Shown here in pieces: positions 1-64,000 of a DNA stretch of 64,000 nucleotides (position 1 is its first letter; each line of letters begins with the position of its first letter). The position numbers and the translations under genes were made by a program. Origin of the DNA: Nostoc sp. FACHB-280 (GTDB lineage Bacteria > Cyanobacteriota > Cyanobacteriia > Cyanobacteriales > Nostocaceae); NCBI RefSeq assembly GCF_014697615.1, contig NZ_JACJSD010000011.1, positions 1-64,000 on the forward strand, given 5' to 3'. The notes below the pieces were generated by a model. That model saw only the letters and a program-made list of their open reading frames with translations, made no database searches and was not told the DNA's origin.

Positions 1-29
1 TTGGTAGAATTTAGGTAACATTATCATTT

Positions 30-67
30 GATAGGTCTTGTTGACAATACCTGACCTATCTTTTTTT
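30..67 (+). terminator. Rho-independent terminator of a gene left of the window
   Basis: An 8-bp perfect stem (gataggtc / gacctatc) encloses a 15-nt loop and is followed directly by seven T residues on the plus strand. This is the standard intrinsic terminator layout. No plus-strand gene lies inside the window to its left, so it should end transcription of a gene outside the window. It also separates that transcript from the opposing hicBA genes. Confidence 0.6.
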
Positions 68-123
68 ACCCCAAAACGGTCACAATCTTTTATTTCCTCG
101 GCTTCAGCCGCTTTGTCACCCCT

Positions 124-294
124 TCAGGTCCCAACCTTCAATTCCTGATGCACAGGAACAACACAGCCAATTTCGCCATCTGCGGTTGCTTTTTTCATAA
201 CAACATGACTACCAGTTTGACGAACTTGCTCAAATCCCAACCGCTCCAGTGTGCGAATCGCTTCTCTGCTTGAGATCCGTGGTAGCTTAGGCAT
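124..294 (-). CDS. hicA: HicA-like mRNA interferase, C-terminally truncated
   Basis: The 56-residue product starts MPKLPRISSREAIRTLERLG and contains the HicA dsRBD-like core with the catalytic His in TGSHVVMKK (His30) and the conserved VPVHQELKVGT segment. HicA family members normally continue about 15-25 residues past the GT with an LRxIL(R/K)QAG-type helix. Here a TGA follows GT at once. The codons after the stop read RGDKAAEAEEIKDC in the same frame, which loosely resembles an eroded HicA tail, so a nonsense mutation or decay is plausible. Its start overlaps the hicB stop by 8 nt, the usual antitoxin-first coupling. The toxin is probably inactive or weakened; whether the shortened form still cuts RNA cannot be told from sequence. 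Confidence 0.6.
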   Translation of the reverse strand: MPKLPRISSREAIRTLERLGFEQVRQTGSHVVMKKATADGEIGCVVPVHQELKVGT

Positions 295-496
295 AGCTGA
301 CTTCTATACTGGTCACAAATCTAGGTGATGTATCAGGTAGAGGAAATTCCTCTAAGTAAAGCCGTGTAGCCTCTTTCAAACCGATAATCGCTTGTTCAAT
401 AGTCTCACCTTGATCTACAGTGCCAACTTCTGGACATTCAGCTATGTACATATCATCTTCTTTATAAAGAATCACTGTAAAGCTACGAGTCTTCAT
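287..496 (-). CDS. hicB: HicB-family antitoxin
   Basis: The 69-residue protein has the HicB partial RNase-H-like fold: a first strand (FTVILYKEDDMYIAECPEV), the G-x-T(I)EEA-like helix (GETIEQAIIGLKEATRLYLEEF) and a short tail. It lacks an added C-terminal DNA-binding domain, so it belongs to the short HicB type. It is expected to bind and neutralise HicA in the cytoplasm. It lies upstream of hicA and overlaps it by 8 nt, so the two should be translationally coupled. HicB is intact although its HicA partner looks truncated. Confidence 0.75.
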   Translation of the reverse strand: MKTRSFTVILYKEDDMYIAECPEVGTVDQGETIEQAIIGLKEATRLYLEEFPLPDTSPRFVTSIEVSYA

Positions 497-601
497 TGCA
501 TTTTACTTCCCAAGGCTTTTTTGTTTAGCATAACATCACCCTTTTCTCACAAAGGTGGTTTTCAAGGTTGCGTTATGCTAAGTTTTGTCCATCAATTCTG
601 A

Positions 602-1210
602 TTAACTTACCGCTAACTTACCCCAACCGACATAAGGCAATTTCGTAGCTGTAGAGCGAATTTTATCAGCGTTAGCAACTAACTGACCGCAAGCATCCCA
701 ACTACCAGAAACGAACATATTTCTAGAACCTTCACCGATGAAAACTGGGGCTGTAAAGTCACCAATTTGTACTTGTAAGGTTTCTAAATTTATTGTTACC
801 GTTGCTTGGGGATTTGCTGTTACCAGTTCTTGTAATTGTTTGACAGTTGCCCCATCCGCAGTTACACAAGGCACACCAATAGCCACACAATTACCGAAAA
901 ATATTTCGGCAAAACTTTCACCAATTAAAGCTTTAATACCCCATTTAGCGATCGCTTGTGGCGCATGTTCCCGCGATGAACCACAGCCAAAGTTACGATT
1001 CACAATCAACACATTTGCGCCTTGATATTGGGGCTTATCAAAGGGATGTTCACCTTTTAAAGCTGTGCGGTCATCAATAAACGCATTTTCACCCAAACCA
1101 TCAAAAGTAATCGCCTTTAAAAAACGGGCAGGAATAATCCGGTCTGTATCAATGTCATTCCCAACTAAAGGTACAGCCTGCCCAGATACTTGTTGAATTT
1201 CACTTCCCAT
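602..1210 (-). CDS. leuD: 3-isopropylmalate dehydratase small subunit
   Basis: LeuD forms the swivel domain of isopropylmalate isomerase, which converts 2-isopropylmalate to 3-isopropylmalate in leucine synthesis with LeuC. The 202-residue product carries the diagnostic segments [17 protein letters not shown] near the N terminus and [15 protein letters not shown] around residues 68-83, then [16 protein letters not shown]. The reading frame stays open upstream to about 1339, but those extra codons come from repeat-like DNA with no LeuD similarity, so the start is placed at the ATG at 1210. It lies 103 nt downstream of leuC on the same strand and is probably cotranscribed with it, despite the repeat sequence between them. 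Confidence 0.93.
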
Positions 1211-1313
1211 AATTTTCTTTGCGCCTTTGCGCCTTTGCGCGAGATAAAAAAGATGTGGTTTGTTAACCCAAATTCCTGAGTGTAAGCTTTTGCCTCCTGC
1301 CCCCTGCCTTCTC
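1211..1313. repeat. Repeat-derived spacer inside the leuC-leuD operon
   Basis: The 103-nt gap contains the tandem motif tgcgcctttgcgcctttgcg (about 1219-1241) and a stretch of cctcctgcccc/ctgccttct type (about 1290-1312). Both belong to low-complexity repeat types dispersed through cyanobacterial intergenic DNA; similar cctcctgcctcctgcc runs recur near 44565-44590 in this window. The DNA happens to be open in the leuD frame. Confidence 0.55.
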
Positions 1314-2717
1314 CTACAGCAAGTCACGCACGTCAGCAACTTCGCCCTTAATAGCCGCAGTCGCCACCATCGCCGGACTCATCAGTAATGTGCGACCAGA
1401 GGCGGAACCTTGTCTGCCTTTAAAGTTGCGGTTAGAAGAAGAAGCACTGATTTGTCTACCTTGGAGTTTGTCGGGGTTCATCGCCAGACACATGGAACAT
1501 CCTGGTTCTCGCCATTCAAAACCTGCGGCTGCAAAGATTTTGTCTAATCCTTCGGCTTCGGCGGCTTGTTTCACTCTTTCGGAACCGGGGACAACAAAGG
1601 CTTTGACTCCTTCAGCCACGCGACGACCTTGGGCAATTTTCGCCGCTTCTCGCAAATCGCTGAGTCTACCGTTGGTGCAGCTACCAATAAAGCAGACATC
1701 GATTTTTGTGCCTTTGATTGCTTGACCGGGTAATAAATCCATGTAGCGATAAGCTTCTTCGGCAATAAAACGGTCTTCTTCCGCCAGTTCTTCGGGTTTG
1801 GGGATGAATTGATTAATGCCGATTCCTTGACCGGGGGTGATTCCCCAAGTAACTGTTGGTGAAATCTCGGCGGCATCGAAGACAACGACATCATCGTATT
1901 CGGCATCAGCATCACTCTTGATGGATTCCCACCAAGTTACTGCTTGATCCCAGTCTGCGCCTTTGGGGGCAAAGTCTCTATCTTGGAGATAATCGTAGGT
2001 GACTTGATCGGGATTGACGTAACCGCATCTCGCCCCACCTTCTATTGCCATGTTACAGACGGTCATCCGTTCTTCCATGTTCATGGCTGCAAAGGTAGTG
2101 CCGGCAAATTCATAGGCGTAACCAACACCACCTTTCACGCCCAAGGTACGGATAATATGCAGAATTACATCTTTGGCGTAGACACCGGGGTTGAGAGTGC
2201 CGTTCACTTCTATTTTGCGGACTTTGAGTTTAGCGAGGGCTAGGGTTTGGGAGGCGAGAACATCGCGGACTTGACTTGTCCCAATACCAAAAGCGATCGC
2301 ACCGAATGCACCATGACTTGATGTATGACTATCTCCACAAGCGATCGTCATTCCTGGCTGGGTTAATCCTAATTCTGGGGCGATGACGTGGACTATACCT
2401 TGATTGCCGGAGCCAATATTATAAAAAGTTAAATTATTTTCTTGACAGTTCTGTTCCAGAGCTTGAATCATGGCTTCTGCCACACTGTCAGCAAAAGGAC
2501 GTGCCTGATTATCCGTAGGTACGATGTGATCTACTGTCGCTACAGTGCGCTGGGGAAACAGTACCTTCAGACCTCGTTCGCGCAACATCGCAAAGGCTTG
2601 GGGACTAGTGACTTCATGAATTAGATGCAGGCCGATAAATAGTTGTGTCAGCCCTGAAGGAAGTGTACCAACGGTGTGTAAGTCCCAAACTTTATCAAAC
2701 AGGGTGCCTTTGCTCAT
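1314..2717 (-). CDS. leuC: 3-isopropylmalate dehydratase large subunit
   Basis: The 467-residue protein is a full-length aconitase-superfamily LeuC. It starts [16 protein letters not shown] and has the substrate-site segment [23 protein letters not shown]. The three [4Fe-4S] ligands are recognisable in [15 protein letters not shown] and in the two cysteines of [13 protein letters not shown]. With LeuD it isomerises isopropylmalate in the cytoplasm. It is the first gene of a leuC-leuD pair on the minus strand. No leader peptide or leucine-rich attenuator was evident upstream. Confidence 0.96.
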
Positions 2718-2778
2718 AGGTCAATCGTTATGTAACGAGTCGGAATTTTTATAGTATCAAAAAAGCGTCGGACAATTT

Positions 2779-2806
2779 TAGATTTTGGATTTTGGATTTT
2801 GGATTG
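2779..2806. repeat. Heptanucleotide tandem repeat (ggatttt)
   Basis: About three to four tandem copies of ggatttt lie between leuC and the Nudix gene. Short tandemly repeated heptamers of this kind (STRRs) are typical of heterocystous cyanobacteria. No promoter or structural role is evident. Confidence 0.7.
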
Positions 2807-2864
2807 ATTTCACAGATAAATTCGGAATTTTACCTTGATGGAATCATTGCTTTATCTCTTGCCT

Positions 2865-3320
2865 TTATGCTGAAGTTTGTGTGTTGACAAATGCTAGACA
2901 AGAGTTTGATTGAAATTGGAGAAATTGATGCAAAATCTTTTTGAGGGAATTTTGCTTGACCATTTGAATAGCAAGGTTCACATCTAACCATTCTCGCTGT
3001 CTCAGCCCAGCTTCAGGATAATCTTCACTTAGCATTTCAACTAACAGTAAATACATCTGCACTCGGTAGATTTTGCCGCGTTTGCGATATCTGTAACTAC
3101 CTACGGCATTGACATCTACTTGTCCAATGATACCTGCTTCTTCCCAAGCTTCTTTGGCGGCGGAAGCAGGCGGACTCATACCTTTGGCAATTCCGCCTTT
3201 GGGAATTACCCAATTATTGCGATCGCGGGTTGTTATTAGTAAGATTTCGATGGTGCCATTCTGCACTCTATAAGGAATGACCCCCGACTGCTTGAAGATT
3301 TTCCTGATTTTCTGATTCAT
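2865..3320 (-). CDS. Nudix hydrolase
   Basis: The 151-residue protein has a Nudix domain with the box GGIAKGMSPPASAAKEAWEE followed by AGI, around residues 43-65. Relative to GX5EX7REUXEEXGU the first Glu is Met and the Arg is Lys; the metal-binding EE pair is kept. The GGIAKGMSP form resembles the diphosphoinositol-polyphosphate phosphohydrolase-like branch of the family. Nudix enzymes hydrolyse nucleoside diphosphates linked to another group; the substrate here is unknown. It is a single gene upstream of leuC on the same strand, about 150 nt away, and a shared transcript is not shown. Confidence 0.85.
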   Translation of the reverse strand: MNQKIRKIFKQSGVIPYRVQNGTIEILLITTRDRNNWVIPKGGIAKGMSPPASAAKEAWEEAGIIGQVDVNAVGSYRYRKRGKIYRVQMYLLLVEMLSEDYPEAGLRQREWLDVNLAIQMVKQNSLKKILHQFLQFQSNSCLAFVNTQTSA

Positions 3321-3428
3321 GAACTTTCTGGATGAGCGTCATCATAAAACAAGGCAAGAGGTGATTTCAGCTAAGTCTCATTTTTATACAGCTATTAGGC
3401 ATCTACTATAAGACAGAAAGCTTTGAGA

Positions 3429-3459
3429 AGTAAAAAGTAAAAAGTAAAAAGTAAAAAGT
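3429..3459. repeat. Heptanucleotide tandem repeat (agtaaaa)
   Basis: Four tandem copies of agtaaaa lie in the 217-nt space between the Nudix gene and the TetR gene. This is a typical STRR array of filamentous cyanobacteria. Confidence 0.8.
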
Positions 3460-3537
3460 CAGAAATCGATACATTTAGGCGTTTACAAATATTTTTCTTG
3501 CTTTTAACTTTTAAATTTGAACTTTTGCCTTATTACT

Positions 3538-4755
3538 TCATGCTGGCTTATGATCTAAACGAATTGCTGCTTCTAAGGCTGCTTTTTCTTTGGCGCGGCG
3601 AGCATAAGGTTGCAACTGGGAGCGATCGCAGCCTGTTAAAATACTTAAATCTTCCAAACTCACACCTCGCATTAACATTTCTACACACCATGTTTGTTGT
3701 GCTTGAGTAATTTCTGGTGGTTTACCTTGGGGTGTTAACAAGTCTTGAGTCCAAATCTTCCAACGTTGCAGTAATTCTGACTCAGAAAGAGAATTACCTA
3801 AATTGTCAATAAACATTGCCGGATGATAATCTTTGCGACTTTTTAGCCATTTAATCAAAGGATTGTTGGTATGAGAACCGTAGTGTTTACCTAAAATCCA
3901 TTGGTTCACAGGCACTTGGCGGGGTAAAGTTGGGGTAGTGATTTGCAGAATTAGTCCTTGAGTATCGGAAATTTGGTGCGATCGCTGCAAGCTGATTATC
4001 TCTGAAACAGATAAACCAGCACCAAATAACAGGTATGCTAAAGCATAATCTTCTATTCCCGATTTTCTGGAGTTTTGCAGAATTTTATGGACTAAAATCC
4101 CAGGCAAATCAGCTACTTCTTTGATAATTACAGCTTCTTTGGTTAATTGGGGAGCAGTAGACATTGCTCCATGTAAAAACAACTCCACTAAATTCTCTAA
4201 AAAATCATCTCTATCTTCCCATAGTTCATGAAATTCACTTGTAAATTCAATCACCGCATATCCCAAGATCATACCGTTGAGTAAACTGGCTAATTTTTCT
4301 GCCGGTAGATAGGTATTTAGGTCTCCCTGTTGGATGACAGTAGCTAAATACTGCGCTACATAGCGGTTAGCTTCTGTTAATCCTCTCCCCAACGCACGGC
4401 GATTTTCAGCAGGAAATTGGTCTGCTTCACCCACTACCGACCGCACAAACTCTGGGACTCGTTCTAATGTATGTAAGCTATCACTTGCATAATCTTTCAG
4501 GGCTTGATAAACGTTACCTGGAGGAGTAGCCCTCTGGACTAAAGATTCTCCCAAATCCTTAAATGCTGCTGATTCTTCTAATACTGCTAACAGGAGACCA
4601 TGTTTATTGCCAAAATGGCGAAATAGAGTCACTTCATTGACTCCAGCTTTTTCAGCAATTTGGCGAGTAGTAGTATTACTAACTCCTTGTGTAGTAAATA
4701 ATTCTAGTGCTGCTTGGATCAGACGCTGACGGGCTGAGATTGATTGAGATGCCAT
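3538..4755 (-). CDS. TetR-family regulator with a C-terminal tyrosine-recombinase-like domain
   Basis: The 405-residue protein (start at ATG 4755, whose product begins MASQSISARQR) has an N-terminal TetR helix-turn-helix (about residues 8-55; TTRQIAEKAGVNEVTLFRHF) and a TetR ligand-binding-like region to about residue 200. TetR proteins are normally about 190-220 residues, so roughly 195 residues are extra. That extension reads like the catalytic domain of a tyrosine recombinase: YALAYLLFGAGLSVSEIISL (about 237-256), a VPVNQWI-like strand, and MLMRGVSLEDLSILTGC...QPYARR (about 360-387). The Arg of GLRxSE is Ser249 and the HxxR/H motif is lost, while a Tyr remains at about 384, so it is probably catalytically dead. 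It diverges from the desaturase gene, with two matching palindromes in between. Confidence 0.8.
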   Translation of the reverse strand: MASQSISARQRLIQAALELFTTQGVSNTTTRQIAEKAGVNEVTLFRHFGNKHGLLLAVLEESAAFKDLGESLVQRATPPGNVYQALKDYASDSLHTLERVPEFVRSVVGEADQFPAENRRALGRGLTEANRYVAQYLATVIQQGDLNTYLPAEKLASLLNGMILGYAVIEFTSEFHELWEDRDDFLENLVELFLHGAMSTAPQLTKEAVIIKEVADLPGILVHKILQNSRKSGIEDYALAYLLFGAGLSVSEIISLQRSHQISDTQGLILQITTPTLPRQVPVNQWILGKHYGSHTNNPLIKWLKSRKDYHPAMFIDNLGNSLSESELLQRWKIWTQDLLTPQGKPPEITQAQQTWCVEMLMRGVSLEDLSILTGCDRSQLQPYARRAKEKAALEAAIRLDHKPA

Positions 4756-4763
4756 AAGAAATA

Positions 4764-4782
4764 ATGCAAGTGGCACTTGCAT
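4764..4782. promoter_or_regulatory. Palindromic operator 1 of the TetR/desaturase intergenic region
   Basis: The sequence atgcaagtggcacttgcat is a perfect inverted repeat with 9-bp arms around one central base. It sits 9 bp upstream of the TetR start codon, the typical place for an autoregulated TetR operator. A closely related 19-mer lies at 4811-4829. Confidence 0.65.
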
Positions 4783-4810
4783 AAAAAACCAATAGTTGTT
4801 ACGATGCCTA

Positions 4811-4829
4811 ATGTAAGTGATACTTGCTT
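4811..4829. promoter_or_regulatory. Palindromic operator 2 of the TetR/desaturase intergenic region
   Basis: The sequence atgtaagtgatacttgctt matches operator 1 at 15 of 19 positions and keeps most of the dyad symmetry. The centres of the two sites are 47 bp apart. It lies on the desaturase side of the divergent intergenic region and is therefore a candidate site for control of that gene. Confidence 0.55.
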
Positions 4830-4924
4830 AAGTTCACTGTAACGAACTAGTTTACAGAATGGGGAAATTTCTTGGGGAAGTTTACCCAGATCCCAGCAAA
4901 TCACTTCATGATCCATCAACGGAA

Positions 4925-5788
4925 ATGTTTATGACTGCAAAATATCTGGCGGTTGCTTCTGAGACAGGAAAATCACCTCGCCTTAGATGGGTGAATGTGG
5001 CTTTTTTTGCAACTATTCACGCCTTAGCTCTGTTGGCTCCTTGGTTTTTTTCTTGGTCGGCGCTAGGATTGCTAGTGTTTCTCCATTGGTTATTTGGTAG
5101 TATTGGCATCTGCTTAGGATATCATCGACTATTAAGCCATCGGAGTTTCCAAGTACCCAAGTGGTTAGAATATGCGATCGCCATTATCGGAGCCTTAGCA
5201 CTTCAAGGTGGGCCGATTTTTTGGATTGGTGGACACCGCCAGCACCATGCCCATACAGAAGATATTAACTTAGATCCCTACTCTGCCCAACGGGGGTTTT
5301 GGTGGAGTCACATACTATGGATTTTGTATCCCCGCCCAGAGTTTTTTGACTATGAAACTTATAAAAAATATGCCCCAGATTTAGAAAGACAACCTTTCTA
5401 TCGTTGGCTAGATCGCTACTTCTTATTGTTGCAAATTCCCTTCGGATTATTGTTATATGCTCTAGGCGGCTGGTCTTTCGTAATCTACGGAATGTTTGTG
5501 CGAGCAGTATTATTGTGGCACTCCACTTGGTTTGTTAATTCTGCATCACATTTGTGGGGTTATCGCACCTTTGACGCGAATGATGGCGCACGTAACTTGT
5601 GGTGGGTATCACTTCTAACTTACGGTGAAGGCTGGCACAACAACCATCATACCTTTCCCCATGTTGCCAAATCTGGATTTCAGTGGTGGGAAATTGACAT
5701 TACTTGGTGGAGTATTAAAGCTTTAAAAAGTTTGGGTTTAGCCAAAAAAGTCATCTTACCGCCACCGCAAATTGCAAATCAAAGATAA
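4925..5788 (+). CDS. Acyl-lipid / acyl-CoA Delta9-type fatty acid desaturase
   Basis: This integral membrane diiron desaturase has the three histidine boxes in order: HRLLSH (in LGYHRLLSHRSF), HRQHH (in GGHRQHHAHTED) and HNNHH (in GEGWHNNHHTFPH). Hydrophobic segments lie before the first box and between the second and third. It should insert a cis double bond into a fatty acyl chain in membrane lipid; the box pattern fits the DesC Delta9 class. The frame is open from 4859, but the first 22 codons look unlike a desaturase N terminus, so ATG 4925 or ATG 4931 is preferred. It is divergent from the TetR-type regulator, and the two operators suggest that regulator adjusts membrane unsaturation. 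Confidence 0.85.
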   Translation: MFMTAKYLAVASETGKSPRLRWVNVAFFATIHALALLAPWFFSWSALGLLVFLHWLFGSIGICLGYHRLLSHRSFQVPKWLEYAIAIIGALALQGGPIFWIGGHRQHHAHTEDINLDPYSAQRGFWWSHILWILYPRPEFFDYETYKKYAPDLERQPFYRWLDRYFLLLQIPFGLLLYALGGWSFVIYGMFVRAVLLWHSTWFVNSASHLWGYRTFDANDGARNLWWVSLLTYGEGWHNNHHTFPHVAKSGFQWWEIDITWWSIKALKSLGLAKKVILPPPQIANQR

Positions 5789-6035
5789 ATTAACTCTAAG
5801 AATTCAGCACTCAGGAGTCGGAAATCAGAATTTAGAAAAAATTAAACATGATTCCTAAATTGATTTGTCACAATTGTTCTGATTTTGATCAATATTCTGA
5901 CTCCTAAAGCCTTAAATCATGTCCGGCAAATCAGTTACGAGTCTAAGAATCTGTGCAGAAATATCAAATCCTCGTCCTCTGCACCTCTGCTATCTTAATG
6001 AGAAGTCTTTTACCGGACAAAATATCACACCTAAA

Positions 6036-6434
6036 TTATGGCAACTTATAGCTGGCAACCCGGACATTTAATTGTCCTTGACTGGGATTTTTGCTGAATA
6101 TAAATGCACCTTCTTCCTTCTCACCATCAGATAAAAAATCTATTTGTTGTTCTCCTGTTTCGATGACTTGATCAGCGATTTTTAACTCAGCAATAATCTG
6201 TACTGATTCCGCAGTTTCACCACCAGCATTAACTATTTCAAAGGGAACATAAAATTTCCCCTCAATTTCTTTAATTGCTGATTTTTGATTTACCGACAAA
6301 ATAGGAGGCTGATTTTTTTCATTCAGCCACATATAACCAACTAAGCTAATCACAACTGCCAGAATAGATAAAGCTATTCCAAATGTGATCCATTCAGCTA
6401 AAGAGCGTTCCGGTTGTGGTTCTGTTTCCATCAT
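6036..6434 (-). CDS. TIGR02588-like single-pass membrane protein
   Basis: The 132-residue protein has one N-terminal transmembrane helix (about residues 15-36, EWITFGIALSILAVVISLVGYMW) followed by a predicted extracytoplasmic beta-rich domain (YVPFEIVNAGGETAESVQIIAEL...), which resembles an Ig-like or CARDB-like fold. It overlaps the upstream gene by 4 nt (ATGA type). I recognise the pair by arrangement as the TIGR02588/TIGR02587 conserved neighbours; their function is not known to me. Confidence 0.65.
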   Translation of the reverse strand: MMETEPQPERSLAEWITFGIALSILAVVISLVGYMWLNEKNQPPILSVNQKSAIKEIEGKFYVPFEIVNAGGETAESVQIIAELKIADQVIETGEQQIDFLSDGEKEEGAFIFSKNPSQGQLNVRVASYKLP

Positions 6435-7288
6435 ATTGCTAACCTACCCGCCGCGCCGCCAATAGTCGCAGGTAATCCCAAAACTAAAGTATGTTCTAGC
6501 CACATCATCCAAGGGTCTGATAAAGTGAGCTTTTGAAAGAAAAATAGCATTGCTCCACTAGCCAGCAAAGATACTAAATAAGATATTGTAGTTTCGCTTA
6601 GTGGACGCTGAAAAATTCCTTTTTGCTGTCTACGTTTTTTTTGGTCGGAAAAACCAGCTTGAAAGACAATAGCGTAGGAAATTACTAAAGACGCAGCTAT
6701 TAATACCCATAACCAAGGCGGAGAAATAGCCGCCGCTAACATAGGAACTTCATCTGTTGGTGCAATATTAAAAGCAATTACAGTTGCACCAATCACAGTT
6801 GCGCCTAAGTCAGCTAATGTGGCGTGTAAATTATTTTTATGAGTGGCTGGAGTTGAATTATTTTGATTACCTTCTTGGAGAAATTGGTTAGCTAAAGCTA
6901 CACCAAGGGTAAATGGTACGCCTTCATATACCACTTTTCCCAATGATTCTTTTAAGGAAGTTGCTGGGGTAATTTCTTGCAATAACCACAACATAAATGC
7001 AGCACAAACAAACCCAATCGCCATTGCTTCTACAGTGTCTATTGCAGCTTCATCTAGTCGCCAAGTATTTCGGCGTTTCCGAAATCCCTCTGTATAGTTG
7101 AGTAAAAAAACTACAATAAACATTAAGGCGATCGCTATTGCAATTAATCTTGGTTTTGCTAATGAGCCAATCCACCATACTTCCATTGTATATATTAGTG
7201 GAATGCCAAATAAAAAACCTCCACAAATTCCCCGGACAATATCATTTATTTCCTGCTTCCAGGAATTTTTGTACTGCTTTTTTCTCAC
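6431..7288 (-). CDS. TIGR02587-like polytopic membrane protein
   Basis: The 285-residue protein has about seven or eight hydrophobic segments (IVRGICGGFLFGIPLIYTMEVWW, LIAIAIALMFIVVFLLNY, AIGFVCAAFMLWLL, and others) with charged connecting loops such as FSDQKKRRQQ. The start is a GTG at 7288. Its 3' end overlaps the following TIGR02588-like gene by 4 nt, so the two are translationally coupled and likely act as one membrane complex. The segment GGFLFGIPLIYTMEVWWIG is the most family-like part. No enzymatic motif was seen. Confidence 0.7.
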   Translation of the reverse strand: MRKKQYKNSWKQEINDIVRGICGGFLFGIPLIYTMEVWWIGSLAKPRLIAIAIALMFIVVFLLNYTEGFRKRRNTWRLDEAAIDTVEAMAIGFVCAAFMLWLLQEITPATSLKESLGKVVYEGVPFTLGVALANQFLQEGNQNNSTPATHKNNLHATLADLGATVIGATVIAFNIAPTDEVPMLAAAISPPWLWVLIAASLVISYAIVFQAGFSDQKKRRQQKGIFQRPLSETTISYLVSLLASGAMLFFFQKLTLSDPWMMWLEHTLVLGLPATIGGAAGRLAI

Positions 7289-7382
7289 TACTAATAAGTA
7301 CCTAATTATTTGGTTGTCAGATTTATATGTGTTGTCATATTTCTCATAAACTAGAGATTCTCCGCATCTATCTGAGGTTACG

Positions 7383-7886
7383 CTAAATCAATTTCACACC
7401 TTCATGATTGAGTAACCAACGCTTGCGTTCTAAACCTCCTGCATAACCAGTCAGCGCAGCATTCGCACCGACAACTCGATGACAGGGAAGCACAAGTGCA
7501 ATGGGATTAAGTGAATTCGCCATTCCAACAGCGCGATAGGCTGTCGGTTTACCAATTCTCGCGGCTAACTCAGCATAAGCAATAGTTGTACCCCAAGGAA
7601 TTGTTCGCAATGCAAGCCACACTTGCTGCTGAAACACAGTCCCACCAGTGTTGAGGGAAATATTGTTTAAACTGGTGCGATCGCCTGCAAAATAAGCTTG
7701 AATTTTATTACTAATACCTTGGGGATTTTTTATATATTCAAAATTAAAGCTTTCATAACGCTTTTGCAACAAATTCAGCATTCTTGATTCATAATCTGCA
7801 AAGTCCAAAGCGCAGAGTTTTTCACCATCAGTCACAATTAAAATTTGGCCGATTTCTGAATTGATTTTGTCAATGAATAATTTCAT
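7383..7886 (-). CDS. ogt: Methylated-DNA-[protein]-cysteine S-methyltransferase
   Basis: The 167-residue protein repairs O6-alkylguanine by irreversible transfer of the alkyl group to a cysteine. The active site PCHRVVG is present (Cys135), preceded by the DNA-binding helix with the conserved Arg (YRAVGMANSLNP) and followed by LTGYAGGLERKRWLLNHE. The N-terminal third is the less conserved Ada/Ogt-type domain. Length is normal for Ogt. It stands alone; the gene on its upstream side is in the opposite orientation. Confidence 0.92.
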   Translation of the reverse strand: MKLFIDKINSEIGQILIVTDGEKLCALDFADYESRMLNLLQKRYESFNFEYIKNPQGISNKIQAYFAGDRTSLNNISLNTGGTVFQQQVWLALRTIPWGTTIAYAELAARIGKPTAYRAVGMANSLNPIALVLPCHRVVGANAALTGYAGGLERKRWLLNHEGVKLI

Positions 7887-8082
7887 ATTGTGATAGAAAA
7901 ATTAAATATTCAAATATTTAAGACAATTGCTGAAGGACTAATTACACCATTAGCATTTCCTGAGATTCAAGTATCAGTTAAACAGCTTTTGGGATAAATT
8001 TTGGTCACTATCCTGTTGAAAAAATCAGAAAAAGAAATGTTTGTAATGATTTAGGATTACTTATATATGATAGTATTAATTA

Positions 8083-8412
8083 ATGAAAAAGCTATTATTT
8101 ATCTGTAGTCAAAATAAATTGCGGAGTCCTACGGCTGAGGTAGTATTTGCAGAATATGAAGGACTAGAAACCGACTCAGCAGGATTAGACCATTACGCTG
8201 AAATTCCCGTTTCTACAGAAGCAATTGAATGGGCTGATATTATTTTTGTTATGGAACAGTCCCATAAACGCAAATTGACCAAAAACTTTCAACATTTTCT
8301 TAAAAATAAGAAAATCATCTGTTTAGATATCCCAGATGATTTTGAATATATGGAACCAGCTTTAATTGAGATATTAAAGAAAAAAGTACTTCCCCTTTTA
8401 GGAACCTATTAA
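8083..8412 (+). CDS. Low-molecular-weight protein-tyrosine-phosphatase-like protein
   Basis: The 109-residue protein begins MKKLLFICSQNKLRSPTAEV, which contains the LMW-PTP phosphate loop C-x5-R-S (Cys8, Arg14, Ser15). ADIIFVMEQSHKRKL corresponds to the usual VMxxxH segment, and LDIPDDFEYM (Asp82, Asp85, Asp86) may supply the general acid. It is shorter than classical 150-residue LMW-PTPs and belongs to a compact branch annotated as phosphatase by similarity. The substrate is unknown; arsenate-reductase-like activity is less likely because no second cysteine pair is present. Confidence 0.8.
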   Translation: MKKLLFICSQNKLRSPTAEVVFAEYEGLETDSAGLDHYAEIPVSTEAIEWADIIFVMEQSHKRKLTKNFQHFLKNKKIICLDIPDDFEYMEPALIEILKKKVLPLLGTY

Positions 8413-8437
8413 ATTAAGACGTTTAATATCATGTCAA

Positions 8438-8881
8438 TTACTTCCCAGAACAGTAGCTATTAATTTCAGTGACTATTGCACCTTCTTCACTCCCACTCTT
8501 TTTTAAAGATGCTAAAGAAGCATTTGCGGCTTTGAGATTTTTCTTATCAACAGCAGCAGCCGTATCACGTAAACCTTTACTGGTATCCTGATATAACTTG
8601 ATAAATCGTCCTTGAAAGCCTTGTAATTTTTCATCTTTAATTTCTAATGCTTTCATTTCATTAGCATAAGTATCAATTTTACCTGCAACTTCTGTTAATG
8701 CTTTAGAACCTTTTTCTCGTTGTGGATTTTTGCTAAATTCTTGACTTAAAGTTACTGCTTGATTAGCAACTTTGATAATTTTATTGCATTGAGCTACTTT
8801 GCTTTCGCCGCAACCTGTGAATGTAACTGCGATCGCTGCTGTGGAGGAAAGTATAAGAGTTCTTTTAACAATACTTTGCAT
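8438..8881 (-). CDS. Hypothetical lipoprotein
   Basis: The 147-residue protein has a signal peptide ending in a lipobox (TFTGCGES), so it should be lipidated at Cys24 after cleavage by signal peptidase II. The mature part is helical (KIIKVANQAVTLSQEF..., LEIKDEKLQGFQGRFIKLYQD, AAVDKKNLKAANASLASLKK), similar in style to small cyanobacterial envelope lipoproteins. I do not recognise a function. It is convergent with the phosphatase gene, which ends only 25 nt away. Confidence 0.7.
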   Translation of the reverse strand: MQSIVKRTLILSSTAAIAVTFTGCGESKVAQCNKIIKVANQAVTLSQEFSKNPQREKGSKALTEVAGKIDTYANEMKALEIKDEKLQGFQGRFIKLYQDTSKGLRDTAAAVDKKNLKAANASLASLKKSGSEEGAIVTEINSYCSGK

Positions 8882-9487
8882 TTTTTTGGGTTCTCCTAAA
8901 TATATCTTAATTATCAGACAATAGGCAGATAAAGCAAATCAGTCACAGCAAACATACTTTTGAAAGCTATGAGTTTTAAATAATAATTTAACTTTTGCGT
9001 CTAACTTACTTTTCGCCCTGCTAAGTTATACTGCATGTTTTTGAATATGCGTATTAAAGGTTATTAATTTAACAAAACTTAAAGTTATACCTCTCGGTTG
9101 AGCAAAATCACAGGCGATCGCTTAACTATAGAAAGCTTGTAATTAGTCATTTGTCAGAATTAATAGCTAAATTGTCAGATAGTTTTGGATGTATTCTGGT
9201 TTAGTTAATAAAAATTGATGTAACCCTTAATTAATTGAGATGATTTGTGGTTTCAAGAAATCTTTGTTATGAGAACACAAATGAGTGTATTGAAGATTAT
9301 AAATATTTCGTTTTCTTTGTATAGATTTTTCATGAAAATTAAATACTTGAATCAGTAGAAAAAACGCTGAATTTTATAATCCAGGTACTTGCAAACTCTG
9401 CATTGCAATTCTTGGCTGATATGAGCATTAGAAAAATTTACACAATACAACTACCAAAAGATAGATTTATGAACTTGTGACTACAAA
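8882..9487. other. Intergenic, 606 nt, AT-rich
   Basis: This stretch separates the lipoprotein gene from the PEP-CTERM gene fragment. It contains a HIP1-like site near 9113-9121 and otherwise no convincing ORF, RNA gene or terminator. It may include decayed sequence of the longer parent gene of the downstream fragment, but I could not recognise any. Confidence 0.5.
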
Positions 9488-9796
9488 TTGATATTTCATG
9501 AGGAGCAAAATGGAGCTTTTGTCTGGAGCGAAAGTACAGGAATCTTTGACTTAGATACTCTCACAGATCCCAGTTTAGGATGGAACTTTTATTCTGCGAT
9601 CGCCATTAATAATAAAGGACAAATTCTAGCCCAAGGTGATAACGGTAAGAGCTACGGTTATGTCGTACTAACTCCCAGAAATGCGGAACCTGTACCAGAA
9701 CCAATCACAATGGGGGGTACATTCTTAGCAGGAGTGGGTTTAGCTGATTTGCGTCGTCAACCTCGGTTGCGTTCTTCTCAAGTTACAGAATCATAA
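9488..9796 (+). pseudogene. 5'-truncated HAF-repeat / PEP-CTERM exported protein fragment
   Basis: The 102-codon frame opens with a weak TTG and no signal peptide. Its first part, NGAFVWSESTGIFDLDTL, matches the style of HAF-type repeats (GxAFxW...G...DLGTL). Its end, VPEPITMGGTFLAGVGLAD followed by LRRQPRLRSS, is a PEP-CTERM sorting tail: the PEP motif, a hydrophobic helix and a basic end. PEP-CTERM proteins need a signal peptide and usually have several repeats, so this is most likely the 3' remnant of a larger secreted protein. The Asp within the anchor helix suggests further decay. Confidence 0.6.
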
Positions 9797-10110
9797 CGCT
9801 AAGAATAGGTTTGGGGTATGAGACAAGACTTTTACTCATACCCGGAAATTTTCTATATCTTCCACGCATATCTTCATTTCAGACAAGCAGTAGATAAAAC
9901 AAACTAGTACAATAAGGCGTAAATAAACAGACCATAAGAAATTGCTAAAAGGCTTGTGGTATCATTATTCTTTCTTTTTCCTTTTGCTTTTTGCCTTGTT
10001 GTACTAGTCACAGCTTGAGTATTTCTTACTGATTTTTTCATCAAAAAAATATTTTAAGCTGAAAAATCTCAGTTAAACTACTGTTAGTATATGTATCAGT
10101 AGTTATTTCA
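9797..10110. other. Intergenic, 314 nt, with a hairpin
   Basis: A 9-bp inverted repeat (gggtatgag / ctcataccc) occupies 9814-9843 just downstream of the PEP-CTERM fragment and may be its old terminator, although only a short T-run follows. The rest is AT-rich with pyrimidine-rich repeat-like text (tctttctttttccttttgc) near 9970-9990. Confidence 0.45.
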
Positions 10111-10653
10111 ATGAGATTTAACTGGCTAAAAAAATTATTGAGTGTTTCAACTTTAGGTTTCTCAGTCTGGGGGATATTCTTGATATCAGCTTCATCAGTG
10201 CAGTCTCAAAACAGCAATGAAGCGGTTTCTTTTAGGTCGTATAATTTGAGCGATCGCTATATTCGCCACAAAAATTTCGTAGGTTATATAGAGCCAATTG
10301 GTGATGAACTCGGAAGAAAAGATGCAACCTTTAAAATAGTTCCAGGATTAGCAAATAACAAATGTAGCTCATTTGAATCTGTTAACTTTCCAGGTCACTT
10401 CTTAAGACACGAAAATTTCCAGATCAAGTTGTCCAGGAGAATCAATCAGCAGTTATTTAGAGAAGATGCTACCTTTTGCATTAAGAATAGACTATTTGGT
10501 GATAATCCTCATAGTAGTTCATTTGAATCTCTAAACTTTCCCGCACACTATATCCGTCACAAAAATTTTGAGTTGTGGTTAGAACCATCAGATGGTAGTG
10601 ATTTATTCAGACAGGATGCAACTTTTATTATCACTAATCCGCTCTATCGGTAA
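10111..10653 (+). CDS. Secreted AbfB-domain (beta-trefoil, CBM42-like) protein
   Basis: The 180-residue protein has an N-terminal signal peptide (about residues 1-34, cleavage near SVQSQN). The remainder consists of three internal repeats, each with the pattern S(F/Y)xS-NxxxR(Y/F)(I/L)RHxNF ... (L)FRxDATF: RYIRHKNF/RKDATF, HFLRHENF/FREDATF and HYIRHKNF/FRQDATF. This is the AbfB beta-trefoil that binds arabinofuranose side chains in fungal and bacterial arabinofuranosidases. No catalytic domain is attached, so it is a stand-alone, probably sugar-binding, exported protein. It lies just upstream of another secreted carbohydrate-binding-like gene on the same strand. Confidence 0.78.
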   Translation: MRFNWLKKLLSVSTLGFSVWGIFLISASSVQSQNSNEAVSFRSYNLSDRYIRHKNFVGYIEPIGDELGRKDATFKIVPGLANNKCSSFESVNFPGHFLRHENFQIKLSRRINQQLFREDATFCIKNRLFGDNPHSSSFESLNFPAHYIRHKNFELWLEPSDGSDLFRQDATFIITNPLYR

Positions 10654-10820
10654 GTTATTCATTGCATTAAACATCTCCAACAATTAATGCTGATGATTGA
10701 CGCAGAAAAAACAAGGTTTAGAGAGAAGGTTAAGGGGTATAGATTTTCTCTAAAACCCTTACACCCAGTCTCTACAGCAATGACGTAGCGTAAATTATTT
10801 AAGCTGTTTTACTGAAGATT

Positions 10821-11417
10821 ATGTCCCATCAATTAGCTGATTACTTAATAAAATTACCCCAAAATATAAAATTGCTTATCCAAGGCGTATTCATTAATAT
10901 TTTTACTCTTACTGTTAGTTCGATATTATTAACCAACATTTCTATAAATCAAGGACAAGCATCATGTACAGCCCCTTATGGCAATCTAGACTTTGAGCAA
11001 CAACCACATCCCTCATCTTATTGGGAAACTGAAGGACGTGCAGGTTTTGATGTTAATAAAGGATATAGTTTTAGTGGTAAAAATAATGCCTGGATGCGGA
11101 ATGTTTCAGATTGGAATGGCATTCGTCAGCAAGTACGTCTTCAGCCCAATTCTAACTATATATTAGAAGCTTATGTGCGGACATCACCCAATGTCACAGA
11201 TGGATATTTTGGAGTGCGTGATACTGAACAGAAAGTTTGGTCTGAACTCAAGTTTGGCAATTTACCACAATATACAAAGCTAACGTTACAGTTCCGTACG
11301 GGGAATACTACCACTCATAACATTTTTACTGGTTTCTGGGCTTTAGGACAAGATAGCTGGGTACAGGTTGATCACTATTCTTTAAAAGGCCCTAGTCCCA
11401 ACTGTCCTATTGAATAA
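10821..11417 (+). CDS. Secreted CBM4/9-like galactose-binding-fold protein
   Basis: The 198-residue protein has a hydrophobic signal segment (about residues 20-50, LLIQGVFINIFTLTVSSILL) and a jelly-roll-like mature domain. This starts NLDFEQ and includes the W-rich strand NNAWMRNVSDWNGIRQQVRLQPNSNYILEAYVRT and the closing VQVDHYSL, the pattern typical of CBM_4_9 or discoidin-like modules (GNLDFE...Y.L.a.vr...v.vD...l). No enzyme domain follows. With the preceding AbfB protein it forms a pair of small exported putative sugar-binding proteins. The ligand is unknown. Confidence 0.65.
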   Translation: MSHQLADYLIKLPQNIKLLIQGVFINIFTLTVSSILLTNISINQGQASCTAPYGNLDFEQQPHPSSYWETEGRAGFDVNKGYSFSGKNNAWMRNVSDWNGIRQQVRLQPNSNYILEAYVRTSPNVTDGYFGVRDTEQKVWSELKFGNLPQYTKLTLQFRTGNTTTHNIFTGFWALGQDSWVQVDHYSLKGPSPNCPIE

Positions 11418-11504
11418 AAACTGGTAGTATCTTGGTGCTGTTCTGTGGGTTTTAATCACGAATTATGTAAAATGCACAAAGTAAAAAATATGGAGAGATA
11501 GAAA

Positions 11505-12245
11505 ATGGCATTAACTGGGGTCAGGATTGTGTTGGTAGAACCAGCTGGCCCAATTAATGTGGGTGCGATCGCTCGTGTGATGAAAAATTTTGGTTTGTAC
11601 AACCTCATATTAGTTAACCCCCAATGTGACCCGCGATCGCCAGAAGCGATGAAAATGGCTGTCCATGCCAAGGATATTTTAGAATCTGCCCAAGAGGTAG
11701 CAACTTTACCAGAGGCTTTGCAAGGATGTGTCAGAGCGATCGCCACTACTGCGCGTGTGCGTGATTCGGGAACACCGTTAGAAACACCCCGTACCGCCTT
11801 ACCTTGGTTACTCGAAGAACCAGACAAACCCTCGGCGTTGATTTTTGGTAGAGAAGACCGGGGATTAAGTAATGAAGAATTAAATTATGCCCAGCGATTT
11901 ATCCGCATTCCCACCAGTGAGGTATATCCCTCATTAAATTTAGCCACGGCTGTCGGGATTTGTTGTTATGAACTGGCGCAACAGGTAGAAATCGCCCAAC
12001 CGCAGATCAGTCAACCAACAGAATTAGCGCCTTTTGAACTGGTAGAAGCCTACTACCAACAATTAGAATCGCTACTGTTAGATATTGGTTATCTCTATCC
12101 CCATACAGCCGCGAGTCGGATGGAGAAATTTCGTCAACTATATAATCGCGCCCGACTGACAACTAATGAAGTCGCAATGTTGCGGGGAATTTTTCGGCAA
12201 GTAGAGTGGGTGCTAAACAATCGTAATGATGATGAAAACTTATGA
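11505..12245 (+). CDS. trmJ: tRNA (cytidine/uridine-2'-O-)-methyltransferase TrmJ-like
   Basis: The 246-residue SPOUT methyltransferase has all three TrmH-type motifs: NVGAIARVMKNFG (motif 1), LIFGREDRGLSNEEL (motif 2) and YPSLNLATAVGICCYEL (motif 3). The N terminus (VRIVLVEPAGPINVGA) and length fit the TrmJ/LasT branch, which 2'-O-methylates nucleotide 32 of tRNA. The C-terminal helical region (EKFRQLYNRARLTTNEVAMLRGIFRQVEW) is also typical of TrmJ. A ggagag ribosome-binding site lies 7 nt upstream of the ATG. It stands first in a plus-strand run with the beta-lactamase-like gene and psb28-2. Confidence 0.88.
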   Translation: MALTGVRIVLVEPAGPINVGAIARVMKNFGLYNLILVNPQCDPRSPEAMKMAVHAKDILESAQEVATLPEALQGCVRAIATTARVRDSGTPLETPRTALPWLLEEPDKPSALIFGREDRGLSNEELNYAQRFIRIPTSEVYPSLNLATAVGICCYELAQQVEIAQPQISQPTELAPFELVEAYYQQLESLLLDIGYLYPHTAASRMEKFRQLYNRARLTTNEVAMLRGIFRQVEWVLNNRNDDENL

Positions 12246-12410
12246 TGTATCGATTAATATGTACGGAATCTCCCTCAAAATAGATAATATGGCTTAAACT
12301 AAACACACTACTGAGTAGTCAAAGTTGATTTCAGCATCAAGCTGTATAAACAGTCAGTTTTAGGCCGGAAGTCTGCAAGAAAAAATTCGAGTGAGTCACA
12401 AGGAGTACCA

Positions 12411-13955
12411 GTGACAGAATCAAGTGACAAACTAAGAGCTTTCTCGCGGCGACAACCCGTAAATGGCCGCCCGCGATCGCGCAAAGCTCCAAAAACACAA
12501 CCAAAAAAAGCAAAAGTTCCCCAGCCACAGCAACGTCCTGTGAGCAGAGAACAGATGCTGGCATCAGGCGCGATCGCAATGGGCGGAGTTCCCCGGCCAA
12601 GACAAGGGCTAGTAATGCCAACGGCTGTCAAACCCATCCCCAGAAAACCCGCTTATGTTCCACCCCCGTACCCCAACACTGTTAAGGTAAAAACAGTGCG
12701 GGTACAAAAGCCGCCACAGCCCAAAGGAACTAAAAGAGTGTCAAAAAAGACACGGCTCAAGCCAATGGCGAGAACGATGTTATATATCCTGCGATTGTTA
12801 ATTGTGGGAGTCGGTATGGGTGCGATCGTTGGTACAGTGTTATCAGCTCTCGACCCAGCTACTCGCATCAATTCCAACTCGCCCGTGTCATCAAATACTA
12901 ATAATTCTGGTCAAGTCCAGCCACAAAGCACTCCTAATCCTGTAGCGCCAACTTCCGGTTTATACCTGTCCCAAGAAATTACTCCACTCAAAAATGCTGT
13001 GCAGAATTTGGCAGCTACTACCCCAGACCTGACACCAGGTATTTTCTTAGTTGATTTAGATAATGGTGGCTATGTAGATATTAATGCTTCCGTTGGTTTT
13101 CCAGCCGCCAGCACCATTAAAGTTCCAATTTTGGTAGCGTTTTTTCAAGATGTTGATGCAGGCAAAATCCGCCTTGATGAAATGTTAACCATGCAGCAAG
13201 ATATGGTGGCTGGTGGTTCGGGGAATTTCCAATTTAAACCTGTTGGCACACAATATAGTGCGTTGGAAGTTGCCACCAAAATGATTACCATCAGCGACAA
13301 CACAGCCACAAATATGCTGATTGCGCGACTGGGAGGCATAGACGCATTAAATCAACGTTTTCGCAGTTGGGGATTAACCACAACAGTAATTAAAAATAAA
13401 TTGCCAGATTTACAAGGCACAAACATCACCAGTCCCAGAGAACTGGGCAACTTGATGGCAATGGTGAATCAAGGTAACTTTGTGAGTCTGCGATCGCGCG
13501 ATATTATGTTGGATATTATGCGTCGTACCGAAAGAGATAATCTCCTACCTTCTGGTTTAGGTGCAGGTGCCAGAATTTACCACAAAACAGGCGATATTGG
13601 CACAATGCTGGCAGATACGGGTTTAGTAGATATTCCCAATGGTAAGCGTTACATCATTTCCTTGATGGTCAAACGCCCCAACAATGACCCCCGTGCCGAA
13701 AAACTCATTAGTTCCATTTCTCGGACTACTTACGAAAACCTCAGTCAAAGTAGTCCAGCAAATACAATTAATACTAATATACCCACCACTACTTATCCAT
13801 CCCCAGCCATTAGTTCTCCCGTACCTAATACTACTGGTGTGATGCCCATGAGTGGTTATCAATCACCTATAATGAATCCTACTATTCCTAATAACGTACC
13901 AATGACTGGCTATCAATCACCAGCCATTAACCCTCAGTATTATCCCCCAAGATAA
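12411..13955 (+). CDS. Membrane-anchored class A beta-lactamase-like serine hydrolase
   Basis: The 514-residue protein starts at a GTG with a good site (aaggag, 5 nt upstream). It has a Pro/Lys/Arg-rich cytoplasmic N terminus (1-118), a membrane helix (about 120-146), a Ser/Asn/Pro linker and a penicillin-interacting domain with the three diagnostic motifs: S234-TIK (SxxK), S295-DN, and K392-TG. A class A Glu166-type motif is not obvious. The C-terminal 60 residues are a Pro/Thr/Ser-rich low-complexity tail with repeated SGYQSP. It is probably periplasmic and acts on peptidoglycan peptides or beta-lactams; such cyanobacterial proteins are poorly characterised. Confidence 0.85.
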   Translation: MTESSDKLRAFSRRQPVNGRPRSRKAPKTQPKKAKVPQPQQRPVSREQMLASGAIAMGGVPRPRQGLVMPTAVKPIPRKPAYVPPPYPNTVKVKTVRVQKPPQPKGTKRVSKKTRLKPMARTMLYILRLLIVGVGMGAIVGTVLSALDPATRINSNSPVSSNTNNSGQVQPQSTPNPVAPTSGLYLSQEITPLKNAVQNLAATTPDLTPGIFLVDLDNGGYVDINASVGFPAASTIKVPILVAFFQDVDAGKIRLDEMLTMQQDMVAGGSGNFQFKPVGTQYSALEVATKMITISDNTATNMLIARLGGIDALNQRFRSWGLTTTVIKNKLPDLQGTNITSPRELGNLMAMVNQGNFVSLRSRDIMLDIMRRTERDNLLPSGLGAGARIYHKTGDIGTMLADTGLVDIPNGKRYIISLMVKRPNNDPRAEKLISSISRTTYENLSQSSPANTINTNIPTTTYPSPAISSPVPNTTGVMPMSGYQSPIMNPTIPNNVPMTGYQSPAINPQYYPPR

Positions 13956-13976
13956 ATTTGTAACTTGGCATTTTTC

Positions 13977-14348
13977 ATGACATCTACCACACCCACAATT
14001 CAGTTTTTTGCAGGCATTTTTGAAGAACTCAGCAATGTGAGTTTGCGACGTGGCAAAGTTTCTGGCAACCGCATTGTCGCTATGACTTTTAATCAATTAC
14101 AAGCTTTAGAAGGCTTTAATAGTTTTACGAAACCATCTTTAAATTCCTTACTGTTAACTGATGAAGAAGGTGAAATTAGCGTAACTCCTTCTTCAACTCG
14201 ATTTATTTTTGGTGGTGATGAGGGTGATGAATTACAACGGGTAGAATGCCAATTTGAGATTGAACAAGATGATCATTGGGAACGCTTTATGCGTTTTATG
14301 CACCGTTACGCTGAGGCTAATGGGATGGAGTATGGTAGTTCTAATTGA
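13977..14348 (+). CDS. psb28-2: Photosystem II assembly protein Psb28-2
   Basis: The 123-residue protein has the Psb28 fold signature: IQFFAGIFEEL at the start, LLLTDEEGEISVTPSSTRFIFGG in the middle and DHWERFMRFMHRYAEANGMEYG at the end, the last being nearly diagnostic. The central region differs from the ordinary Psb28 form, which fits the Psb28-2 paralogue that binds CP47-containing assembly intermediates at the thylakoid surface. The frame continues upstream to a TTG, but ATG 13977 gives the natural N terminus. It follows the beta-lactamase-like gene by 21 nt and may share its transcript. Confidence 0.85.
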   Translation: MTSTTPTIQFFAGIFEELSNVSLRRGKVSGNRIVAMTFNQLQALEGFNSFTKPSLNSLLLTDEEGEISVTPSSTRFIFGGDEGDELQRVECQFEIEQDDHWERFMRFMHRYAEANGMEYGSSN

Positions 14349-14354
14349 GACAAG

Positions 14355-14575
14355 GTAGATAGGGGAGACACGGGAGACACGGGAGAGATATAGGTTTTTA
14401 AATTATTTAGGATTGATAAATCAAAGTTGATTTCACCCCATAAGTTTATTTATTTTTTTAAAAGCAATAAAAAACAAATTGGATAATTATTGACTCAAAA
14501 AAACTTTTATCTCCCTTGTCTCCCTTATCCCCCTTGTCTCCCTTGTCCTCTTTGTCTCCCTTCCCTTATCCTGTC
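14355..14575. repeat. Complementary low-complexity repeats between psb28-2 and dnaJ
   Basis: On the plus strand a purine-rich run (ggggagacacgggagacac, about 14361-14385) is followed 120 nt later by its pyrimidine-rich counterpart (tctcccttgtctcccttat, about 14509-14570). The two could pair in RNA from either strand. The cluster lies between two convergent genes and could act as a terminator, although no clean T-run follows. The same pyrimidine repeat type recurs upstream of hpnG at 57572-57615. Confidence 0.55.
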
Positions 14576-14588
14576 ATTCAATCGACAC

Positions 14589-15584
14589 CTAACTGATTAA
14601 ATCAGTACGAGGTTTAAAGGTTTCAATTTGTCGAATTTTTTCGTAAAGTTCTTTTTCTTCAGGGCTAATATTTTTGGGTGTAACTATCTGAATTTCTACC
14701 AATTGATCGCCGCGTTTGCCGTTATCGGTGGGGTAGCCTTTATTTGCCAGGCGGAATCTTTGACCAGACCTAACTCCGGGTGGGATGGTCATTTTTACGG
14801 GGCCGTCGAGGGTCGGTGCTTCGACAGATCCACCAAGAACTGCTTCGCTAGGAGTGACTGGTACTTGACAGGAAATGTTTGCGCCTTCTAGTTTAAATAA
14901 AGGATGTGGCTCGACGGTAATTTTGAGGTATAAATCGCCACCACCAATTCCTTGATTTTTCAGCCGAATACTTTGACCCGTTACCATCGCTGGAGGCATT
15001 GTCACTTCTAGCGATCGCCCATCTTCTAAACGAATGCGTTCGTTACCACCTTGATAAGCCTTTTCTAATGGTAAGGTTAATCGCGCTTCAATATCTCGCC
15101 GTGCTGGTTTTGGTGGGTTTTTCGGAACTGTGTATTGAACTTTGCTATTCGGCGAACGAAACGGATCGGTTTTAGCCGTATTGCCATTTCTGGTGTCTTG
15201 GCGACTACCAACACCGACGACTTGATTGATAAAGTCTTCAAAATTAGCAAATTGGCTGGGGTCTACTTGATTACCGTTGGTGCGATCGCCTGGTTTTTCT
15301 CCCCAAGCTTTGGCTTTGGGCGGCTGTTTGTTACCTGCAAAGCCTTTTTGCTTCCAATAGCGGCTAAACTGGTCGTATTGCGCCCTTTTAGCAGTGTCAG
15401 AAAGCACTTCGTAAGCTTCATTCACATCTTTAAATTTTTCTTCGGCTGCCTTATTCCCTGGATTCAAATCAGGGTGATATTGTCTAGCTAATCGCCGATA
15501 ATTCTTTTTAATTTCTTCATTAGAGGCATCTTTAGGTACTCCCAAAATCTCGTAGTAATCGCGGAAATTCTGCAAATTTTGCAT
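14589..15584 (-). CDS. dnaJ: DnaJ-type co-chaperone without zinc finger (CbpA-like)
   Basis: The 331-residue protein has an N-terminal J domain (about residues 7-72; [21 protein letters not shown] and the HPD motif in [10 protein letters not shown]), a Gly/Asn-poor linker and a DnaJ C-terminal substrate-binding domain (from about 160, [16 protein letters not shown], to about 315). No CxxCxGxG zinc-finger repeats are present, so it is a type II J protein. It should stimulate the ATPase of the DnaK encoded directly upstream on the same strand, 154 nt away. Confidence 0.9.
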
Positions 15585-15738
15585 AGTCAGTTATTTAAAT
15601 TTAGATTTTAGATTTTAGAGGTTGGTAATAATTTTTAAGTAACTAGTAATACTATTTACCAATTACTTAATACTTATCACCAATGACTAAATCCGTATTT
15701 TGAATCAAGTTTCTCAATCAAGTAAAGAAGGGGGAGTA

Positions 15739-17847
15739 CTACAACCAATCATCTTCATCATCCCAATTATCTTGATAACTGGGGCGAGATGGGCGGCGTG
15801 TGGGGCGGCTGTCGTAGGCGGAAGAACGGCTATCTCTATCTCGTCCGTAATCTCTGCCATAATCTCGGCTGTAATCTCTACCATTATCCCTACCGTAATC
15901 GCGGCTGTTGTAGGAATCGCGATCGCGGTAGCTATCGCGGTAGTAATCTGGTTCGCGATCGCGTTCTTTGTCGCCGCCGCCTGTGAAGATTTCTTTAATT
16001 GTGCCTAACAAGTCGTCGTCTTCGTCTTCAGCGTAATATTGACGGACTTCTCGGTTGAGTTCATAAAGGGCATCTTGTAAATCGGCGTAGGCTTGATCAA
16101 TACCGCGATCGTCATTGGCTTGTAAACTTTCTTTCAGTTCGCGGCAAATATTATCAATCCGTTGACGACGACTGCGGGCAAATTGCATCCCAAATTCTAG
16201 GGCGACTTCTCGCAGTTGGCGTTCGGATTGTAAAATCAATGCTTCTGCACGGGTGCGTTTTTCGACACGTTCTTTGCGTTCCCGGTCAACATCAGCGTAT
16301 TTCTGCGCGTCCTGAATCATCCGATTAATTTCCGATTCAGTCAAGGTAGAAGCGCCTTGAATGGTAATGCTTTGTTCTCTGCCTGTCGTTCGGTCTAAAG
16401 CTGTTACCTGTAAAATCCCGTTGGCATCAATATCAAATGATACCTGGACTTGGGGAATGCCTCGCGGTGCTGGGGGAATGCCATACAACTTGAACCGTCC
16501 CAGAGATTTGTTATCTCCTGCCATATCCCTTTCACCTTGGACTACGTGAATTTCCACGGTGTTTTGGTTATTCTCGGAAGTGGAGAAGATATCAGAACGG
16601 CGAACGGGGATGGTTGTATTGCGGGGGATGAGTTTTTTCATCACACCGCCAATGGTTTCCAGTCCCAAAGATAAAGGTGTGACATCCAATAACAGCAAAT
16701 CCTTGAGTTCCCCAGCCAAGATACCTGCTTGAATGGCTGCACCCACAGCGACGACTTCATCAGGGTTAACGTTTTCGTTGGGTTCAATGCCAATTAAATC
16801 GCGGACTAATTGTTTCACCATTGGCATTCGCGTCGAACCGCCCACCAACACAACTTCTTCGATGTCTTCTGGCCTAAGTCCTGCGTCTTTTAATGCCCGT
16901 TTGACTGGAGTGCGGACACGTCCTAGCAAATCACTACACAAAGCTTCAAATTGAGAACGAGTCAGGCGGGTTTCGATGTGTTTTGGCCCGTCCTCTGTAG
17001 CGGTGATGAAGGGTAGGTTAATATCGGTAACGCTCACCGCCGATAATTCGATTTTAGCTTTTTCGGCAGCTTCCATTAACCTTTGTAGAGCTTGGCGATC
17101 GCGTCTTAAGTCTACACCTTCCGTCTCTAAAAATTGTTCTGCTAACCAATCAACTATCTTTTTATCAAAGTCATTACCCCCCAGTTGTGTATCACCACTG
17201 GTTGATTTAACTTCAAATACCCCATCGCCAACATCTAAAATCGATACGTCAAAAGTCCCACCACCCAAGTCAAATACCAAGATGGTTTCAGTATCACCCC
17301 GATCTAAACCATAAGCTAAAGAAGCGGCGGTGGGTTCATTGAGAATCCGCAACACTTCCAAACCAGCAATTCTGCCCGCATCGCGGGTGGCTTGTCGCTG
17401 AGAATCGTTAAAATAAGCCGGAACTGTCAAAACTGCCCCAGTAACAGGTTCACCTAAATAACGGCTGGCATCATCAGCTAATTTTTTCAGTACCATTGCC
17501 GAAATTTCTTCGGGGGCAAAATCTTTACTCAACCGGGGACAAGCAATTTTAATATTGCCGATGTCGTCTTTGCGGATGGTGTACGGCACACGTTTCGATT
17601 CGGGATTCAGTTCGCCATACTTGCGCCCAATAAAGCGTTTAACTGCAAAAAAAGTATTTTGCGGGTTGAGGACGGTTTGCCGTCTTGCCATTTGCCCAAC
17701 CACTCTCTCGCCATCTTTGCTGAAACCAACTACGGAGGGTGTTGTTCGCATTCCTTCTGCATTGGCAATCACCACCGGCTTGCCACCCTCCATCACGGCG
17801 ACTACTGAGTTGGTTGTACCCAAGTCGATGCCGACTACCTTGCCCAT
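15739..17847 (-). CDS. dnaK: Hsp70 chaperone DnaK (DnaK1-like) with Arg/Asp-rich tail
   Basis: The 702-residue protein has the Hsp70 nucleotide-binding domain ([47 protein letters not shown]), the substrate-binding domain ([29 protein letters not shown]) and a helical lid. After the lid comes an unusual tail of about 75 residues rich in RDY/GRD units (for example [17 protein letters not shown]) that ends NWDDEDDWL instead of the EEVD/DVIDAEFEE-type ends. Cyanobacteria have several DnaK paralogues with divergent tails; the N terminus ([14 protein letters not shown]) suggests the DnaK1 type, but this assignment is tentative. It pairs with dnaJ downstream. No CIRCE element was seen upstream. Confidence 0.93.
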
Positions 17848-18179
17848 GCGTTACTCTTCTCCTAGTGCGTCTTATATCTATTAATTTATTATGATTGTCC
17901 AAGACTACCAATAGCAGTAAGCTATTAGTGGAAAACACCTCAATGGTATAATAATCAATTGAGGCAAAAGCTGAATAAATTTAAGGTTAAAGAGCTAGTT
18001 GCAAGACTAGGATAGCATTCACGACGCTAAGTATGTCCCAGCATCGGGAAATCTCCATAGTGGAAAAACTCTACTTTATCAGTGCTTTAAGTTGGGAAAT
18101 CCACACTTCTGTAATTGATTTTTGGCAGAACTACTAATTATTGGTGGGTTAACTTCATACTTTATCCTGAATACTTCCG
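17848..18179. other. Intergenic, 332 nt, divergent promoter region of dnaK and the M28 peptidase gene
   Basis: The dnaK ribosome-binding site (aggagaag) lies 7-13 nt before its start on the minus strand. I looked for a CIRCE inverted repeat (ttagcactc-N9-gagtgctaa) and found none. The rest holds no ORF or clear repeat. Confidence 0.5.
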
Positions 18180-19025
18180 TTGAATTTACAAGAGCAATTA
18201 CAAATCCATCTCTCTGAAATTGCAAGAGAACGTGATCCTTTCTTGGCAACAGCAGGACATTTCTTTGTCCAAGAATATATTCGTCAACAATTTTCCCAAT
18301 GGGGAAGTGTGGAAATCCACACCTTTAAAGTGAATGGGAAAAGCTGTAAGAACCTGATTTTAAATTTATCTGCTGACGGGAAGCACAAAGATTTGCCCCC
18401 GATTTTGATGGGGGCGCACTATGATGCTGTGCCAGGAACCCCAGGGGCGGATGATAATGCGACAGGGGTGGCGGTGTTATTAGAATTAGCCAGGAAATTT
18501 GCCGCACAACCAGCTAAATATCCCTTGCGATTAGTAGCATTTGATATGGAAGAATATGGTTTGCTCGGTAGTGCGGAATATGCAGCTTTATTGCATCAAC
18601 AACAGCAACCACTCCGGTTAATGATTTCTTTGGAAATGCTGGGTTATTGCGTTTCTACTCCAGGTTCCCAAAGTTACCCTAGTCCGTTGGAGAAATTTTA
18701 CCCAAATCAAGGTGATTTTATTGCTTTAATCGGCAATTTGCGGACAATCCGTGATTTAATCAGCCTCAGCCGAAGTATTCGCAAAGTAGGTGTAGCTAGT
18801 CAGTGGTTGCCAGTACCCAACCGAGGCTTAATTGTACGTCAAACCAGACTTAGTGATCATGCACCATTTTGGGATTTGGGCTATCCCGCAATTATGGTGA
18901 CAGATACGGCATTTTTACGGAATCCCCATTATCACAAATCTAGTGATAATATTGCTTCCTTAGATTTAGATTTTCTCACTGGTGTTTGCCAAGGTTTAGA
19001 ACAGGGAATTAGACGGTTAAATTAG
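18180..19025 (+). CDS. M28-family zinc aminopeptidase-like protein
   Basis: The 281-residue protein has the M28 metal ligands in order: MGAHYDAVPGTPGADDNATG (HxD, then the bridging Asp of GADDNATG), DMEEYGLLGS (catalytic Glu-Glu), EMLGYC and the last His in LSDHAPFWDLGYPAIMVTDT. This is the single-domain, cocatalytic-zinc aminopeptidase fold. No signal peptide is visible, so it may act in the cytoplasm. The start is a TTG: an in-frame stop lies only 10 nt upstream, and no ATG exists in the first 75 codons. The substrate could be peptides or, as in some M28 relatives, glutaminyl-type substrates. Confidence 0.85.
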   Translation: MNLQEQLQIHLSEIARERDPFLATAGHFFVQEYIRQQFSQWGSVEIHTFKVNGKSCKNLILNLSADGKHKDLPPILMGAHYDAVPGTPGADDNATGVAVLLELARKFAAQPAKYPLRLVAFDMEEYGLLGSAEYAALLHQQQQPLRLMISLEMLGYCVSTPGSQSYPSPLEKFYPNQGDFIALIGNLRTIRDLISLSRSIRKVGVASQWLPVPNRGLIVRQTRLSDHAPFWDLGYPAIMVTDTAFLRNPHYHKSSDNIASLDLDFLTGVCQGLEQGIRRLN

Positions 19026-19103
19026 TTGTCATGATTGCAATGCGAGATTTCGTTTGATTGCGATCGCCTTTAGCCCAATAGAATATAGCTGATTTCTGCG
19101 TAT

Positions 19104-20540
19104 ATGAATTTAATTAATTTTGAATTTATTTTGATTTTTATTCTGCCAAAACTAATAGATGCAACTTTAATTAGTTTAGTTATCGGGACTATCGTTGGTG
19201 GAATTGTTGGGTTAATTATGGGCAAAATTACCCACCGAAGGAAAGATATCCTGATACCTGCGATGTTGGGTTCTTTTCTCGGTATGATGCTGCTGGCAAT
19301 GATTCCTATTTTTGCCAGTCCAGCGACTTACACAGGAGGCCCTTATGGTGGACTGTCGATATTTTTGCATTTCATTGTCGTCGCACCAATAGGTTCGATT
19401 ATCGGTAGTGTGGTGGGTGGAATTTGTGGACTCAAGCTTTCTTCTCAACTCAAGCCTCGTTTTACGCTGATTGGATTAATTTTCACCTACAGTGTGATGG
19501 CAATTTCAATGTATGTGACCTTAGCACCTCCGTCTTTTCAATTTGTCAAATCTAATGGACAAGAGGAAAACTTTCTCCCCAACATTGGCAAGATCATCGG
19601 CTATGAACAAAAATTTGGCTCATCATATAACGGCATCCGTTGTATGGCATTTACCCGTGATGGCAACAAATTAGTGATTGCTAATTCTGATGAACTGAGA
19701 GTTTGGCAAATAGATTCTGGTAAATTACTTCACACATTCCCAGGCCCATACAACGGTAACACAACTCTCAATGATCTTACAGAAGCGATCGCTATTACTC
19801 CCGATGGCAAAACTTTAGTTACAGCTGCACTAGGGCAAATACAAATCCGAGATTTGGAAACAGGTAAAATTCTCCACAGGCTACAAGGTTCTAATTTTGT
19901 CAAGTTGACTCCTGATGGTAAAACCCTAATTGGTTTCTATAAGACAGAGGAACCTAGATTAGATGTGGGAGTTTGGGAACTTAGCACTGGCAAATTATTA
20001 CGTACTATGCCTGTCAACATCAGTACTCTGCGGTCAAGCTATCCTGTGGATATTACTGCTGATGGTAAAACTATTGTCGTTGCCAACAGTTCCTACAGTA
20101 ACCAAATAGAAATTTGGGATATTAATACAGGTAAGCGTCTACAATCTTTTGGTGATAATCAAGGCAAAGGAGTCACTACACTAACTGTTACACCTGATGG
20201 TAAAACCCTGATTACCGCCCAGAACAATAATCTGCAAATCTGGGATATGAACACGAAAAAAGTCGTAAAAACTATTCCCAACATCGGAACAGTCAACACC
20301 TTGCTAGTCACACCAGATAGTCAAACATTGATTAGTCAGAGTGAAAATATACAGATTCCCCCTGCACAAAGTAAAGATGGCTTATATATTTGGCAAGTTA
20401 GCACAGGCAAAGAATTATTTAGTTGGAAAACACTTCCTAAATTTTCTTTAACTGAAGTAGCACTGAGTTCTGATGGTAAAACTCTAGCTGCTAGTGATTA
20501 TGAAGGTGTGCGGCTGTGGCGTTTGGCTTTAAATCGTTGA
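19104..20540 (+). CDS. Membrane-anchored WD40-repeat protein
   Basis: The 478-residue protein has about four N-terminal transmembrane segments (residues 8-38, 49-72, 88-115 and 121-145), two of them glycine-rich (ISLVIGTIVGGIVGLIMGK; GSIIGSVVGGICGLKL). It continues with about six or seven WD40-like blades, each ending in a variant of (L)xIWDxxTGK (LRVWQIDSGKLLHTF; IQIRDLETGKILHRL; VGVWELSTGKLLRTM; IEIWDINTGKRLQSF; LQIWDMNTKKVVKTI; LYIWQVSTGKELFSW). The propeller probably faces the cytoplasm or periplasm as a binding platform. The partner is unknown. It stands alone between the peptidase and oxoprolinase genes. Confidence 0.8.
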   Translation: MNLINFEFILIFILPKLIDATLISLVIGTIVGGIVGLIMGKITHRRKDILIPAMLGSFLGMMLLAMIPIFASPATYTGGPYGGLSIFLHFIVVAPIGSIIGSVVGGICGLKLSSQLKPRFTLIGLIFTYSVMAISMYVTLAPPSFQFVKSNGQEENFLPNIGKIIGYEQKFGSSYNGIRCMAFTRDGNKLVIANSDELRVWQIDSGKLLHTFPGPYNGNTTLNDLTEAIAITPDGKTLVTAALGQIQIRDLETGKILHRLQGSNFVKLTPDGKTLIGFYKTEEPRLDVGVWELSTGKLLRTMPVNISTLRSSYPVDITADGKTIVVANSSYSNQIEIWDINTGKRLQSFGDNQGKGVTTLTVTPDGKTLITAQNNNLQIWDMNTKKVVKTIPNIGTVNTLLVTPDSQTLISQSENIQIPPAQSKDGLYIWQVSTGKELFSWKTLPKFSLTEVALSSDGKTLAASDYEGVRLWRLALNR

Positions 20541-20701
20541 GCTATAGTTGGTCAATCTACAAGTTTATTTCTTGATTTTATCTTTCAATACACTACATTT
20601 TCTTGCAGCGATCGCGCTGCATTTGATTGTGTCGTAATCAAGTCTTCAATATTATGTTTGATTGTGTTAAAAGTAGCAAAATAAACCTTAAGGAATAAAG
20701 A

Positions 20702-23700
20702 ATGAATGGGGCATCATTATCGGCTGCAAGTTGGGAGTTTTGGATTGATAGAGGTGGAACTTTCACTGATATTGTGGCAAAACGTCCTGATGACCAGTTA
20801 ATAATTCACAAGCTACTTTCAGAAAATCCTGAACAATATACAGATGCAGCAGTCCAAGGAATTCGAGAAATTCTAGGACTTGCTGCTGATGCGCCAATCC
20901 CAGCCGATCGCATTGCGGCAATTAAAATGGGAACAACTGTGGCTACAAATGCTTTATTAGAAAGAAAAGGCGATCGCACTGTTTTAGTGATTACTCAAGG
21001 ATTTCGGGATGCCCTACGCATCGGTTATCAAAACCGTCCCGATATTTTTGCCCGTCAAATAATTTTGCCAGAAATGCTCTATGAAAGAGTAATTGAAGTA
21101 GAGGAACGTTACAGCGCCCAAGGTGAAGAATTAATCCTGTTAAATCTGGATGCTGTTCGCCCACAATTACAAGCAGCATACAATGATGGTATTCGCTGTT
21201 GTGCGATCGCGTTTATGCACGGCTACCGCTACACCACCCATGAACAACAAGTTGCATCTTTAGCCAATAGTATTGGATTTACACAAATTTCCATCTCTCA
21301 CCAAGTCAGCCCTTTAATGAAATTAGTCAGTCGGGGTGATACAACGGTTGTCGATGCTTATTTATCCCCCATTTTGCGGCGATATGTTGATCAAGTCTCC
21401 CATCAATTGTCATCAGCTACCCACAAAGGACAAACAACTAAATTAATGTTCATGCAATCCAACGGCGGACTAGCGGATGCAGAGAACTTCCAAGGCAAAG
21501 ACAGTATTTTATCTGGCCCGGCTGGTGGGATAGTTGGGGCAGTCCAAACAAGCCAGATGGCTGGATTTGACAAGATTATCAGCTTTGATATGGGCGGTAC
21601 ATCTACAGATGTGGCGCACTACAACGGCGAGTATGAACGCACCTTTGAAACCGAAGTGGCGGGAGTGCGTCTGCGAACACCGATGATGGCAATTCATACC
21701 GTTGCGGCTGGCGGTGGTTCGATTGTGCAGTTTGATGGTTCGCGGTATCGGGTGGGGCCGGAATCGGCGGGGGCAAATCCTGGCCCGGCAGCATATTCTA
21801 AAGGCGGGCCGTTGACGGTGACTGATTGCAATGTGATGGTGGGCAAGTTGCAACCAGAGTTTTTTCCCAAAGTATTCGGGGCGAATGGAAATTTACCTTT
21901 AAATGTAGAGGTGGTAAGGCAGAAGTTTCAGCAATTGGCGGCGGAAATTGGAGATGGCAGAACACCGGAAGAAGTCGCTACAGGATTTTTGGCGATCGCA
22001 GTTGATAAAATGGCGAATGCCATCAAAAAAATCTCCCTCCAGCGTGGTTATGATGTGTCGGAGTATACTTTGTGTTGTTTTGGTGGCGCTGGTGGGCAAC
22101 ACGCTTGTTTAATTGCCGATGCTTTGGGGATGCAGCAGGTATTTATCCATCCTTATGCGGGGGTATTGTCTGCTTATGGTATGGGTTTGGCAGATGTACG
22201 GGTCATCCGCGAGAAGTCGGTGGAAGCGGTTTTGAGTGAGGGTTTGTTGGAGGAGTTGGAGTTAGAGTTTGTGGGGTTGGTGGCGGAGGCGGTAGGGGAA
22301 ACGAACCGCCAAGGCGCAGAGGGCGCGGAGGGAGGAGAGACTACATCTTTACACCCTGACACCCTTACACCCTCTTTAGAGATTTATCGCAAGGTGCATC
22401 TCAAATATGAGGGTACTGATGCACCGTTGATTGTGGATTTTGCAGATGTGGCGATGATGCAGTGTCAGTTTGAGGAGTTGCATCGTCAGCGTTACGGGTT
22501 TATTGCGGCTGAGAAGCAGTTGATTGTGGAAGCGGTGGCGGTTGAGGTGGTGGAGAAGCATGATGCGCCGGAGGAAGCTGTAATTACACGTAGAGATAAT
22601 AAAGAGCCTGTAGCAGTAGCAACTATACAAATGTACACTGCTGGGTTATGGCAAACTACGCCAGTGTATCAACGCCAAGATTTACAGCCAGGAGATTGTA
22701 TCGCAGGGCCTGCCATTATTGTAGAGGCGACGGGTACAAATGTGATTGAACCCCATTGGCAAGCTGAGTTAACTGCACGCAATCATCTTGCGTTGTCTAC
22801 TGTTGGGGTTGCACAAAACAAAGAACAAATGACAAATGACAGAGGACAAAAACCAGATCCTGTGATGTTGGAGATTTTCAATAATCTGTTTCGCGCGATC
22901 GCCGAACAAATGGGTATAACCTTACAAAATACTAGTTCCTCTGTCAACATCAAAGAACGGCTAGATTTCTCCTGTGCAATTTTTGATGGTGCTGGACAAT
23001 TAGTTGCAAATGCTCCACACATCCCCGTTCATTTGGGTTCCATGAGTGAAAGTGTGCAAGCTTTAATTGCTAACTATGGCGAAACCATCAAACCCGGTGA
23101 TGTTTTTGTTTCCAATAACCCCTACAACGGCGGTACTCACTTACCAGATATTACCGTTATCACCCCCGTCTTCCCCCACTCTCGGTTGGTGAGCGGACTT
23201 GTACTGAGCGCAGCCGAAGCAGTCGAACCACGCCCATTATTCTACGTCGCCTCACGGGGACATCATGCAGATATCGGCGGTATTACTCCTGGTTCAATGC
23301 CGCCAAATAGTACAAATGTAATTGAAGAAGGCATATTAATCGATAATTTCCAGTTAGTTGCAGCAGGTAAATTCCGTGAACCTGAATTAGTTAGTTTACT
23401 CACCAGTGAACCTTACCCCGCACGCAATATTCCCCAAAATTTAGCAGATTTAAAAGCCCAAATTGCCGCCAATGAACGTGGTGTACAAGAACTGTTAAAA
23501 ATGGTAGACCACTACGGCTTAGAAACTGTCCAAGCCTACATGAATTTTGTGCAGGATAATGCTGAAGAATCTGTAAGACGTGTGATTGAAGTTTTAAAAG
23601 ATGGTAGTTTTAGCTATGCCTTAGATGATGGCAGCGTGATTCAAGTTGCAATTACAATTAATCAAGAAAACCACAGTGCTAAAATTGACTTTACAGGTAC

Positions 23701-24436
23701 TTCTAGCCAACAGTTAACTAATAACTTTAATGCCCCAGCCGCAGTTTGCAAAGCGGCAGTTTTATATGTTTTCCGCACATTAGTTAATGATGATATTCCG
23801 TTAAATGCTGGATGTCTCAAACCTTTAGAAATTCACATTCCTGAAGGTTGTATGTTAAATCCTGCTTACCCGGCGGCGGTGGTGGCGGGAAATGTGGAAA
23901 CTTCCCAAGCGATTACCGATGCTTTATATGGTGCGTTGGGTGTTCTTGCTGCTTCTCAAGGAACGATGAATAATTTTACTTTTGGGAATGAGCGTTATCA
24001 ATATTATGAAACTATCTGCGGTGGTTCCGGTGCAGGTAGAGATTTTGATGGCACAGATGCAGTTCACACCCACATGACTAATTCCCGTCTTACAGATCCC
24101 GAAGTATTAGAATGGCGCTTCCCAATTGTGTTAGAAAATTTCGCTATTCGGGAAAATAGCGGTGGTCAAGGATATCATCATGGAGGAAATGGTGTGATTC
24201 GTCGCTTGCGTTTTCTAGAACCAATGACCGCAGCAATTTTGTCAAATTATCGCATAGTTGCGCCTTTTGGTTTATGTGGTGGCGCAAGCGGTGAAGTCGG
24301 ACGAAATTATGTTGCACGGTGTGATGGAACTGTTGAGGATTTAGGTAGTAAAGCTGTGGTGGAAATGAATATTAATGATGTGTTTGTGATTGAGACTCCT
24401 GGCGGTGGTGGTTATGGTTTTACTGATCATCAGTAA
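20702..24436 (+). CDS. 5-oxoprolinase (HyuA-HyuB fusion) with repeat-derived insertions
   Basis: The 1244-residue protein fuses a hydantoinase A/oxoprolinase ATPase half (residues 1 to about 690; RGGTFTDIVAKRPDD, GTTVATNALLERKGDR, SFDMGGTSTDVA, GPESAGANPGPAAY) to a hydantoinase B half (from about 720; DPVMLEIFNNLFRAIAEQMG, NDPYNGGTHLPDI-like NNPYNGGTHLPDITVI, ASRGHHADIGG). It should open 5-oxoproline to glutamate using ATP. Three segments look like intergenic repeat DNA captured in frame: residues about 534-560 (RQGAEGAEGGETTSLHPDTL), about 704-718 (QNKEQMTNDRGQK) and about 827-845 (SRLVSGLVLSAAEAVEPRP). These are at or near linkers or surface loops, so activity may survive. A site aagga precedes the start. 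Confidence 0.92.
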   Translation: MNGASLSAASWEFWIDRGGTFTDIVAKRPDDQLIIHKLLSENPEQYTDAAVQGIREILGLAADAPIPADRIAAIKMGTTVATNALLERKGDRTVLVITQGFRDALRIGYQNRPDIFARQIILPEMLYERVIEVEERYSAQGEELILLNLDAVRPQLQAAYNDGIRCCAIAFMHGYRYTTHEQQVASLANSIGFTQISISHQVSPLMKLVSRGDTTVVDAYLSPILRRYVDQVSHQLSSATHKGQTTKLMFMQSNGGLADAENFQGKDSILSGPAGGIVGAVQTSQMAGFDKIISFDMGGTSTDVAHYNGEYERTFETEVAGVRLRTPMMAIHTVAAGGGSIVQFDGSRYRVGPESAGANPGPAAYSKGGPLTVTDCNVMVGKLQPEFFPKVFGANGNLPLNVEVVRQKFQQLAAEIGDGRTPEEVATGFLAIAVDKMANAIKKISLQRGYDVSEYTLCCFGGAGGQHACLIADALGMQQVFIHPYAGVLSAYGMGLADVRVIREKSVEAVLSEGLLEELELEFVGLVAEAVGETNRQGAEGAEGGETTSLHPDTLTPSLEIYRKVHLKYEGTDAPLIVDFADVAMMQCQFEELHRQRYGFIAAEKQLIVEAVAVEVVEKHDAPEEAVITRRDNKEPVAVATIQMYTAGLWQTTPVYQRQDLQPGDCIAGPAIIVEATGTNVIEPHWQAELTARNHLALSTVGVAQNKEQMTNDRGQKPDPVMLEIFNNLFRAIAEQMGITLQNTSSSVNIKERLDFSCAIFDGAGQLVANAPHIPVHLGSMSESVQALIANYGETIKPGDVFVSNNPYNGGTHLPDITVITPVFPHSRLVSGLVLSAAEAVEPRPLFYVASRGHHADIGGITPGSMPPNSTNVIEEGILIDNFQLVAAGKFREPELVSLLTSEPYPARNIPQNLADLKAQIAANERGVQELLKMVDHYGLETVQAYMNFVQDNAEESVRRVIEVLKDGSFSYALDDGSVIQVAITINQENHSAKIDFTGTSSQQLTNNFNAPAAVCKAAVLYVFRTLVNDDIPLNAGCLKPLEIHIPEGCMLNPAYPAAVVAGNVETSQAITDALYGALGVLAASQGTMNNFTFGNERYQYYETICGGSGAGRDFDGTDAVHTHMTNSRLTDPEVLEWRFPIVLENFAIRENSGGQGYHHGGNGVIRRLRFLEPMTAAILSNYRIVAPFGLCGGASGEVGRNYVARCDGTVEDLGSKAVVEMNINDVFVIETPGGGGYGFTDHQ
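22301..22380 (+). repeat. Repeat-derived in-frame segment 1 in the oxoprolinase gene
   Basis: The text cgaaccgccaaggcgcagag continues into ggcgcggagg and then acaccctgacacccttacac. Both halves are typical of dispersed cyanobacterial intergenic repeats; a related gcgcaaagagcgcgaag form occurs at 45440-45455 in this window. The segment adds residues of low-complexity character near the middle of the HyuA half. Confidence 0.6.
22811..22855 (+). repeat. Repeat-derived in-frame segment 2 in the oxoprolinase gene
   Basis: The run aaagaacaaatgacaaatga is a short tandem heptamer (acaaatg) of STRR type. It is translated as part of the linker between the HyuA and HyuB halves, where length is likely to be tolerated. 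Confidence 0.5.
23181..23235 (+). repeat. Repeat-derived in-frame segment 3 in the oxoprolinase gene
   Basis: About 50 nt (ggttggtgagcggacttgta, then ctgagcgcagccgaagcagtcgaacca) nearly match intergenic DNA at 44516-44565 (ggttggtgagcgaacttgta, then ctgagcgcagtcgaagtagccgaacca). In the protein it adds roughly 14-18 residues before the conserved LFYVASRGHHADIGG block. Confidence 0.75.
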
Positions 24437-24464
24437 TTTTTTATAAAGTAAACATAAACATTCT

Positions 24465-24556
24465 CTTGTGGGATGGGCTTCTAGCCCGTCCGGTGCGGGC
24501 AGGATGCCCACACCACAAGAATCATATTTCTGAACTATTTTAGTCGGGTCACGCCA
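24465..24556. repeat. Dispersed hairpin repeat, copy 1
   Basis: This segment begins cttgtgggatgggcttctag, contains ccgtccggtgcgggcagg and ccacaccacaag, and ends acgccactac. The outer cttgtgg/ccacaag and inner gatgggc/gcccgtc parts can fold back. A nearly identical copy in the same orientation lies at 51327-51423. Both copies lie just beyond the 3' end of a minus-strand gene. Confidence 0.8.
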
Positions 24557-24560
24557 CTAC

Positions 24561-24812
24561 TTAAATCACCGCTTTTTGGCGTGGACAGTCAAACACAACC
24601 ACAAAATTAGCGTCTGGGATGAGTTTACGTAAGCTTTGTAAATGACCGTCTGCATCGGAACGATTGCGAAATCTTGCAACTGTAACCCGTTGCATATCTG
24701 GAAATAACCGCGCAACAATCCAAGAATTTAGACGTTCTTTGTAAGCGTAGGTCTGAGTTTCTGAGACAAAATCTTTGTAATTAGTGTTTTGTGGCATGAT
24801 TAATCTATCCAT
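24561..24812 (-). CDS. Small conserved cyanobacterial protein, function unknown
   Basis: The 83-residue protein (or 78 residues if it starts at the second Met, MPQNTNYKDF) contains YAYKERLNSWIVARLFPDMQRVTVARFRNRSDADGHLQSLRKLIPDANFVVVFDC. This reads as a compact alpha-beta domain with basic surface patches. I recall similar short proteins in other cyanobacteria but know no function. No strong ribosome-binding site separates the two possible starts. The divergent neighbour is an XRE-type regulator 148 nt away. Confidence 0.6.
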   Translation of the reverse strand: MDRLIMPQNTNYKDFVSETQTYAYKERLNSWIVARLFPDMQRVTVARFRNRSDADGHLQSLRKLIPDANFVVVFDCPRQKAVI

Positions 24813-24960
24813 AAGGAGTTTAGTAAAGGGCGTTAGCGAGTCTCTTGGCGGGGATGCTAACGCCTCTTCAACAAAAATTGAATCCCGATCCCATATCGTT
24901 TGTCAATTGTCAATTATTAGCGCCAAGTTTTAGCGCCAAAAAATTTTAAAGCCCAAAAAT

Positions 24961-25179
24961 ATGGATTTAAGAGCATTAAGACAACGTACAGGCTTAAGAA
25001 TTAGTGATGTAGCTATTGAATTGGATTGCGCTTTATCTTCAATTCGCAACTGGGAGAAAGGTAGAACAACACCCAAAATGGAAGTATGGCAAGTATTTCG
25101 TTTGCGGGATTTATATCAATGCACTGAAGAAGAATTAGTACAAGCAGCCAAAAAATCGACGTTGGCTGAAGATAGTTAA
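24961..25179 (+). CDS. XRE-family helix-turn-helix regulator
   Basis: The 72-residue protein is almost entirely a Cro/CI-type HTH: LRALRQRTGLRISDVAIELDCALSSIRNWEKGRTTPKMEVWQVFRLRDLYQCTEEELVQA. The recognition helix is SSIRNWEKGRT. It has no additional sensor domain, so it is probably a small DNA-binding protein, possibly controlling itself or the divergent small gene. The regulated genes cannot be told. Confidence 0.82.
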   Translation: MDLRALRQRTGLRISDVAIELDCALSSIRNWEKGRTTPKMEVWQVFRLRDLYQCTEEELVQAAKKSTLAEDS

Positions 25180-25665
25180 TTTTGCTGGGATATTATGTGA
25201 AATTTGAAAGTTGCTTTTTTATAAACAAGCGATCGCATCATCTCACAATAGACATAAATGAGTCCTCTCTCTTGCGAAGGAAGACAAATAAATTTTCTAT
25301 TCTTCTAAACTTTGATGAGAGATAAATACAGGCGATCGCTTAACTTTGAAAAAATCGTAAAAATACAAAAGGGAGAAAGAAAAAGAATATGATATTTTCA
25401 AACTTCCTTTTCTTTCTCAGCCTTAGCTTGTCTTCAAACCTTTGCTTTTATCAGAATGTAATTAACATTCTACTGAACTCACTCTTGCACTAAAATAAAC
25501 TTTATTTTTAAAGTAGGTATCTATACCAAGATAGATATCAATAATCTACTTCCTAGGGGATGCGATCGCTAAAACAATCAAGATATTTAATGATGAGTTC
25601 GCTAATCAAATAACAGTGCTTAATATAGAGAAGTTGCCAATTATTTCTGCTAAAAAATTATAATT
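25180..25665. other. Intergenic, 486 nt, with a purine/pyrimidine inverted repeat
   Basis: An 11-bp perfect inverted repeat (gagaaagaaaa / ttttctttctc) lies at 25373-25418 and could form a stem in RNA, perhaps ending the XRE transcript. HIP1 sites occur near 25230, 25333 and 25563. No ORF of note is seen. Confidence 0.5.
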
Positions 25666-28005
25666 ATGCCACAATATTTTGGAAAACTCCCGACTACTAA
25701 CCAACCTTGGCAACAAGTTGGTAGGGTCGAATCAGTTCATCAGCAAGAAAATATTATTAATTTGATATGTGATAATTCACGCATCAGCCTTAGCATCCTG
25801 GCAGCAAATTTAATTCGAGTACGTTTTACACCCACGGGCGAATTTTTACCCCGTCGTAATTGGGCAGTAAATGTTGATGATGGAGAATGGGAACAAATAC
25901 CTTTTGAAGTACAAGAAACCGAAACAACTTTAGAAATTACAACAGCAAAAATTCGCGTCTTGATTCAAAAGCAAAATTTTCATCTTAGCTGTTTTGATTT
26001 AGCAAATCGTCCTTTTGCCGAAGATGCAGAGATGGGAATTGGTTGGCGTTTAGGTGCAGTTGCAGGCTGGAAGCAAATTGCAGCCAATGAACATTTTGTT
26101 GGTTTTGGTGAACGTACAGGCTTTTTAGATAAACTCAGTCAAGTTAAAACCAATTGGACAACTGATGCTTTAGATTACGATGCACTCACTGATGAAATGT
26201 ACCAAGCAATTCCATTTTTTATGGCTTTGCGTCCCAATCTTGGTTATGGCATTTTTTTCAATACTACCTTCTGGAGTCAATTTGATATCGGTGCAGCCCA
26301 ACCGGGTGTGTGGAAAATGGAAACTCGCGGTGGTGAGTTGGACTATTACATTATCTATGGCCCTGAACCTGCCGAAATTCTTCATACTTATACTCAGTTA
26401 ACAGGGAGAATGCCTTTACCGCCTAAATGGGCTTTAGGATATCACCAATGTCGTTGGAGTTATGAATCTGAAAATGTGGTGCGAGAATTAGCTCAGGAAT
26501 TTCGCCAGCGTCGCATACCTTGTGATGTGATTCACTTGGATATCGACTATATGCGCGGTTATCGGGTGTTTACTTGGAGTCCCACACGCTTTCCCAACCC
26601 AGAAAAATTAATTGCTGATTTAGCAAAAGATGGCTTTAAAACAGTCACAATTATTGACCCTGGGGTTAAGTATGAACCAGAAGCAGATTATCCGGTTTTT
26701 GACCAAGGATTAGACCACGATTATTTTGTGCGAAAAGTTGATGGAAGTTTGTTTCACGGTTATGTTTGGCCGGAAAAAGCTGTATTTCCTGATTTTATGC
26801 GTGCTGATGTACGTCATTGGTGGGGGAATCTGCACAAAAGTCTGACAGATATTGGTGTGGCAGGAATTTGGAATGATATGAATGAACCTGCTATTGATAG
26901 TCGTCCTTTTGGGGATGGTGGGGAGAAGATTTGGTTTCCCTTGGATGCGCCGCAAGGAGAGGAAGGGGAAAATGCAACTCATACTGAAGTGCATAATTTG
27001 TATGGGTTGATGATGGCAAAAGCTTGTTTTGAGGGATTGCAACAACATCGTCAACAAGAGCGTTCTTTTGTATTAACTCGTTCTGGTTACGCTGGTGTGC
27101 AGCGTTGGTCTGCGGTGTGGATGGGCGATAACCATTCTTTGTGGGAACATTTGGAAATGTCCCTACCCATGCTGTGCAATATGGGACTTTCGGGTGTGGG
27201 GTTTGTGGGTTGTGATATTGGCGGATTTGCGGGAAACGCGACGGCGGAACTATTTGCGCGGTGGATGCAGGTGGGAATGCTGTACCCGTTGATGCGTGGT
27301 CATTCGGCTATGTCTACGGCGCGTCATGAACCTTGGGTATTTGGCGATCGCACTGAAAATATCTGTAGAGAATATATTAATCTGCGTTACCAGCTTTTGC
27401 CTTACATTTACAGTTTATTTTGGGAAGCTGCGACCACAGGCGCACCAATTTTAAGACCTTTACTTTACCATTTTCCCAACGATCCCCAAACCTACACTCT
27501 TTATGATCAAGTTCTGTTAGGTGATTCACTCATGGCTGCACCAATTTATCGCCCTGGGGTGGAACATCGAGTAGTGTATTTACCCGCAGGGACTTGGTAT
27601 GACTGGTGGAGTGGCGAATCTTATCAAGGTGAAACTCATATTCTTGCCCATGCACCTTTAGAAAAAATGCCGCTTTATGTGCGTGGTGGAGGGGTGATTC
27701 CTATGCAGCCTGTGATGCAATATGTAGACGAATTTCCCTCTGATGAACTGCGCTTGCGGGTTTGGCCTGGTAATAGTGTATATAGTTTTTATGAAGACGA
27801 TGGACAAACATTTGAGTATCGCCATCAAAATTTTTCTCTCAGAAAAATTACTGTACTTACAGATACTAATCAAACAATAGTCAACATCAGCACCAGCCAA
27901 GGCAACTGGATACCTCCACAGCGACAAATAATTGTGGAACTTGTAGGTGTAGGCCAGCAGCAATTTTTAGATGATGGTCAACAACGAAGCTTGTCATTTT
28001 ATTAG
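25666..28005 (+). CDS. Glycoside hydrolase family 31 alpha-glucosidase
   Basis: The 779-residue protein is a full-length GH31 enzyme. It has an N-terminal beta-sandwich (about 1-240), a TIM barrel with the catalytic nucleophile in GIWNDMNEPA (Asp404) and the acid/base Asp in WMGDNHS (Asp488), and C-terminal beta domains (PLYVRGGGVIPMQP; YEDDG). It should release glucose from alpha-glucosides from the non-reducing end. No signal peptide is seen, so a cytoplasmic role in glycogen or maltooligosaccharide turnover is likely. The segment DVIHLDIDYMRGYRVFTWSP is typical of bacterial alpha-glucosidase II relatives. Confidence 0.92.
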   Translation: MPQYFGKLPTTNQPWQQVGRVESVHQQENIINLICDNSRISLSILAANLIRVRFTPTGEFLPRRNWAVNVDDGEWEQIPFEVQETETTLEITTAKIRVLIQKQNFHLSCFDLANRPFAEDAEMGIGWRLGAVAGWKQIAANEHFVGFGERTGFLDKLSQVKTNWTTDALDYDALTDEMYQAIPFFMALRPNLGYGIFFNTTFWSQFDIGAAQPGVWKMETRGGELDYYIIYGPEPAEILHTYTQLTGRMPLPPKWALGYHQCRWSYESENVVRELAQEFRQRRIPCDVIHLDIDYMRGYRVFTWSPTRFPNPEKLIADLAKDGFKTVTIIDPGVKYEPEADYPVFDQGLDHDYFVRKVDGSLFHGYVWPEKAVFPDFMRADVRHWWGNLHKSLTDIGVAGIWNDMNEPAIDSRPFGDGGEKIWFPLDAPQGEEGENATHTEVHNLYGLMMAKACFEGLQQHRQQERSFVLTRSGYAGVQRWSAVWMGDNHSLWEHLEMSLPMLCNMGLSGVGFVGCDIGGFAGNATAELFARWMQVGMLYPLMRGHSAMSTARHEPWVFGDRTENICREYINLRYQLLPYIYSLFWEAATTGAPILRPLLYHFPNDPQTYTLYDQVLLGDSLMAAPIYRPGVEHRVVYLPAGTWYDWWSGESYQGETHILAHAPLEKMPLYVRGGGVIPMQPVMQYVDEFPSDELRLRVWPGNSVYSFYEDDGQTFEYRHQNFSLRKITVLTDTNQTIVNISTSQGNWIPPQRQIIVELVGVGQQQFLDDGQQRSLSFY

Positions 28006-28348
28006 CGAGAAATCTGAGATTAAATGTTGTAACAATTGTGGAGATAGGAAACAATAAAAGCTCCGTCAAAATTAATATTATGTCAGATTAATTAGTTATG
28101 ATTCCCCAAATGATTGCACTTCACCCCCGTTCATGGCAAAGGGAGACGAAGCAAAGCTTTGTCTGGGTGAAGTCGAAAGCTTTTCGTAAGTAATCAAGCG
28201 GACATAATACAACTCTGAGTTTTATTATATATAGGTAAAAGATTGCTCATTTCTTGTCATATCAAAGACGCACAATACAAGATGTAAAGGCACGCAGCAG
28301 CGCAATTTCAGCAAGTTATTCTAGTTAAAGATGCGGTAAAAAATATCA
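28006..28348. other. Intergenic, 343 nt, with a nested hairpin repeat
   Basis: A 9-bp inverted repeat (acttcaccc / gggtgaagt, 28118-28126 and 28165-28173) encloses a second near-palindrome around gcaaagctttg. It looks like a dispersed palindromic repeat rather than a simple terminator, because no T-run follows. The remaining DNA is AT-rich and without ORFs. Confidence 0.5.
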
Positions 28349-31300
28349 ATGTTAAACAGCAACCGCTTGCAAATGCAAAATGCACGGAATTCAACAGTAG
28401 TTAAGGTTGCAGCAGCGATCGCCACCTGCATCGGTAGTTTTGTACTGCTTGGGTGGATGTTCGACATTGGATTTCTCAAAATGGGGAACAACCCCAGGTT
28501 GTTTACCATGAAAGCGAACACAGCATTATGTTTTATCTTATTAGGTGTGTCGCTGTGGTTGCTACAAATCAACAAAAATCAAACAGCCAAGCGCAAACAG
28601 CAAGTTTATTTCTGGTTAGCGAGAGTATTTAGTTTCATCCCCATAATTATTGGCTTACTCACAATCATTCAATATTTATTTGGCTGGAATTTTGGTATTG
28701 ATCAGCTGCTGTTTCGAGATACACAAAATTCTGTTCTGTCATTTTATCCCGGACGCATGGGAATCAACGCCGCCATTAACTTTTTCTGTTTGGGCTGTGC
28801 ATTAGAAATTTTGATCTATCCAAGACACCATCGCCACTATTGGTATAGTCAAATTCTGACTCTCATGGCTGGCGTAATTTCTTTAGAAGCACTCATTGGT
28901 TACACCTACAATATCAAAATTCTCTACAGCTTGTTTCTGAATGGCACACCAATGGCGTTACACACAGTGTTAATATTTAGTGTGCTGTGTATAGGAAGTC
29001 TCTGGTCAAATACTGACCAAGGATTTATGCGTGTCATTACCAGTGAAAGTTATGGCGGTTTACTGGCACGTCGTTTATTAATAGGTGCGATCGCTGTACC
29101 TTTATTATTAGGCTGGTTAATTGTTCAAGGTCAACAAGCAGGACATTATAATCCAGCTTTTGCCATAGCAATTTTTGCCCTAATTTTGACTATTATTTTT
29201 ACCTTGTTAATTTGGCAATGTGCGGTTGTAGTAGAAAAGCTGTGTTTCAAGAATGAACACACGCAAACAGCACTGAGAGTATATGAAGAAAAACTTAAAA
29301 GTTTCGTAGATGCAAACATCATTGGAATTGTGTTGGGTGATATTTATGGCAATATTCACCAAGCCAATGATGAATTTCTCAGAATGGTTGGTTATACTCG
29401 CGCAGATTTAGTTGCAGGTGAATTAAAACGAGACAAAATTACACTACCAGAGTATCTGGATTTAGATGCACAAGCGATCGCCGAAGCCCAAAGTAATGCT
29501 AATGGCGCTTGTACACCATACAAAAAAGCATATCTCCGCCAAGATGGTCATCGCATACCTGTGTTAGTTGGTTATGTTCTCGTGGGAGAAAAAAGGGAAG
29601 AATCTGTAGCCTTTATTCTGGACTTAACGGAACGTCAACAAGCACAAGAACAAATTCTCCAACTCAATCGAGATTTACAACGGCGAGTTGTTGAACTACA
29701 AACCTTATTAGATGTGATTCCTATAGGAATTGGTATTGCGGAAGATCCTGAATGCAGAAATATTCGCGTTAACCCTTGTTTAGCCAAGCAACTGGGTATC
29801 TCCACAGATGTGAATGCTTCTCTAACTGCGCCTACCGCAGAACGACCCAACACATTTAAAGTCTACAGCGAAGGCCGAGAATTATCGCCAGAAGAACTAC
29901 CAATGCAGTATGCAGCCACGCATGGTGTAGAAGTTCTCGATTTGGAAGTGGATGTGGTTCATGAAAATGGCCGAGTCACCAACTTATTAGAATATGTTGC
30001 ACCGTTGTTTGATGAAGAAGGCAACACCAGAGGTTGTATTGGGGCATTTTTAGATATTACTATTCGCAAGCAAGCCGAAGAATCACAGCAAAAGCAACGC
30101 AAATGGCTGGAAGATGTGTTAAATCTTATGCCTAGACCATTGCTGTTGATTGAACCTGGAACAGCAAAGGTGACATTTGCCAATCGCACAGCCAATGAGT
30201 TAGCAGGTGGTGAATTTCCCCAGGGCATACCAGCCGAAGAATATCACACAGCATATTATTATACAGATGCTACAGGCGATCGCATCCCCAATGAGCAAAT
30301 GCCAGGGGTACGTGTTGCCCGTGGCGAACGTTTGAATGGTATGGAAGTAGATTGGCATACCAGCAAAGATACATACTCTTTATTAATTTTTGCGGATACG
30401 TTGCCAGCAATGCACGGTTATCCAGCTACCTGCATATTAGTATTCCAAGATATTACTAAACTTAAGCAAGCAGAAAAAGCATTATCACTAGGTAATCAAA
30501 GGTTGCAATTACTATTTAGTACCGCCAGTGCCTTATTATCTAGCCAGCAACCAATAGCACTAATTGACAATGTTTTCTCTCACTTGCAAGAACAAATTAG
30601 TTTAGATGTTTACTTCAACTTCTTGATTGAGGATAATTCGCAAATAATGCGTCTCGTTTCCTATGGAGGCGTGACAGCAGAAATCGCTAAAGAAATTGAG
30701 TTTTTAGAATTTGGACAAGCAGTCTGTGGTACAGTTGCCCAATATCGCCAATCAATTTATGTCGAAAACGTCCAGCAATCAACTGACCCTAAAACAGCAT
30801 TAATTCGTTCTTTCGGTGTTAAGGCTTACTTCAGTTACCCCTTAATCGCCCAAGGCAAGTTGTTCGGTACTCTTTCTTTTGGTAGTTGCAGTCGTAATTT
30901 TTTCACCGAAAATCAAAGAAGTATGATGCAGGCGGTTTGTGATCAAATTGCGATCGCAATGGAACGTGCAAGTTTAATTACTTCCTTGCAGCAGCAAACC
31001 GAGCAGTTGCAGCAAGCCAACCGAATGAAAGATGAGTTTTTAGCTATACTTTCCCACGAATTGCGATCGCCCCTCAACGCAATTCTCGGCTGGGCGCAAC
31101 TACTACGCAGTCGCAAACTCAACGAAACTCAAATTGGTAAGGCGCTAGAAACCATAGAACGGAATGCGAGGACGCAAACCCAAATGATTGAAGACTTACT
31201 CGATATCTCCAGGATGATTCGCGGTAAGTTACGGCTAAAAGTCGCTACCTGTAATTTAATCACTATTATTGAATCCACAATTGAAACTGTTACTTTAGCC

Positions 31301-32179
31301 GCCCAAGCCAAAGAAATCGAGTTGCAATTTGCATGGGCGAATCATGAGAAATCACAATTTTTAATTTCTGGTGATAGCGATCGCATACAACAAATTATCT
31401 GGAATTTGCTATCAAACGCCATTAAGTTTACACCCCAAGGTGGCAAAGTAGAAATTAGACTTGCCAGAATTGTTGGTCATATTTCCGAATCTATCAGTTA
31501 CGCCCAAGTTCAAATTATAGATACAGGTATAGGAATTAACGGCGAATTTCTTCCTTACGTATTCGACCGCTTTCGTCAAGCCGACAGTTCCAGCACCAGG
31601 GCGCACGGTGGCTTAGGGTTAGGGTTAGCAATTGTACGTCACTTAGTAGAGTTACACGGTGGTACTATCACTGTCGATAGCCCCGGAGAAGGGCAAGGTA
31701 CAACCTTTACAGTCAAATTACCCTTACTACTACCCAACAAAGAAACCATATCTGCACCAGTCAGCCTAAATACTGATGTTTTACCTGCGTCTCCCTCCCT
31801 AGCTGGTGTGCGCGTCTTGGTTGTAGATGACGAAGCCGACACCAGGGAGTACATATCCACAGTATTGCAACAATGTCAAGCCCAAGTACAAACCGTTGGC
31901 TCAGTCCCAGAAGCATTGCAAATGATTGCTCAGTGGCAACCCGATGTGTTAGTTAGTGATATTGGGATGCCCGGTGAAGATGGCTATTCATTAATTCGGC
32001 AATTGCGATCGCAACCTCCAGAACAAGGCGGTAAAATTCCCGCCGCCGCCCTTACAGCCTACGCCAGAACCGAAGACCGAATGCGTGCTATTCAAGAAGG
32101 TTTTCAACTACATCTACCTAAACCCATCGAACCAGCTGAATTAGCTACAGTAGTCGCCAGCTTAGTCGGTAGAAGTTGA
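28349..32179 (+). CDS. Membrane-bound hybrid histidine kinase (PAS-PAS-PAS-GAF-HisKA-HATPase-REC)
   Basis: The 1276-residue protein starts with about eight transmembrane helices (residues 15-300), a MASE-like sensor region. Three PAS-like domains follow (about 305-430, FVDANIIGIVLGDIYGNIHQANDE; about 450-575; about 585-710), then a GAF domain (about 720-880), HisKA with the phospho-acceptor His903 (FLAILSHELRSPLNAILGW), HATPase_c (N box NLLSNAIKFTPQGG; G box LGLGLAIVRHLVELHGG) and a receiver domain (VRVLVVDDEADTREY, phospho-acceptor Asp1204 in VSDIGMPGEDG). It should autophosphorylate and pass phosphate to its own receiver. The signal is unknown. No response regulator gene is adjacent. Confidence 0.93.
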   Translation: MLNSNRLQMQNARNSTVVKVAAAIATCIGSFVLLGWMFDIGFLKMGNNPRLFTMKANTALCFILLGVSLWLLQINKNQTAKRKQQVYFWLARVFSFIPIIIGLLTIIQYLFGWNFGIDQLLFRDTQNSVLSFYPGRMGINAAINFFCLGCALEILIYPRHHRHYWYSQILTLMAGVISLEALIGYTYNIKILYSLFLNGTPMALHTVLIFSVLCIGSLWSNTDQGFMRVITSESYGGLLARRLLIGAIAVPLLLGWLIVQGQQAGHYNPAFAIAIFALILTIIFTLLIWQCAVVVEKLCFKNEHTQTALRVYEEKLKSFVDANIIGIVLGDIYGNIHQANDEFLRMVGYTRADLVAGELKRDKITLPEYLDLDAQAIAEAQSNANGACTPYKKAYLRQDGHRIPVLVGYVLVGEKREESVAFILDLTERQQAQEQILQLNRDLQRRVVELQTLLDVIPIGIGIAEDPECRNIRVNPCLAKQLGISTDVNASLTAPTAERPNTFKVYSEGRELSPEELPMQYAATHGVEVLDLEVDVVHENGRVTNLLEYVAPLFDEEGNTRGCIGAFLDITIRKQAEESQQKQRKWLEDVLNLMPRPLLLIEPGTAKVTFANRTANELAGGEFPQGIPAEEYHTAYYYTDATGDRIPNEQMPGVRVARGERLNGMEVDWHTSKDTYSLLIFADTLPAMHGYPATCILVFQDITKLKQAEKALSLGNQRLQLLFSTASALLSSQQPIALIDNVFSHLQEQISLDVYFNFLIEDNSQIMRLVSYGGVTAEIAKEIEFLEFGQAVCGTVAQYRQSIYVENVQQSTDPKTALIRSFGVKAYFSYPLIAQGKLFGTLSFGSCSRNFFTENQRSMMQAVCDQIAIAMERASLITSLQQQTEQLQQANRMKDEFLAILSHELRSPLNAILGWAQLLRSRKLNETQIGKALETIERNARTQTQMIEDLLDISRMIRGKLRLKVATCNLITIIESTIETVTLAAQAKEIELQFAWANHEKSQFLISGDSDRIQQIIWNLLSNAIKFTPQGGKVEIRLARIVGHISESISYAQVQIIDTGIGINGEFLPYVFDRFRQADSSSTRAHGGLGLGLAIVRHLVELHGGTITVDSPGEGQGTTFTVKLPLLLPNKETISAPVSLNTDVLPASPSLAGVRVLVVDDEADTREYISTVLQQCQAQVQTVGSVPEALQMIAQWQPDVLVSDIGMPGEDGYSLIRQLRSQPPEQGGKIPAAALTAYARTEDRMRAIQEGFQLHLPKPIEPAELATVVASLVGRS

Positions 32180-32456
32180 CCGAAGAAGCAGGGGAGCAAG
32201 CCTGCGAGCGTCATTGTGAATTGACAATATCGGCTTTGCCTAAATTTTAATTCTTTTCGCAACCTACTCCTGCGGAAATTACTGCTCAGAAATTGTACTT
32301 ATATTTAGGACTAATCATTACCAAAGATTAATGTCCGGTTTACGGTTTTTTTATCTCTCCTTATTAAACCGGATTTATATTTCATTCGCTAACTTTTCTT
32401 TTATTTCTGTATTGCCTACAGAAATCATTTTGTTTTGCCTAAATAAGTAACTACAA

Positions 32457-33308
32457 ATGAAAAAGTCTAAATTTGCCAAACTGATTCTACCTATTGCCTT
32501 ACCAGCAGTATTTTTTGCTATCTTTAATAGCTCGCAAAAGCCACTTACTGCTCAAAACTCCAGTGTTCATTTAACAATGGGAAACCCAAGTGGTGCGACA
32601 AATAGTGGTACCACAAGCAATAACTTATTATTAGTTAAACCCCAGTATGTAACTTCACATAACTGTGCCAAAGGAATCCCAAATTGGGTAAGTTGGCAAT
32701 TAAACTCATCATGGTTAGGTAGTGCGCCACGCCAAGATGATTTTCGTGCAAATACTACCTTACCTTCTGGATGCTATCGAGTTACTAATAGTAGTTACAC
32801 AGGTAGCGGCTTTGATAGAGGACACATGGCTCCTTCCGCCGATAGAACTAATACAATTACTAATAATTCTGCTACCTTCTTAATGACAAATATCATTCCT
32901 CAAGCTCCTGATAATAATCAGGGTGTCTGGGCAAATCTCGAAGATTATTCTAGAAGTTTAGTTACTCAAGGTAAAGAACTTTATATTATTGCTGGTGGTT
33001 ACGGCACTGGTGGAATAGGATCAAGCGGTAGTCGCACTACTATTGATAGTGGTCGAGTCACGGTTCCCGCCAGAACTTGGAAGGTTATTGTAGTTTTAGA
33101 TAGGCCAGGTTTAGGAGTTAATGGCGTAACTAATGCTACTAGGGTAATTGCTGTTGATATACCCAATGAACAGGGCGTGAGAAATGCAAATTGGAGAAAT
33201 TATAGAGTGAGTGTTGATACTTTGGAATCAAGAACTGGGTACGATTTCCTTTCTCAAGTTTCCACCTCTATTCAAAGTACGATTGAGGCTAGAGTCGATA
33301 ATTTATAA
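32457..33308 (+). CDS. nucA: Secreted sugar-non-specific DNA/RNA endonuclease NucA
   Basis: The 283-residue protein has an N-terminal signal peptide (about 1-33, cleavage near LTAQNSS) and the betabetaalpha-Me nuclease domain with the DRGH active site (Asp120-Arg-Gly-His123, in SGFDRGHMAPSADRTNT) and the metal-site region FLMTNIIPQAPDNNQGVWANLEDY. The overall pattern closely follows Anabaena NucA (HLTMGNPSGAT, VSWQLNSSWLG, SLVTQGKELYIIAG, SVDTLESRTGYDFLS). It should degrade DNA and RNA outside the cytoplasm. The inhibitor gene nuiA lies immediately downstream in convergent orientation. Confidence 0.95.
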   Translation: MKKSKFAKLILPIALPAVFFAIFNSSQKPLTAQNSSVHLTMGNPSGATNSGTTSNNLLLVKPQYVTSHNCAKGIPNWVSWQLNSSWLGSAPRQDDFRANTTLPSGCYRVTNSSYTGSGFDRGHMAPSADRTNTITNNSATFLMTNIIPQAPDNNQGVWANLEDYSRSLVTQGKELYIIAGGYGTGGIGSSGSRTTIDSGRVTVPARTWKVIVVLDRPGLGVNGVTNATRVIAVDIPNEQGVRNANWRNYRVSVDTLESRTGYDFLSQVSTSIQSTIEARVDNL

Positions 33309-33378
33309 AGATAGTTATTTGCATTCACACTCAGTTGTTTTAGTGTGTATTATTTGCAGCAGTTTGTATATTAGTGGA

Positions 33379-33406
33379 GTAGAGACGTTACATGTAACGT
33401 CTCTAC
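33379..33406. repeat. Perfect 28-bp palindrome between nucA and nuiA
   Basis: The arms gtagagacgttaca and tgtaacgtctctac are exact reverse complements with no loop. It lies between the convergent nucA and nuiA genes. It may act as a bidirectional terminator or be a dispersed palindromic element of the gtagagacg family seen in cyanobacteria. No clear T-run follows. Confidence 0.75.
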
Positions 33407-33466
33407 ATAATGATTTTGGTTGTTACCATTGGCGAAGTTTGTTCAACCCTACAACTTATGCTGAAA

Positions 33467-33868
33467 TTATGTTTCAATAACTTTTGTAGAAATTCCCGCT
33501 AAATCACCAGCAGGAGTTTTACCAATAATATAAACATCAATATCTATCGTCCCTAAACGATAAACTTTGATATCTGTGAGATTATTTTTGAGTGTTTGGA
33601 CTAAAGATTGAAATTTCTGTACATCTTGTCTTTGAATGTCATCGTGCCATTCTTTTTCTTCAGCTAAGTTACGAAAAAAATAATCTAGTTCTACTATTTC
33701 TATAGGCGTTTCTACGGGATGATTTGTTAGCTGAAGCAGTTTTTGATTAGTTAAACTTTCTTGACCTTCTCCAGACCAAAAAACAACTGCAAATGGAAAT
33801 TCCGATTCACTCATCATCAGCAGACTATGAGAAGTTTGCTGGAGACTTTGTATAACATTATTAGTCAT
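33467..33868 (-). CDS. nuiA: NuiA nuclease inhibitor
   Basis: The 133-residue protein matches the Anabaena NuiA pattern: LLMMSESEFPFAVVFWSGE near the start, QKFQSLVQTLKNNLTDIKVYRLGTIDIDVYIIG in the middle and the conserved end KTPAGDLAGISTKVIET. In the known NucA-NuiA complex the C-terminal Thr/Glu segment and an N-terminal Glu of the SESE motif contact the nuclease active-site metal; both are present here. It lacks a signal peptide, so it protects the cytoplasm from NucA before export. It is convergent with nucA, separated by 158 nt holding a palindrome. Confidence 0.93.
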   Translation of the reverse strand: MTNNVIQSLQQTSHSLLMMSESEFPFAVVFWSGEGQESLTNQKLLQLTNHPVETPIEIVELDYFFRNLAEEKEWHDDIQRQDVQKFQSLVQTLKNNLTDIKVYRLGTIDIDVYIIGKTPAGDLAGISTKVIET

Positions 33869-34039
33869 ATAATTGAGCCAGGAATAATAAACTAAAGCCT
33901 TAGAAATTACAACATATCTAGAATAATTTTCTCAAATTTTAACACTATTCTAAGAACTGGTGCGATCGCTCAATTTTTATGTCAGCATATTGAGTTTTCT
34001 GGCAACAGTCTCTACAAAATAGGTAAGAATTATACTTTG

Positions 34040-34450
34040 ATGAGCAATGAGGTTTTGAATATGTCACCTTGGACTAGTCTGATTACTGTTTTAACACTAC
34101 TGCTGTACTCAGTCATCACAATTAATGTTGGTCGAGCTAGAGCAAAATATAAAGTTATGCCTCCCCAAATGACAGGCGATCTCAACTTTGAAAGAGTGCT
34201 AAGGGTTCAGCAAAATACTCTAGAACAAACTATTTTATTTCTCCCTGGCTTATGGTTGTTTTCTGTTTACATAAATCCATTATGGGGAGCAGTAATTGGT
34301 GCTATTTGGCTCATAGGTCGCATTGTCTACGCTTGGGGATACTATCAAGCCGCAGAAAAACGAATGATTGGTTTTGCCATTACTACTATGAGTGGAACAG
34401 TGCTACTTTTAGGTTCGCTAATTGGCATTATTCTCGCTTTAGTGAAGTGA
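34040..34450 (+). CDS. MAPEG-family membrane protein
   Basis: The 136-residue protein has four hydrophobic helices and the MAPEG signature FERVLRVQQNTLEQTILFLPGLWLFS, followed by GAIWLIGRIVYAWGYYQAAEKR. MAPEG proteins are glutathione-dependent membrane enzymes or relatives; the bacterial forms are mostly uncharacterised. The frame begins with TTG-ATG; ATG 34040 is used, while ATG 34061 (product MSPWTSLITVL) is also possible because a gagg site lies 8 nt before it. It stands alone. Confidence 0.85.
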   Translation: MSNEVLNMSPWTSLITVLTLLLYSVITINVGRARAKYKVMPPQMTGDLNFERVLRVQQNTLEQTILFLPGLWLFSVYINPLWGAVIGAIWLIGRIVYAWGYYQAAEKRMIGFAITTMSGTVLLLGSLIGIILALVK

Positions 34451-35041
34451 TAAACTAAGTAGATTATTGTAAATAATTGTATTTAGGGAAAAGCAGGAGA
34501 TAGGAGGCAGAAGGAAATAGGATTTTAGCTTAATTAGCCTTTCTTAATATAGTTTGGTTTTTCCCACCGACTTACTTAGTGTAGAGCCTTAATCTTTAAA
34601 CTATAAGTAGGGTGAGCATTTTCAGTAAAAATCTCGATAAACATAAAACATATTTAGTGAATGCTCACCTCAAATATACTTAATTTTTGTAAAAATCAAA
34701 CATCAAAACTGGATAAAACTGATATAACCACTTGTCTGAAAATTGACTATAAATTTATCAAAAATCTTGATAACGACCGATATAAACAAGCATACAATTA
34801 TCCTGTATTTGCCTTTTCCTTTGCCCATAGGCTAGACAGGTCTTGTTTGTATAGCCCCAGACTTTCAATATAAAGGGTTTATTTCATACTTGATAAATAT
34901 TCTCATAATCTAGTCACATGAAAGCTATAATCCTGGCAGGAAGAGAAACTCAGTAGAACTGTTAAAAAAATATTTTGATGTTAAACAAGACAAGTTTAAG
35001 GGAATACTAAGTGCAGTTAAAATACTCCCACTATAACTGCA
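34451..35041. other. Intergenic, 591 nt, with a shared repeat at 34845-34866
   Basis: The segment gtttgtatagccccagactt recurs in inverted orientation at 45254-45274 and in part at 45529-45540. A 70-codon frame at 34661-34873 has no family resemblance and is not called. Otherwise the region is AT-rich, upstream of the multi-kinase gene; no clear promoter was identified. Confidence 0.5.
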
Positions 35042-38000
35042 ATGTTAGCATTCTCTGATAAAGTGTTCTCTTTAAGTGGTTATCGAATTGTAGAGCAAAT
35101 TTATTGTGGTAGCAAGACCCTAGTTTATCGAGGAATTAAAGAACAAAATCGACAACCAGTAGTAATTAAACTGATCCGAAATGAATATCCTACCTTCAGT
35201 GAAATTGCCCAATTTCGGAATCAGTATACAATCACTAAGGATCTCAATCTACCAGGAATAGTCAAACATCTGTGTTTAGAGAACTATCGTAATCGCTATG
35301 CCTTAATCATGGAGGACTTTGGCGGCATATCGCTTAAAGATTGGGGCAGGTATAACAAAGCTACACAAGAGTCTGGGATTACTCTACAAGAATTTTTTCC
35401 CATTGCTATTGCGATCGCATCTATTTTAGAAAGTTTACATCGTCATCGGATTATTCATAAAGATATCAAACCCGCAAATATACTGATTCATCCCCAGACT
35501 TTAGAAATCAAAATTATTGACTTCAGTATTGCTACCCTCCTCCCCAGAGAAGTTCAATACTTGACAAACCCCAATGTCTTAGAAGGAACACTAGCTTATA
35601 TCTCTCCTGAACAAACAGGTAGAATGAATCGTGGCATTGATTACCGCAGCGATTTTTACTCTTTAGGTGTCACCTTTTTTGAACTGCTCACCGGACAGTT
35701 ACCCTTCAACAACACTGAACCGATGGAGTTGGTTCACTCCCATATTGCGAAACAACCACCAAGCCTACATCAAATTAATCCCAATCATCCGCCAATTTTA
35801 TCAGCCATTATCAACAAATTAATGGCTAAAAATGCTGAAGACCGCTATCAAAGTGCGTACGGACTCAAGTATGACTTAGAACTTTGCTATCAGCAATGGC
35901 AAACAAGCGGTAATATAGCCACTTTTGAGTTAGCGACTAAAGATGTTTCTGACCGTTTTCTCATCCCCGAAAAACTCTATGGTCGTGAGAAAGAAGTTGC
36001 TACCTTACTTGCAGCCTTTGAGCGAGTTGCTAAAGGTACCACAGAAATGATCCTCGTTGCTGGTTTTTCTGGAATTGGTAAAACCGCCGTAGTCAATGAA
36101 GTACATAAACCAATTGCTAGACAGCGTAGTTATTTCATCAAAGGTAAATTTGATCAATTCCAACGAGATGTTCCCTTATCGGCATTAGTCCAAGCTTTTC
36201 AAGATTTGATAGGACAAATCTTAGTAGAAACTGATATTCAAATTCGCCGATGGAAAGACAAAATTCTTTCAGCCTTGGGTGAACAAGCCCAGGTAATTAT
36301 CGATGTAATTCCGGCTCTAGAACAGATTATTGGTAAACAGCCAGCCGTTGCAGAACTTTCTGGAACTGCTGCTCAGAATCGATTTAATTTGTTATTTCAA
36401 AGGTTTATCCAGGTATTCAGCACCAAAGAACATCCTTTAGTGCTTTTCTTGGATGATTTACAATGGGCAGACTCCACTTCCTTGAAGTTTATCCAACTCT
36501 TAATGAGTCAAACTTCAACCAGTAATAAAGAGTCTAATGTAGTTACACCAGAACTCACAAATAACTTATGGAACCCTGTATTTGAGGAAGAAGTTTGGGA
36601 AGGTGATAATGAACAAAAAGTTATCCCCACAGCAGGAAAATTTTTATTAATTGGTGCATATCGTGATAACGAAGTTTATCCAGCACATCCCTTCTGCTTA
36701 ACATTGCAACAAATTGAGCAAGCAGGAGCAAAAATTAATCAGATTACCCTAACTCCTCTCCATCAAACTCACTTAAATACCTTAATTAGTGATACTTTAC
36801 ATTGTCCTCAAGCAATGTCTATAACTCTGGGTCAAATGGTGTTTGCAAAAACCAAAGGTAATCCCTTTTTTACAACTCAGTTTTTGAAGTTACTACATCA
36901 AGACGGCATCATTAAATTTAACTTCGATTTAGGTTACTGGCAATATGATTTGGCAGCAATCCAAGCATTAGTGTTGACTGATGATGTTGTCGATTTTATG
37001 GCACAGCAAATCGAAAAACTGCCCCCATTGACACAGAATATATTAAAGATGGCAGCTTGTATTGGACATGAATTTGACTTAAAAACTCTGGCGATCGTCA
37101 ATGAAAAATCTGTAGTAGAAACAGCCTCAGATTTATGGATAGCTTTACATGAAGGCATCATTTTACCACAAAATGATGTTTATAAGTTGTTTCAAACTGA
37201 TTCTAAATCAGCAGAAAATACCGAAATTTCTAACTCTTCTCCAGAACTGTTAAACAATAGTTTTGCAGTTCCAAAATACAAATTTATTCATGATAGGGTG
37301 CAACAAGCAGCATATTCATTAATTTCGGAAAGTCAAAAGCAGCAAACCCATTTAAAAATTGGCTTGTTACTATTCAACAGCATTCCAGTAGCAGAACGTG
37401 AAGATAAGATTTTTCAGATTGTCAATCAATTTAATATTGCATTAGAACTGATCACGGAGCAGACGCAGCGTAATGAACTAGCTCAAATGAATTTTTTGGC
37501 TGGACGCAAAGCTTTAGCATCAACAGCTTATACAACAGCAATTAAGTATTTAAAAACTGGAATCACACTCCTCTCATCTGATAGCTGGCAAACGCAATAT
37601 GAACTTTCCTTAGCTTTGTATGAGACAGCAGCAGAAGCAGCATACCTGGCTGGTGAATTTGAGCAGATGGAGCGATTAATTGATGTTGTGTTAGCACAAG
37701 CTAAAACTCTGCTAGAGCAAGTAAAAGTCTATGAAGTCAAAATTCAAGCTTACGGCGCACAAAATAAAGCATTGGAAGCTGTTAATACTGCACTCACTGT
37801 TTTACGACAATTGGGTGTTGAATTTCCGCAAAATTCTGATTCATCAGACCTTCAATTAGCAATAGCAGAAATAAAATCAAATCTTGATGGTAAATCAATA
37901 GAAAAATTAATTGAATTACCAGAGATGATAGCTGATGAATCACTTGTAATAATGCGTCTTTTATCTGGGGTATCTGGTTGGGTATATCAAGTATATCCTC

Positions 38001-40708
38001 AACTTTTTATCATGATTGTCATTAAACAAGTTGAGTTATCTCTCAAATATGGTAATGCTAAATTGTCTGCTTATGCTTATGTCCTTTACGGCTTAATCCT
38101 GAGTGGAATCATGAGAGATATTGACTCTGGCTATGAGTTTGGGAATCTAGCTGTAAACCTAATCGATAAGTTTAGTGCTGAAGAATTAAAATCCAAAGTA
38201 ATTCAAGTCTTTTATGCCACTATAGCCCATTGGAAAAAACATACTAAAATTATAATTAATCCTTTATTAGAAGGTTATTCAGTTGGTTTACAAACAGGGG
38301 ATATAGAATTCGCAGCCTACTGTATTTATAGTCATTCATATTCTTCATATTTTACAGGCAAAGAATTGAATGAATTAGCATCTGATATGGCAAAATATAG
38401 TGATGCCCTATCTCAAATCAAACAAGAAACAATACTGAAATGGCATAATATTTATCGCCAAACAGTTTTAAATTTGTTACAGACTCAAGAAAAAGCAATT
38501 TGTTTGATTGGTGAAGCTTACAATGAGGATGAAATGATAATAGTTCACCAGCAAGCTCAAGATGGAGTAGGTCTTTTATATTTACACTTTAATAAAGCAT
38601 ATCTCTGCTATCTCTTTCGAGATTTTACCCAAGCGATTAAAAACTTAGATGTGGCAGAACATTATTTAAATAGTGGAATTGGCAATTTAGTTATGCCTCT
38701 TTTCTATTTTTATGATTCGCTAGTGCGACTTGATACTTATGATGAGATTCTCACAATAGAACAAAATTCTTTACTCGATAGAATCAAAGCTAATCAGGAA
38801 AAGATGCAAAATTGGGCGCATCATGCCCCGATGAATTACCTGCACAAATTTTATTTAGTAGAAGCAGAAAAATATCGCGTTACAGGTAAATATCTAGAAG
38901 CGATCGAATCTTATGATCGTGCTATTTCTCTCGCTAAAGAAAACGAGTACATCAATGAAGAAGCTTTGGCTAATGAACTAGCAGCTAAATTTTATCTAGA
39001 GTGGGGCAAAGAGAAAATCGCTCAAACTTATCTCACTGATGCTTATTATTGTTATGTTCGTTGGGGAGCAAAAGCAAAAGTTGACGACTTAGCAACACGC
39101 TATCCTCAATTACTTATGCCCATACTTCAGCAAGAAAAGCTGAGTTTTCAACTAGCTGAAAGAATCTCCATTCCTACTTATCAATCTATCTCAACTCAAA
39201 ATACCTATCAAAGCTTTATTGGTTCTAAAACAAGTATTTCGGAATCACTAGATTTGGCTTCTGTAATCAAGGCTTCTCAAACACTCTCTGGAGAAATTGA
39301 GATGGATCAACTACTGTCTAAATTAATGCAAGTTGTGATGGAAAATGCTGGAGCCTCTAAATCTGCCTTAATTTTAAGTGGAAATCATAACTCAGAATTA
39401 AGGGTCGTAGCTCTCAGTTCTAGTGAAAATTTTGCATCTCTTTCTACACAGTTACCATCTATTTATGCTGAATCCAGCAATGATATTCCGATTACTTTGA
39501 TTAAATACGTTAACCGCATTAAAGAAGTATTTGTAGTTGATGATGCAAAGACTGTTGATTTCTTAGCGGAAGACCGCTACATTATCAGCAAGCAGCCTAA
39601 AAGTCTCTTGTGCATTCCAATTATAAATCAAGGTAAATTGCTGGGTATTCTTTACCTGGAAAATAGTCTAACTACTGGAGCCTTTACCCGCGATCGCGTT
39701 GAGGTTTTAAAACTGCTGACCACTCAAGCAGCAATTTCCTTAGAAAATGCCATACTCTACAATAATCTAGCTCAGGCAAATCAAAACTTAGAAGAATACA
39801 ACCATAGCTTAGAAGTAAAAGTAGAAGCTAGAACGCAAGAGCTAAACAATAAAAATCAACATTTACAAGAAGCATTGCAAGAATTACAACGCACACAAAC
39901 CCAGTTAATTCAAAGCGAAAAGATGTCTTCTTTGGGTCAAATGGTGGCGGGAATTGCTCATGAAATTAATAACCCAATTAACTTTATTCATGGCAATATT
40001 GCTCATGCTAGTGAATATGTCAAAGATTTGTTAGAGTTATTGGCTATTTATCAGCAAGAATGTTCTCATGATTCCGATTTATTAATAGCAAAAGTCGCCG
40101 AAATCGATGTAGAGTTCTTGTCTGAAGATTTGCTAAAAATTCTTGATTCTATGGAAGTTGGTAGTTCTCGAATTCGCAAGATAGTTTTAGGTTTGCGTAA
40201 CTTCTCACGCTTGGATGAGGCAGAAATGAAGACTGTTGATATTCATGAAGGTATTGATAACACCTTGATGATTTTACAGCACAGACTTAAAGCAAAAAGT
40301 GATGCTGTGGAAATAGAAGTGATTAAAGAATATGCAAAAATACCTGAAATCAGTTGTTATGCTGGTCAACTGAATCAGGTATTTATGAATATTTTGAGTA
40401 ATGCGATCGATGCTGTAAATGATTCAAGAGCTAATATTGATAGACCCCAAATTCATATTTATACTGCTCTAAAAGATTCAAATACTTTGCAAGTCCGCAT
40501 TGCTGATAATGGTTGTGGGATGACTGAAGCAGTTAAGAAGAAAATCTTTGACCCATTTTTTACTACAAAACCAGTTGGTAGTGGTACAGGGTTGGGATTA
40601 TCTATTAGTTATCAGGTGATTGTAGATAAACACAAGGGTCAGTTAACTTGTAATTCTACTCCTGGTAAAGGAACTGAGTTTGTGATTGAAATACCAATTA
40701 AGCAGTAA
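35042..40708 (+). CDS. Ser/Thr kinase-AAA ATPase-GAF-histidine kinase multi-kinase
   Basis: The 1888-residue protein joins a Ser/Thr protein kinase domain (about 8-280; catalytic loop [12 protein letters not shown], Mg loop DFSIA, APE region YISPEQTGR), an AAA ATPase of the predicted-ATPase type (about 310-680; Walker [12 protein letters not shown] near 341-350, Walker [14 protein letters not shown]), a long alpha-helical TPR-like region (about 780-1380), a GAF domain (about 1410-1580), a coiled coil (1590-1630) and a histidine kinase core (His1640 in [16 protein letters not shown] box [10 protein letters not shown] box [13 protein letters not shown]). This architecture is characteristic of filamentous cyanobacteria. 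No transmembrane helix is seen, so it should be cytoplasmic. It is convergent with the P450 gene, 11 nt away. Confidence 0.93.
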
Positions 40709-40719
40709 AGTGACTAAAC

Positions 40720-42111
40720 TTATGACGCAGATGTAATTCCTGTACTTACTAACGACCTATGAGGGTTACGTGGTCTACGAATTAACATCTGAATTCCATT
40801 AGTAGGACCAACACCAAAACCTCTCCGATGAAGTTGCTCTGGTTCTCGACTTGCCAAAGCAAGTTGATAATTAGATAGAACTTTTGCGACTACTAGCTTC
40901 ATTTCAAATAAAGCCAAAGCTTCACCAATACAACGGCGTGAACCACCACCAAAAGGTAAAAATTCGTAAATGGAAAATTGTCTGTCGAGAAAGCGTTCTG
41001 GTTTAAATTGATCAGGTTCTGGATATAAATCTTTACGGTGATGAGTAAGATAAATACAGCCAGCTACAACAGTTCCAGTTTCTAATGGATATCCCATCAA
41101 TTTTAAGGGTTCTTGCACTACCCTAGGCAAAGTCAACATTAAAACTGGATGAATTCGCAAACTTTCATTACAGACTGCTGTCAGATAAGGCAGTCTGTAA
41201 ATATTCATAGGATCTGGTGATTCACCAAGATTGGCAAGTTCTTCAAGTAGTTTTTCCAGAACTTCAGGCTTGTAGTGAGTCCAGTACAATACCCAAGCCA
41301 TCGACATTGCTGAAGTTTCTTTGGCTGAAAACATCATCAGTATTAATTCATCTCGCAACTCCTGATTTGTCATTGCTTGGCCTTCTTCGTCTTTTGCTGA
41401 CATTAGCAAAGAGAGAACATCTATTCGATTTGGATCAAATCTTTGGCGACGTTCGTTAATTTCAGCATAAAGCAACTCATCAATTTGTTGCCGTAACTTC
41501 AAAAATCTCCCCCAAGTACTCCATGCACCTAAGTCTTTTTGCAACAAAGGAAACATTAGTAAACTGGAACTAAGTGGTGAACTAAACAAATCTAGAAGCG
41601 ATGCCAGCAGATACTTTATTTTTTGATAACGTTCACCTTCATATAATCCAAAAATAGTTTGTAGTGTTACCTGTAGAGAAATCTCTTGCATAGCAACACA
41701 AGCTGAAAAAGGTTGTTCTACAGGTAAGTTGTCAAAAACTTGTTCAGCTAAGTTACAGATTATTTGACCATAAGCTCGCATTCGTTCTCCATGAAAGGCA
41801 GGCATCAACAGTTGTCTGCGTTTTTTGTGAAGGCTACTATCAAGCATAGCAATACAAGAACTACCAACGATTGGTTCTCCTATTCTGTTAAAGCTTCCAG
41901 GTGCTGTAAACTGTTTTCTATCGTTGCTTAAAATCTCTTGGATTCCTTGAGGATGACTGACAAATACGACAGTATCTCCAAAACCAACTATACTACCAGT
42001 AAAGATATCTGGATATTGCTTATTTGCCTGTTTCATATATCCTACAGGATCAGCAACCCAATGGAGCTTTTGTATCAAAGCAGCAGTTTTCAACTGATTT
42101 GGTAGTTGCAT
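40720..42111 (-). CDS. Cytochrome P450, CYP110-like
   Basis: The 463-residue protein has the heme-binding motif FGGGSRRCIG (Cys394), the K-helix ESLR (Glu316 and Arg319) and the PERF segment PDQFKPERF. The I-helix oxygen-activation motif, normally (A/G)Gx(E/D)T(T/S), is SAKETS at 262-267, with Gly replaced by Ala. The sequence style (PNQLKTAALIQKLHWVADPVGYM) fits the CYP110 family common in Nostoc. It lies 90 nt downstream of a terpene synthase gene on the same strand and probably oxidises that enzyme's hydrocarbon product. A redox partner is not encoded nearby. Confidence 0.92.
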   Translation of the reverse strand: MQLPNQLKTAALIQKLHWVADPVGYMKQANKQYPDIFTGSIVGFGDTVVFVSHPQGIQEILSNDRKQFTAPGSFNRIGEPIVGSSCIAMLDSSLHKKRRQLLMPAFHGERMRAYGQIICNLAEQVFDNLPVEQPFSACVAMQEISLQVTLQTIFGLYEGERYQKIKYLLASLLDLFSSPLSSSLLMFPLLQKDLGAWSTWGRFLKLRQQIDELLYAEINERRQRFDPNRIDVLSLLMSAKDEEGQAMTNQELRDELILMMFSAKETSAMSMAWVLYWTHYKPEVLEKLLEELANLGESPDPMNIYRLPYLTAVCNESLRIHPVLMLTLPRVVQEPLKLMGYPLETGTVVAGCIYLTHHRKDLYPEPDQFKPERFLDRQFSIYEFLPFGGGSRRCIGEALALFEMKLVVAKVLSNYQLALASREPEQLHRRGFGVGPTNGIQMLIRRPRNPHRSLVSTGITSAS

Positions 42112-42201
42112 ACGAATATACCATTACAACATTTTATTGATATCTTTTGAATTTTGAGAAATTCTAGATGAATTGGAAATATTTTCCACCTCAAATAACT
42201 T

Positions 42202-43167
42202 CTAACTAACTTTAGCTAAATCTATTGTTTCAAGGCTTTGATATCTTCCAGAATAGGAATACCATGCTAAATGTCCACTAATCCAAGCATGTATTCCTGA
42301 TAAATATTGAGCAATTTCATTATCTATCTCTTCTCCATAAGATGGAATACATGCCTCCATTTTAGTTAGATTTTTAACTTCTTGATTGTGCATGTTTACG
42401 GCAAGATTAATTGCTGAATTCAAAGATATTTTTTGTTGATTTTGAAGAATTAATACTAAATTATGAACATGGTTAATTGCCAATTCTTTTGGATATGAAA
42501 ATATATCATTAGACCAGCAAATAATATTGGTAGCCATCCGCTTTATTTGGTTTAAAATATCGTGATTCCTCAAAAAATCTGAAATCTGTAATTTATCGCA
42601 GAATTCAGTTAATGCAAGAGAAGTTTCTACTCCTATTGTTGCCCTACGTATATTCATGTAAGTTTCCACACTAGGTATTATTTTCAGCATACTGATATTT
42701 GCTTCTTTTTCACAACCGTCAAAATAATCTTCAAAAGTATTAATGAAGTGATTGAATACTTGTTGGCTACCCAATCGTAGCATTCTCATTCTTATATCAC
42801 TTAAAGCATAACTAAGATGTATATCTTCATTAGTAAGTTTTGCTCCTTTTAATATTTGAATAAACCTTGTATGATAAGCCTTTAATACTTCCGGCTTTAA
42901 GGTTGACATATCACATTGGTCATCCCAAATAAATATCCAACTCATCCAATCGTTAGCGACTTTTAGTTCTTCTATTTGACAGCAAGGATAGGTAAGTGCA
43001 ACTAACATATAAAATTTTGCTTTTAAAAAGCGTTGATATATTAAGTTGTTAGTTAGAAGATTATACTTTGTAACCCAATTTAAAGCAGATTCTTCCAACA
43101 GATCAACATATCTATTAACCTGGGAAGGAAATGGGCAGTATAAATCGGGGAAAACCAACTTTTCCAT
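42202..43167 (-). CDS. Class I sesquiterpene synthase (germacrene-A-synthase-like)
   Basis: The 321-residue protein has the bacterial class I terpene synthase motifs: aspartate-rich DDQCD (82-86), the effector region MNIRRATIG with Arg174/Arg175, the NSE motif NDIFSYPKE (220-228) and the C-terminal WYSYSGRY. The start FPDLYCPFPSQVN is typical of Nostoc sesquiterpene synthases. The frame runs ten codons further upstream only through a TTG, so ATG 43167 (with aggac before it) is taken. It should cyclise farnesyl diphosphate in the cytoplasm. The paired P450 suggests a two-step oxygenated terpene pathway; the exact product cannot be predicted. Confidence 0.92.
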   Translation of the reverse strand: MEKLVFPDLYCPFPSQVNRYVDLLEESALNWVTKYNLLTNNLIYQRFLKAKFYMLVALTYPCCQIEELKVANDWMSWIFIWDDQCDMSTLKPEVLKAYHTRFIQILKGAKLTNEDIHLSYALSDIRMRMLRLGSQQVFNHFINTFEDYFDGCEKEANISMLKIIPSVETYMNIRRATIGVETSLALTEFCDKLQISDFLRNHDILNQIKRMATNIICWSNDIFSYPKELAINHVHNLVLILQNQQKISLNSAINLAVNMHNQEVKNLTKMEACIPSYGEEIDNEIAQYLSGIHAWISGHLAWYSYSGRYQSLETIDLAKVS

Positions 43168-44662
43168 AAGTCCTCTGCAATTGTAATAAGTTTTCAATTC
43201 CTGAAGTTTTGGATAGTGGCTAATTCTGAGATTGACACTTGCACTTACAATACTTGCAGCAACTAATTTATGCAGCTAGAAACCAGATATTTAACTCTTA
43301 TTCATGCTTGATTTACTTTGCAGCCATAAAAAAATAGCTGCAAAAAACACGTTAATTTTGCAGAAAAATATTTGATATCTGCGTATACAAAAATAGTCTC
43401 ACGCAGAGCCAGATTTCAGCTATGAGCGATAGGTAGCTAAATATCCAGCAATAGCCACCACAAGACACTCACCAATAAATTAGATTTGCTAGAGTATTGT
43501 CGAAACTTTAATGAACAGCACCTTAATTTTTATACTGCTTTTCTATGCAGTATAAAATTTGTTTTCGTTTGTTTATGCCACTATATCGAACCAGTCTTGA
43601 GACTTTGTTTAATGAAGTTTTAAACTCAAGACTTAAGTTGTTTCACTATTTTTTAATAATTTTCAAGAAAAGATAACTGTAATTCTGTGTAATTAATTAA
43701 GTCAAATTATATGTTTTGATACAGCGTGACATAAAATACTAAAATTTTCTAAGTATTTGTAAAATGATTTAGTCAATTTCTTTAATAAATTGATTAATTA
43801 TATTCTTTCTATAAAAATTTTATTTTTATCCAGATAATACTAGCATTTTAAATCACTTACACTTTAAGTGTAGTTACGATATTGTTATATTTTCCTGACA
43901 TTCAAAAGATTAAGATAGATAACACTTAATAAAAAAAAATATGTATTTCTTAATTTTTATACATTTTCTTTGTCTTATTAGACATTAACGTAAATAAATG
44001 TACAAAGTTATAATTAATACTTCCTCAAAAAGATACATTCAGTATGAATTATTTTCTTCCGTATGATAGTTGAAAAATCTGAATTTTTATGAATGCTGTA
44101 ATTATTAGGTTGCGGTATAGGCAGGAGCAAATTCAATTAAGCCAAAGTCTTATTTCATAAGGATTTCTCTTTTAGCTTGATAAATTATGCCTATTATCTA
44201 GCAGAAGAGATCCTCTTTAAAAGAGAATACTAGCAGGTAAAGGTAAACATCAAAGAAATTATTGCCAGAAGTATAAGATATAACGTTAATTACCAAGCAA
44301 ATAAGCGTATTACTATAAGTGATTGCGATGAAAAGGCACAATTTTTAGCTTCTGGTTAAGGGCTGGAATAGCGATCGCAACTTGCAGCACGAGACTATTA
44401 ATCTGATGAATAGCAACTCTCTCAAAGAATTCCATCAGTTACATGTAGCGGTAGTCAGATTAGGACAATTTGAAAGCTTAAATGCCAGGAATGATAGCTC
44501 TTTTCCTCCTGCCTCTGGTTGGTGAGCGAACTTGTACTGAGCGCAGTCGAAGTAGCCGAACCACTGCCTCCTGCCTCCTGCCTTCTGCTATTTAGGGTGT
44601 AAGTACTCGGTAAAATGGGTGTGTCTGTAAATCTTGTTAAGACACCCAAGTAGCCAATCTGT
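43168..44662. other. Long gene-free AT-rich region upstream of the terpene synthase
   Basis: About 1.5 kb without a convincing ORF. It holds an 11-bp perfect hairpin (ttttatactgc / gcagtataaaa, 43528-43557, 8-nt loop), half-sites cacttgc, cacttac and acttgca near 43237-43256 that resemble arms of the TetR operators at 4764 and 4811, an imperfect dyad (tacact/agtgta) near 43860, and a dispersed repeat at 44516-44590. I checked for tRNA-like clover features and known RNAs and saw none. It could hold an unrecognised small RNA or a decayed gene. Confidence 0.5.
44516..44590. repeat. Dispersed repeat related to a segment inside the oxoprolinase gene
   Basis: The stretch ggttggtgagcgaacttgta, continuing through ctgagcgcagtcgaag, is followed by cctcctgcctcctgcc type low-complexity sequence. 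Nearly the same 50 nt lie in frame in the oxoprolinase CDS at 23185-23230, and a shorter relative (cttcgacttcgctcagtaac) occurs at 57398-57417. Confidence 0.7.
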
Positions 44663-45184
44663 ATGTTCTCAACAGCTGACTTTCTTCAATACACCCAGTG
44701 GTCGGGTATTGCTACATTAGTATTTGCTGCCTTAGCAATACTGGCTTTTATTTTTAAATGGGGCATTCGCTTTCGGCTGGTAGGTACAACTGGCTTTATG
44801 CTAGTGCTAACAGGCGGGTTATTTGCTCTATCTTTAGTACCCTTAAGTCGCACAGTAATTCCCGGAGCCGGAAAATATACCCTGGTTTATGATAATGGTT
44901 CCACCCAAGCAGTAATTTCCATTAATCCAGAAATTTCCCCTTCAGCTTTAGAAGCAACTTTGCGTCAAGCCGCCAGCAATTTATATTCCTATGGTCGTTT
45001 AGGTAAGCAAGGCGATAATTCTCTGACAATTCGCGCTCGTACTCTGGTACATCCTGAACCTGGAGTTTCTGTACCGCTTTACCTTGGTCAAATTAAGCGC
45101 AATCTGGCTTCACGGGAAGATGTGAATATGTCAGTTGAGATTTATCAAGATAAATTTGCTCAGTTGCCAAAGCCTACTGCTTAG
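44663..45184 (+). CDS. ycf51: Ycf51 family protein
   Basis: The 173-residue protein has two N-terminal transmembrane helices (about residues 13-33 and 38-60, IATLVFAALAILAFIFKWGIR; LVGTTGFMLVLTGGLFALSLVPLSR) and a soluble domain (YTLVYDNGSTQAVISINPEISPSALEATLRQAASNLYSYGRLG...). This is the Ycf51 (DUF2518) pattern found in cyanobacteria and some algal plastids. Its function is not established. It stands alone, with repeat-rich DNA on both sides. Confidence 0.88.
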   Translation: MFSTADFLQYTQWSGIATLVFAALAILAFIFKWGIRFRLVGTTGFMLVLTGGLFALSLVPLSRTVIPGAGKYTLVYDNGSTQAVISINPEISPSALEATLRQAASNLYSYGRLGKQGDNSLTIRARTLVHPEPGVSVPLYLGQIKRNLASREDVNMSVEIYQDKFAQLPKPTA

Positions 45185-46024
45185 GGACTTCCAACTCAAA
45201 AAGTGTAGGTAGGGGGAATAGTGCATCCACTTTCAGCACATAGCCCTCAAACTAAAGTCTGGGGCTATACAAACTAAACCCGCACTTCGACCTTTCGACA
45301 AGCTCAGGGCATCGCAAGCTCAGTGACCACCTGCGCGGCTTAAAAACCAATACAGTTCAGTTAAGACTAAAACTCTTTGTTAAAGTCATTTTTTTTAACG
45401 AACCACATAGACGCGGTAGCGGCTTCCCGGAGGGTAGGGCGCAAAGAGCGCGAAGATAAGAAATAAGTACTAACTGAACCGTATTGGGTTAAAAACCTTG
45501 ATTTTCTGTTAGTCCGCCTGCGCGGACTTTGTTTGTATAGCCGAGCCAGTGCGTTGGGGAGATAGCGCCGTGGGCGGGTTTCCCGACTTGAGGCGACTGT
45601 CGTCGGCTTTGCCGACTCCCTCACTGGCGTGCGAATTCAATTCGTCGGGGCTAGGTGCAATATGTGAATATCCTCTTTTGAACACATTCACTCACTCCTA
45701 CACTGGGTAAGTCCTAACTGTGATTGTGGAGCGATCGCATTATTTAGATAATTTTAGTTTTCTGCTAACTTATACGTATATTCCCTAACAGCAAATTCTG
45801 ATTTTTGTGTTTGGGGAGACATCAATTTTTTTTGTATTTGACTATACAATAGAGATTATTTTTAGATTAAGATATTACTTACTAATTTTATCAATGGAAA
45901 AATTTTTAGTGGGTGCTGGTCGTAAGTGATGGTGAGTTTTGTTGATAGGCGACTGCCTTCTCTAAATATTATGTAATCCTACTAGCATCAATACAAATTC
46001 AGGTTTTGCCTAACTAATTATTAT
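45185..46024. other. Intergenic, 840 nt, dominated by repeats
   Basis: In order it contains a hairpin (tagccc...ggggcta, 45241-45267) with the shared sequence also found at 34845; a cttcgaccttt/cgacaagctcagggc repeat (about 45287-45310); a MITE-like element (45347-45487); a gtccgc/gcggac hairpin (about 45513-45528); and a GC-rich block with cgtcggctttgccgac (about 45602-45617). The last 300 nt before the dehydrogenase gene are AT-rich and probably hold its promoter. Short frames within this stretch are not called as genes. Confidence 0.65.
45347..45487. mobile_element. MITE-like element with 22-bp inverted termini
   Basis: The left end (45347-45368, ccaatacagttcagtta...) and right end (45466-45487, ...taactgaaccgtattgg) are inverted copies matching at about 19-20 of 22 positions. 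The 141-bp element is flanked on both sides by ttaaaaa (45340-45346 and 45489-45495), which could be a target-site duplication. It has no coding capacity. Its interior contains another repeat (gcaaagagcgcgaag) interrupted by gtagcggcttcccgg. A transposase elsewhere in the genome would be needed to move it. Confidence 0.65.
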
Positions 46025-47212
46025 ATGCCCCATCAATCAGCTACTACGTTGTCTACTCAAACATCTAGTTCATTATCAGCACTGGCGATCGCTCCGGCAA
46101 AAGTCATCCGTGGATCTGGAGTATTGTCAGCAGCACCAACAGAGATTGCGCTTTTAGGCAGCCGTCCTTTAATAGTTGCAGGCAATCATACTCTAGCGAT
46201 TACTCAAAATACTTTACAGCCAATTTTAGAACAACAACAGTTGCATACTGCTCAAGCTTCCTATGGTGCAGATTGTTCAGAAGCAACTTTGAAATCTTTA
46301 AGGAAGGCGGCGAAAGAACACAAAGCCGACATGATTATTGGTGTTGGTGGCGGTAAAGCATTGGATACAGCAAAACTAGTTGCTTTTCAGTTGCAGTTAC
46401 CAGTGGTGACAATTCCCACTTCCGCCGCTACCTGTGCCGCTTGGACAGCCCTTTCTAATGTATATTCTGAGACAGGGGCTTTTTTGTATGATGTGGCGTT
46501 GTCTCGCTGTCCTGATTTATTGATTCTGGACTATGATTTGATTGCCACCGCACCAAAACACACCTTAGTAGCTGGCATTGGGGATGCGATCGCTAAATGG
46601 TACGAAGCCTCGGTGAGTAGCGGACATTTACAACAGACTTTAATTATTGCCGCAGTCCAACAAGCCAGAGTTTTACGCGATATTTTATTCCAAAAATCAG
46701 CCGCAGCCTTAGAAAAACCAGGCAGTGAAGTTTGGCAAGAAGTTGTTGATGCAACCGTTTTACTAGCCGGAGTGATTGGCGGATTAGGTGGGGCGCAGTG
46801 TCGTACTGTTGCTGCCCATGCTGTACACAACGGCTTAACTCATATTGCCGGACACACCAGCATCCACGGTGAAAAAGTCGCATTTGGTATCTTGGTGCAA
46901 CTGCGTTTAGAAGAAATGATTTTGGGTAATCAGTTAGCCAGCACTGCTAGGCAACAGTTGTTGAAGTTTTATGCAGAGATTGGCTTGCCCCAACAATTAG
47001 ACGATTTGGGCTTAGGCAACATTAAATTGAGCGAGTTAAAAACCGCAGCTGAAATTTCCCTCGCACCAAATTCGGATATTCACCGTTTGCCTTTCAAGGT
47101 AGGACTGGAACAGCTGATGGCGGCGATGGTTTCGACAACTGCACCCACCGATAGCCGAGAATCAAGCAGTCGGGTGGCAGTAAAGACAAGTGATCAGCCA
47201 ATTGAAGAGTAA
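46025..47212 (+). CDS. Iron-containing alcohol / glycerol dehydrogenase-like protein
   Basis: The 395-residue protein belongs to the metal-dependent group III dehydrogenases. It has the NAD-binding GVGGGKALDTAKL (around 103-115), VTIPTSAATCAAWTALS, and the metal ligands in GIGDAIAKWYE (Asp), AAHAVHNGLTHI (His) and SIHGEKVAFG (His). The overall pattern fits GldA-type glycerol dehydrogenases, although the cyanobacterial group may use another polyol or aldehyde. The first 20 residues are Ser/Thr-rich and the true start could be slightly later. It lies 160 nt before an aminotransferase gene on the same strand. Confidence 0.87.
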   Translation: MPHQSATTLSTQTSSSLSALAIAPAKVIRGSGVLSAAPTEIALLGSRPLIVAGNHTLAITQNTLQPILEQQQLHTAQASYGADCSEATLKSLRKAAKEHKADMIIGVGGGKALDTAKLVAFQLQLPVVTIPTSAATCAAWTALSNVYSETGAFLYDVALSRCPDLLILDYDLIATAPKHTLVAGIGDAIAKWYEASVSSGHLQQTLIIAAVQQARVLRDILFQKSAAALEKPGSEVWQEVVDATVLLAGVIGGLGGAQCRTVAAHAVHNGLTHIAGHTSIHGEKVAFGILVQLRLEEMILGNQLASTARQQLLKFYAEIGLPQQLDDLGLGNIKLSELKTAAEISLAPNSDIHRLPFKVGLEQLMAAMVSTTAPTDSRESSSRVAVKTSDQPIEE

Positions 47213-47373
47213 AAAACTTCTGGCTGGCAAAATAAGACTTGATTTTTTGCCAAGATTACCAAACTCAGATTTTGCTCACTTTATAGATTTCTCAAATTGA
47301 TCCGCAGCCGCCAACTGTGATGTATGAGAGAAATTTTACTCACAAATCAACTGTATCAAGAAGTGGTACATCA

Positions 47374-48585
47374 ATGACACTGAATTGGATTGCCCCAGCA
47401 GAACGTATACAGAAACTGCCAGCTTATGTATTTGCCCGACTGGATGAACTCAAAGCTAAGGCACGGGAACAAGGATTGGATCTGATTGATTTGGGGATGG
47501 GGAACCCGGATGGCCCCACACCCCAACCAGTCGTAGAAGCTGCGATCGCTGCTTTGCAAAATCCTGCCAATCACGGTTATCCGCCCTTTGAAGGAACTGC
47601 GAGTTTTCGCCGCGCGATTACCAACTGGTACAATCGCCGCTATGGTGTAGTGCTTGATCCCGATAGCGAAGCCTTACCGCTACTCGGTTCTAAAGAGGGG
47701 TTAGGGCATTTGGCAATGGCTTATATTAACCCTGGTGATGTGGTTTTAGTACCTTCACCAGCTTATCCCGCCCATTTTCGCGGGCCTGTAATTGCTGGGG
47801 CGCAAGTCCATAACTTGATTCTCAAACCGGAAAATGATTGGTTGATTGATTTAGCCGCAATTCCCGAAGAAGTTGCCCAAAAAGCCAAAATTCTTTATTT
47901 CAATTATCCCAGCAATCCCACTGCTGCCACTGCACCGCGAGAATTTTTTGAGGAAATTGTCGCCTTCGCCCGAAAATACGAAATTCTGTTGGTGCATGAC
48001 TTGTGTTATGCCGAGTTAGCTTTTGATGGTTATCAACCCACCAGTTTGTTAGAAATTCCTGGCGCTAAAGAAATTGGCGTAGAGTTTCATACCTTATCGA
48101 AAACTTACAATATGGCTGGTTGGCGGGTAGGTTTTGTTGTCGGCAACAGCCAAATTATCCAAGGTTTACGGACGCTGAAAACCAACTTGGATTACGGGAT
48201 TTTTGCCGCCTTGCAAACAGCCGCCGAAACCGCCCTACAATTGCCAGATGTCTATTTACACGAAGTCCAACAGCGTTACCGTACCCGCCGCGACTTTTTG
48301 ATTCAAGGTTTAGGAGAGTTGGGTTGGGATATTCCTAAAACCAAAGCCACCATGTATCTTTGGGTGAAATGTCCTGTGGGTAAAACTTCCACCGATTTTG
48401 CCTTGAATGTCTTGCAACAAACAGGCGTGGTGGTGACTCCTGGGAATGCCTTTGGGGTTGCGGGTGAAGGCTATGTGCGGATTAGTTTAATTGCCGATTG
48501 CGATCGCTTAGGTGAAGCTTTACACCGCTTTAAACAAGCCGGTATCTCATATCAATCGGAAAAATTAGTTTCTGTGCCACTTTAA
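47374..48585 (+). CDS. Class I/II PLP-dependent aminotransferase (AlaC/DapL-like)
   Basis: The product starts MTLNWIAPAERIQKLPAYVF (403 residues); the frame is open 19 codons upstream but those residues are not family-like. It has the fold-type I features: IDLGMGNPDGPTPQPVVEA, HGYPPFEGTASFR, the aromatic-stacking LVPSPAYPAHF, NYPSNPTAATAP, and the PLP-binding lysine in HTLSKTYNMAGWRVGF. This matches aspartate/alanine aminotransferases related to LL-diaminopimelate aminotransferase. The substrate cannot be fixed from motifs alone. It follows the dehydrogenase gene in the same direction. Confidence 0.88.
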   Translation: MTLNWIAPAERIQKLPAYVFARLDELKAKAREQGLDLIDLGMGNPDGPTPQPVVEAAIAALQNPANHGYPPFEGTASFRRAITNWYNRRYGVVLDPDSEALPLLGSKEGLGHLAMAYINPGDVVLVPSPAYPAHFRGPVIAGAQVHNLILKPENDWLIDLAAIPEEVAQKAKILYFNYPSNPTAATAPREFFEEIVAFARKYEILLVHDLCYAELAFDGYQPTSLLEIPGAKEIGVEFHTLSKTYNMAGWRVGFVVGNSQIIQGLRTLKTNLDYGIFAALQTAAETALQLPDVYLHEVQQRYRTRRDFLIQGLGELGWDIPKTKATMYLWVKCPVGKTSTDFALNVLQQTGVVVTPGNAFGVAGEGYVRISLIADCDRLGEALHRFKQAGISYQSEKLVSVPL

Positions 48586-49255
48586 TAAGTGACATGAGAT
48601 TTTAACTATTAACTCCCCTACTACACTAGAGTGGGGGTTTAACTTTAAAAATTATTTGATTACTACTGTTTTAATTGGGCAAGTTGGTGAAAAAGATTGT
48701 GCTTGGCCAAATGAGATTTATCTTGTGAATTTGCTGTAAAAATTATTGTCTAGGCTGCAATATTGTATTTGCCAAGCTAATTGGTCAATAGCTAAAGTTT
48801 TTTCCGACTTTACAATGAGCTAATTGTTGATATTTATAGTTAGAAGCATTTTTTGAGAAATTTTATTTGGTTTTTCATAATATTTTTACAATACAGAAAT
48901 CTGATCGAGAATTTTATGCTATCTTCCGAATTCGGGACTATCTGCCCGTATCAATTCGCTCATCAGTACTGAAAAGCCAAATTAGATAAACTGCTGAATT
49001 TTAGCACAGTTGTTTATATTTACAGCAAAAAATTGCGCTTACTTCAGATATCAAATCACACAGAACAAATTTCAGTAACCAAAGTCTTATATACTAGACA
49101 TGAATTTAATCGGTTTGAATTTGTCGTTAATTATGATACAAAGACTATTAATCTTGAGATGAAATACTAATCCATCTCAAGGTAAAAAGTATATCCCGGA
49201 TCATTAAACAACTTTCAACTGCATGTGGTGTAAAAACTCAGAGGGGAGTGACAAC
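48586..49255. other. Intergenic, 670 nt, with a probable terminator near its start
   Basis: A C-rich/G-rich stem (aactcccct... gtgggggttt, about 48611-48641) sits 25 nt after the aminotransferase stop and is a likely but imperfect terminator. The next 600 nt are AT-rich and without ORFs. The 3' end carries a strong ribosome-binding site (gaggggag) for the squalene-synthase-like gene. Confidence 0.5.
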
Positions 49256-50086
49256 ATGGATTTACGTGGTGATGCCTTGCAAATCCTCAAAGAAACTAGT
49301 CGAACTTTTTATATTCCAATTAGTATTTTACCGTCAGGATTGCAAGAAGCCGTCGCATCAGCATATTTGTGTATGCGTGCCATTGATGAAATTGAAGATC
49401 ATCCAGACCTGGATAATTCAACAAAGGCACAACTATTACACAATATTAGTTTGACATTACAAGCAGGAGTAGATGGCTTTGCAGTTGACGCTTTTTCCGT
49501 AGGGTTTAGCGGCTACGAGGATGTTTTGGCAGAAGTAACTCTGAGAGTCAGAGAATGGTCTTTATTAGCCCCTGAGACTATTGCACCACGGATTTGGGAT
49601 GCCACCGCAGCAATGGCTGATCGGATGGCTGATTGGGCAGAAAAAAACTGGAAAATTGAAACCGAGTCTGATTTAGATCGTTACACCTTTGGAGTTGCAG
49701 GTGCAGTTGGGTTGTTACTTTCAGATTTATGGACTTGGTATGATGGTACGCAAACCAACCGTACTTTAGCAATTGGCTTTGGTCGTGGCTTGCAAGCTGT
49801 CAACATCCTCCGCAACCATATTGAAGATATGGGACGTGGTGTCAACTTCTTTCCAGATGGTTGGACAGTCACAGAAATGCAAGAGTATGCCCTACGCAAC
49901 TTAGCGTTAGCCGATGCTTATACTCAAGCTTTACCTGCTGGCCCAGCTTTAAACTTTTGTCAAATTCCGTTAACTTTGGCACATGGTACGATTGATGCTC
50001 TTGCCAATGGTAAGGAGAAACTTAGCCGTAGTGAAGTTATCGCCTTGCTTGAGCAATTAAATGCTGTTAATGCCAAAGCTAGTTAA
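49256..50086 (+). CDS. Squalene/phytoene-synthase-family enzyme
   Basis: The 276-residue protein starts at ATG 49256, with gaggggag 7 nt before it. The trans-isoprenyl diphosphate synthase motifs are MRAIDEIEDH (DxxxD, Asp44 and Asp48) and NILRNHIEDMGRG (about 183-195), where the usual first Asp of DxxED is Asn187. YTFGVAGAVGLLLSDLW corresponds to the conserved YcyxVAGxVG segment. It should join two prenyl diphosphates head to head. Its position next to hpnH and hpnA suggests a squalene synthase feeding hopanoids rather than a phytoene synthase, but family membership alone does not decide this. Confidence 0.82.
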   Translation: MDLRGDALQILKETSRTFYIPISILPSGLQEAVASAYLCMRAIDEIEDHPDLDNSTKAQLLHNISLTLQAGVDGFAVDAFSVGFSGYEDVLAEVTLRVREWSLLAPETIAPRIWDATAAMADRMADWAEKNWKIETESDLDRYTFGVAGAVGLLLSDLWTWYDGTQTNRTLAIGFGRGLQAVNILRNHIEDMGRGVNFFPDGWTVTEMQEYALRNLALADAYTQALPAGPALNFCQIPLTLAHGTIDALANGKEKLSRSEVIALLEQLNAVNAKAS

Positions 50087-50216
50087 ATAACTTTGTTCAA
50101 TACGATTGATTAAGTAAGTTCAAGTTTAATAGTGCCGATTTTTAGACTGTGGTGTATTTTGGTTATTAACCCAAATTTTTAACTACGTCGTAAATCTCAA
50201 AAGCAAGTAACCATAC

Positions 50217-50246
50217 AATACAGACGTGATTATTCGCGTCTGTATT
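50217..50246. terminator. Bidirectional terminator hairpin
   Basis: A perfect 10-bp stem (aatacagacg / cgtctgtatt) with a 10-nt loop is followed by ttaa and preceded by an A-containing run. It lies between the convergent squalene-synthase-like gene and the DUF2237 gene and can serve both. Confidence 0.65.
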
Positions 50247-50258
50247 TTAAATTAAAGG

Positions 50259-50630
50259 TTAAGGTGCAGAAAAGGCGTACTTTTTTAAATCTTCTAACGA
50301 ACAAACTTCCAAGGCTCTAGCGTGGGTGGCTTCAAGAACGACAGGGGGCGCGTAACCCGCCTCCATTGCTTCTTGCCAACGGGCTGCACACAAACACCAG
50401 CGATCGCCAGGGCGTAATCCGGGAAAATTATATTCAGGAAATGCTGTACTCAAATCATTACCCCGCGATTTGGTAAACTCCAAAAATTCGGCTGTCACCT
50501 GGGCGCAAACAACGTGCATTCCAAAATCTTGCCCACCAGTGCTACAGTACCCATCACGGTAATAACCTGTCATCGGTGAAGTACAACAAACTTCTAAATC
50601 TGTGCCGAGTACATTTTTAGCTTCTGCCAT
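50259..50630 (-). CDS. DUF2237 family protein
   Basis: The 123-residue protein has the DUF2237 pattern: NVLGTDLEVCCTSPMTGYYRDGYCSTG, DFGMHVVCAQVTAEFLEFTKSRGNDLSTAFPEYNFPGLRPGDRWCLCAARWQEA and a closing LEATHARALEVCSLEDLKKYA. The conserved cysteines (CC, C, C, C-L-C) may bind metal or form a redox site. No function has been established to my knowledge. It follows the Gly/Ala/Val-rich membrane gene by 11 nt and is probably cotranscribed with it. Confidence 0.88.
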   Translation of the reverse strand: MAEAKNVLGTDLEVCCTSPMTGYYRDGYCSTGGQDFGMHVVCAQVTAEFLEFTKSRGNDLSTAFPEYNFPGLRPGDRWCLCAARWQEAMEAGYAPPVVLEATHARALEVCSLEDLKKYAFSAP

Positions 50631-50641
50631 ATCTATATTTA

Positions 50642-51280
50642 TTACGGTTTAATTAAAGACACTTCAGACTGGCGATATTTAGTAATTAACCTACGTCTTT
50701 TTAAGGGTGAAAAAAGCAGCATAGAAAGTGCGGGTAAACTGGTTCCTGTTAGTGCTAACAAAATAAATGGATTTAGAAAGCTTGCTATTATCCCAGTTCC
50801 TACACTAGCTCCAAATCCTAATGTTAATAGTATTAGTACGGTTGTAAATGAGTCTTCAGCCAAATTGATAACCCAATCCACAGCCGAAATCACATAGCAA
50901 CCCACATAGACACCCACATACAAACCCACATAGATACCCCCACCCCCAGCCAAACCCCCAGCCATAAACGCCCCAGCCACAGCCAAACCCCCAGCCAAAC
51001 CCCCAGTCACAGCCCCAGCCATAACCGCCCCAGCCATAACCGCCCCAGCCACAGCCACAGCCACAGCCGCACCCACAGCCGCACCCACAGCCTTACTCAC
51101 AGAGTTTTCTTTCTTTAGTATGAAATAACCGCTCCCAAACCCAAACATAAGTGAGACAATACCGAAAAACAGAATCCACCCGTATCCAAAAGTTTGTAAC
51201 AACCAACTCCCAACCGCACTTGCAGCATAAGTAATAAACCAAGTCGATGCTAAAGCAGGGTGCGTTGAAGCAAAATGCAA
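50642..51280 (-). CDS. Gly/Ala/Val-repeat membrane protein
   Basis: The frame gives up to 212 residues with several membrane segments. Residues about 62-130 are an almost pure Gly/Ala/Val/Met repeat (VGAAVGAAVAVAVAGAVMAG, then GGLAGG and YVGLYVGVYVGCYV) encoded by tandem low-complexity DNA at 50897-51092. The flanking parts (ASTWFITYAASAVGSWLLQTFGYGWILFFG; FTTVLILLTLGFGASVGTGIIASFLNPFILLAL) look like ordinary helices. The only upstream start is a TTG at 51280 inside a hairpin repeat, so the natural start is uncertain and the gene may have lost its original 5' end. Function is unknown. Confidence 0.55.
   Translation of the reverse strand: MHFASTHPALASTWFITYAASAVGSWLLQTFGYGWILFFGIVSLMFGFGSGYFILKKENSVSKAVGAAVGAAVAVAVAGAVMAGAVMAGAVTGGLAGGLAVAGAFMAGGLAGGGGIYVGLYVGVYVGCYVISAVDWVINLAEDSFTTVLILLTLGFGASVGTGIIASFLNPFILLALTGTSLPALSMLLFSPLKRRRLITKYRQSEVSLIKP
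50897..51092 (-). repeat. Low-complexity tandem coding repeat
   Basis: On the plus strand the DNA is built from cacccacata/aacccacata units (about 50900-50937) and then repeated ccagccataaccg and ccacagcc units (to about 51092). It encodes the Gly/Ala/Val-rich membrane stretch. The region is C-rich and unlike the neighbouring AT-rich DNA, which suggests replication-slippage growth. Confidence 0.8.
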
Positions 51281-51290
51281 CGCACCCTAC
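51255..51290. repeat. Hairpin repeat (gtagggtgcgttg type)
   Basis: The arms gcagggtgcgttg (51255-51267) and caacgcaccctac (51278-51290) are complementary at 12 of 13 positions. This is a common cyanobacterial intergenic hairpin. It carries the only TTG start available to the Gly/Ala/Val-rich ORF, suggesting that insertion here disrupted or replaced its 5' end. Confidence 0.75.
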
Positions 51291-51326
51291 TGGCGTGACA
51301 AGCCTTAAATGTTGCATTATAAATTT

Positions 51327-51423
51327 CTTGTGGGATGGGCTTCTAGCCCGTCCGGTGCGGGCAGGATGCCCACACCACAAGAGTCATTTTTATGCTCTAT
51401 TTTAGTCTAGACACGCCACTACT
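51327..51423. repeat. Dispersed hairpin repeat, copy 2
   Basis: It is nearly identical to 24465-24556: the first 57 nt (cttgtgggatgggcttctag... to ...ccacaccacaag) are the same, the next 25 differ at several positions, and both end acgccactac. It lies between the 3' end of hpnH and the 5' end of the Gly/Ala/Val-rich gene. Confidence 0.8.
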
Positions 51424-51445
51424 AAAATACTCTTCCCTTTTAAGG

Positions 51446-52465
51446 CTAACTCTTACCAAACACCGTACTCAGGGAACGGGCGATGTTTTGCGGTTGCATT
51501 GCATCCATTGCGGCGGTTGGTTCGTAGCCGCAGTGAACCATACAATCAGCGCATTGGGGATTACCACTAGCGCGGCCGTATTTACTCCAATCTGTTTTGT
51601 CTAGCAATTCTTTGAAGCTGGTGTAATGTCCTTCATTCAACAAATAACAGGGTTTTTGCCAGCCAAGAACGCTATAACTAGGACTTCCCCAAGGTGTACA
51701 TTCGTAGTCTTTTTCACCAATCAGAAAGTCTAGGAACAAGGGATTGTGATTGAAGTTCCAGTTTTTCTTACCTGATGTGTAGGGTGTGAGAATTTCCCGG
51801 AAGAGGGCGCGGGTTTGTTCGCGTTTGAGGAAATGGTCTTGATCTGGAGCCCATTCGTAGCTGTAACCAGGGGAAATCATCATCCCATCAACATTCAAGC
51901 TTTCGAGAAAATCAAAGAATTCTTGCATTTCTTTGACATTTGCACCTTCAAAGATGGTGGTGTTGGTGGTGACGCGAAAACCTCTGGCTTTAGCTGCACG
52001 AATGGCGTTGACAGCAGTATCAAACACGCCTTTGCGATCAACACATTTATCATGCCATTCCCGCATTCCATCTAAGTGGACACTGAAGGTAAAGTAAGGC
52101 GAAGGTTGAAACTTATCGAGGCTTTTTTCGAGTAACAAGCCATTGGTACACAAGTAAACATATTTCTTGCGTTCTACTAAGCCTCGGACAATCTCATCAA
52201 TTTGGGGATGGAGTAGTGGTTCTCCCCCAGGAATAGAAACTACAGGTGCGCCACATTCTTCCACGGCGGCGAAGCACTCTTCTGGTGTGAGATTACGTTT
52301 GAGAATTTCCACAGGGTGCTGAATCTTGCCACAACCAGAACAAGCTAAATTACAACGAAATAATGGTTCTAGCATCAATACCAAGGGGAAGCGTTTGCGC
52401 CCTAAAAAACGCTGAGTCACCAGATACTTCCCGATATCCATCGCTTGTTGTAAATTAATTCCCAC
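51446..52465 (-). CDS. hpnH: Adenosylhopane synthase, radical SAM protein HpnH
   Basis: The 339-residue radical SAM enzyme has the cluster motif in [16 protein letters not shown] (Cys38, Cys42, Cys45), the SAM-binding [13 protein letters not shown], and the HpnH-typical C-terminal [14 protein letters not shown] with further cysteines. HpnH adds a 5'-deoxyadenosyl radical to diploptene to give adenosylhopane, the first step of hopanoid side-chain building. The start is GTG 52465 with gaggag 10 nt upstream. It is the third gene of a minus-strand set RND-hpnA-hpnH, 101 nt after hpnA; that gap holds cctctagccc repeats. Confidence 0.95.
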
Positions 52466-52566
52466 TTTTTTATCACTCCTCTCTTATAAGTAAAAATTGC
52501 TGAGTGCTGGGTACTGAGTAAAAATACTAACCTCTAGCCTCTAGCCCCTAGCCTCTTTATCCGACT

Positions 52567-53550
52567 TCATTTGACATAACCCTCAGCAATAAACCAATCC
52601 ACAGCATCTTTAAGTGCTGCTTTTAAGGGAGACTGGGGTAGTCCCAACTCACGGACAGCTTTACTCGCGTCATAGTACATGTGTTGTTGAGCCATACGGA
52701 CACCATCGATCGGTACGGAAGGCGTTTTTCCTAACGGTGCGAGAATTTTCTCATCAATCCAAGCCACACTCAAGGGTATCCAAGCCGGAATGGTGCGTTG
52801 GGGTGCTGGTAAATTAGTAATTTCGGAAAGTTGTTCTAGTAATTGCTTGAGGCTGAGGTTTTGGTGTCCTAATATATAGCGATCGCCTGTTTTCCCTTTT
52901 TGCAACGCTAGTAAATGTCCCCAAGCCACATCCCGCACATCGATGAAATTTAGCCCAGTGTCTAAATAAACTGGCATTTCTCGCCGCAAAAACCGCAGGA
53001 TAATATCACCTGTGGGTGTAGGTTTGATATCTAGTGAACCAATGGGTGTACTAGGATTGACAATTACGACATTTTGTCCTCTGGCGGCGGCTTGTTTGGC
53101 TTCTTGTTCGGCAAGAAATTTTGACTGTTTGTAACTACCAATCAGTTTTTCTACTGGGCTTTGATAACTTTCATCAACAGGTTTACCGCCAGCCCCTACC
53201 CCAATTGCCGATACTGAACTGGTGTAAACAGTGCGTTCAATGTCGGCTTTGCGGGCTGCTTCGAGGATATTCCGCGTACCGATGACGTTGTAACGATACA
53301 GTAGTTGTTTATCTACTTGCCACAAAGAATAATGGGCGGCGACATGGAATAAATATTGACAACCCCGCATTTGTTGCCAAATTTCAGGATCTGTCAAATC
53401 GCCTTTCACCAGTTCCACATCCAAGCCGCGTAAATTGGCTAAATTGCTACTAGGGCGGACTAAAGCTTTGACTGTGTATCCTTGTTGCAGTAATAACCGC
53501 ACCAAGTGGGAACCGACAAAACCAGTTCCCCCGGTAACAAAGGCCTGCAT
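52567..53550 (-). CDS. hpnA: Hopanoid-associated NAD-dependent sugar epimerase/dehydratase HpnA
   Basis: The 327-residue extended short-chain dehydrogenase has the Rossmann motif VTGGTGFVGSHLVRLLL (residues 5-21), the FHVAAHYSLW segment and the catalytic Tyr/Lys in IGSYKQSKFLAE, followed by NPSTPIGSLDIKPTPTGDII. The pattern matches HpnA, found in hopanoid loci. Its exact reaction in side-chain maturation is not settled. Its ATG overlaps the last base of the RND gene stop (TAATG arrangement), so translation of the two is coupled. Confidence 0.92.
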   Translation of the reverse strand: MQAFVTGGTGFVGSHLVRLLLQQGYTVKALVRPSSNLANLRGLDVELVKGDLTDPEIWQQMRGCQYLFHVAAHYSLWQVDKQLLYRYNVIGTRNILEAARKADIERTVYTSSVSAIGVGAGGKPVDESYQSPVEKLIGSYKQSKFLAEQEAKQAAARGQNVVIVNPSTPIGSLDIKPTPTGDIILRFLRREMPVYLDTGLNFIDVRDVAWGHLLALQKGKTGDRYILGHQNLSLKQLLEQLSEITNLPAPQRTIPAWIPLSVAWIDEKILAPLGKTPSVPIDGVRMAQQHMYYDASKAVRELGLPQSPLKAALKDAVDWFIAEGYVK

Positions 53551-56249
53551 TAATTTTTCGCCTCCTGACGAAAGCGCGGAAACCAGTCATCTAAGATGGC
53601 GTAAACAACGGGGACAACAATTAAGCTGAGGATAGTTGATGTGACGAGTCCACCAGCAATAGCCACAGCCATAGGCGATCGCAATTCTGAACCAGCACCC
53701 AGACCCAAAGCAATGGGTAACATCCCTAATAGTGTGGAAGCAGTGGTCATCATAATTGGTCGCAGACGTACTGGCCCAGCTTTCAAGATGGCTTCTTTGC
53801 GGCTTAAACCAGCTTGACGCAGTTGATTAATGTAATCCACCAACACGATCGCATTTTTGTTAGCCAGCCCCAACAAAAATACAAACCCAATTAAGGAAAT
53901 CATGCCAAAATCACTCTTGGTAAAGAGTAAAGCCAGCATGGCTCCCACAATTGATAAAGGCAAGGAAACACCAATAACTACAGGGTCTATCCAACTGCGG
54001 AACAACAAAATCAGTACAGCAATAATGCAAAGTGCCGATAGTACCAAAGTAGAAGCAAAACTGCTAAATACTTCGTTTTGACGGGCAGAATCGCCACCCA
54101 AATCTAAAGTTACACCAGCAGGTAAAACTTCTTTGGCCTCTGCAACGATTTTGTCTGTGGCACTACCTAAAGACAAATCCTGGCCTAGATTGGCACTGAT
54201 ATAAGCCACACGCTGATTATTCAGGCGCTCAATTTGAAAAATTCCCCCTTGGTTTTTACTGTCACCTGTTACCGTCACATCCGCAAATCCCGGTATCTTG
54301 GCGATACGTTCTTTAATCGCTTGGGCTGCTTTGTTCAGTTCTTGGAGATTTTCGCCGCGTAATGACACTTGTAGAGGTTTTTGCCCACCAGTATCGATAA
54401 ATTGAATGTCTTCCACGCTGGTAGTTACGCCTGGTAAATTAGGCAACTGAGCGCGTATCTGGTCTTGTACTTCCGCCGTCTTTAGTTCTCTGTCTTCTTT
54501 CAGCTTGACGTAAAGCGTACCTTTATTGGGTTCACCTTCGCGGGAACCGACAGTAGCAAATACTGTTTCCACGGCTGGGGATTTTCTCACCACCGCTTCT
54601 AGTTTCTTGGCAACTTCCAGAGAATCATTGAGCGGGTTGGGAAGAGAAATTGGGGGTTGAGATGACAAAGGAATCCCGGCTTGTGCTGCCTGTGCTGCCT
54701 GTTTTTGCAAAGCGGCAATATCAGGTATTTGTGGTAAGGGAGCCGTATATGTAATATTAAATTCGCCCCGGTCTAGTTTTGGGATAAAGCCTTTGGGGAT
54801 GAATGGCACTAGGGCAATACCCGCAACAAAGCTGAGAATAGCTAATAAAACCACTGTTTTACGGTGATTTAACGACCAATAAAGCAATTTCCGGTAAGCT
54901 TGGGCAAAGCCTGACCATAGCTTTCCTTCCTTTCGGGGGGAATTTGTAGAGATTGGTTTGAGCCAGTAAGTAGCCAAAACTGGTGACAGTGTCCGAGCTA
55001 CTAAGGTAGAAGCAATATAAGAAGCGGAAACTGTAATCCCAAAGGGCTTGAAGAACTGCCCAACGACACCACCCATCAAACCAATTGGTAAAAACACTGC
55101 CACGGCTGTAGCTGTGGTGGCGACAACGGTTAACCCAATTTCACTGGTGGCTGAGAAGGCAGCTTGACGAGGGCTTTCTCCTTCTTCAATATGCCGCATA
55201 ATATTTTCGACATCGATGATGGCATCATCAATCACGCTACCAATGACTAATGCCAAAGCTAACAATGTAATGGTTTCTAAGTTGAAACCGAAAATTGCCA
55301 TGACAATAAATGTTGCCAACAAAGAAGTCGGAATCGCCAGTGCCGAAATTAATGTGGCTCGCCAACTCCACAAGAAAGGAAAGATCACAACAATAGCCAA
55401 TACTATGGCTTCAATCAGCGCGTCAATGGTTGACTTGGTGGCATTGCGAATATACTCGGCTTGGGTAGCAGCTAAGGTTAGTTTGACATCCTTGAGGTTA
55501 GTTCTCAGCTTTTGAACTTCTTTTTCTACCCGACTCACAACCTCTAAGGTGTTGGCGTTACCCCGTTTGATGACTTGAAAAGCCAGTGCATCTTGCCCAT
55601 TAAACCGAACTAATGTGGCTCCACCTTGGGGAAGTGCCGCAGCTGCATTTTGGGCGCTTGGTAATGCGGGTGTAGGGCTAGGCTCTCCCAACAAATTGAC
55701 TTTCAAGACTCCCGGTACTTTGGTAATAACTGGGATAATTTTGTCTTGTGCTACTTTGGTCAATTCTGTGAGGTTCTGCGAAGCACTCTCTATGGTATAG
55801 CTAACGGCGGCTGATTCGTTTAAGTTCAGGGGAATAATTTTGTAATTTGCCCCTTGTGGCAAACTTAACTGTTTCAGGGCAGCTTCTACATTGTTGGTGG
55901 ATTTTTCTAAATCAGTACCAACTGCAAAAGCTAAACTAACTGCCGTTTGACCAGGATAAGCAGATGAACGCAGATCATCTAGTCCTTCTACAGAGCGGAG
56001 GCGCTCTTCGATTGGTTTTGTGAGCTTGGCTTCTGTATCAATTGCTGTTGTTAGTGGTGCTGTGGCGTTAACTACCACCACCGGGAAAGTAATATCTGGA
56101 AACAAAGCATACTTGAGGGAACTGAACGCCAAAAGCCCAGCTACCGTTACAGCAATCCAGAAACTCACTGTCAACCACGAGAAGTCAATGGCCAATTTGG
56201 AGATATTGAAGCGTTCTCGTGCAGATTTTGCGCTACTAACCTTTACCAT
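53550..56249 (-). CDS. RND-family inner-membrane transporter (AcrB-like)
   Basis: The 899-residue protein has the RND layout: an N-terminal helix (WLTVSFWIAVTVAGLLAFSSL), a first porter loop, a membrane bundle with the proton-relay Asp pair in GSVIDDAIIDVENIMRHIEEGESPRQAA, a second loop and a second bundle (GFVFLLGLANKNAIVLVDYINQLRQAG). It is about 130 residues shorter than AcrB, mainly in the porter/docking loops. No adaptor (MFP) or outer-membrane TolC gene is adjacent. Overlap with hpnA suggests a link to hopanoids, possibly lipid movement; HpnN, the known hopanoid RND, is a different subfamily. The substrate is inferred only. Confidence 0.9.
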   Translation of the reverse strand: MVKVSSAKSARERFNISKLAIDFSWLTVSFWIAVTVAGLLAFSSLKYALFPDITFPVVVVNATAPLTTAIDTEAKLTKPIEERLRSVEGLDDLRSSAYPGQTAVSLAFAVGTDLEKSTNNVEAALKQLSLPQGANYKIIPLNLNESAAVSYTIESASQNLTELTKVAQDKIIPVITKVPGVLKVNLLGEPSPTPALPSAQNAAAALPQGGATLVRFNGQDALAFQVIKRGNANTLEVVSRVEKEVQKLRTNLKDVKLTLAATQAEYIRNATKSTIDALIEAIVLAIVVIFPFLWSWRATLISALAIPTSLLATFIVMAIFGFNLETITLLALALVIGSVIDDAIIDVENIMRHIEEGESPRQAAFSATSEIGLTVVATTATAVAVFLPIGLMGGVVGQFFKPFGITVSASYIASTLVARTLSPVLATYWLKPISTNSPRKEGKLWSGFAQAYRKLLYWSLNHRKTVVLLAILSFVAGIALVPFIPKGFIPKLDRGEFNITYTAPLPQIPDIAALQKQAAQAAQAGIPLSSQPPISLPNPLNDSLEVAKKLEAVVRKSPAVETVFATVGSREGEPNKGTLYVKLKEDRELKTAEVQDQIRAQLPNLPGVTTSVEDIQFIDTGGQKPLQVSLRGENLQELNKAAQAIKERIAKIPGFADVTVTGDSKNQGGIFQIERLNNQRVAYISANLGQDLSLGSATDKIVAEAKEVLPAGVTLDLGGDSARQNEVFSSFASTLVLSALCIIAVLILLFRSWIDPVVIGVSLPLSIVGAMLALLFTKSDFGMISLIGFVFLLGLANKNAIVLVDYINQLRQAGLSRKEAILKAGPVRLRPIMMTTASTLLGMLPIALGLGAGSELRSPMAVAIAGGLVTSTILSLIVVPVVYAILDDWFPRFRQEAKN

Positions 56250-56536
56250 CTTGGAAAATTTTGCTGGTGTCCCAATTAATTGTCATGCTACATTAATCGT
56301 CTAAAGTTTGGGTGGTTTAGTTTCCTTTGGTGGGCAATTTTACTTAATGGGTTTCTTAAAAAAGCATAAAGGATAAACGGTCAAAAAATTTCTTCTACTT
56401 AAACACTTAATAATTAATACTGGGCAATCAGCACTAGGTAATCAGTAATGTATTACTCTATGCTGAGAAATAACTTGTGTTACTCACTACATAGTCCTGG
56501 TTCTAACGGCAATTTTAAGCACACATAAATTTAATT

Positions 56537-57388
56537 ATGAAGATTGGTTCTGTTGACCATAGGGAATTATTCTGTCGTAGTTTTATGGAGAGTTACAGGG
56601 AATATGAGCCTGAGCATCTCCCTTGGCCTGATTTGGATAATGCAGCTTTGGAACTTTTGCGAAGCATCCCTTTTTGGGGTCAGGCTTTGAATAAAGAGCG
56701 TCAAGCGGGTGTTATTGTCAGTGAATATGCCAAAACTTTAGACAGTGGCATTTTACAAGATGCGATCGCTCTCCAAGGTGAAGAAGAATCTCGTCACGCT
56801 CGGTTGCTGAAAGTGTTTATTGAGCGTTGTGACATTCCTATGCCTGCTTGTCCACCCATAGAAATTCCCGCCAACCTTGAACAGACATTCATTGAATTTG
56901 GTTTTGAAGAATGTCTCGATTCTTTTTTCGCCTTTGGCTTATTTGAAATTGCGCGAGAAGCCAGAGTTTTTCCTGAGCAAATCTTCACAATCTTTGACTC
57001 AATTGTTGATGAAGAAGTACGGCATATTGTATTTTTTGTCAACTGGTTCACTGATTTACAAATTCAACGTGGTGATGGATTTTTACCCCTGCGGAGTGCT
57101 AAAACTCTCTGGTATTACGGCAGAGCCTTGAGCAGTGTGGTTAAAGCCATTGGTGAATCTGATCCCAATGGTGCAGGTTTTACTGCTAGTGGAGCCAGTG
57201 TGTTTAGTCAAGATTTAACACTTGAAAAATTTCTCAAAGTGTGCATCCAAGAAAATCAACGGCGAATGAGTAAGTTTGACTCGCGGATATTGCAACCACA
57301 ACTGCTACCTCGACTCGCTTCCACAGCTTGGAATACTCTCCAGTTACTACCGAAACGGAAAGCGTTTGGGGAGGGGGTAAGGGTGTAG
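56537..57388 (+). CDS. Ferritin-like putative diiron protein in the hopanoid locus
   Basis: The 283-residue soluble helical protein has two E-x-x-H motifs in separate helices, QGEEESRHARLL (Glu84, His87) and IVDEEVRHIVFF (Glu160, His163). Additional carboxylates are in VSEYAKT (Glu63) and FEECLDSFFAFGLFEIARE (Glu124/Glu125, Glu137). This is the ligand set of a four-helix ferritin-like diiron carboxylate site, as in oxygenases and aldehyde-deformylating enzymes, but it is not a close match to those I know. It is divergent from the RND-hpnA-hpnH set and upstream of hpnG. An oxidative step on a hopanoid or isoprenoid is a reasonable inference from context only. The last few codons run into repeat DNA. 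Confidence 0.7.
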   Translation: MKIGSVDHRELFCRSFMESYREYEPEHLPWPDLDNAALELLRSIPFWGQALNKERQAGVIVSEYAKTLDSGILQDAIALQGEEESRHARLLKVFIERCDIPMPACPPIEIPANLEQTFIEFGFEECLDSFFAFGLFEIAREARVFPEQIFTIFDSIVDEEVRHIVFFVNWFTDLQIQRGDGFLPLRSAKTLWYYGRALSSVVKAIGESDPNGAGFTASGASVFSQDLTLEKFLKVCIQENQRRMSKFDSRILQPQLLPRLASTAWNTLQLLPKRKAFGEGVRV

Positions 57389-57392
57389 GGGG

Positions 57393-57525
57393 GTTACTTC
57401 GACTTCGCTCAGTAACCAGGGTTTAGGGGTGCAAGGGTGTTACTTCGACCCTTCTCCTACCGGAGACGCTACGCGAACGACAGGCTCAGGGCGGCGCTAC
57501 GCTCAGTAACCAGGGTGTAGGGGGA
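57393..57525. repeat. Direct repeat pair, the second copy interrupted
   Basis: Copy 1 (57393-57422) reads gttacttcgacttcgctcag then taaccaggg. Copy 2 starts at 57439 with gttacttcga, is interrupted by about 51 nt (cccttctcctaccggagacg ... gcggcgctac), and resumes ctcagtaaccaggg at 57502-57515. The inserted DNA is itself a repeat type (ggagacgctacgcgaac). Confidence 0.65.
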
Positions 57526-57647
57526 AGAAGTGGCTGCAAGGCTGAAACATTCACCAGCACGGAACTGATAATTCTCCCTTGTCCCCTTGTCTCCCTTGTC
57601 CCCCTTGTCCCCCTTCGCAAAATAATTCTCCACACAAATTATTAATA

Positions 57648-58310
57648 ATGAACACTGTGATTTTAGTGCCGCAGGGTGCAGAGTATAAAGCTGTGTGTCG
57701 TGGCTTGCGTCAAAGTCAAAGGTCAACACCAACGGTTTTGGCGATACCAGTGGGAATGCAGCCGTTGACGAAATACTTGCAACAATTGGACAAACAGCAT
57801 TCGCCAGCCAAGGTAATAGTGATGGGTTTGTGTGGGAGCTTGCGCCAGAATTACGCTGTTGGGGATGTTGTGTTGTATCAAAATTGCACTTATCAAGGAC
57901 TTGTGCAAGAATGCGATCGCACCTTGATGACTCAGTTATCTGCTGTACTACCAAAAGTCTCAGTGGTGAAAGGCTTGACAAGCGATCGCGTCATCTGGTC
58001 TGCTACAGAAAAATTCTCCTTAGCGGCAAAATCTAACTGTGATGTTGTTGATATGGAAAGCTTTGCCGCTTTACAGTTTTTTCAAGTGATGGGAATTGAA
58101 GTCACTGTCTTGCGTGTGGTCAGTGATGACAGTTTACATGATATTCCTGACCTTTCCGATGCTATTAGTACCGATGGTTCATTGCAAACTTTACCTTTAG
58201 CATGGGGTTTAATCAGTCAACCCATCGCAGCGACTCGGCTAATTCGTGGTTCTTTACAAGGTTTAAAGGTACTGGAAAAAGTCACTCAAGCACTGTTAAA
58301 TGCAACCTGA
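57648..58310 (+). CDS. hpnG: Adenosylhopane nucleosidase HpnG-like
   Basis: The 220-residue nucleoside-phosphorylase-fold protein starts MNTVILVPQGAEYKAVCRGL and has IVMGLCGSLRQNYAVGDVVLY, the purine/ribose site VVDMESFAALQFFQ and the LRVVSDDSLHDIPDL segment with the catalytic Asp. The pattern matches HpnG, which removes adenine from adenosylhopane, made by HpnH, to yield ribosylhopane. The frame is open 23 codons upstream through a pyrimidine repeat, so ATG 57648 is chosen. It lies about 260 nt after the diiron gene on the same strand. 5'-methylthioadenosine nucleosidase is the alternative, but context favours HpnG. Confidence 0.85.
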   Translation: MNTVILVPQGAEYKAVCRGLRQSQRSTPTVLAIPVGMQPLTKYLQQLDKQHSPAKVIVMGLCGSLRQNYAVGDVVLYQNCTYQGLVQECDRTLMTQLSAVLPKVSVVKGLTSDRVIWSATEKFSLAAKSNCDVVDMESFAALQFFQVMGIEVTVLRVVSDDSLHDIPDLSDAISTDGSLQTLPLAWGLISQPIAATRLIRGSLQGLKVLEKVTQALLNAT

Positions 58311-58688
58311 TAAATACCTAAAATTTTTAACCAATAATTTACGATTTCCATACACGAGGTTGTGATAGTTTTATTTTACGTGAACAACCAGATCCCCGAC
58401 TTCTTGAAGAAATCGGGGATCTGATTCAGTACAATTTTTCAAGTTAAATAGGCTATGTATTATTAATTTTTCAGAGAATATTAATTAGTATTAAGACTTT
58501 GCTGTAGCTAAAAAAGTAAAGCTATCAAGTAACAAAATCTGATTTATTTAACAAGTATAGAAGCTATGTTTATTAGTTGAAATTTAAGCGATCTAGTTAA
58601 CCAAAGCATAATATAAATTAATTTCTTTTTGATTATCTTGATCACAGTCAATATTTAAGTTTTTCCCAATATCAAATCAAGTTTAAGT
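58311..58688. other. Intergenic, 378 nt, with a strong hairpin repeat
   Basis: At 58389-58423 two 17-nt arms (cagatccccgacttctt / aagaaatcggggatctg) pair at 16 of 17 positions around one central base. This is a familiar cyanobacterial palindromic repeat and may also end the hpnG transcript. The rest is AT-rich. Confidence 0.7.
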
Positions 58689-61685
58689 ATGACCTATATT
58701 AAAAGCGCCTTTCAAGAGTTTATTGCTGATTTAGCAGGATTTGAGCAATTACCTGCCGAAGTGATTGTGAGTATTGCGGAAAAATTAGAAGCTTGGCGCT
58801 ATCGTATTGGGCAGAAAATTATAGGTAACGAAACAGTACCACAAAAAGTCATATTTTTGTATGAAGGGCAAGTACGGCTGTTGGGATATGAACCGCAAAC
58901 CCAAACAGCTATCACATTAAAATTGCTCAAACCGGGTGCAGCTATTGGGGAAATTAGTTTTTTGCGTCAGGTTCCCTGTGAAGTGGCGATCGCTTCCACG
59001 GAAGTGATATGTTTAGCTTTAAATATTGAAGAATATTCGCGCCTCATAACAGAATATCCAGAATTTGCCTACACGCGGCAAAACCACAGCCATATTTCCG
59101 AAGTTTTCAGTGTTTTGGGTGTACAAGTCGCCAAACAAGCCAATTCTGTCACGAATTTTCTGGAATTATCTGAACAAGCTTTACTCAACACTCAAATACA
59201 ATACTTATCACCCGGCAAAAAATCATCTAACCAGCTAGATATTGATAGCATTTGGTTTGTGAGTGGGGGTGAAGTTAAGAATTTTCCTCCAGGTTCTCGC
59301 CTAGACTTAAATGCAGCCACAATAGAAGTTACTGGGAGAAATCCTGCAAGGTTAATTGGTTTTGCACCAGGAGATTTATCATTTTTAGATAACTATTCTC
59401 AGGCTGAGGAAGAGTCTATTTATGATACACAAACAGACATTACAGATGAGTTAGATATTCCCTACGCACCGGAAGAAATTACGGCGGTAGACTATCCAGC
59501 ACCAAAAAAACAAAAGCACCTGAAATACCCCTTTGTTCGTGGTAGCGGAGAAGTCAACGCCACCTTTGCTTGTTTTCAAATGCTGTCCAAGCATTTACAA
59601 ATTCCCATACGTCGAGAAGTTGTACGGCGCATTTTATCGGAACAAATTAAACGCCAAGGTAGTATATCTTTCCCGGCTTGTGCATATATAGCAGAATTAA
59701 TTGGTTTAAAAGCACAGTTAGTAGATTTACCCGCATCGACAATTGAACGTCTCCCCACACCAGCACTCATTCGTTATCGCAACAATTTTGCGGTGTTGTA
59801 TTCAGCAGATGCACATCATGTTGTTGTGGGTGTGCCATCCCAAGGTATAGTACGCTGTAAACCAAAAGAATTACTGGCAAATTTAGAACTCGAAGACGGT
59901 AATTACCAGCCACAAATGCGGGTGTTACTGCTAAGTGCTACCAAAGAAACGCCACAAGAAAGATTTGGTGTATCGTGGTTTTTACCTTATTTGTCGCGCT
60001 ACCGTCGAGTGCTAATCGAAGTATTTATTGCTTCGTTTTTTGTCCAGTTAGCGCAACTAGCAAATCCCCTGGTAATTCAGTTAATTATCGACAAGGTAAT
60101 TGTCCAAAACAGTATTAGTACTTTGAATGTTCTGGGTGCGTTACTGTTAGTAGTGGGACTGTTTGAAGCGGTAATTGGGACTTTGCGGACTTATTTATTT
60201 GTGGATACAACCAACCGCATTGATATGGGTTTGGGTTCACAAATTATTGACCACTTATTAAGACTACCACTGCGCTATTTTGAACGCCGTCCCGTCGGTG
60301 AATTGTCAACCAGAATCAACGAGTTAGAAAATATTCGTCAGTTTCTCACCGGGACAGCCTTAACTGTCGGGTTAGATGCCTTATTTTCTGTAGTTTACAT
60401 TGTGGTGATGCTGTTTTACAGTTGGCAGCTAACTTTAGTTGGTTTAGGAACAATTCCCATATTTGTGGTAATTACTTTAATTGCTTCACCCACAATTAGT
60501 AAACAGTTACGCAACAAAGCCGAACGCAACTCCGAAACTCAGTCTTATTTAGTTGAGGTGATGTCTGGTATTCAAACAGTGAAAGCGCAAAATATCGAAT
60601 TGCGATCGCGCTTTTCCTGGCAAGAGCGTTATGCTCGTTATGTAGGCGCAGGATTTAAAACTGTTGTTACTTCCACCTTGGCTAATTCTACTAGTAATTT
60701 TCTCAATAAACTCAGTAGTTTATTAGTTTTATGGGTGGGTGCTTATTTAGTTTTACAAGGTGAACTGACTTTAGGTGAATTAATTGCGTTTCGGATTATT
60801 TCTGGTTATGTTACCAGCCCAATTTTACGTTTAGCCCAACTCTGGCAAAACTTCCAAGAAACTGCCTTATCTTTAGAACGATTAAGTGATATTGTTGATA
60901 CCCCAGAAGAAGGGGAAGCAGACAGAGGTAACATTCCCTTACCAGCCATTGAAGGCGCAGTGAAATTTGATAATGTTTCCTTCCGCTTTAACCCCAATGG
61001 CCCCTTACAACTAACTAATATCAACCTGGAATTTACCACCGGACAATTTATTGGTATCGTCGGGCAGAGTGGCTCTGGCAAAAGTACAATGATGAAATTA
61101 CTGCTGCGATTGTATGATGTGGAATCCGGCAGAATTTTAATTGATGGTTATGATATTGCCAAAGTCGAACTTTACTCTTTAAGAAGACAAATAGGTGTCG
61201 TTCCCCAAGAAACATTATTGTTTGATGGGACAGTACAAGAAAATATTGCTTTAACTAACCCAGAAGCAACCACCGAAGAAATTATTGAAGCCGCCCGTGT
61301 GGCTTGCGCCCATGAATTTATTATGGGCTTACCCAACGGTTACAATACCCGTGTTGGTGAAAGAGGTGCGGGACTTTCTGGGGGACAAAGACAAAGAATT
61401 GCGATCGCTCGTTCTGTACTTCAAAGACCAAAACTGCTAGTCTTAGATGAGGCTACCAGTGCCTTAGATTACCCTACAGAACGCCAAGTTTGTTTAAACT
61501 TAGCCAAAGCCTTTCAAGGTAGTACAGTATTTTTCATTACCCACCGCCTAAACACCGTCAGCCATGCAGATACTATCGTTGTCATGGACGCAAGCCGAGT
61601 CATAGAACAAGGAAGTCATCAAGATTTAATGGCTGCTAAAGGTCATTATTCTTATTTGTATCAACAGCAAGAAGTTAATTTGTAA
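58689..61685 (+). CDS. Type I secretion ABC exporter with cNMP-binding-like and degenerate C39 domains
   Basis: The 998-residue protein has an N-terminal cyclic-nucleotide-binding-like fold (about 20-140; FLYEGQVRLLGYEPQTQTAITLKLLKPGAAIGEISFLRQVPCEVAIAST), a linker, a C39 peptidase-like domain (about 280-410), an ABC transmembrane domain (about 430-705) and a nucleotide-binding domain (Walker A GQSGSGKST near 791-799, signature LSGGQRQR near 897, Walker B LLVLDEATSALD). In the C39 domain the expected D-C-G-x-x-C reads NATFAC, so the catalytic Cys is Ala and cleavage should not occur. This resembles HlyB-type exporters that bind rather than cut their substrate. It is followed by a HlyD gene 46 nt away. 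Confidence 0.92.
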   Translation: MTYIKSAFQEFIADLAGFEQLPAEVIVSIAEKLEAWRYRIGQKIIGNETVPQKVIFLYEGQVRLLGYEPQTQTAITLKLLKPGAAIGEISFLRQVPCEVAIASTEVICLALNIEEYSRLITEYPEFAYTRQNHSHISEVFSVLGVQVAKQANSVTNFLELSEQALLNTQIQYLSPGKKSSNQLDIDSIWFVSGGEVKNFPPGSRLDLNAATIEVTGRNPARLIGFAPGDLSFLDNYSQAEEESIYDTQTDITDELDIPYAPEEITAVDYPAPKKQKHLKYPFVRGSGEVNATFACFQMLSKHLQIPIRREVVRRILSEQIKRQGSISFPACAYIAELIGLKAQLVDLPASTIERLPTPALIRYRNNFAVLYSADAHHVVVGVPSQGIVRCKPKELLANLELEDGNYQPQMRVLLLSATKETPQERFGVSWFLPYLSRYRRVLIEVFIASFFVQLAQLANPLVIQLIIDKVIVQNSISTLNVLGALLLVVGLFEAVIGTLRTYLFVDTTNRIDMGLGSQIIDHLLRLPLRYFERRPVGELSTRINELENIRQFLTGTALTVGLDALFSVVYIVVMLFYSWQLTLVGLGTIPIFVVITLIASPTISKQLRNKAERNSETQSYLVEVMSGIQTVKAQNIELRSRFSWQERYARYVGAGFKTVVTSTLANSTSNFLNKLSSLLVLWVGAYLVLQGELTLGELIAFRIISGYVTSPILRLAQLWQNFQETALSLERLSDIVDTPEEGEADRGNIPLPAIEGAVKFDNVSFRFNPNGPLQLTNINLEFTTGQFIGIVGQSGSGKSTMMKLLLRLYDVESGRILIDGYDIAKVELYSLRRQIGVVPQETLLFDGTVQENIALTNPEATTEEIIEAARVACAHEFIMGLPNGYNTRVGERGAGLSGGQRQRIAIARSVLQRPKLLVLDEATSALDYPTERQVCLNLAKAFQGSTVFFITHRLNTVSHADTIVVMDASRVIEQGSHQDLMAAKGHYSYLYQQQEVNL

Positions 61686-61731
61686 TTAGTCAAGGGTTAA
61701 TCACTCATTATTCCTCAACGGTAAAACTGCT

Positions 61732-63315
61732 ATGACTCAAATAAATGGTAATCGTCTCAATGGCAATAATGGTAACGGTAAACATCATCCCGAAACTCCT
61801 AACGAATCACCTGTATTAACATCTGTAAAGAAAGTTTCCCAACAGCCTTTAATTAATCAAAGATTTGATAACTTTGAACAATCGGTTGTTTTACGCCAGT
61901 CTCCAGTTTGGTCACGCACAATTATGTTGACCTTGATAGCATTAGCTGGATTTGGTATTGCTTGGGCTTGTATTGCCAAAATTGAACAAGTTGTACCTGC
62001 GACTGGACAATTAAAACCTCAAGGAACAGTCAAAGAAGTGCAAGCACCAGTCAATGGTGTCGTCAAAGCAATTTATGTAAAAGATGGGCAGAAAGTCAAC
62101 CAAGGAGATTTATTACTCACCTTTGAAACCGTTGCGACTATAGCCGAATTAAATTCCTTAATTCAAGTACGGAATAGTTTGATTCGAGAAAACCAAATTT
62201 ATCGCCGCTTGATGAATTCTAGTTATACTGTTGGTTCAGAATTAGAATTTTTACGTAGTAGATTACCAACAGATGCCGTATTTTTGTTGAAAAGTCGCGC
62301 CGCCTTAGTTGCTGAAAATGAATTGTTACGCAAAGAACTAAGAAATTCCTCATCTACTCAAGGGCTGGGCGTAGACGAACAACAACGTCTACAAGTGTCT
62401 AAACTAGAATTAGCTACCCGCGCTAATGCAGCACAATTAGAAATTGAAAAAACCAAAAAACAACTAACCCAAAACCAAGTTAAAATCGCTGATACCCAAT
62501 CAAGTTTAGCAATTCAACAGCAGATTTTCAGTAGACTGAAAACCTTGGCTGAAGAAGGGGGAATTTCTCAGTTACAATATCTGAATCAACAACAACAAGT
62601 CCAAACCCTAGAAGCCGAAGTCGCCCAATTACAAGAAGAAGATAAACGCCTCAAATATGAAATTGAAAAAGGACGGCAAGAACTAACTAATACTGTAGCG
62701 GTTTCCGGTAAAAATGTTTTAGAAAAAATCTCAGAAAATAAACAGCGTATCGCAGATATTGATAGCCAATTTATCAAAATTGTCCTAGAAAACGAACAAC
62801 GTTTAGCAGATATTACCAGTAAACTTTCCCAAGCTCAACTCAATCTCAGATACCAAGAACTCCGCGCACCTGTGAGTGGGACAGTTTTTGATTTACAAGC
62901 AAAAAATCCTGGGTTTGTAGCCAATTCAACCCAAAAATTACTGCAAATTGTCCCCAACGATAAGTATATTGCTGACGTATTTATTACTAATCAAGATATT
63001 GGTTTTGTCCGGGAAGGAATGAAGGCGGATATCAGAATTGATTCTTTTCCTTTCAGTGAATTTGGTGATATTAAAGGAGAATTAGTTTCGGTTGGTTCTG
63101 ATGCTTTACCACCAGATGAAACTCATAAATTCTACCGATTCCCTGCCAGAATATCCTTAGATAAGCAAGCACTCGAAATGAATGGGAAACAACTACCCTT
63201 GCAGTCTGGGATGTCAATCACAGCTAACATTAAAGTGCGTGAAGAAAGAACAGTCATGAGTTTGTTTACTGAGTTGTTTACCAAGCAAGTGGATAGTTTG
63301 AAAGAAGTCCGCTAA
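61732..63315 (+). CDS. HlyD-family periplasmic adaptor of type I secretion
   Basis: The 527-residue protein has a cytoplasmic Asn/Gly-rich N terminus (MTQINGNRLNGNNGNGKHH), one membrane helix (about 64-84, IMLTLIALAGFGIAWACIAKI), a lipoyl-like half-motif (VVPATGQLKPQGTVKEVQAPVNGVVKAIYVKDGQKVNQGDLLL), a long coiled coil (about 180-380) and the closing beta domain (LRYQELRAPVSGTVFDLQ; DIGFVREGMKADIRIDSFPFSEFG). It bridges the ABC exporter to a TolC-like outer-membrane channel, which is not encoded here. It forms an operon with the exporter. Confidence 0.92.
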   Translation: MTQINGNRLNGNNGNGKHHPETPNESPVLTSVKKVSQQPLINQRFDNFEQSVVLRQSPVWSRTIMLTLIALAGFGIAWACIAKIEQVVPATGQLKPQGTVKEVQAPVNGVVKAIYVKDGQKVNQGDLLLTFETVATIAELNSLIQVRNSLIRENQIYRRLMNSSYTVGSELEFLRSRLPTDAVFLLKSRAALVAENELLRKELRNSSSTQGLGVDEQQRLQVSKLELATRANAAQLEIEKTKKQLTQNQVKIADTQSSLAIQQQIFSRLKTLAEEGGISQLQYLNQQQQVQTLEAEVAQLQEEDKRLKYEIEKGRQELTNTVAVSGKNVLEKISENKQRIADIDSQFIKIVLENEQRLADITSKLSQAQLNLRYQELRAPVSGTVFDLQAKNPGFVANSTQKLLQIVPNDKYIADVFITNQDIGFVREGMKADIRIDSFPFSEFGDIKGELVSVGSDALPPDETHKFYRFPARISLDKQALEMNGKQLPLQSGMSITANIKVREERTVMSLFTELFTKQVDSLKEVR

Positions 63316-63414
63316 ATTTGGCGCTTTGAGTTTTGTTACAGCGATCGCATTTACACCAACCTATAACTTTACGGTAAAGTAAAGGCGATCGCATATTTAT
63401 TTCTACCTACTTGT

Positions 63415-63912
63415 ATGGTTTTTCCTCAACGCATCGAACCAGCACCTGGACAAGAATCAGTATGGGATTATCCCCGTCCCCCGCGCTTAGAACCTGTCAA
63501 CAAACACATACAGATAATTTTTAATGGCGTAACCATTGCAGACACCCACAACGCCAAACGTGTCTTAGAAACCAGCCATCCACCTTCTTACTACCTTCCC
63601 CCTGAAGATATCAAAATGGAATATTTGATATCAGTACCACAATCTAGTTTTTGCGAGTGGAAAGGACGCGCAGGCTATTACACCATTCGCGTTGGTGATA
63701 AAGAAGTCCAAAACGCCGCTTGGTATTATCCCAGCCCAACATCAGCGTTTGCATCCATTAAAGACCATGTGGCTTTTTATGCTCATTTAATGGATGCTTG
63801 TTATGTAGATGGTGAAAAAGTCCAGCCACAACCAGGAAACTTCTACGGTGGTTGGGTGACTAATAATATTGTCGGGCCATTTAAAGGCAGCCCCGGTACT
63901 TGGGGATGGTAA
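63415..63912 (+). CDS. DUF427 domain protein
   Basis: The 165-residue protein contains the DUF427 core: IQIIFNGVTIADTHNAKRVLETSHPPSYYLPPEDIKMEYL, CEWKGRAGYYTIRVGDKEVQNAAWYYPSPTSAFASIKDHVAFY, then DACYVDGEKVQPQPGNFYGGWV. DUF427 proteins are small beta-rich proteins, often of unknown function. The extra C-terminal stretch (PGNFYGGWVTNNIVGPFKGSPGTWGW) is the form common in cyanobacteria. The 99-nt gap after hlyD holds two HIP1-type sites, so it is not clearly part of the secretion operon. Confidence 0.87.
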   Translation: MVFPQRIEPAPGQESVWDYPRPPRLEPVNKHIQIIFNGVTIADTHNAKRVLETSHPPSYYLPPEDIKMEYLISVPQSSFCEWKGRAGYYTIRVGDKEVQNAAWYYPSPTSAFASIKDHVAFYAHLMDACYVDGEKVQPQPGNFYGGWVTNNIVGPFKGSPGTWGW

Positions 63913-64000
63913 ATTGTTAAGTTAAAAAACTCTCTAACCTATCACCTGTAACCTGTCACCTATAACCTACTCAAAACAACAACACCCAAACTACTACTCA

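What the first reader, a model, noticed from the sequence alone, without database searches (positions are those of the whole stretch)
3538..4755. TetR regulator fused to a degenerate tyrosine-recombinase catalytic domain
A normal TetR N-terminal half is followed by about 195 residues that align by eye with the second half of a tyrosine recombinase: LLFGAGLSVSEIISL for the GLRxSEL helix, MLMRGVSLEDLSILTGC for the LLxxGxxxxxxxLGH region, and a Tyr in QPYARR at the nucleophile position. Ser replaces the first catalytic Arg and the HxLRH motif is absent. An integrase fold re-used as a second DNA-binding or oligomerising module in a repressor would be unusual.
Basis: partly seen in the sequence, partly recalled or inferred. 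Interest (0 to 1): 0.72.

Follow-up and report, generated by a model that had tools for sequence, protein, structure and literature searches.

The report
Repressor carrying a dead integrase domain
A cyanobacterial gene switch sitting next to a fatty-acid desaturase gene consists of a complete TetR-type regulator joined to a recombinase domain that has lost its DNA-cutting residues, and this unusual combination, with its paired DNA sites, recurs widely among cyanobacteria.

The parts
3538..4755 (-). regulator gene, 405 aa plus stop: TetR + degenerate recombinase CAT domain
4159..4737 (-). complete TetR domain pair, residues 7-199 (HTH 12-58 at 4582-4722)
3544..4122 (-). degenerate tyrosine-recombinase catalytic domain, residues 212-404
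3859..3900 (-). family-specific stretch 286-299 (WILGKHYGSHTNNP), highly conserved; holds about nine residues more than aligned recombinases; low confidence in the models
   Evidence: pLDDT
3553..3624 (-). C-terminal helix 378-401, at the place of the recombinase Tyr and terminal helix; K391, A397, L400, D401 conserved
4766..4780 (.). proximal operator-like palindrome GCAAGTGGCACTTGC
4813..4827 (.). distal operator-like palindrome GTAAGTGATACTTGC, centre 47 bp from the proximal one
4796..4801 (+). conserved TTGYTA element, -35-like for the desaturase; 17 bp before GATACT (4819-4824) inside the distal palindrome
   Evidence: 89 of 103 regions at 11-13 nt from the distal core; promoter role inferred
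4859..5788 (+). divergent fatty-acid desaturase gene (FA_desaturase 7.5e-20), the presumed target

Best explanation
A local, autoregulated TetR repressor (or repressor/activator) of a divergently transcribed fatty-acid desaturase. Inferred steps: TetR dimers bind the two TGCAAGTGNCACTTGCA-like palindromes between the genes, the distal one lying where the desaturase -10 region would be, and so close the desaturase promoter and their own; the TetR ligand pocket senses an acyl product or substrate, as in DesT, MadR and FadR. The degenerate CAT domain, derived from an Xer-like recombinase and now without an active site, no longer cuts DNA. It acts as a second DNA-contacting or oligomerising module that couples the two operator-bound dimers across the roughly 30 bp between the operators, TetR having taken the place of the recombinase core-binding domain. 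Supported by computation here: the two folds, loss of catalytic residues, selection on the domain, linkage to the desaturase, paired operator-like sites. Inferred: which domain binds which DNA, repression, the ligand, and the CAT domain's role.
For: Folds. Catalytic loss: of 147 distinct full-length sequences, first Arg is R in 1, second Arg R in 17 (Q in 125), Tyr in 131; at most 4 of 6 catalytic positions kept, in one sequence. Constraint: dN/dS of the CAT part 0.10-0.23 in 12 of 12 comparisons, TetR part 0.01-0.04 (the 12 of 36 relatives with gap-free length). Co-loss: of 23 relatives without the fusion 3 keep a close desaturase (69-71%), in the other 20 the best is 55% or less. Operators: 106 of 119 upstream regions hold AAGTN3ACTT; 102 of 115 distinct regions hold a pair 42-60 bp apart, 69 at exactly 47 bp, 0 of 2300 single-base shuffles. 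The plasmid copy in Gloeothece citriformis PCC 7424 keeps desaturase, regulator and a 47-bp pair. A 15-bp pattern written from the two window sites has no other perfect match in the genome.
Against: No binding, expression or oligomer data. The paired spacing may come from promoter geometry alone. 47 bp is about 4.5 helical turns, so the two dimers would face opposite sides, which does not favour simple side-by-side contact. The CAT part changes several times faster than the TetR part. 13 of 115 distinct upstream regions lack a pair, and 3 of 23 fusion-less genomes keep a close desaturase. The ligand is only by analogy. Upstream regions are related, so the counts are not independent.
Confidence: 0.6

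Rival explanations
1. The CAT domain is a partner-binding or signal-receiving module rather than a DNA-contacting one: another protein (or a ligand in the former active-site cleft) docks on it and lifts or strengthens repression, much as antirepressor Sar pairs with the recombinase-fold repressor SroF, or FtsK gamma with XerD.
For: The most conserved stretches are not catalytic: RQVPVNQWI and the following GKRYGSYTNNP, the latter of low confidence in the models, as a loop that orders on a partner might be. SroF-Sar (9rgl) and XerD-FtsK gamma (5dcf) are among the structural matches, seen by title.
Against: Of five window genes looked for beside the fusion only the desaturase recurs (desaturase 79, nudix 12, leuC 4, leuD 4, DUF2391 gene 3 of 80). 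A partner encoded elsewhere is not excluded. Conserved Lys/Arg also suit DNA.
Confidence: 0.25
2. The CAT domain is a passenger with no function of its own; the TetR part does everything.
For: The TetR part is complete and evolves more slowly; palindromic operators suit a TetR dimer alone.
Against: dN/dS 0.10-0.23 over the CAT part, many residues kept at 90% or more in a weighted count of 147 sequences, and presence in 189 of 388 genomes of the class.
Confidence: 0.08
3. It is still a recombinase that rearranges the promoter region, using the conserved Tyr.
For: Tyr kept in 131 of 147 and a conserved C-terminal helix.
Against: No sequence keeps more than 4 of 6 catalytic positions; the second Arg is Gln in 125 of 147; Tyr itself is lost in 16 of 147. 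The gene pair is divergent in 79 of 80 and 38 of 40 loci.
Confidence: 0.02

Closest known systems
MrpR (YopR), SPbeta prophage master repressor, PDB 8a0a; paper PMC10516654 (abstract and passages seen)
SroF of phage phi3T (PDB 9rgl, 9rd5; titles seen)
   Different: Phage protein with an antirepressor; no TetR in the title; its paper was not read.
TnsF of Tn6022-like transposons (PMC10293859, passages seen)
   Same: Inactivated tyrosine-recombinase domain used to recognise DNA, joined to another DNA-binding domain (zinc fingers).
   Different: Transposon target selector, not a transcription regulator.
DUF3504 genes (ZMYM2/3/4, QRICH1, WOC), domesticated Crypton recombinases (PMC3212892, abstract seen)
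   Same: Degenerate recombinase domain in proteins many of which are transcriptional regulators with further DNA-binding domains; lacks most of the catalytic tetrad.
   Different: Animals; presumably an independent origin.
DesT (Pseudomonas) and MadR (mycobacteria), TetR regulators of desaturases (PMC8872791, passages seen)
   Same: TetR-type regulators of desaturase genes responding to acyl-CoAs.
   Different: No recombinase domain is mentioned in the passages seen; close kinship to them was not tested here.

Membership tests
TetR/AcrR family | N-terminal TetR helix-turn-helix | tested here: met
   PF00440 3.9e-16, residues 12-58
TetR/AcrR family | C-terminal all-helical ligand/dimer domain | tested here: met
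TetR/AcrR family | binding to a palindromic operator near its own gene | tested here: inconclusive
   conserved palindromes present; binding not testable here
active tyrosine recombinase | CAT-domain fold | tested here: met
active tyrosine recombinase | catalytic R, K, HxxR, H/W, Y | tested here: not met
   window protein, read from the alignment: S, T, TxxQ, C, Y; family counts
active tyrosine recombinase | N-terminal core-binding domain | tested here: not met
   residues 7-199 are TetR, the CAT match starts at 212
MrpR-like recombinase-fold repressors | recombinase fold without the catalytic set | tested here: met
MrpR-like recombinase-fold repressors | own core-binding domain | tested here: not met
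   TetR instead
DesT/MadR-type desaturase regulator | TetR protein acting on a desaturase gene | tested here: inconclusive
   linkage and shared intergenic palindromes; no expression data
DesT/MadR-type desaturase regulator | acyl-CoA or acyl-ACP ligand | not testable with these tools
   acyl-CoA-bound FadR chains are among the TetR matches but tied with many others

The most novel reading that the evidence does not exclude
A very old, cyanobacteria-wide domestication: an Xer-like recombinase lost its core-binding domain and active site, was joined to a TetR repressor, and its CAT domains now form a recombinase-like assembly on the roughly 30 bp (about the length of a dif site, recalled as 28 bp) between two TetR operators, so that desaturase control uses the architecture of a recombination synapse without recombination.
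Probability: 0.3. Interest if true: 0.78.

Novelty: new variant of a known kind. Interest (0 to 1): 0.62.

Why it matters
It adds a chromosomal, non-phage case to the few bacterial regulators known to be built on a dead recombinase fold, with a graded record of how the active site was lost (some lineages still carry the second Arg, several of these with an adjacent His as RHT). It also points to a direct regulator of membrane-lipid desaturation in cyanobacteria, with presumed operators short and conserved enough to test at once; in the one annotated record seen the protein bears only the general label TetR/AcrR family.

Tried and rejected
Ordinary TetR with a long C-terminus: rejected by profile and fold. 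Origin from a known phage or virus: the search for related loci on viral contigs gave none (two short patterns), tblastn of the window's domain on phages none at E 0.01. A paralogue of the domain in the same genome: none but itself at E 10. A wider regulon: of 6 one-mismatch sites elsewhere in the genome 5 lie inside open frames of 100 aa or more and 1 lies between genes, about 140 bp before a 291-aa ORF; the backwards control pattern gave 3 hits, so I claim no further targets. The search pattern was written from the two window sites, so their perfect match is by construction; what it shows is the lack of others. Strict vertical descent: quick trees of 40 regulators and 40 desaturases share several groups, but family f1 is split, four regulator end branches are long, and a mobilizable plasmid carries the pair, so lateral spread is not excluded. 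G072 (contig of 4,659,019 bases) has the size I recall for Gloeobacter violaceus; its place in the tree is unsure, so I do not use it to date the fusion. The GATACT -10 reading is weak: only 16 of 41 non-redundant distal cores have it. Presence outside the phylum was not tested; the genome-contig scan gave 249 relatives, of which only the best 80 were named. Literature: 10 searches, of which some were aimed at the fusion and some at analogues; none showed a paper on it. One search was swamped (16,309 papers, 20 listed), and the library lacks most subscription journals. Of the listed papers I opened PMC11448079 and PMC5745447 by passages and found them unrelated. Rows dropped: L097 (short frame) and L121 (contig edge) from alignments; 8 short hits from the catalytic count; A3 used 70 and A4 72 of the 78 full-length named loci. 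In one search one of the three flanks without a fused regulator (L224) is cut by the contig edge.

Full report

Loss of catalysis. Aligned with recombinases of the same genome, 147 distinct full-length sequences (8 short hits dropped) have, at the first catalytic Arg, Ser in 125 and Arg in 1; at the second, Gln in 125 and Arg in 17; at the H/W position Cys in 89 and Trp in 31; at the Tyr position Tyr in 131. Counting six positions, 99 sequences keep one, 37 two, 9 none, one three and one four. The group-f50 sequences printed there keep the second Arg, several with an adjacent His (RHT), like remnants of the HxxRH motif. The domain is nonetheless constrained: dN/dS 0.10-0.23 in 12 of 12 comparisons, the 12 of 36 relatives of gap-free equal length. 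Among its best-conserved stretches are RQVPVNQWI and the following GKRYGSYTNNP; somewhere in 286-299 lie about nine residues that the aligned recombinases lack, and this stretch has low confidence in the models. The C-terminal helix, which recombinases swap between subunits (recalled), also stays conserved, with K391, A397, L400 and D401.

Distribution. Of 60 relatives 37, the window's genome included, have the full-length fusion. In an even sample of the class, 189 of 388 genomes match the domain at E 1e-8 or better; all but nine of the listed rows lie in open frames of 385 aa or more, as a fusion needs (the list was cut). In a sample of the phylum 30 of 292 match, all of the same class or nearer. 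Of the 80 named loci 78 have an open frame of 395 aa or more. Most genomes show one match.

The gene pair. A desaturase (PF00487 7.5e-20) is divergent to the gene in 79 of 80 named loci, the exception being a contig that ends inside the regulator. The window's own downstream genes recur in few loci. Of 23 relatives without the fusion, 20 have only desaturases of 55% identity or less and 3 (G039, G050, G057) keep one at 69-71%; the flanks held for those three showed no fused regulator, one flank being cut by a contig edge. A mobilizable 29-kb plasmid of Gloeothece citriformis PCC 7424 carries the same pair.

The operators. The 103 bp between the genes hold GCAAGTGGCACTTGC (4766-4780) and GTAAGTGATACTTGC (4813-4827), centres 47 bp apart. 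A 15-bp pattern written to cover both (two pyrimidine positions and one free position) has no other perfect match in 7.64 Mb. Of 119 upstream regions, 106 hold AAGTN3ACTT within 400 bp and 83 hold two or more. With one mismatch allowed per pair, 102 of 115 distinct regions hold a pair: 69 at 47 bp, 18 at 46, 5 at 48, the rest between 42 and 60; 13 hold none; 0 of 2300 shuffles (single-base shuffling; the regions are related, so this is not a probability). A third element, TTGYTA-like in the desaturase direction, lies 11-13 nt from the distal core in 89 of 103 regions and 30 of 41 non-redundant ones, against 54 of 8200 shuffles. In the window it stands 17 bp before GATACT inside the distal palindrome, which fits a desaturase promoter blocked by the regulator; this promoter reading is an inference, and GATACT is present in 16 of 41 non-redundant regions only.

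How it probably works. TetR dimers on two operators, autoregulating and repressing the desaturase, with an acyl signal by analogy with DesT and MadR (PMC8872791, passages seen). The CAT domain as DNA-contacting or oligomerising module is my preferred reading, about even odds within this frame: two dimers bring four CAT domains, the helix at the place of the swapped one is conserved, and the DNA between operator edges is about 30 bp. Against it, 47 bp is about 4.5 turns and no binding data exist. A partner-binding role is the main rival.

Noticed in passing
L186, frame from about 3260 (G241:C3, about 2527260-2527655): A 132-aa open frame carrying only the last third of the CAT domain, away from the full-length fusion of the same genome; a fragment or a separate small protein.
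   Followed up: partly
L251 (NC_011730.1, pP742403), 1398-7679: The plasmid copy of the gene pair sits among an orange-carotenoid N-domain protein, an ssl1498-like light-harvesting protein, a pentapeptide and a fasciclin protein; relatives of these are rare at the other loci (OCP-N in 2, ssl1498 in 1, pentapeptide in 4, fasciclin in 0 of 120).
   Followed up: partly
window 3428-3459, 2775-2805, 1217-1240: Short tandem repeats (AAGTAAA x4.6, ATTTTGG x4.4, CTTTGCGC x3.0); the first lies just downstream of the regulator gene.
   Followed up: no
window 4859-5788; G000 C92:117095, C46:66659, C30:4916: The genome has four related desaturases (100, 72, 70 and 50% identical to the window one); the flank read of the C92 copy holds neither the motif nor a fused regulator.
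   Followed up: partly
window 4796-4801: TTGYTA, in some loci with an inverted copy beside it (for example TTGCTAGCATAGCAA in L107 and L111), could be a third protein site rather than a -35 box.
   Followed up: partly
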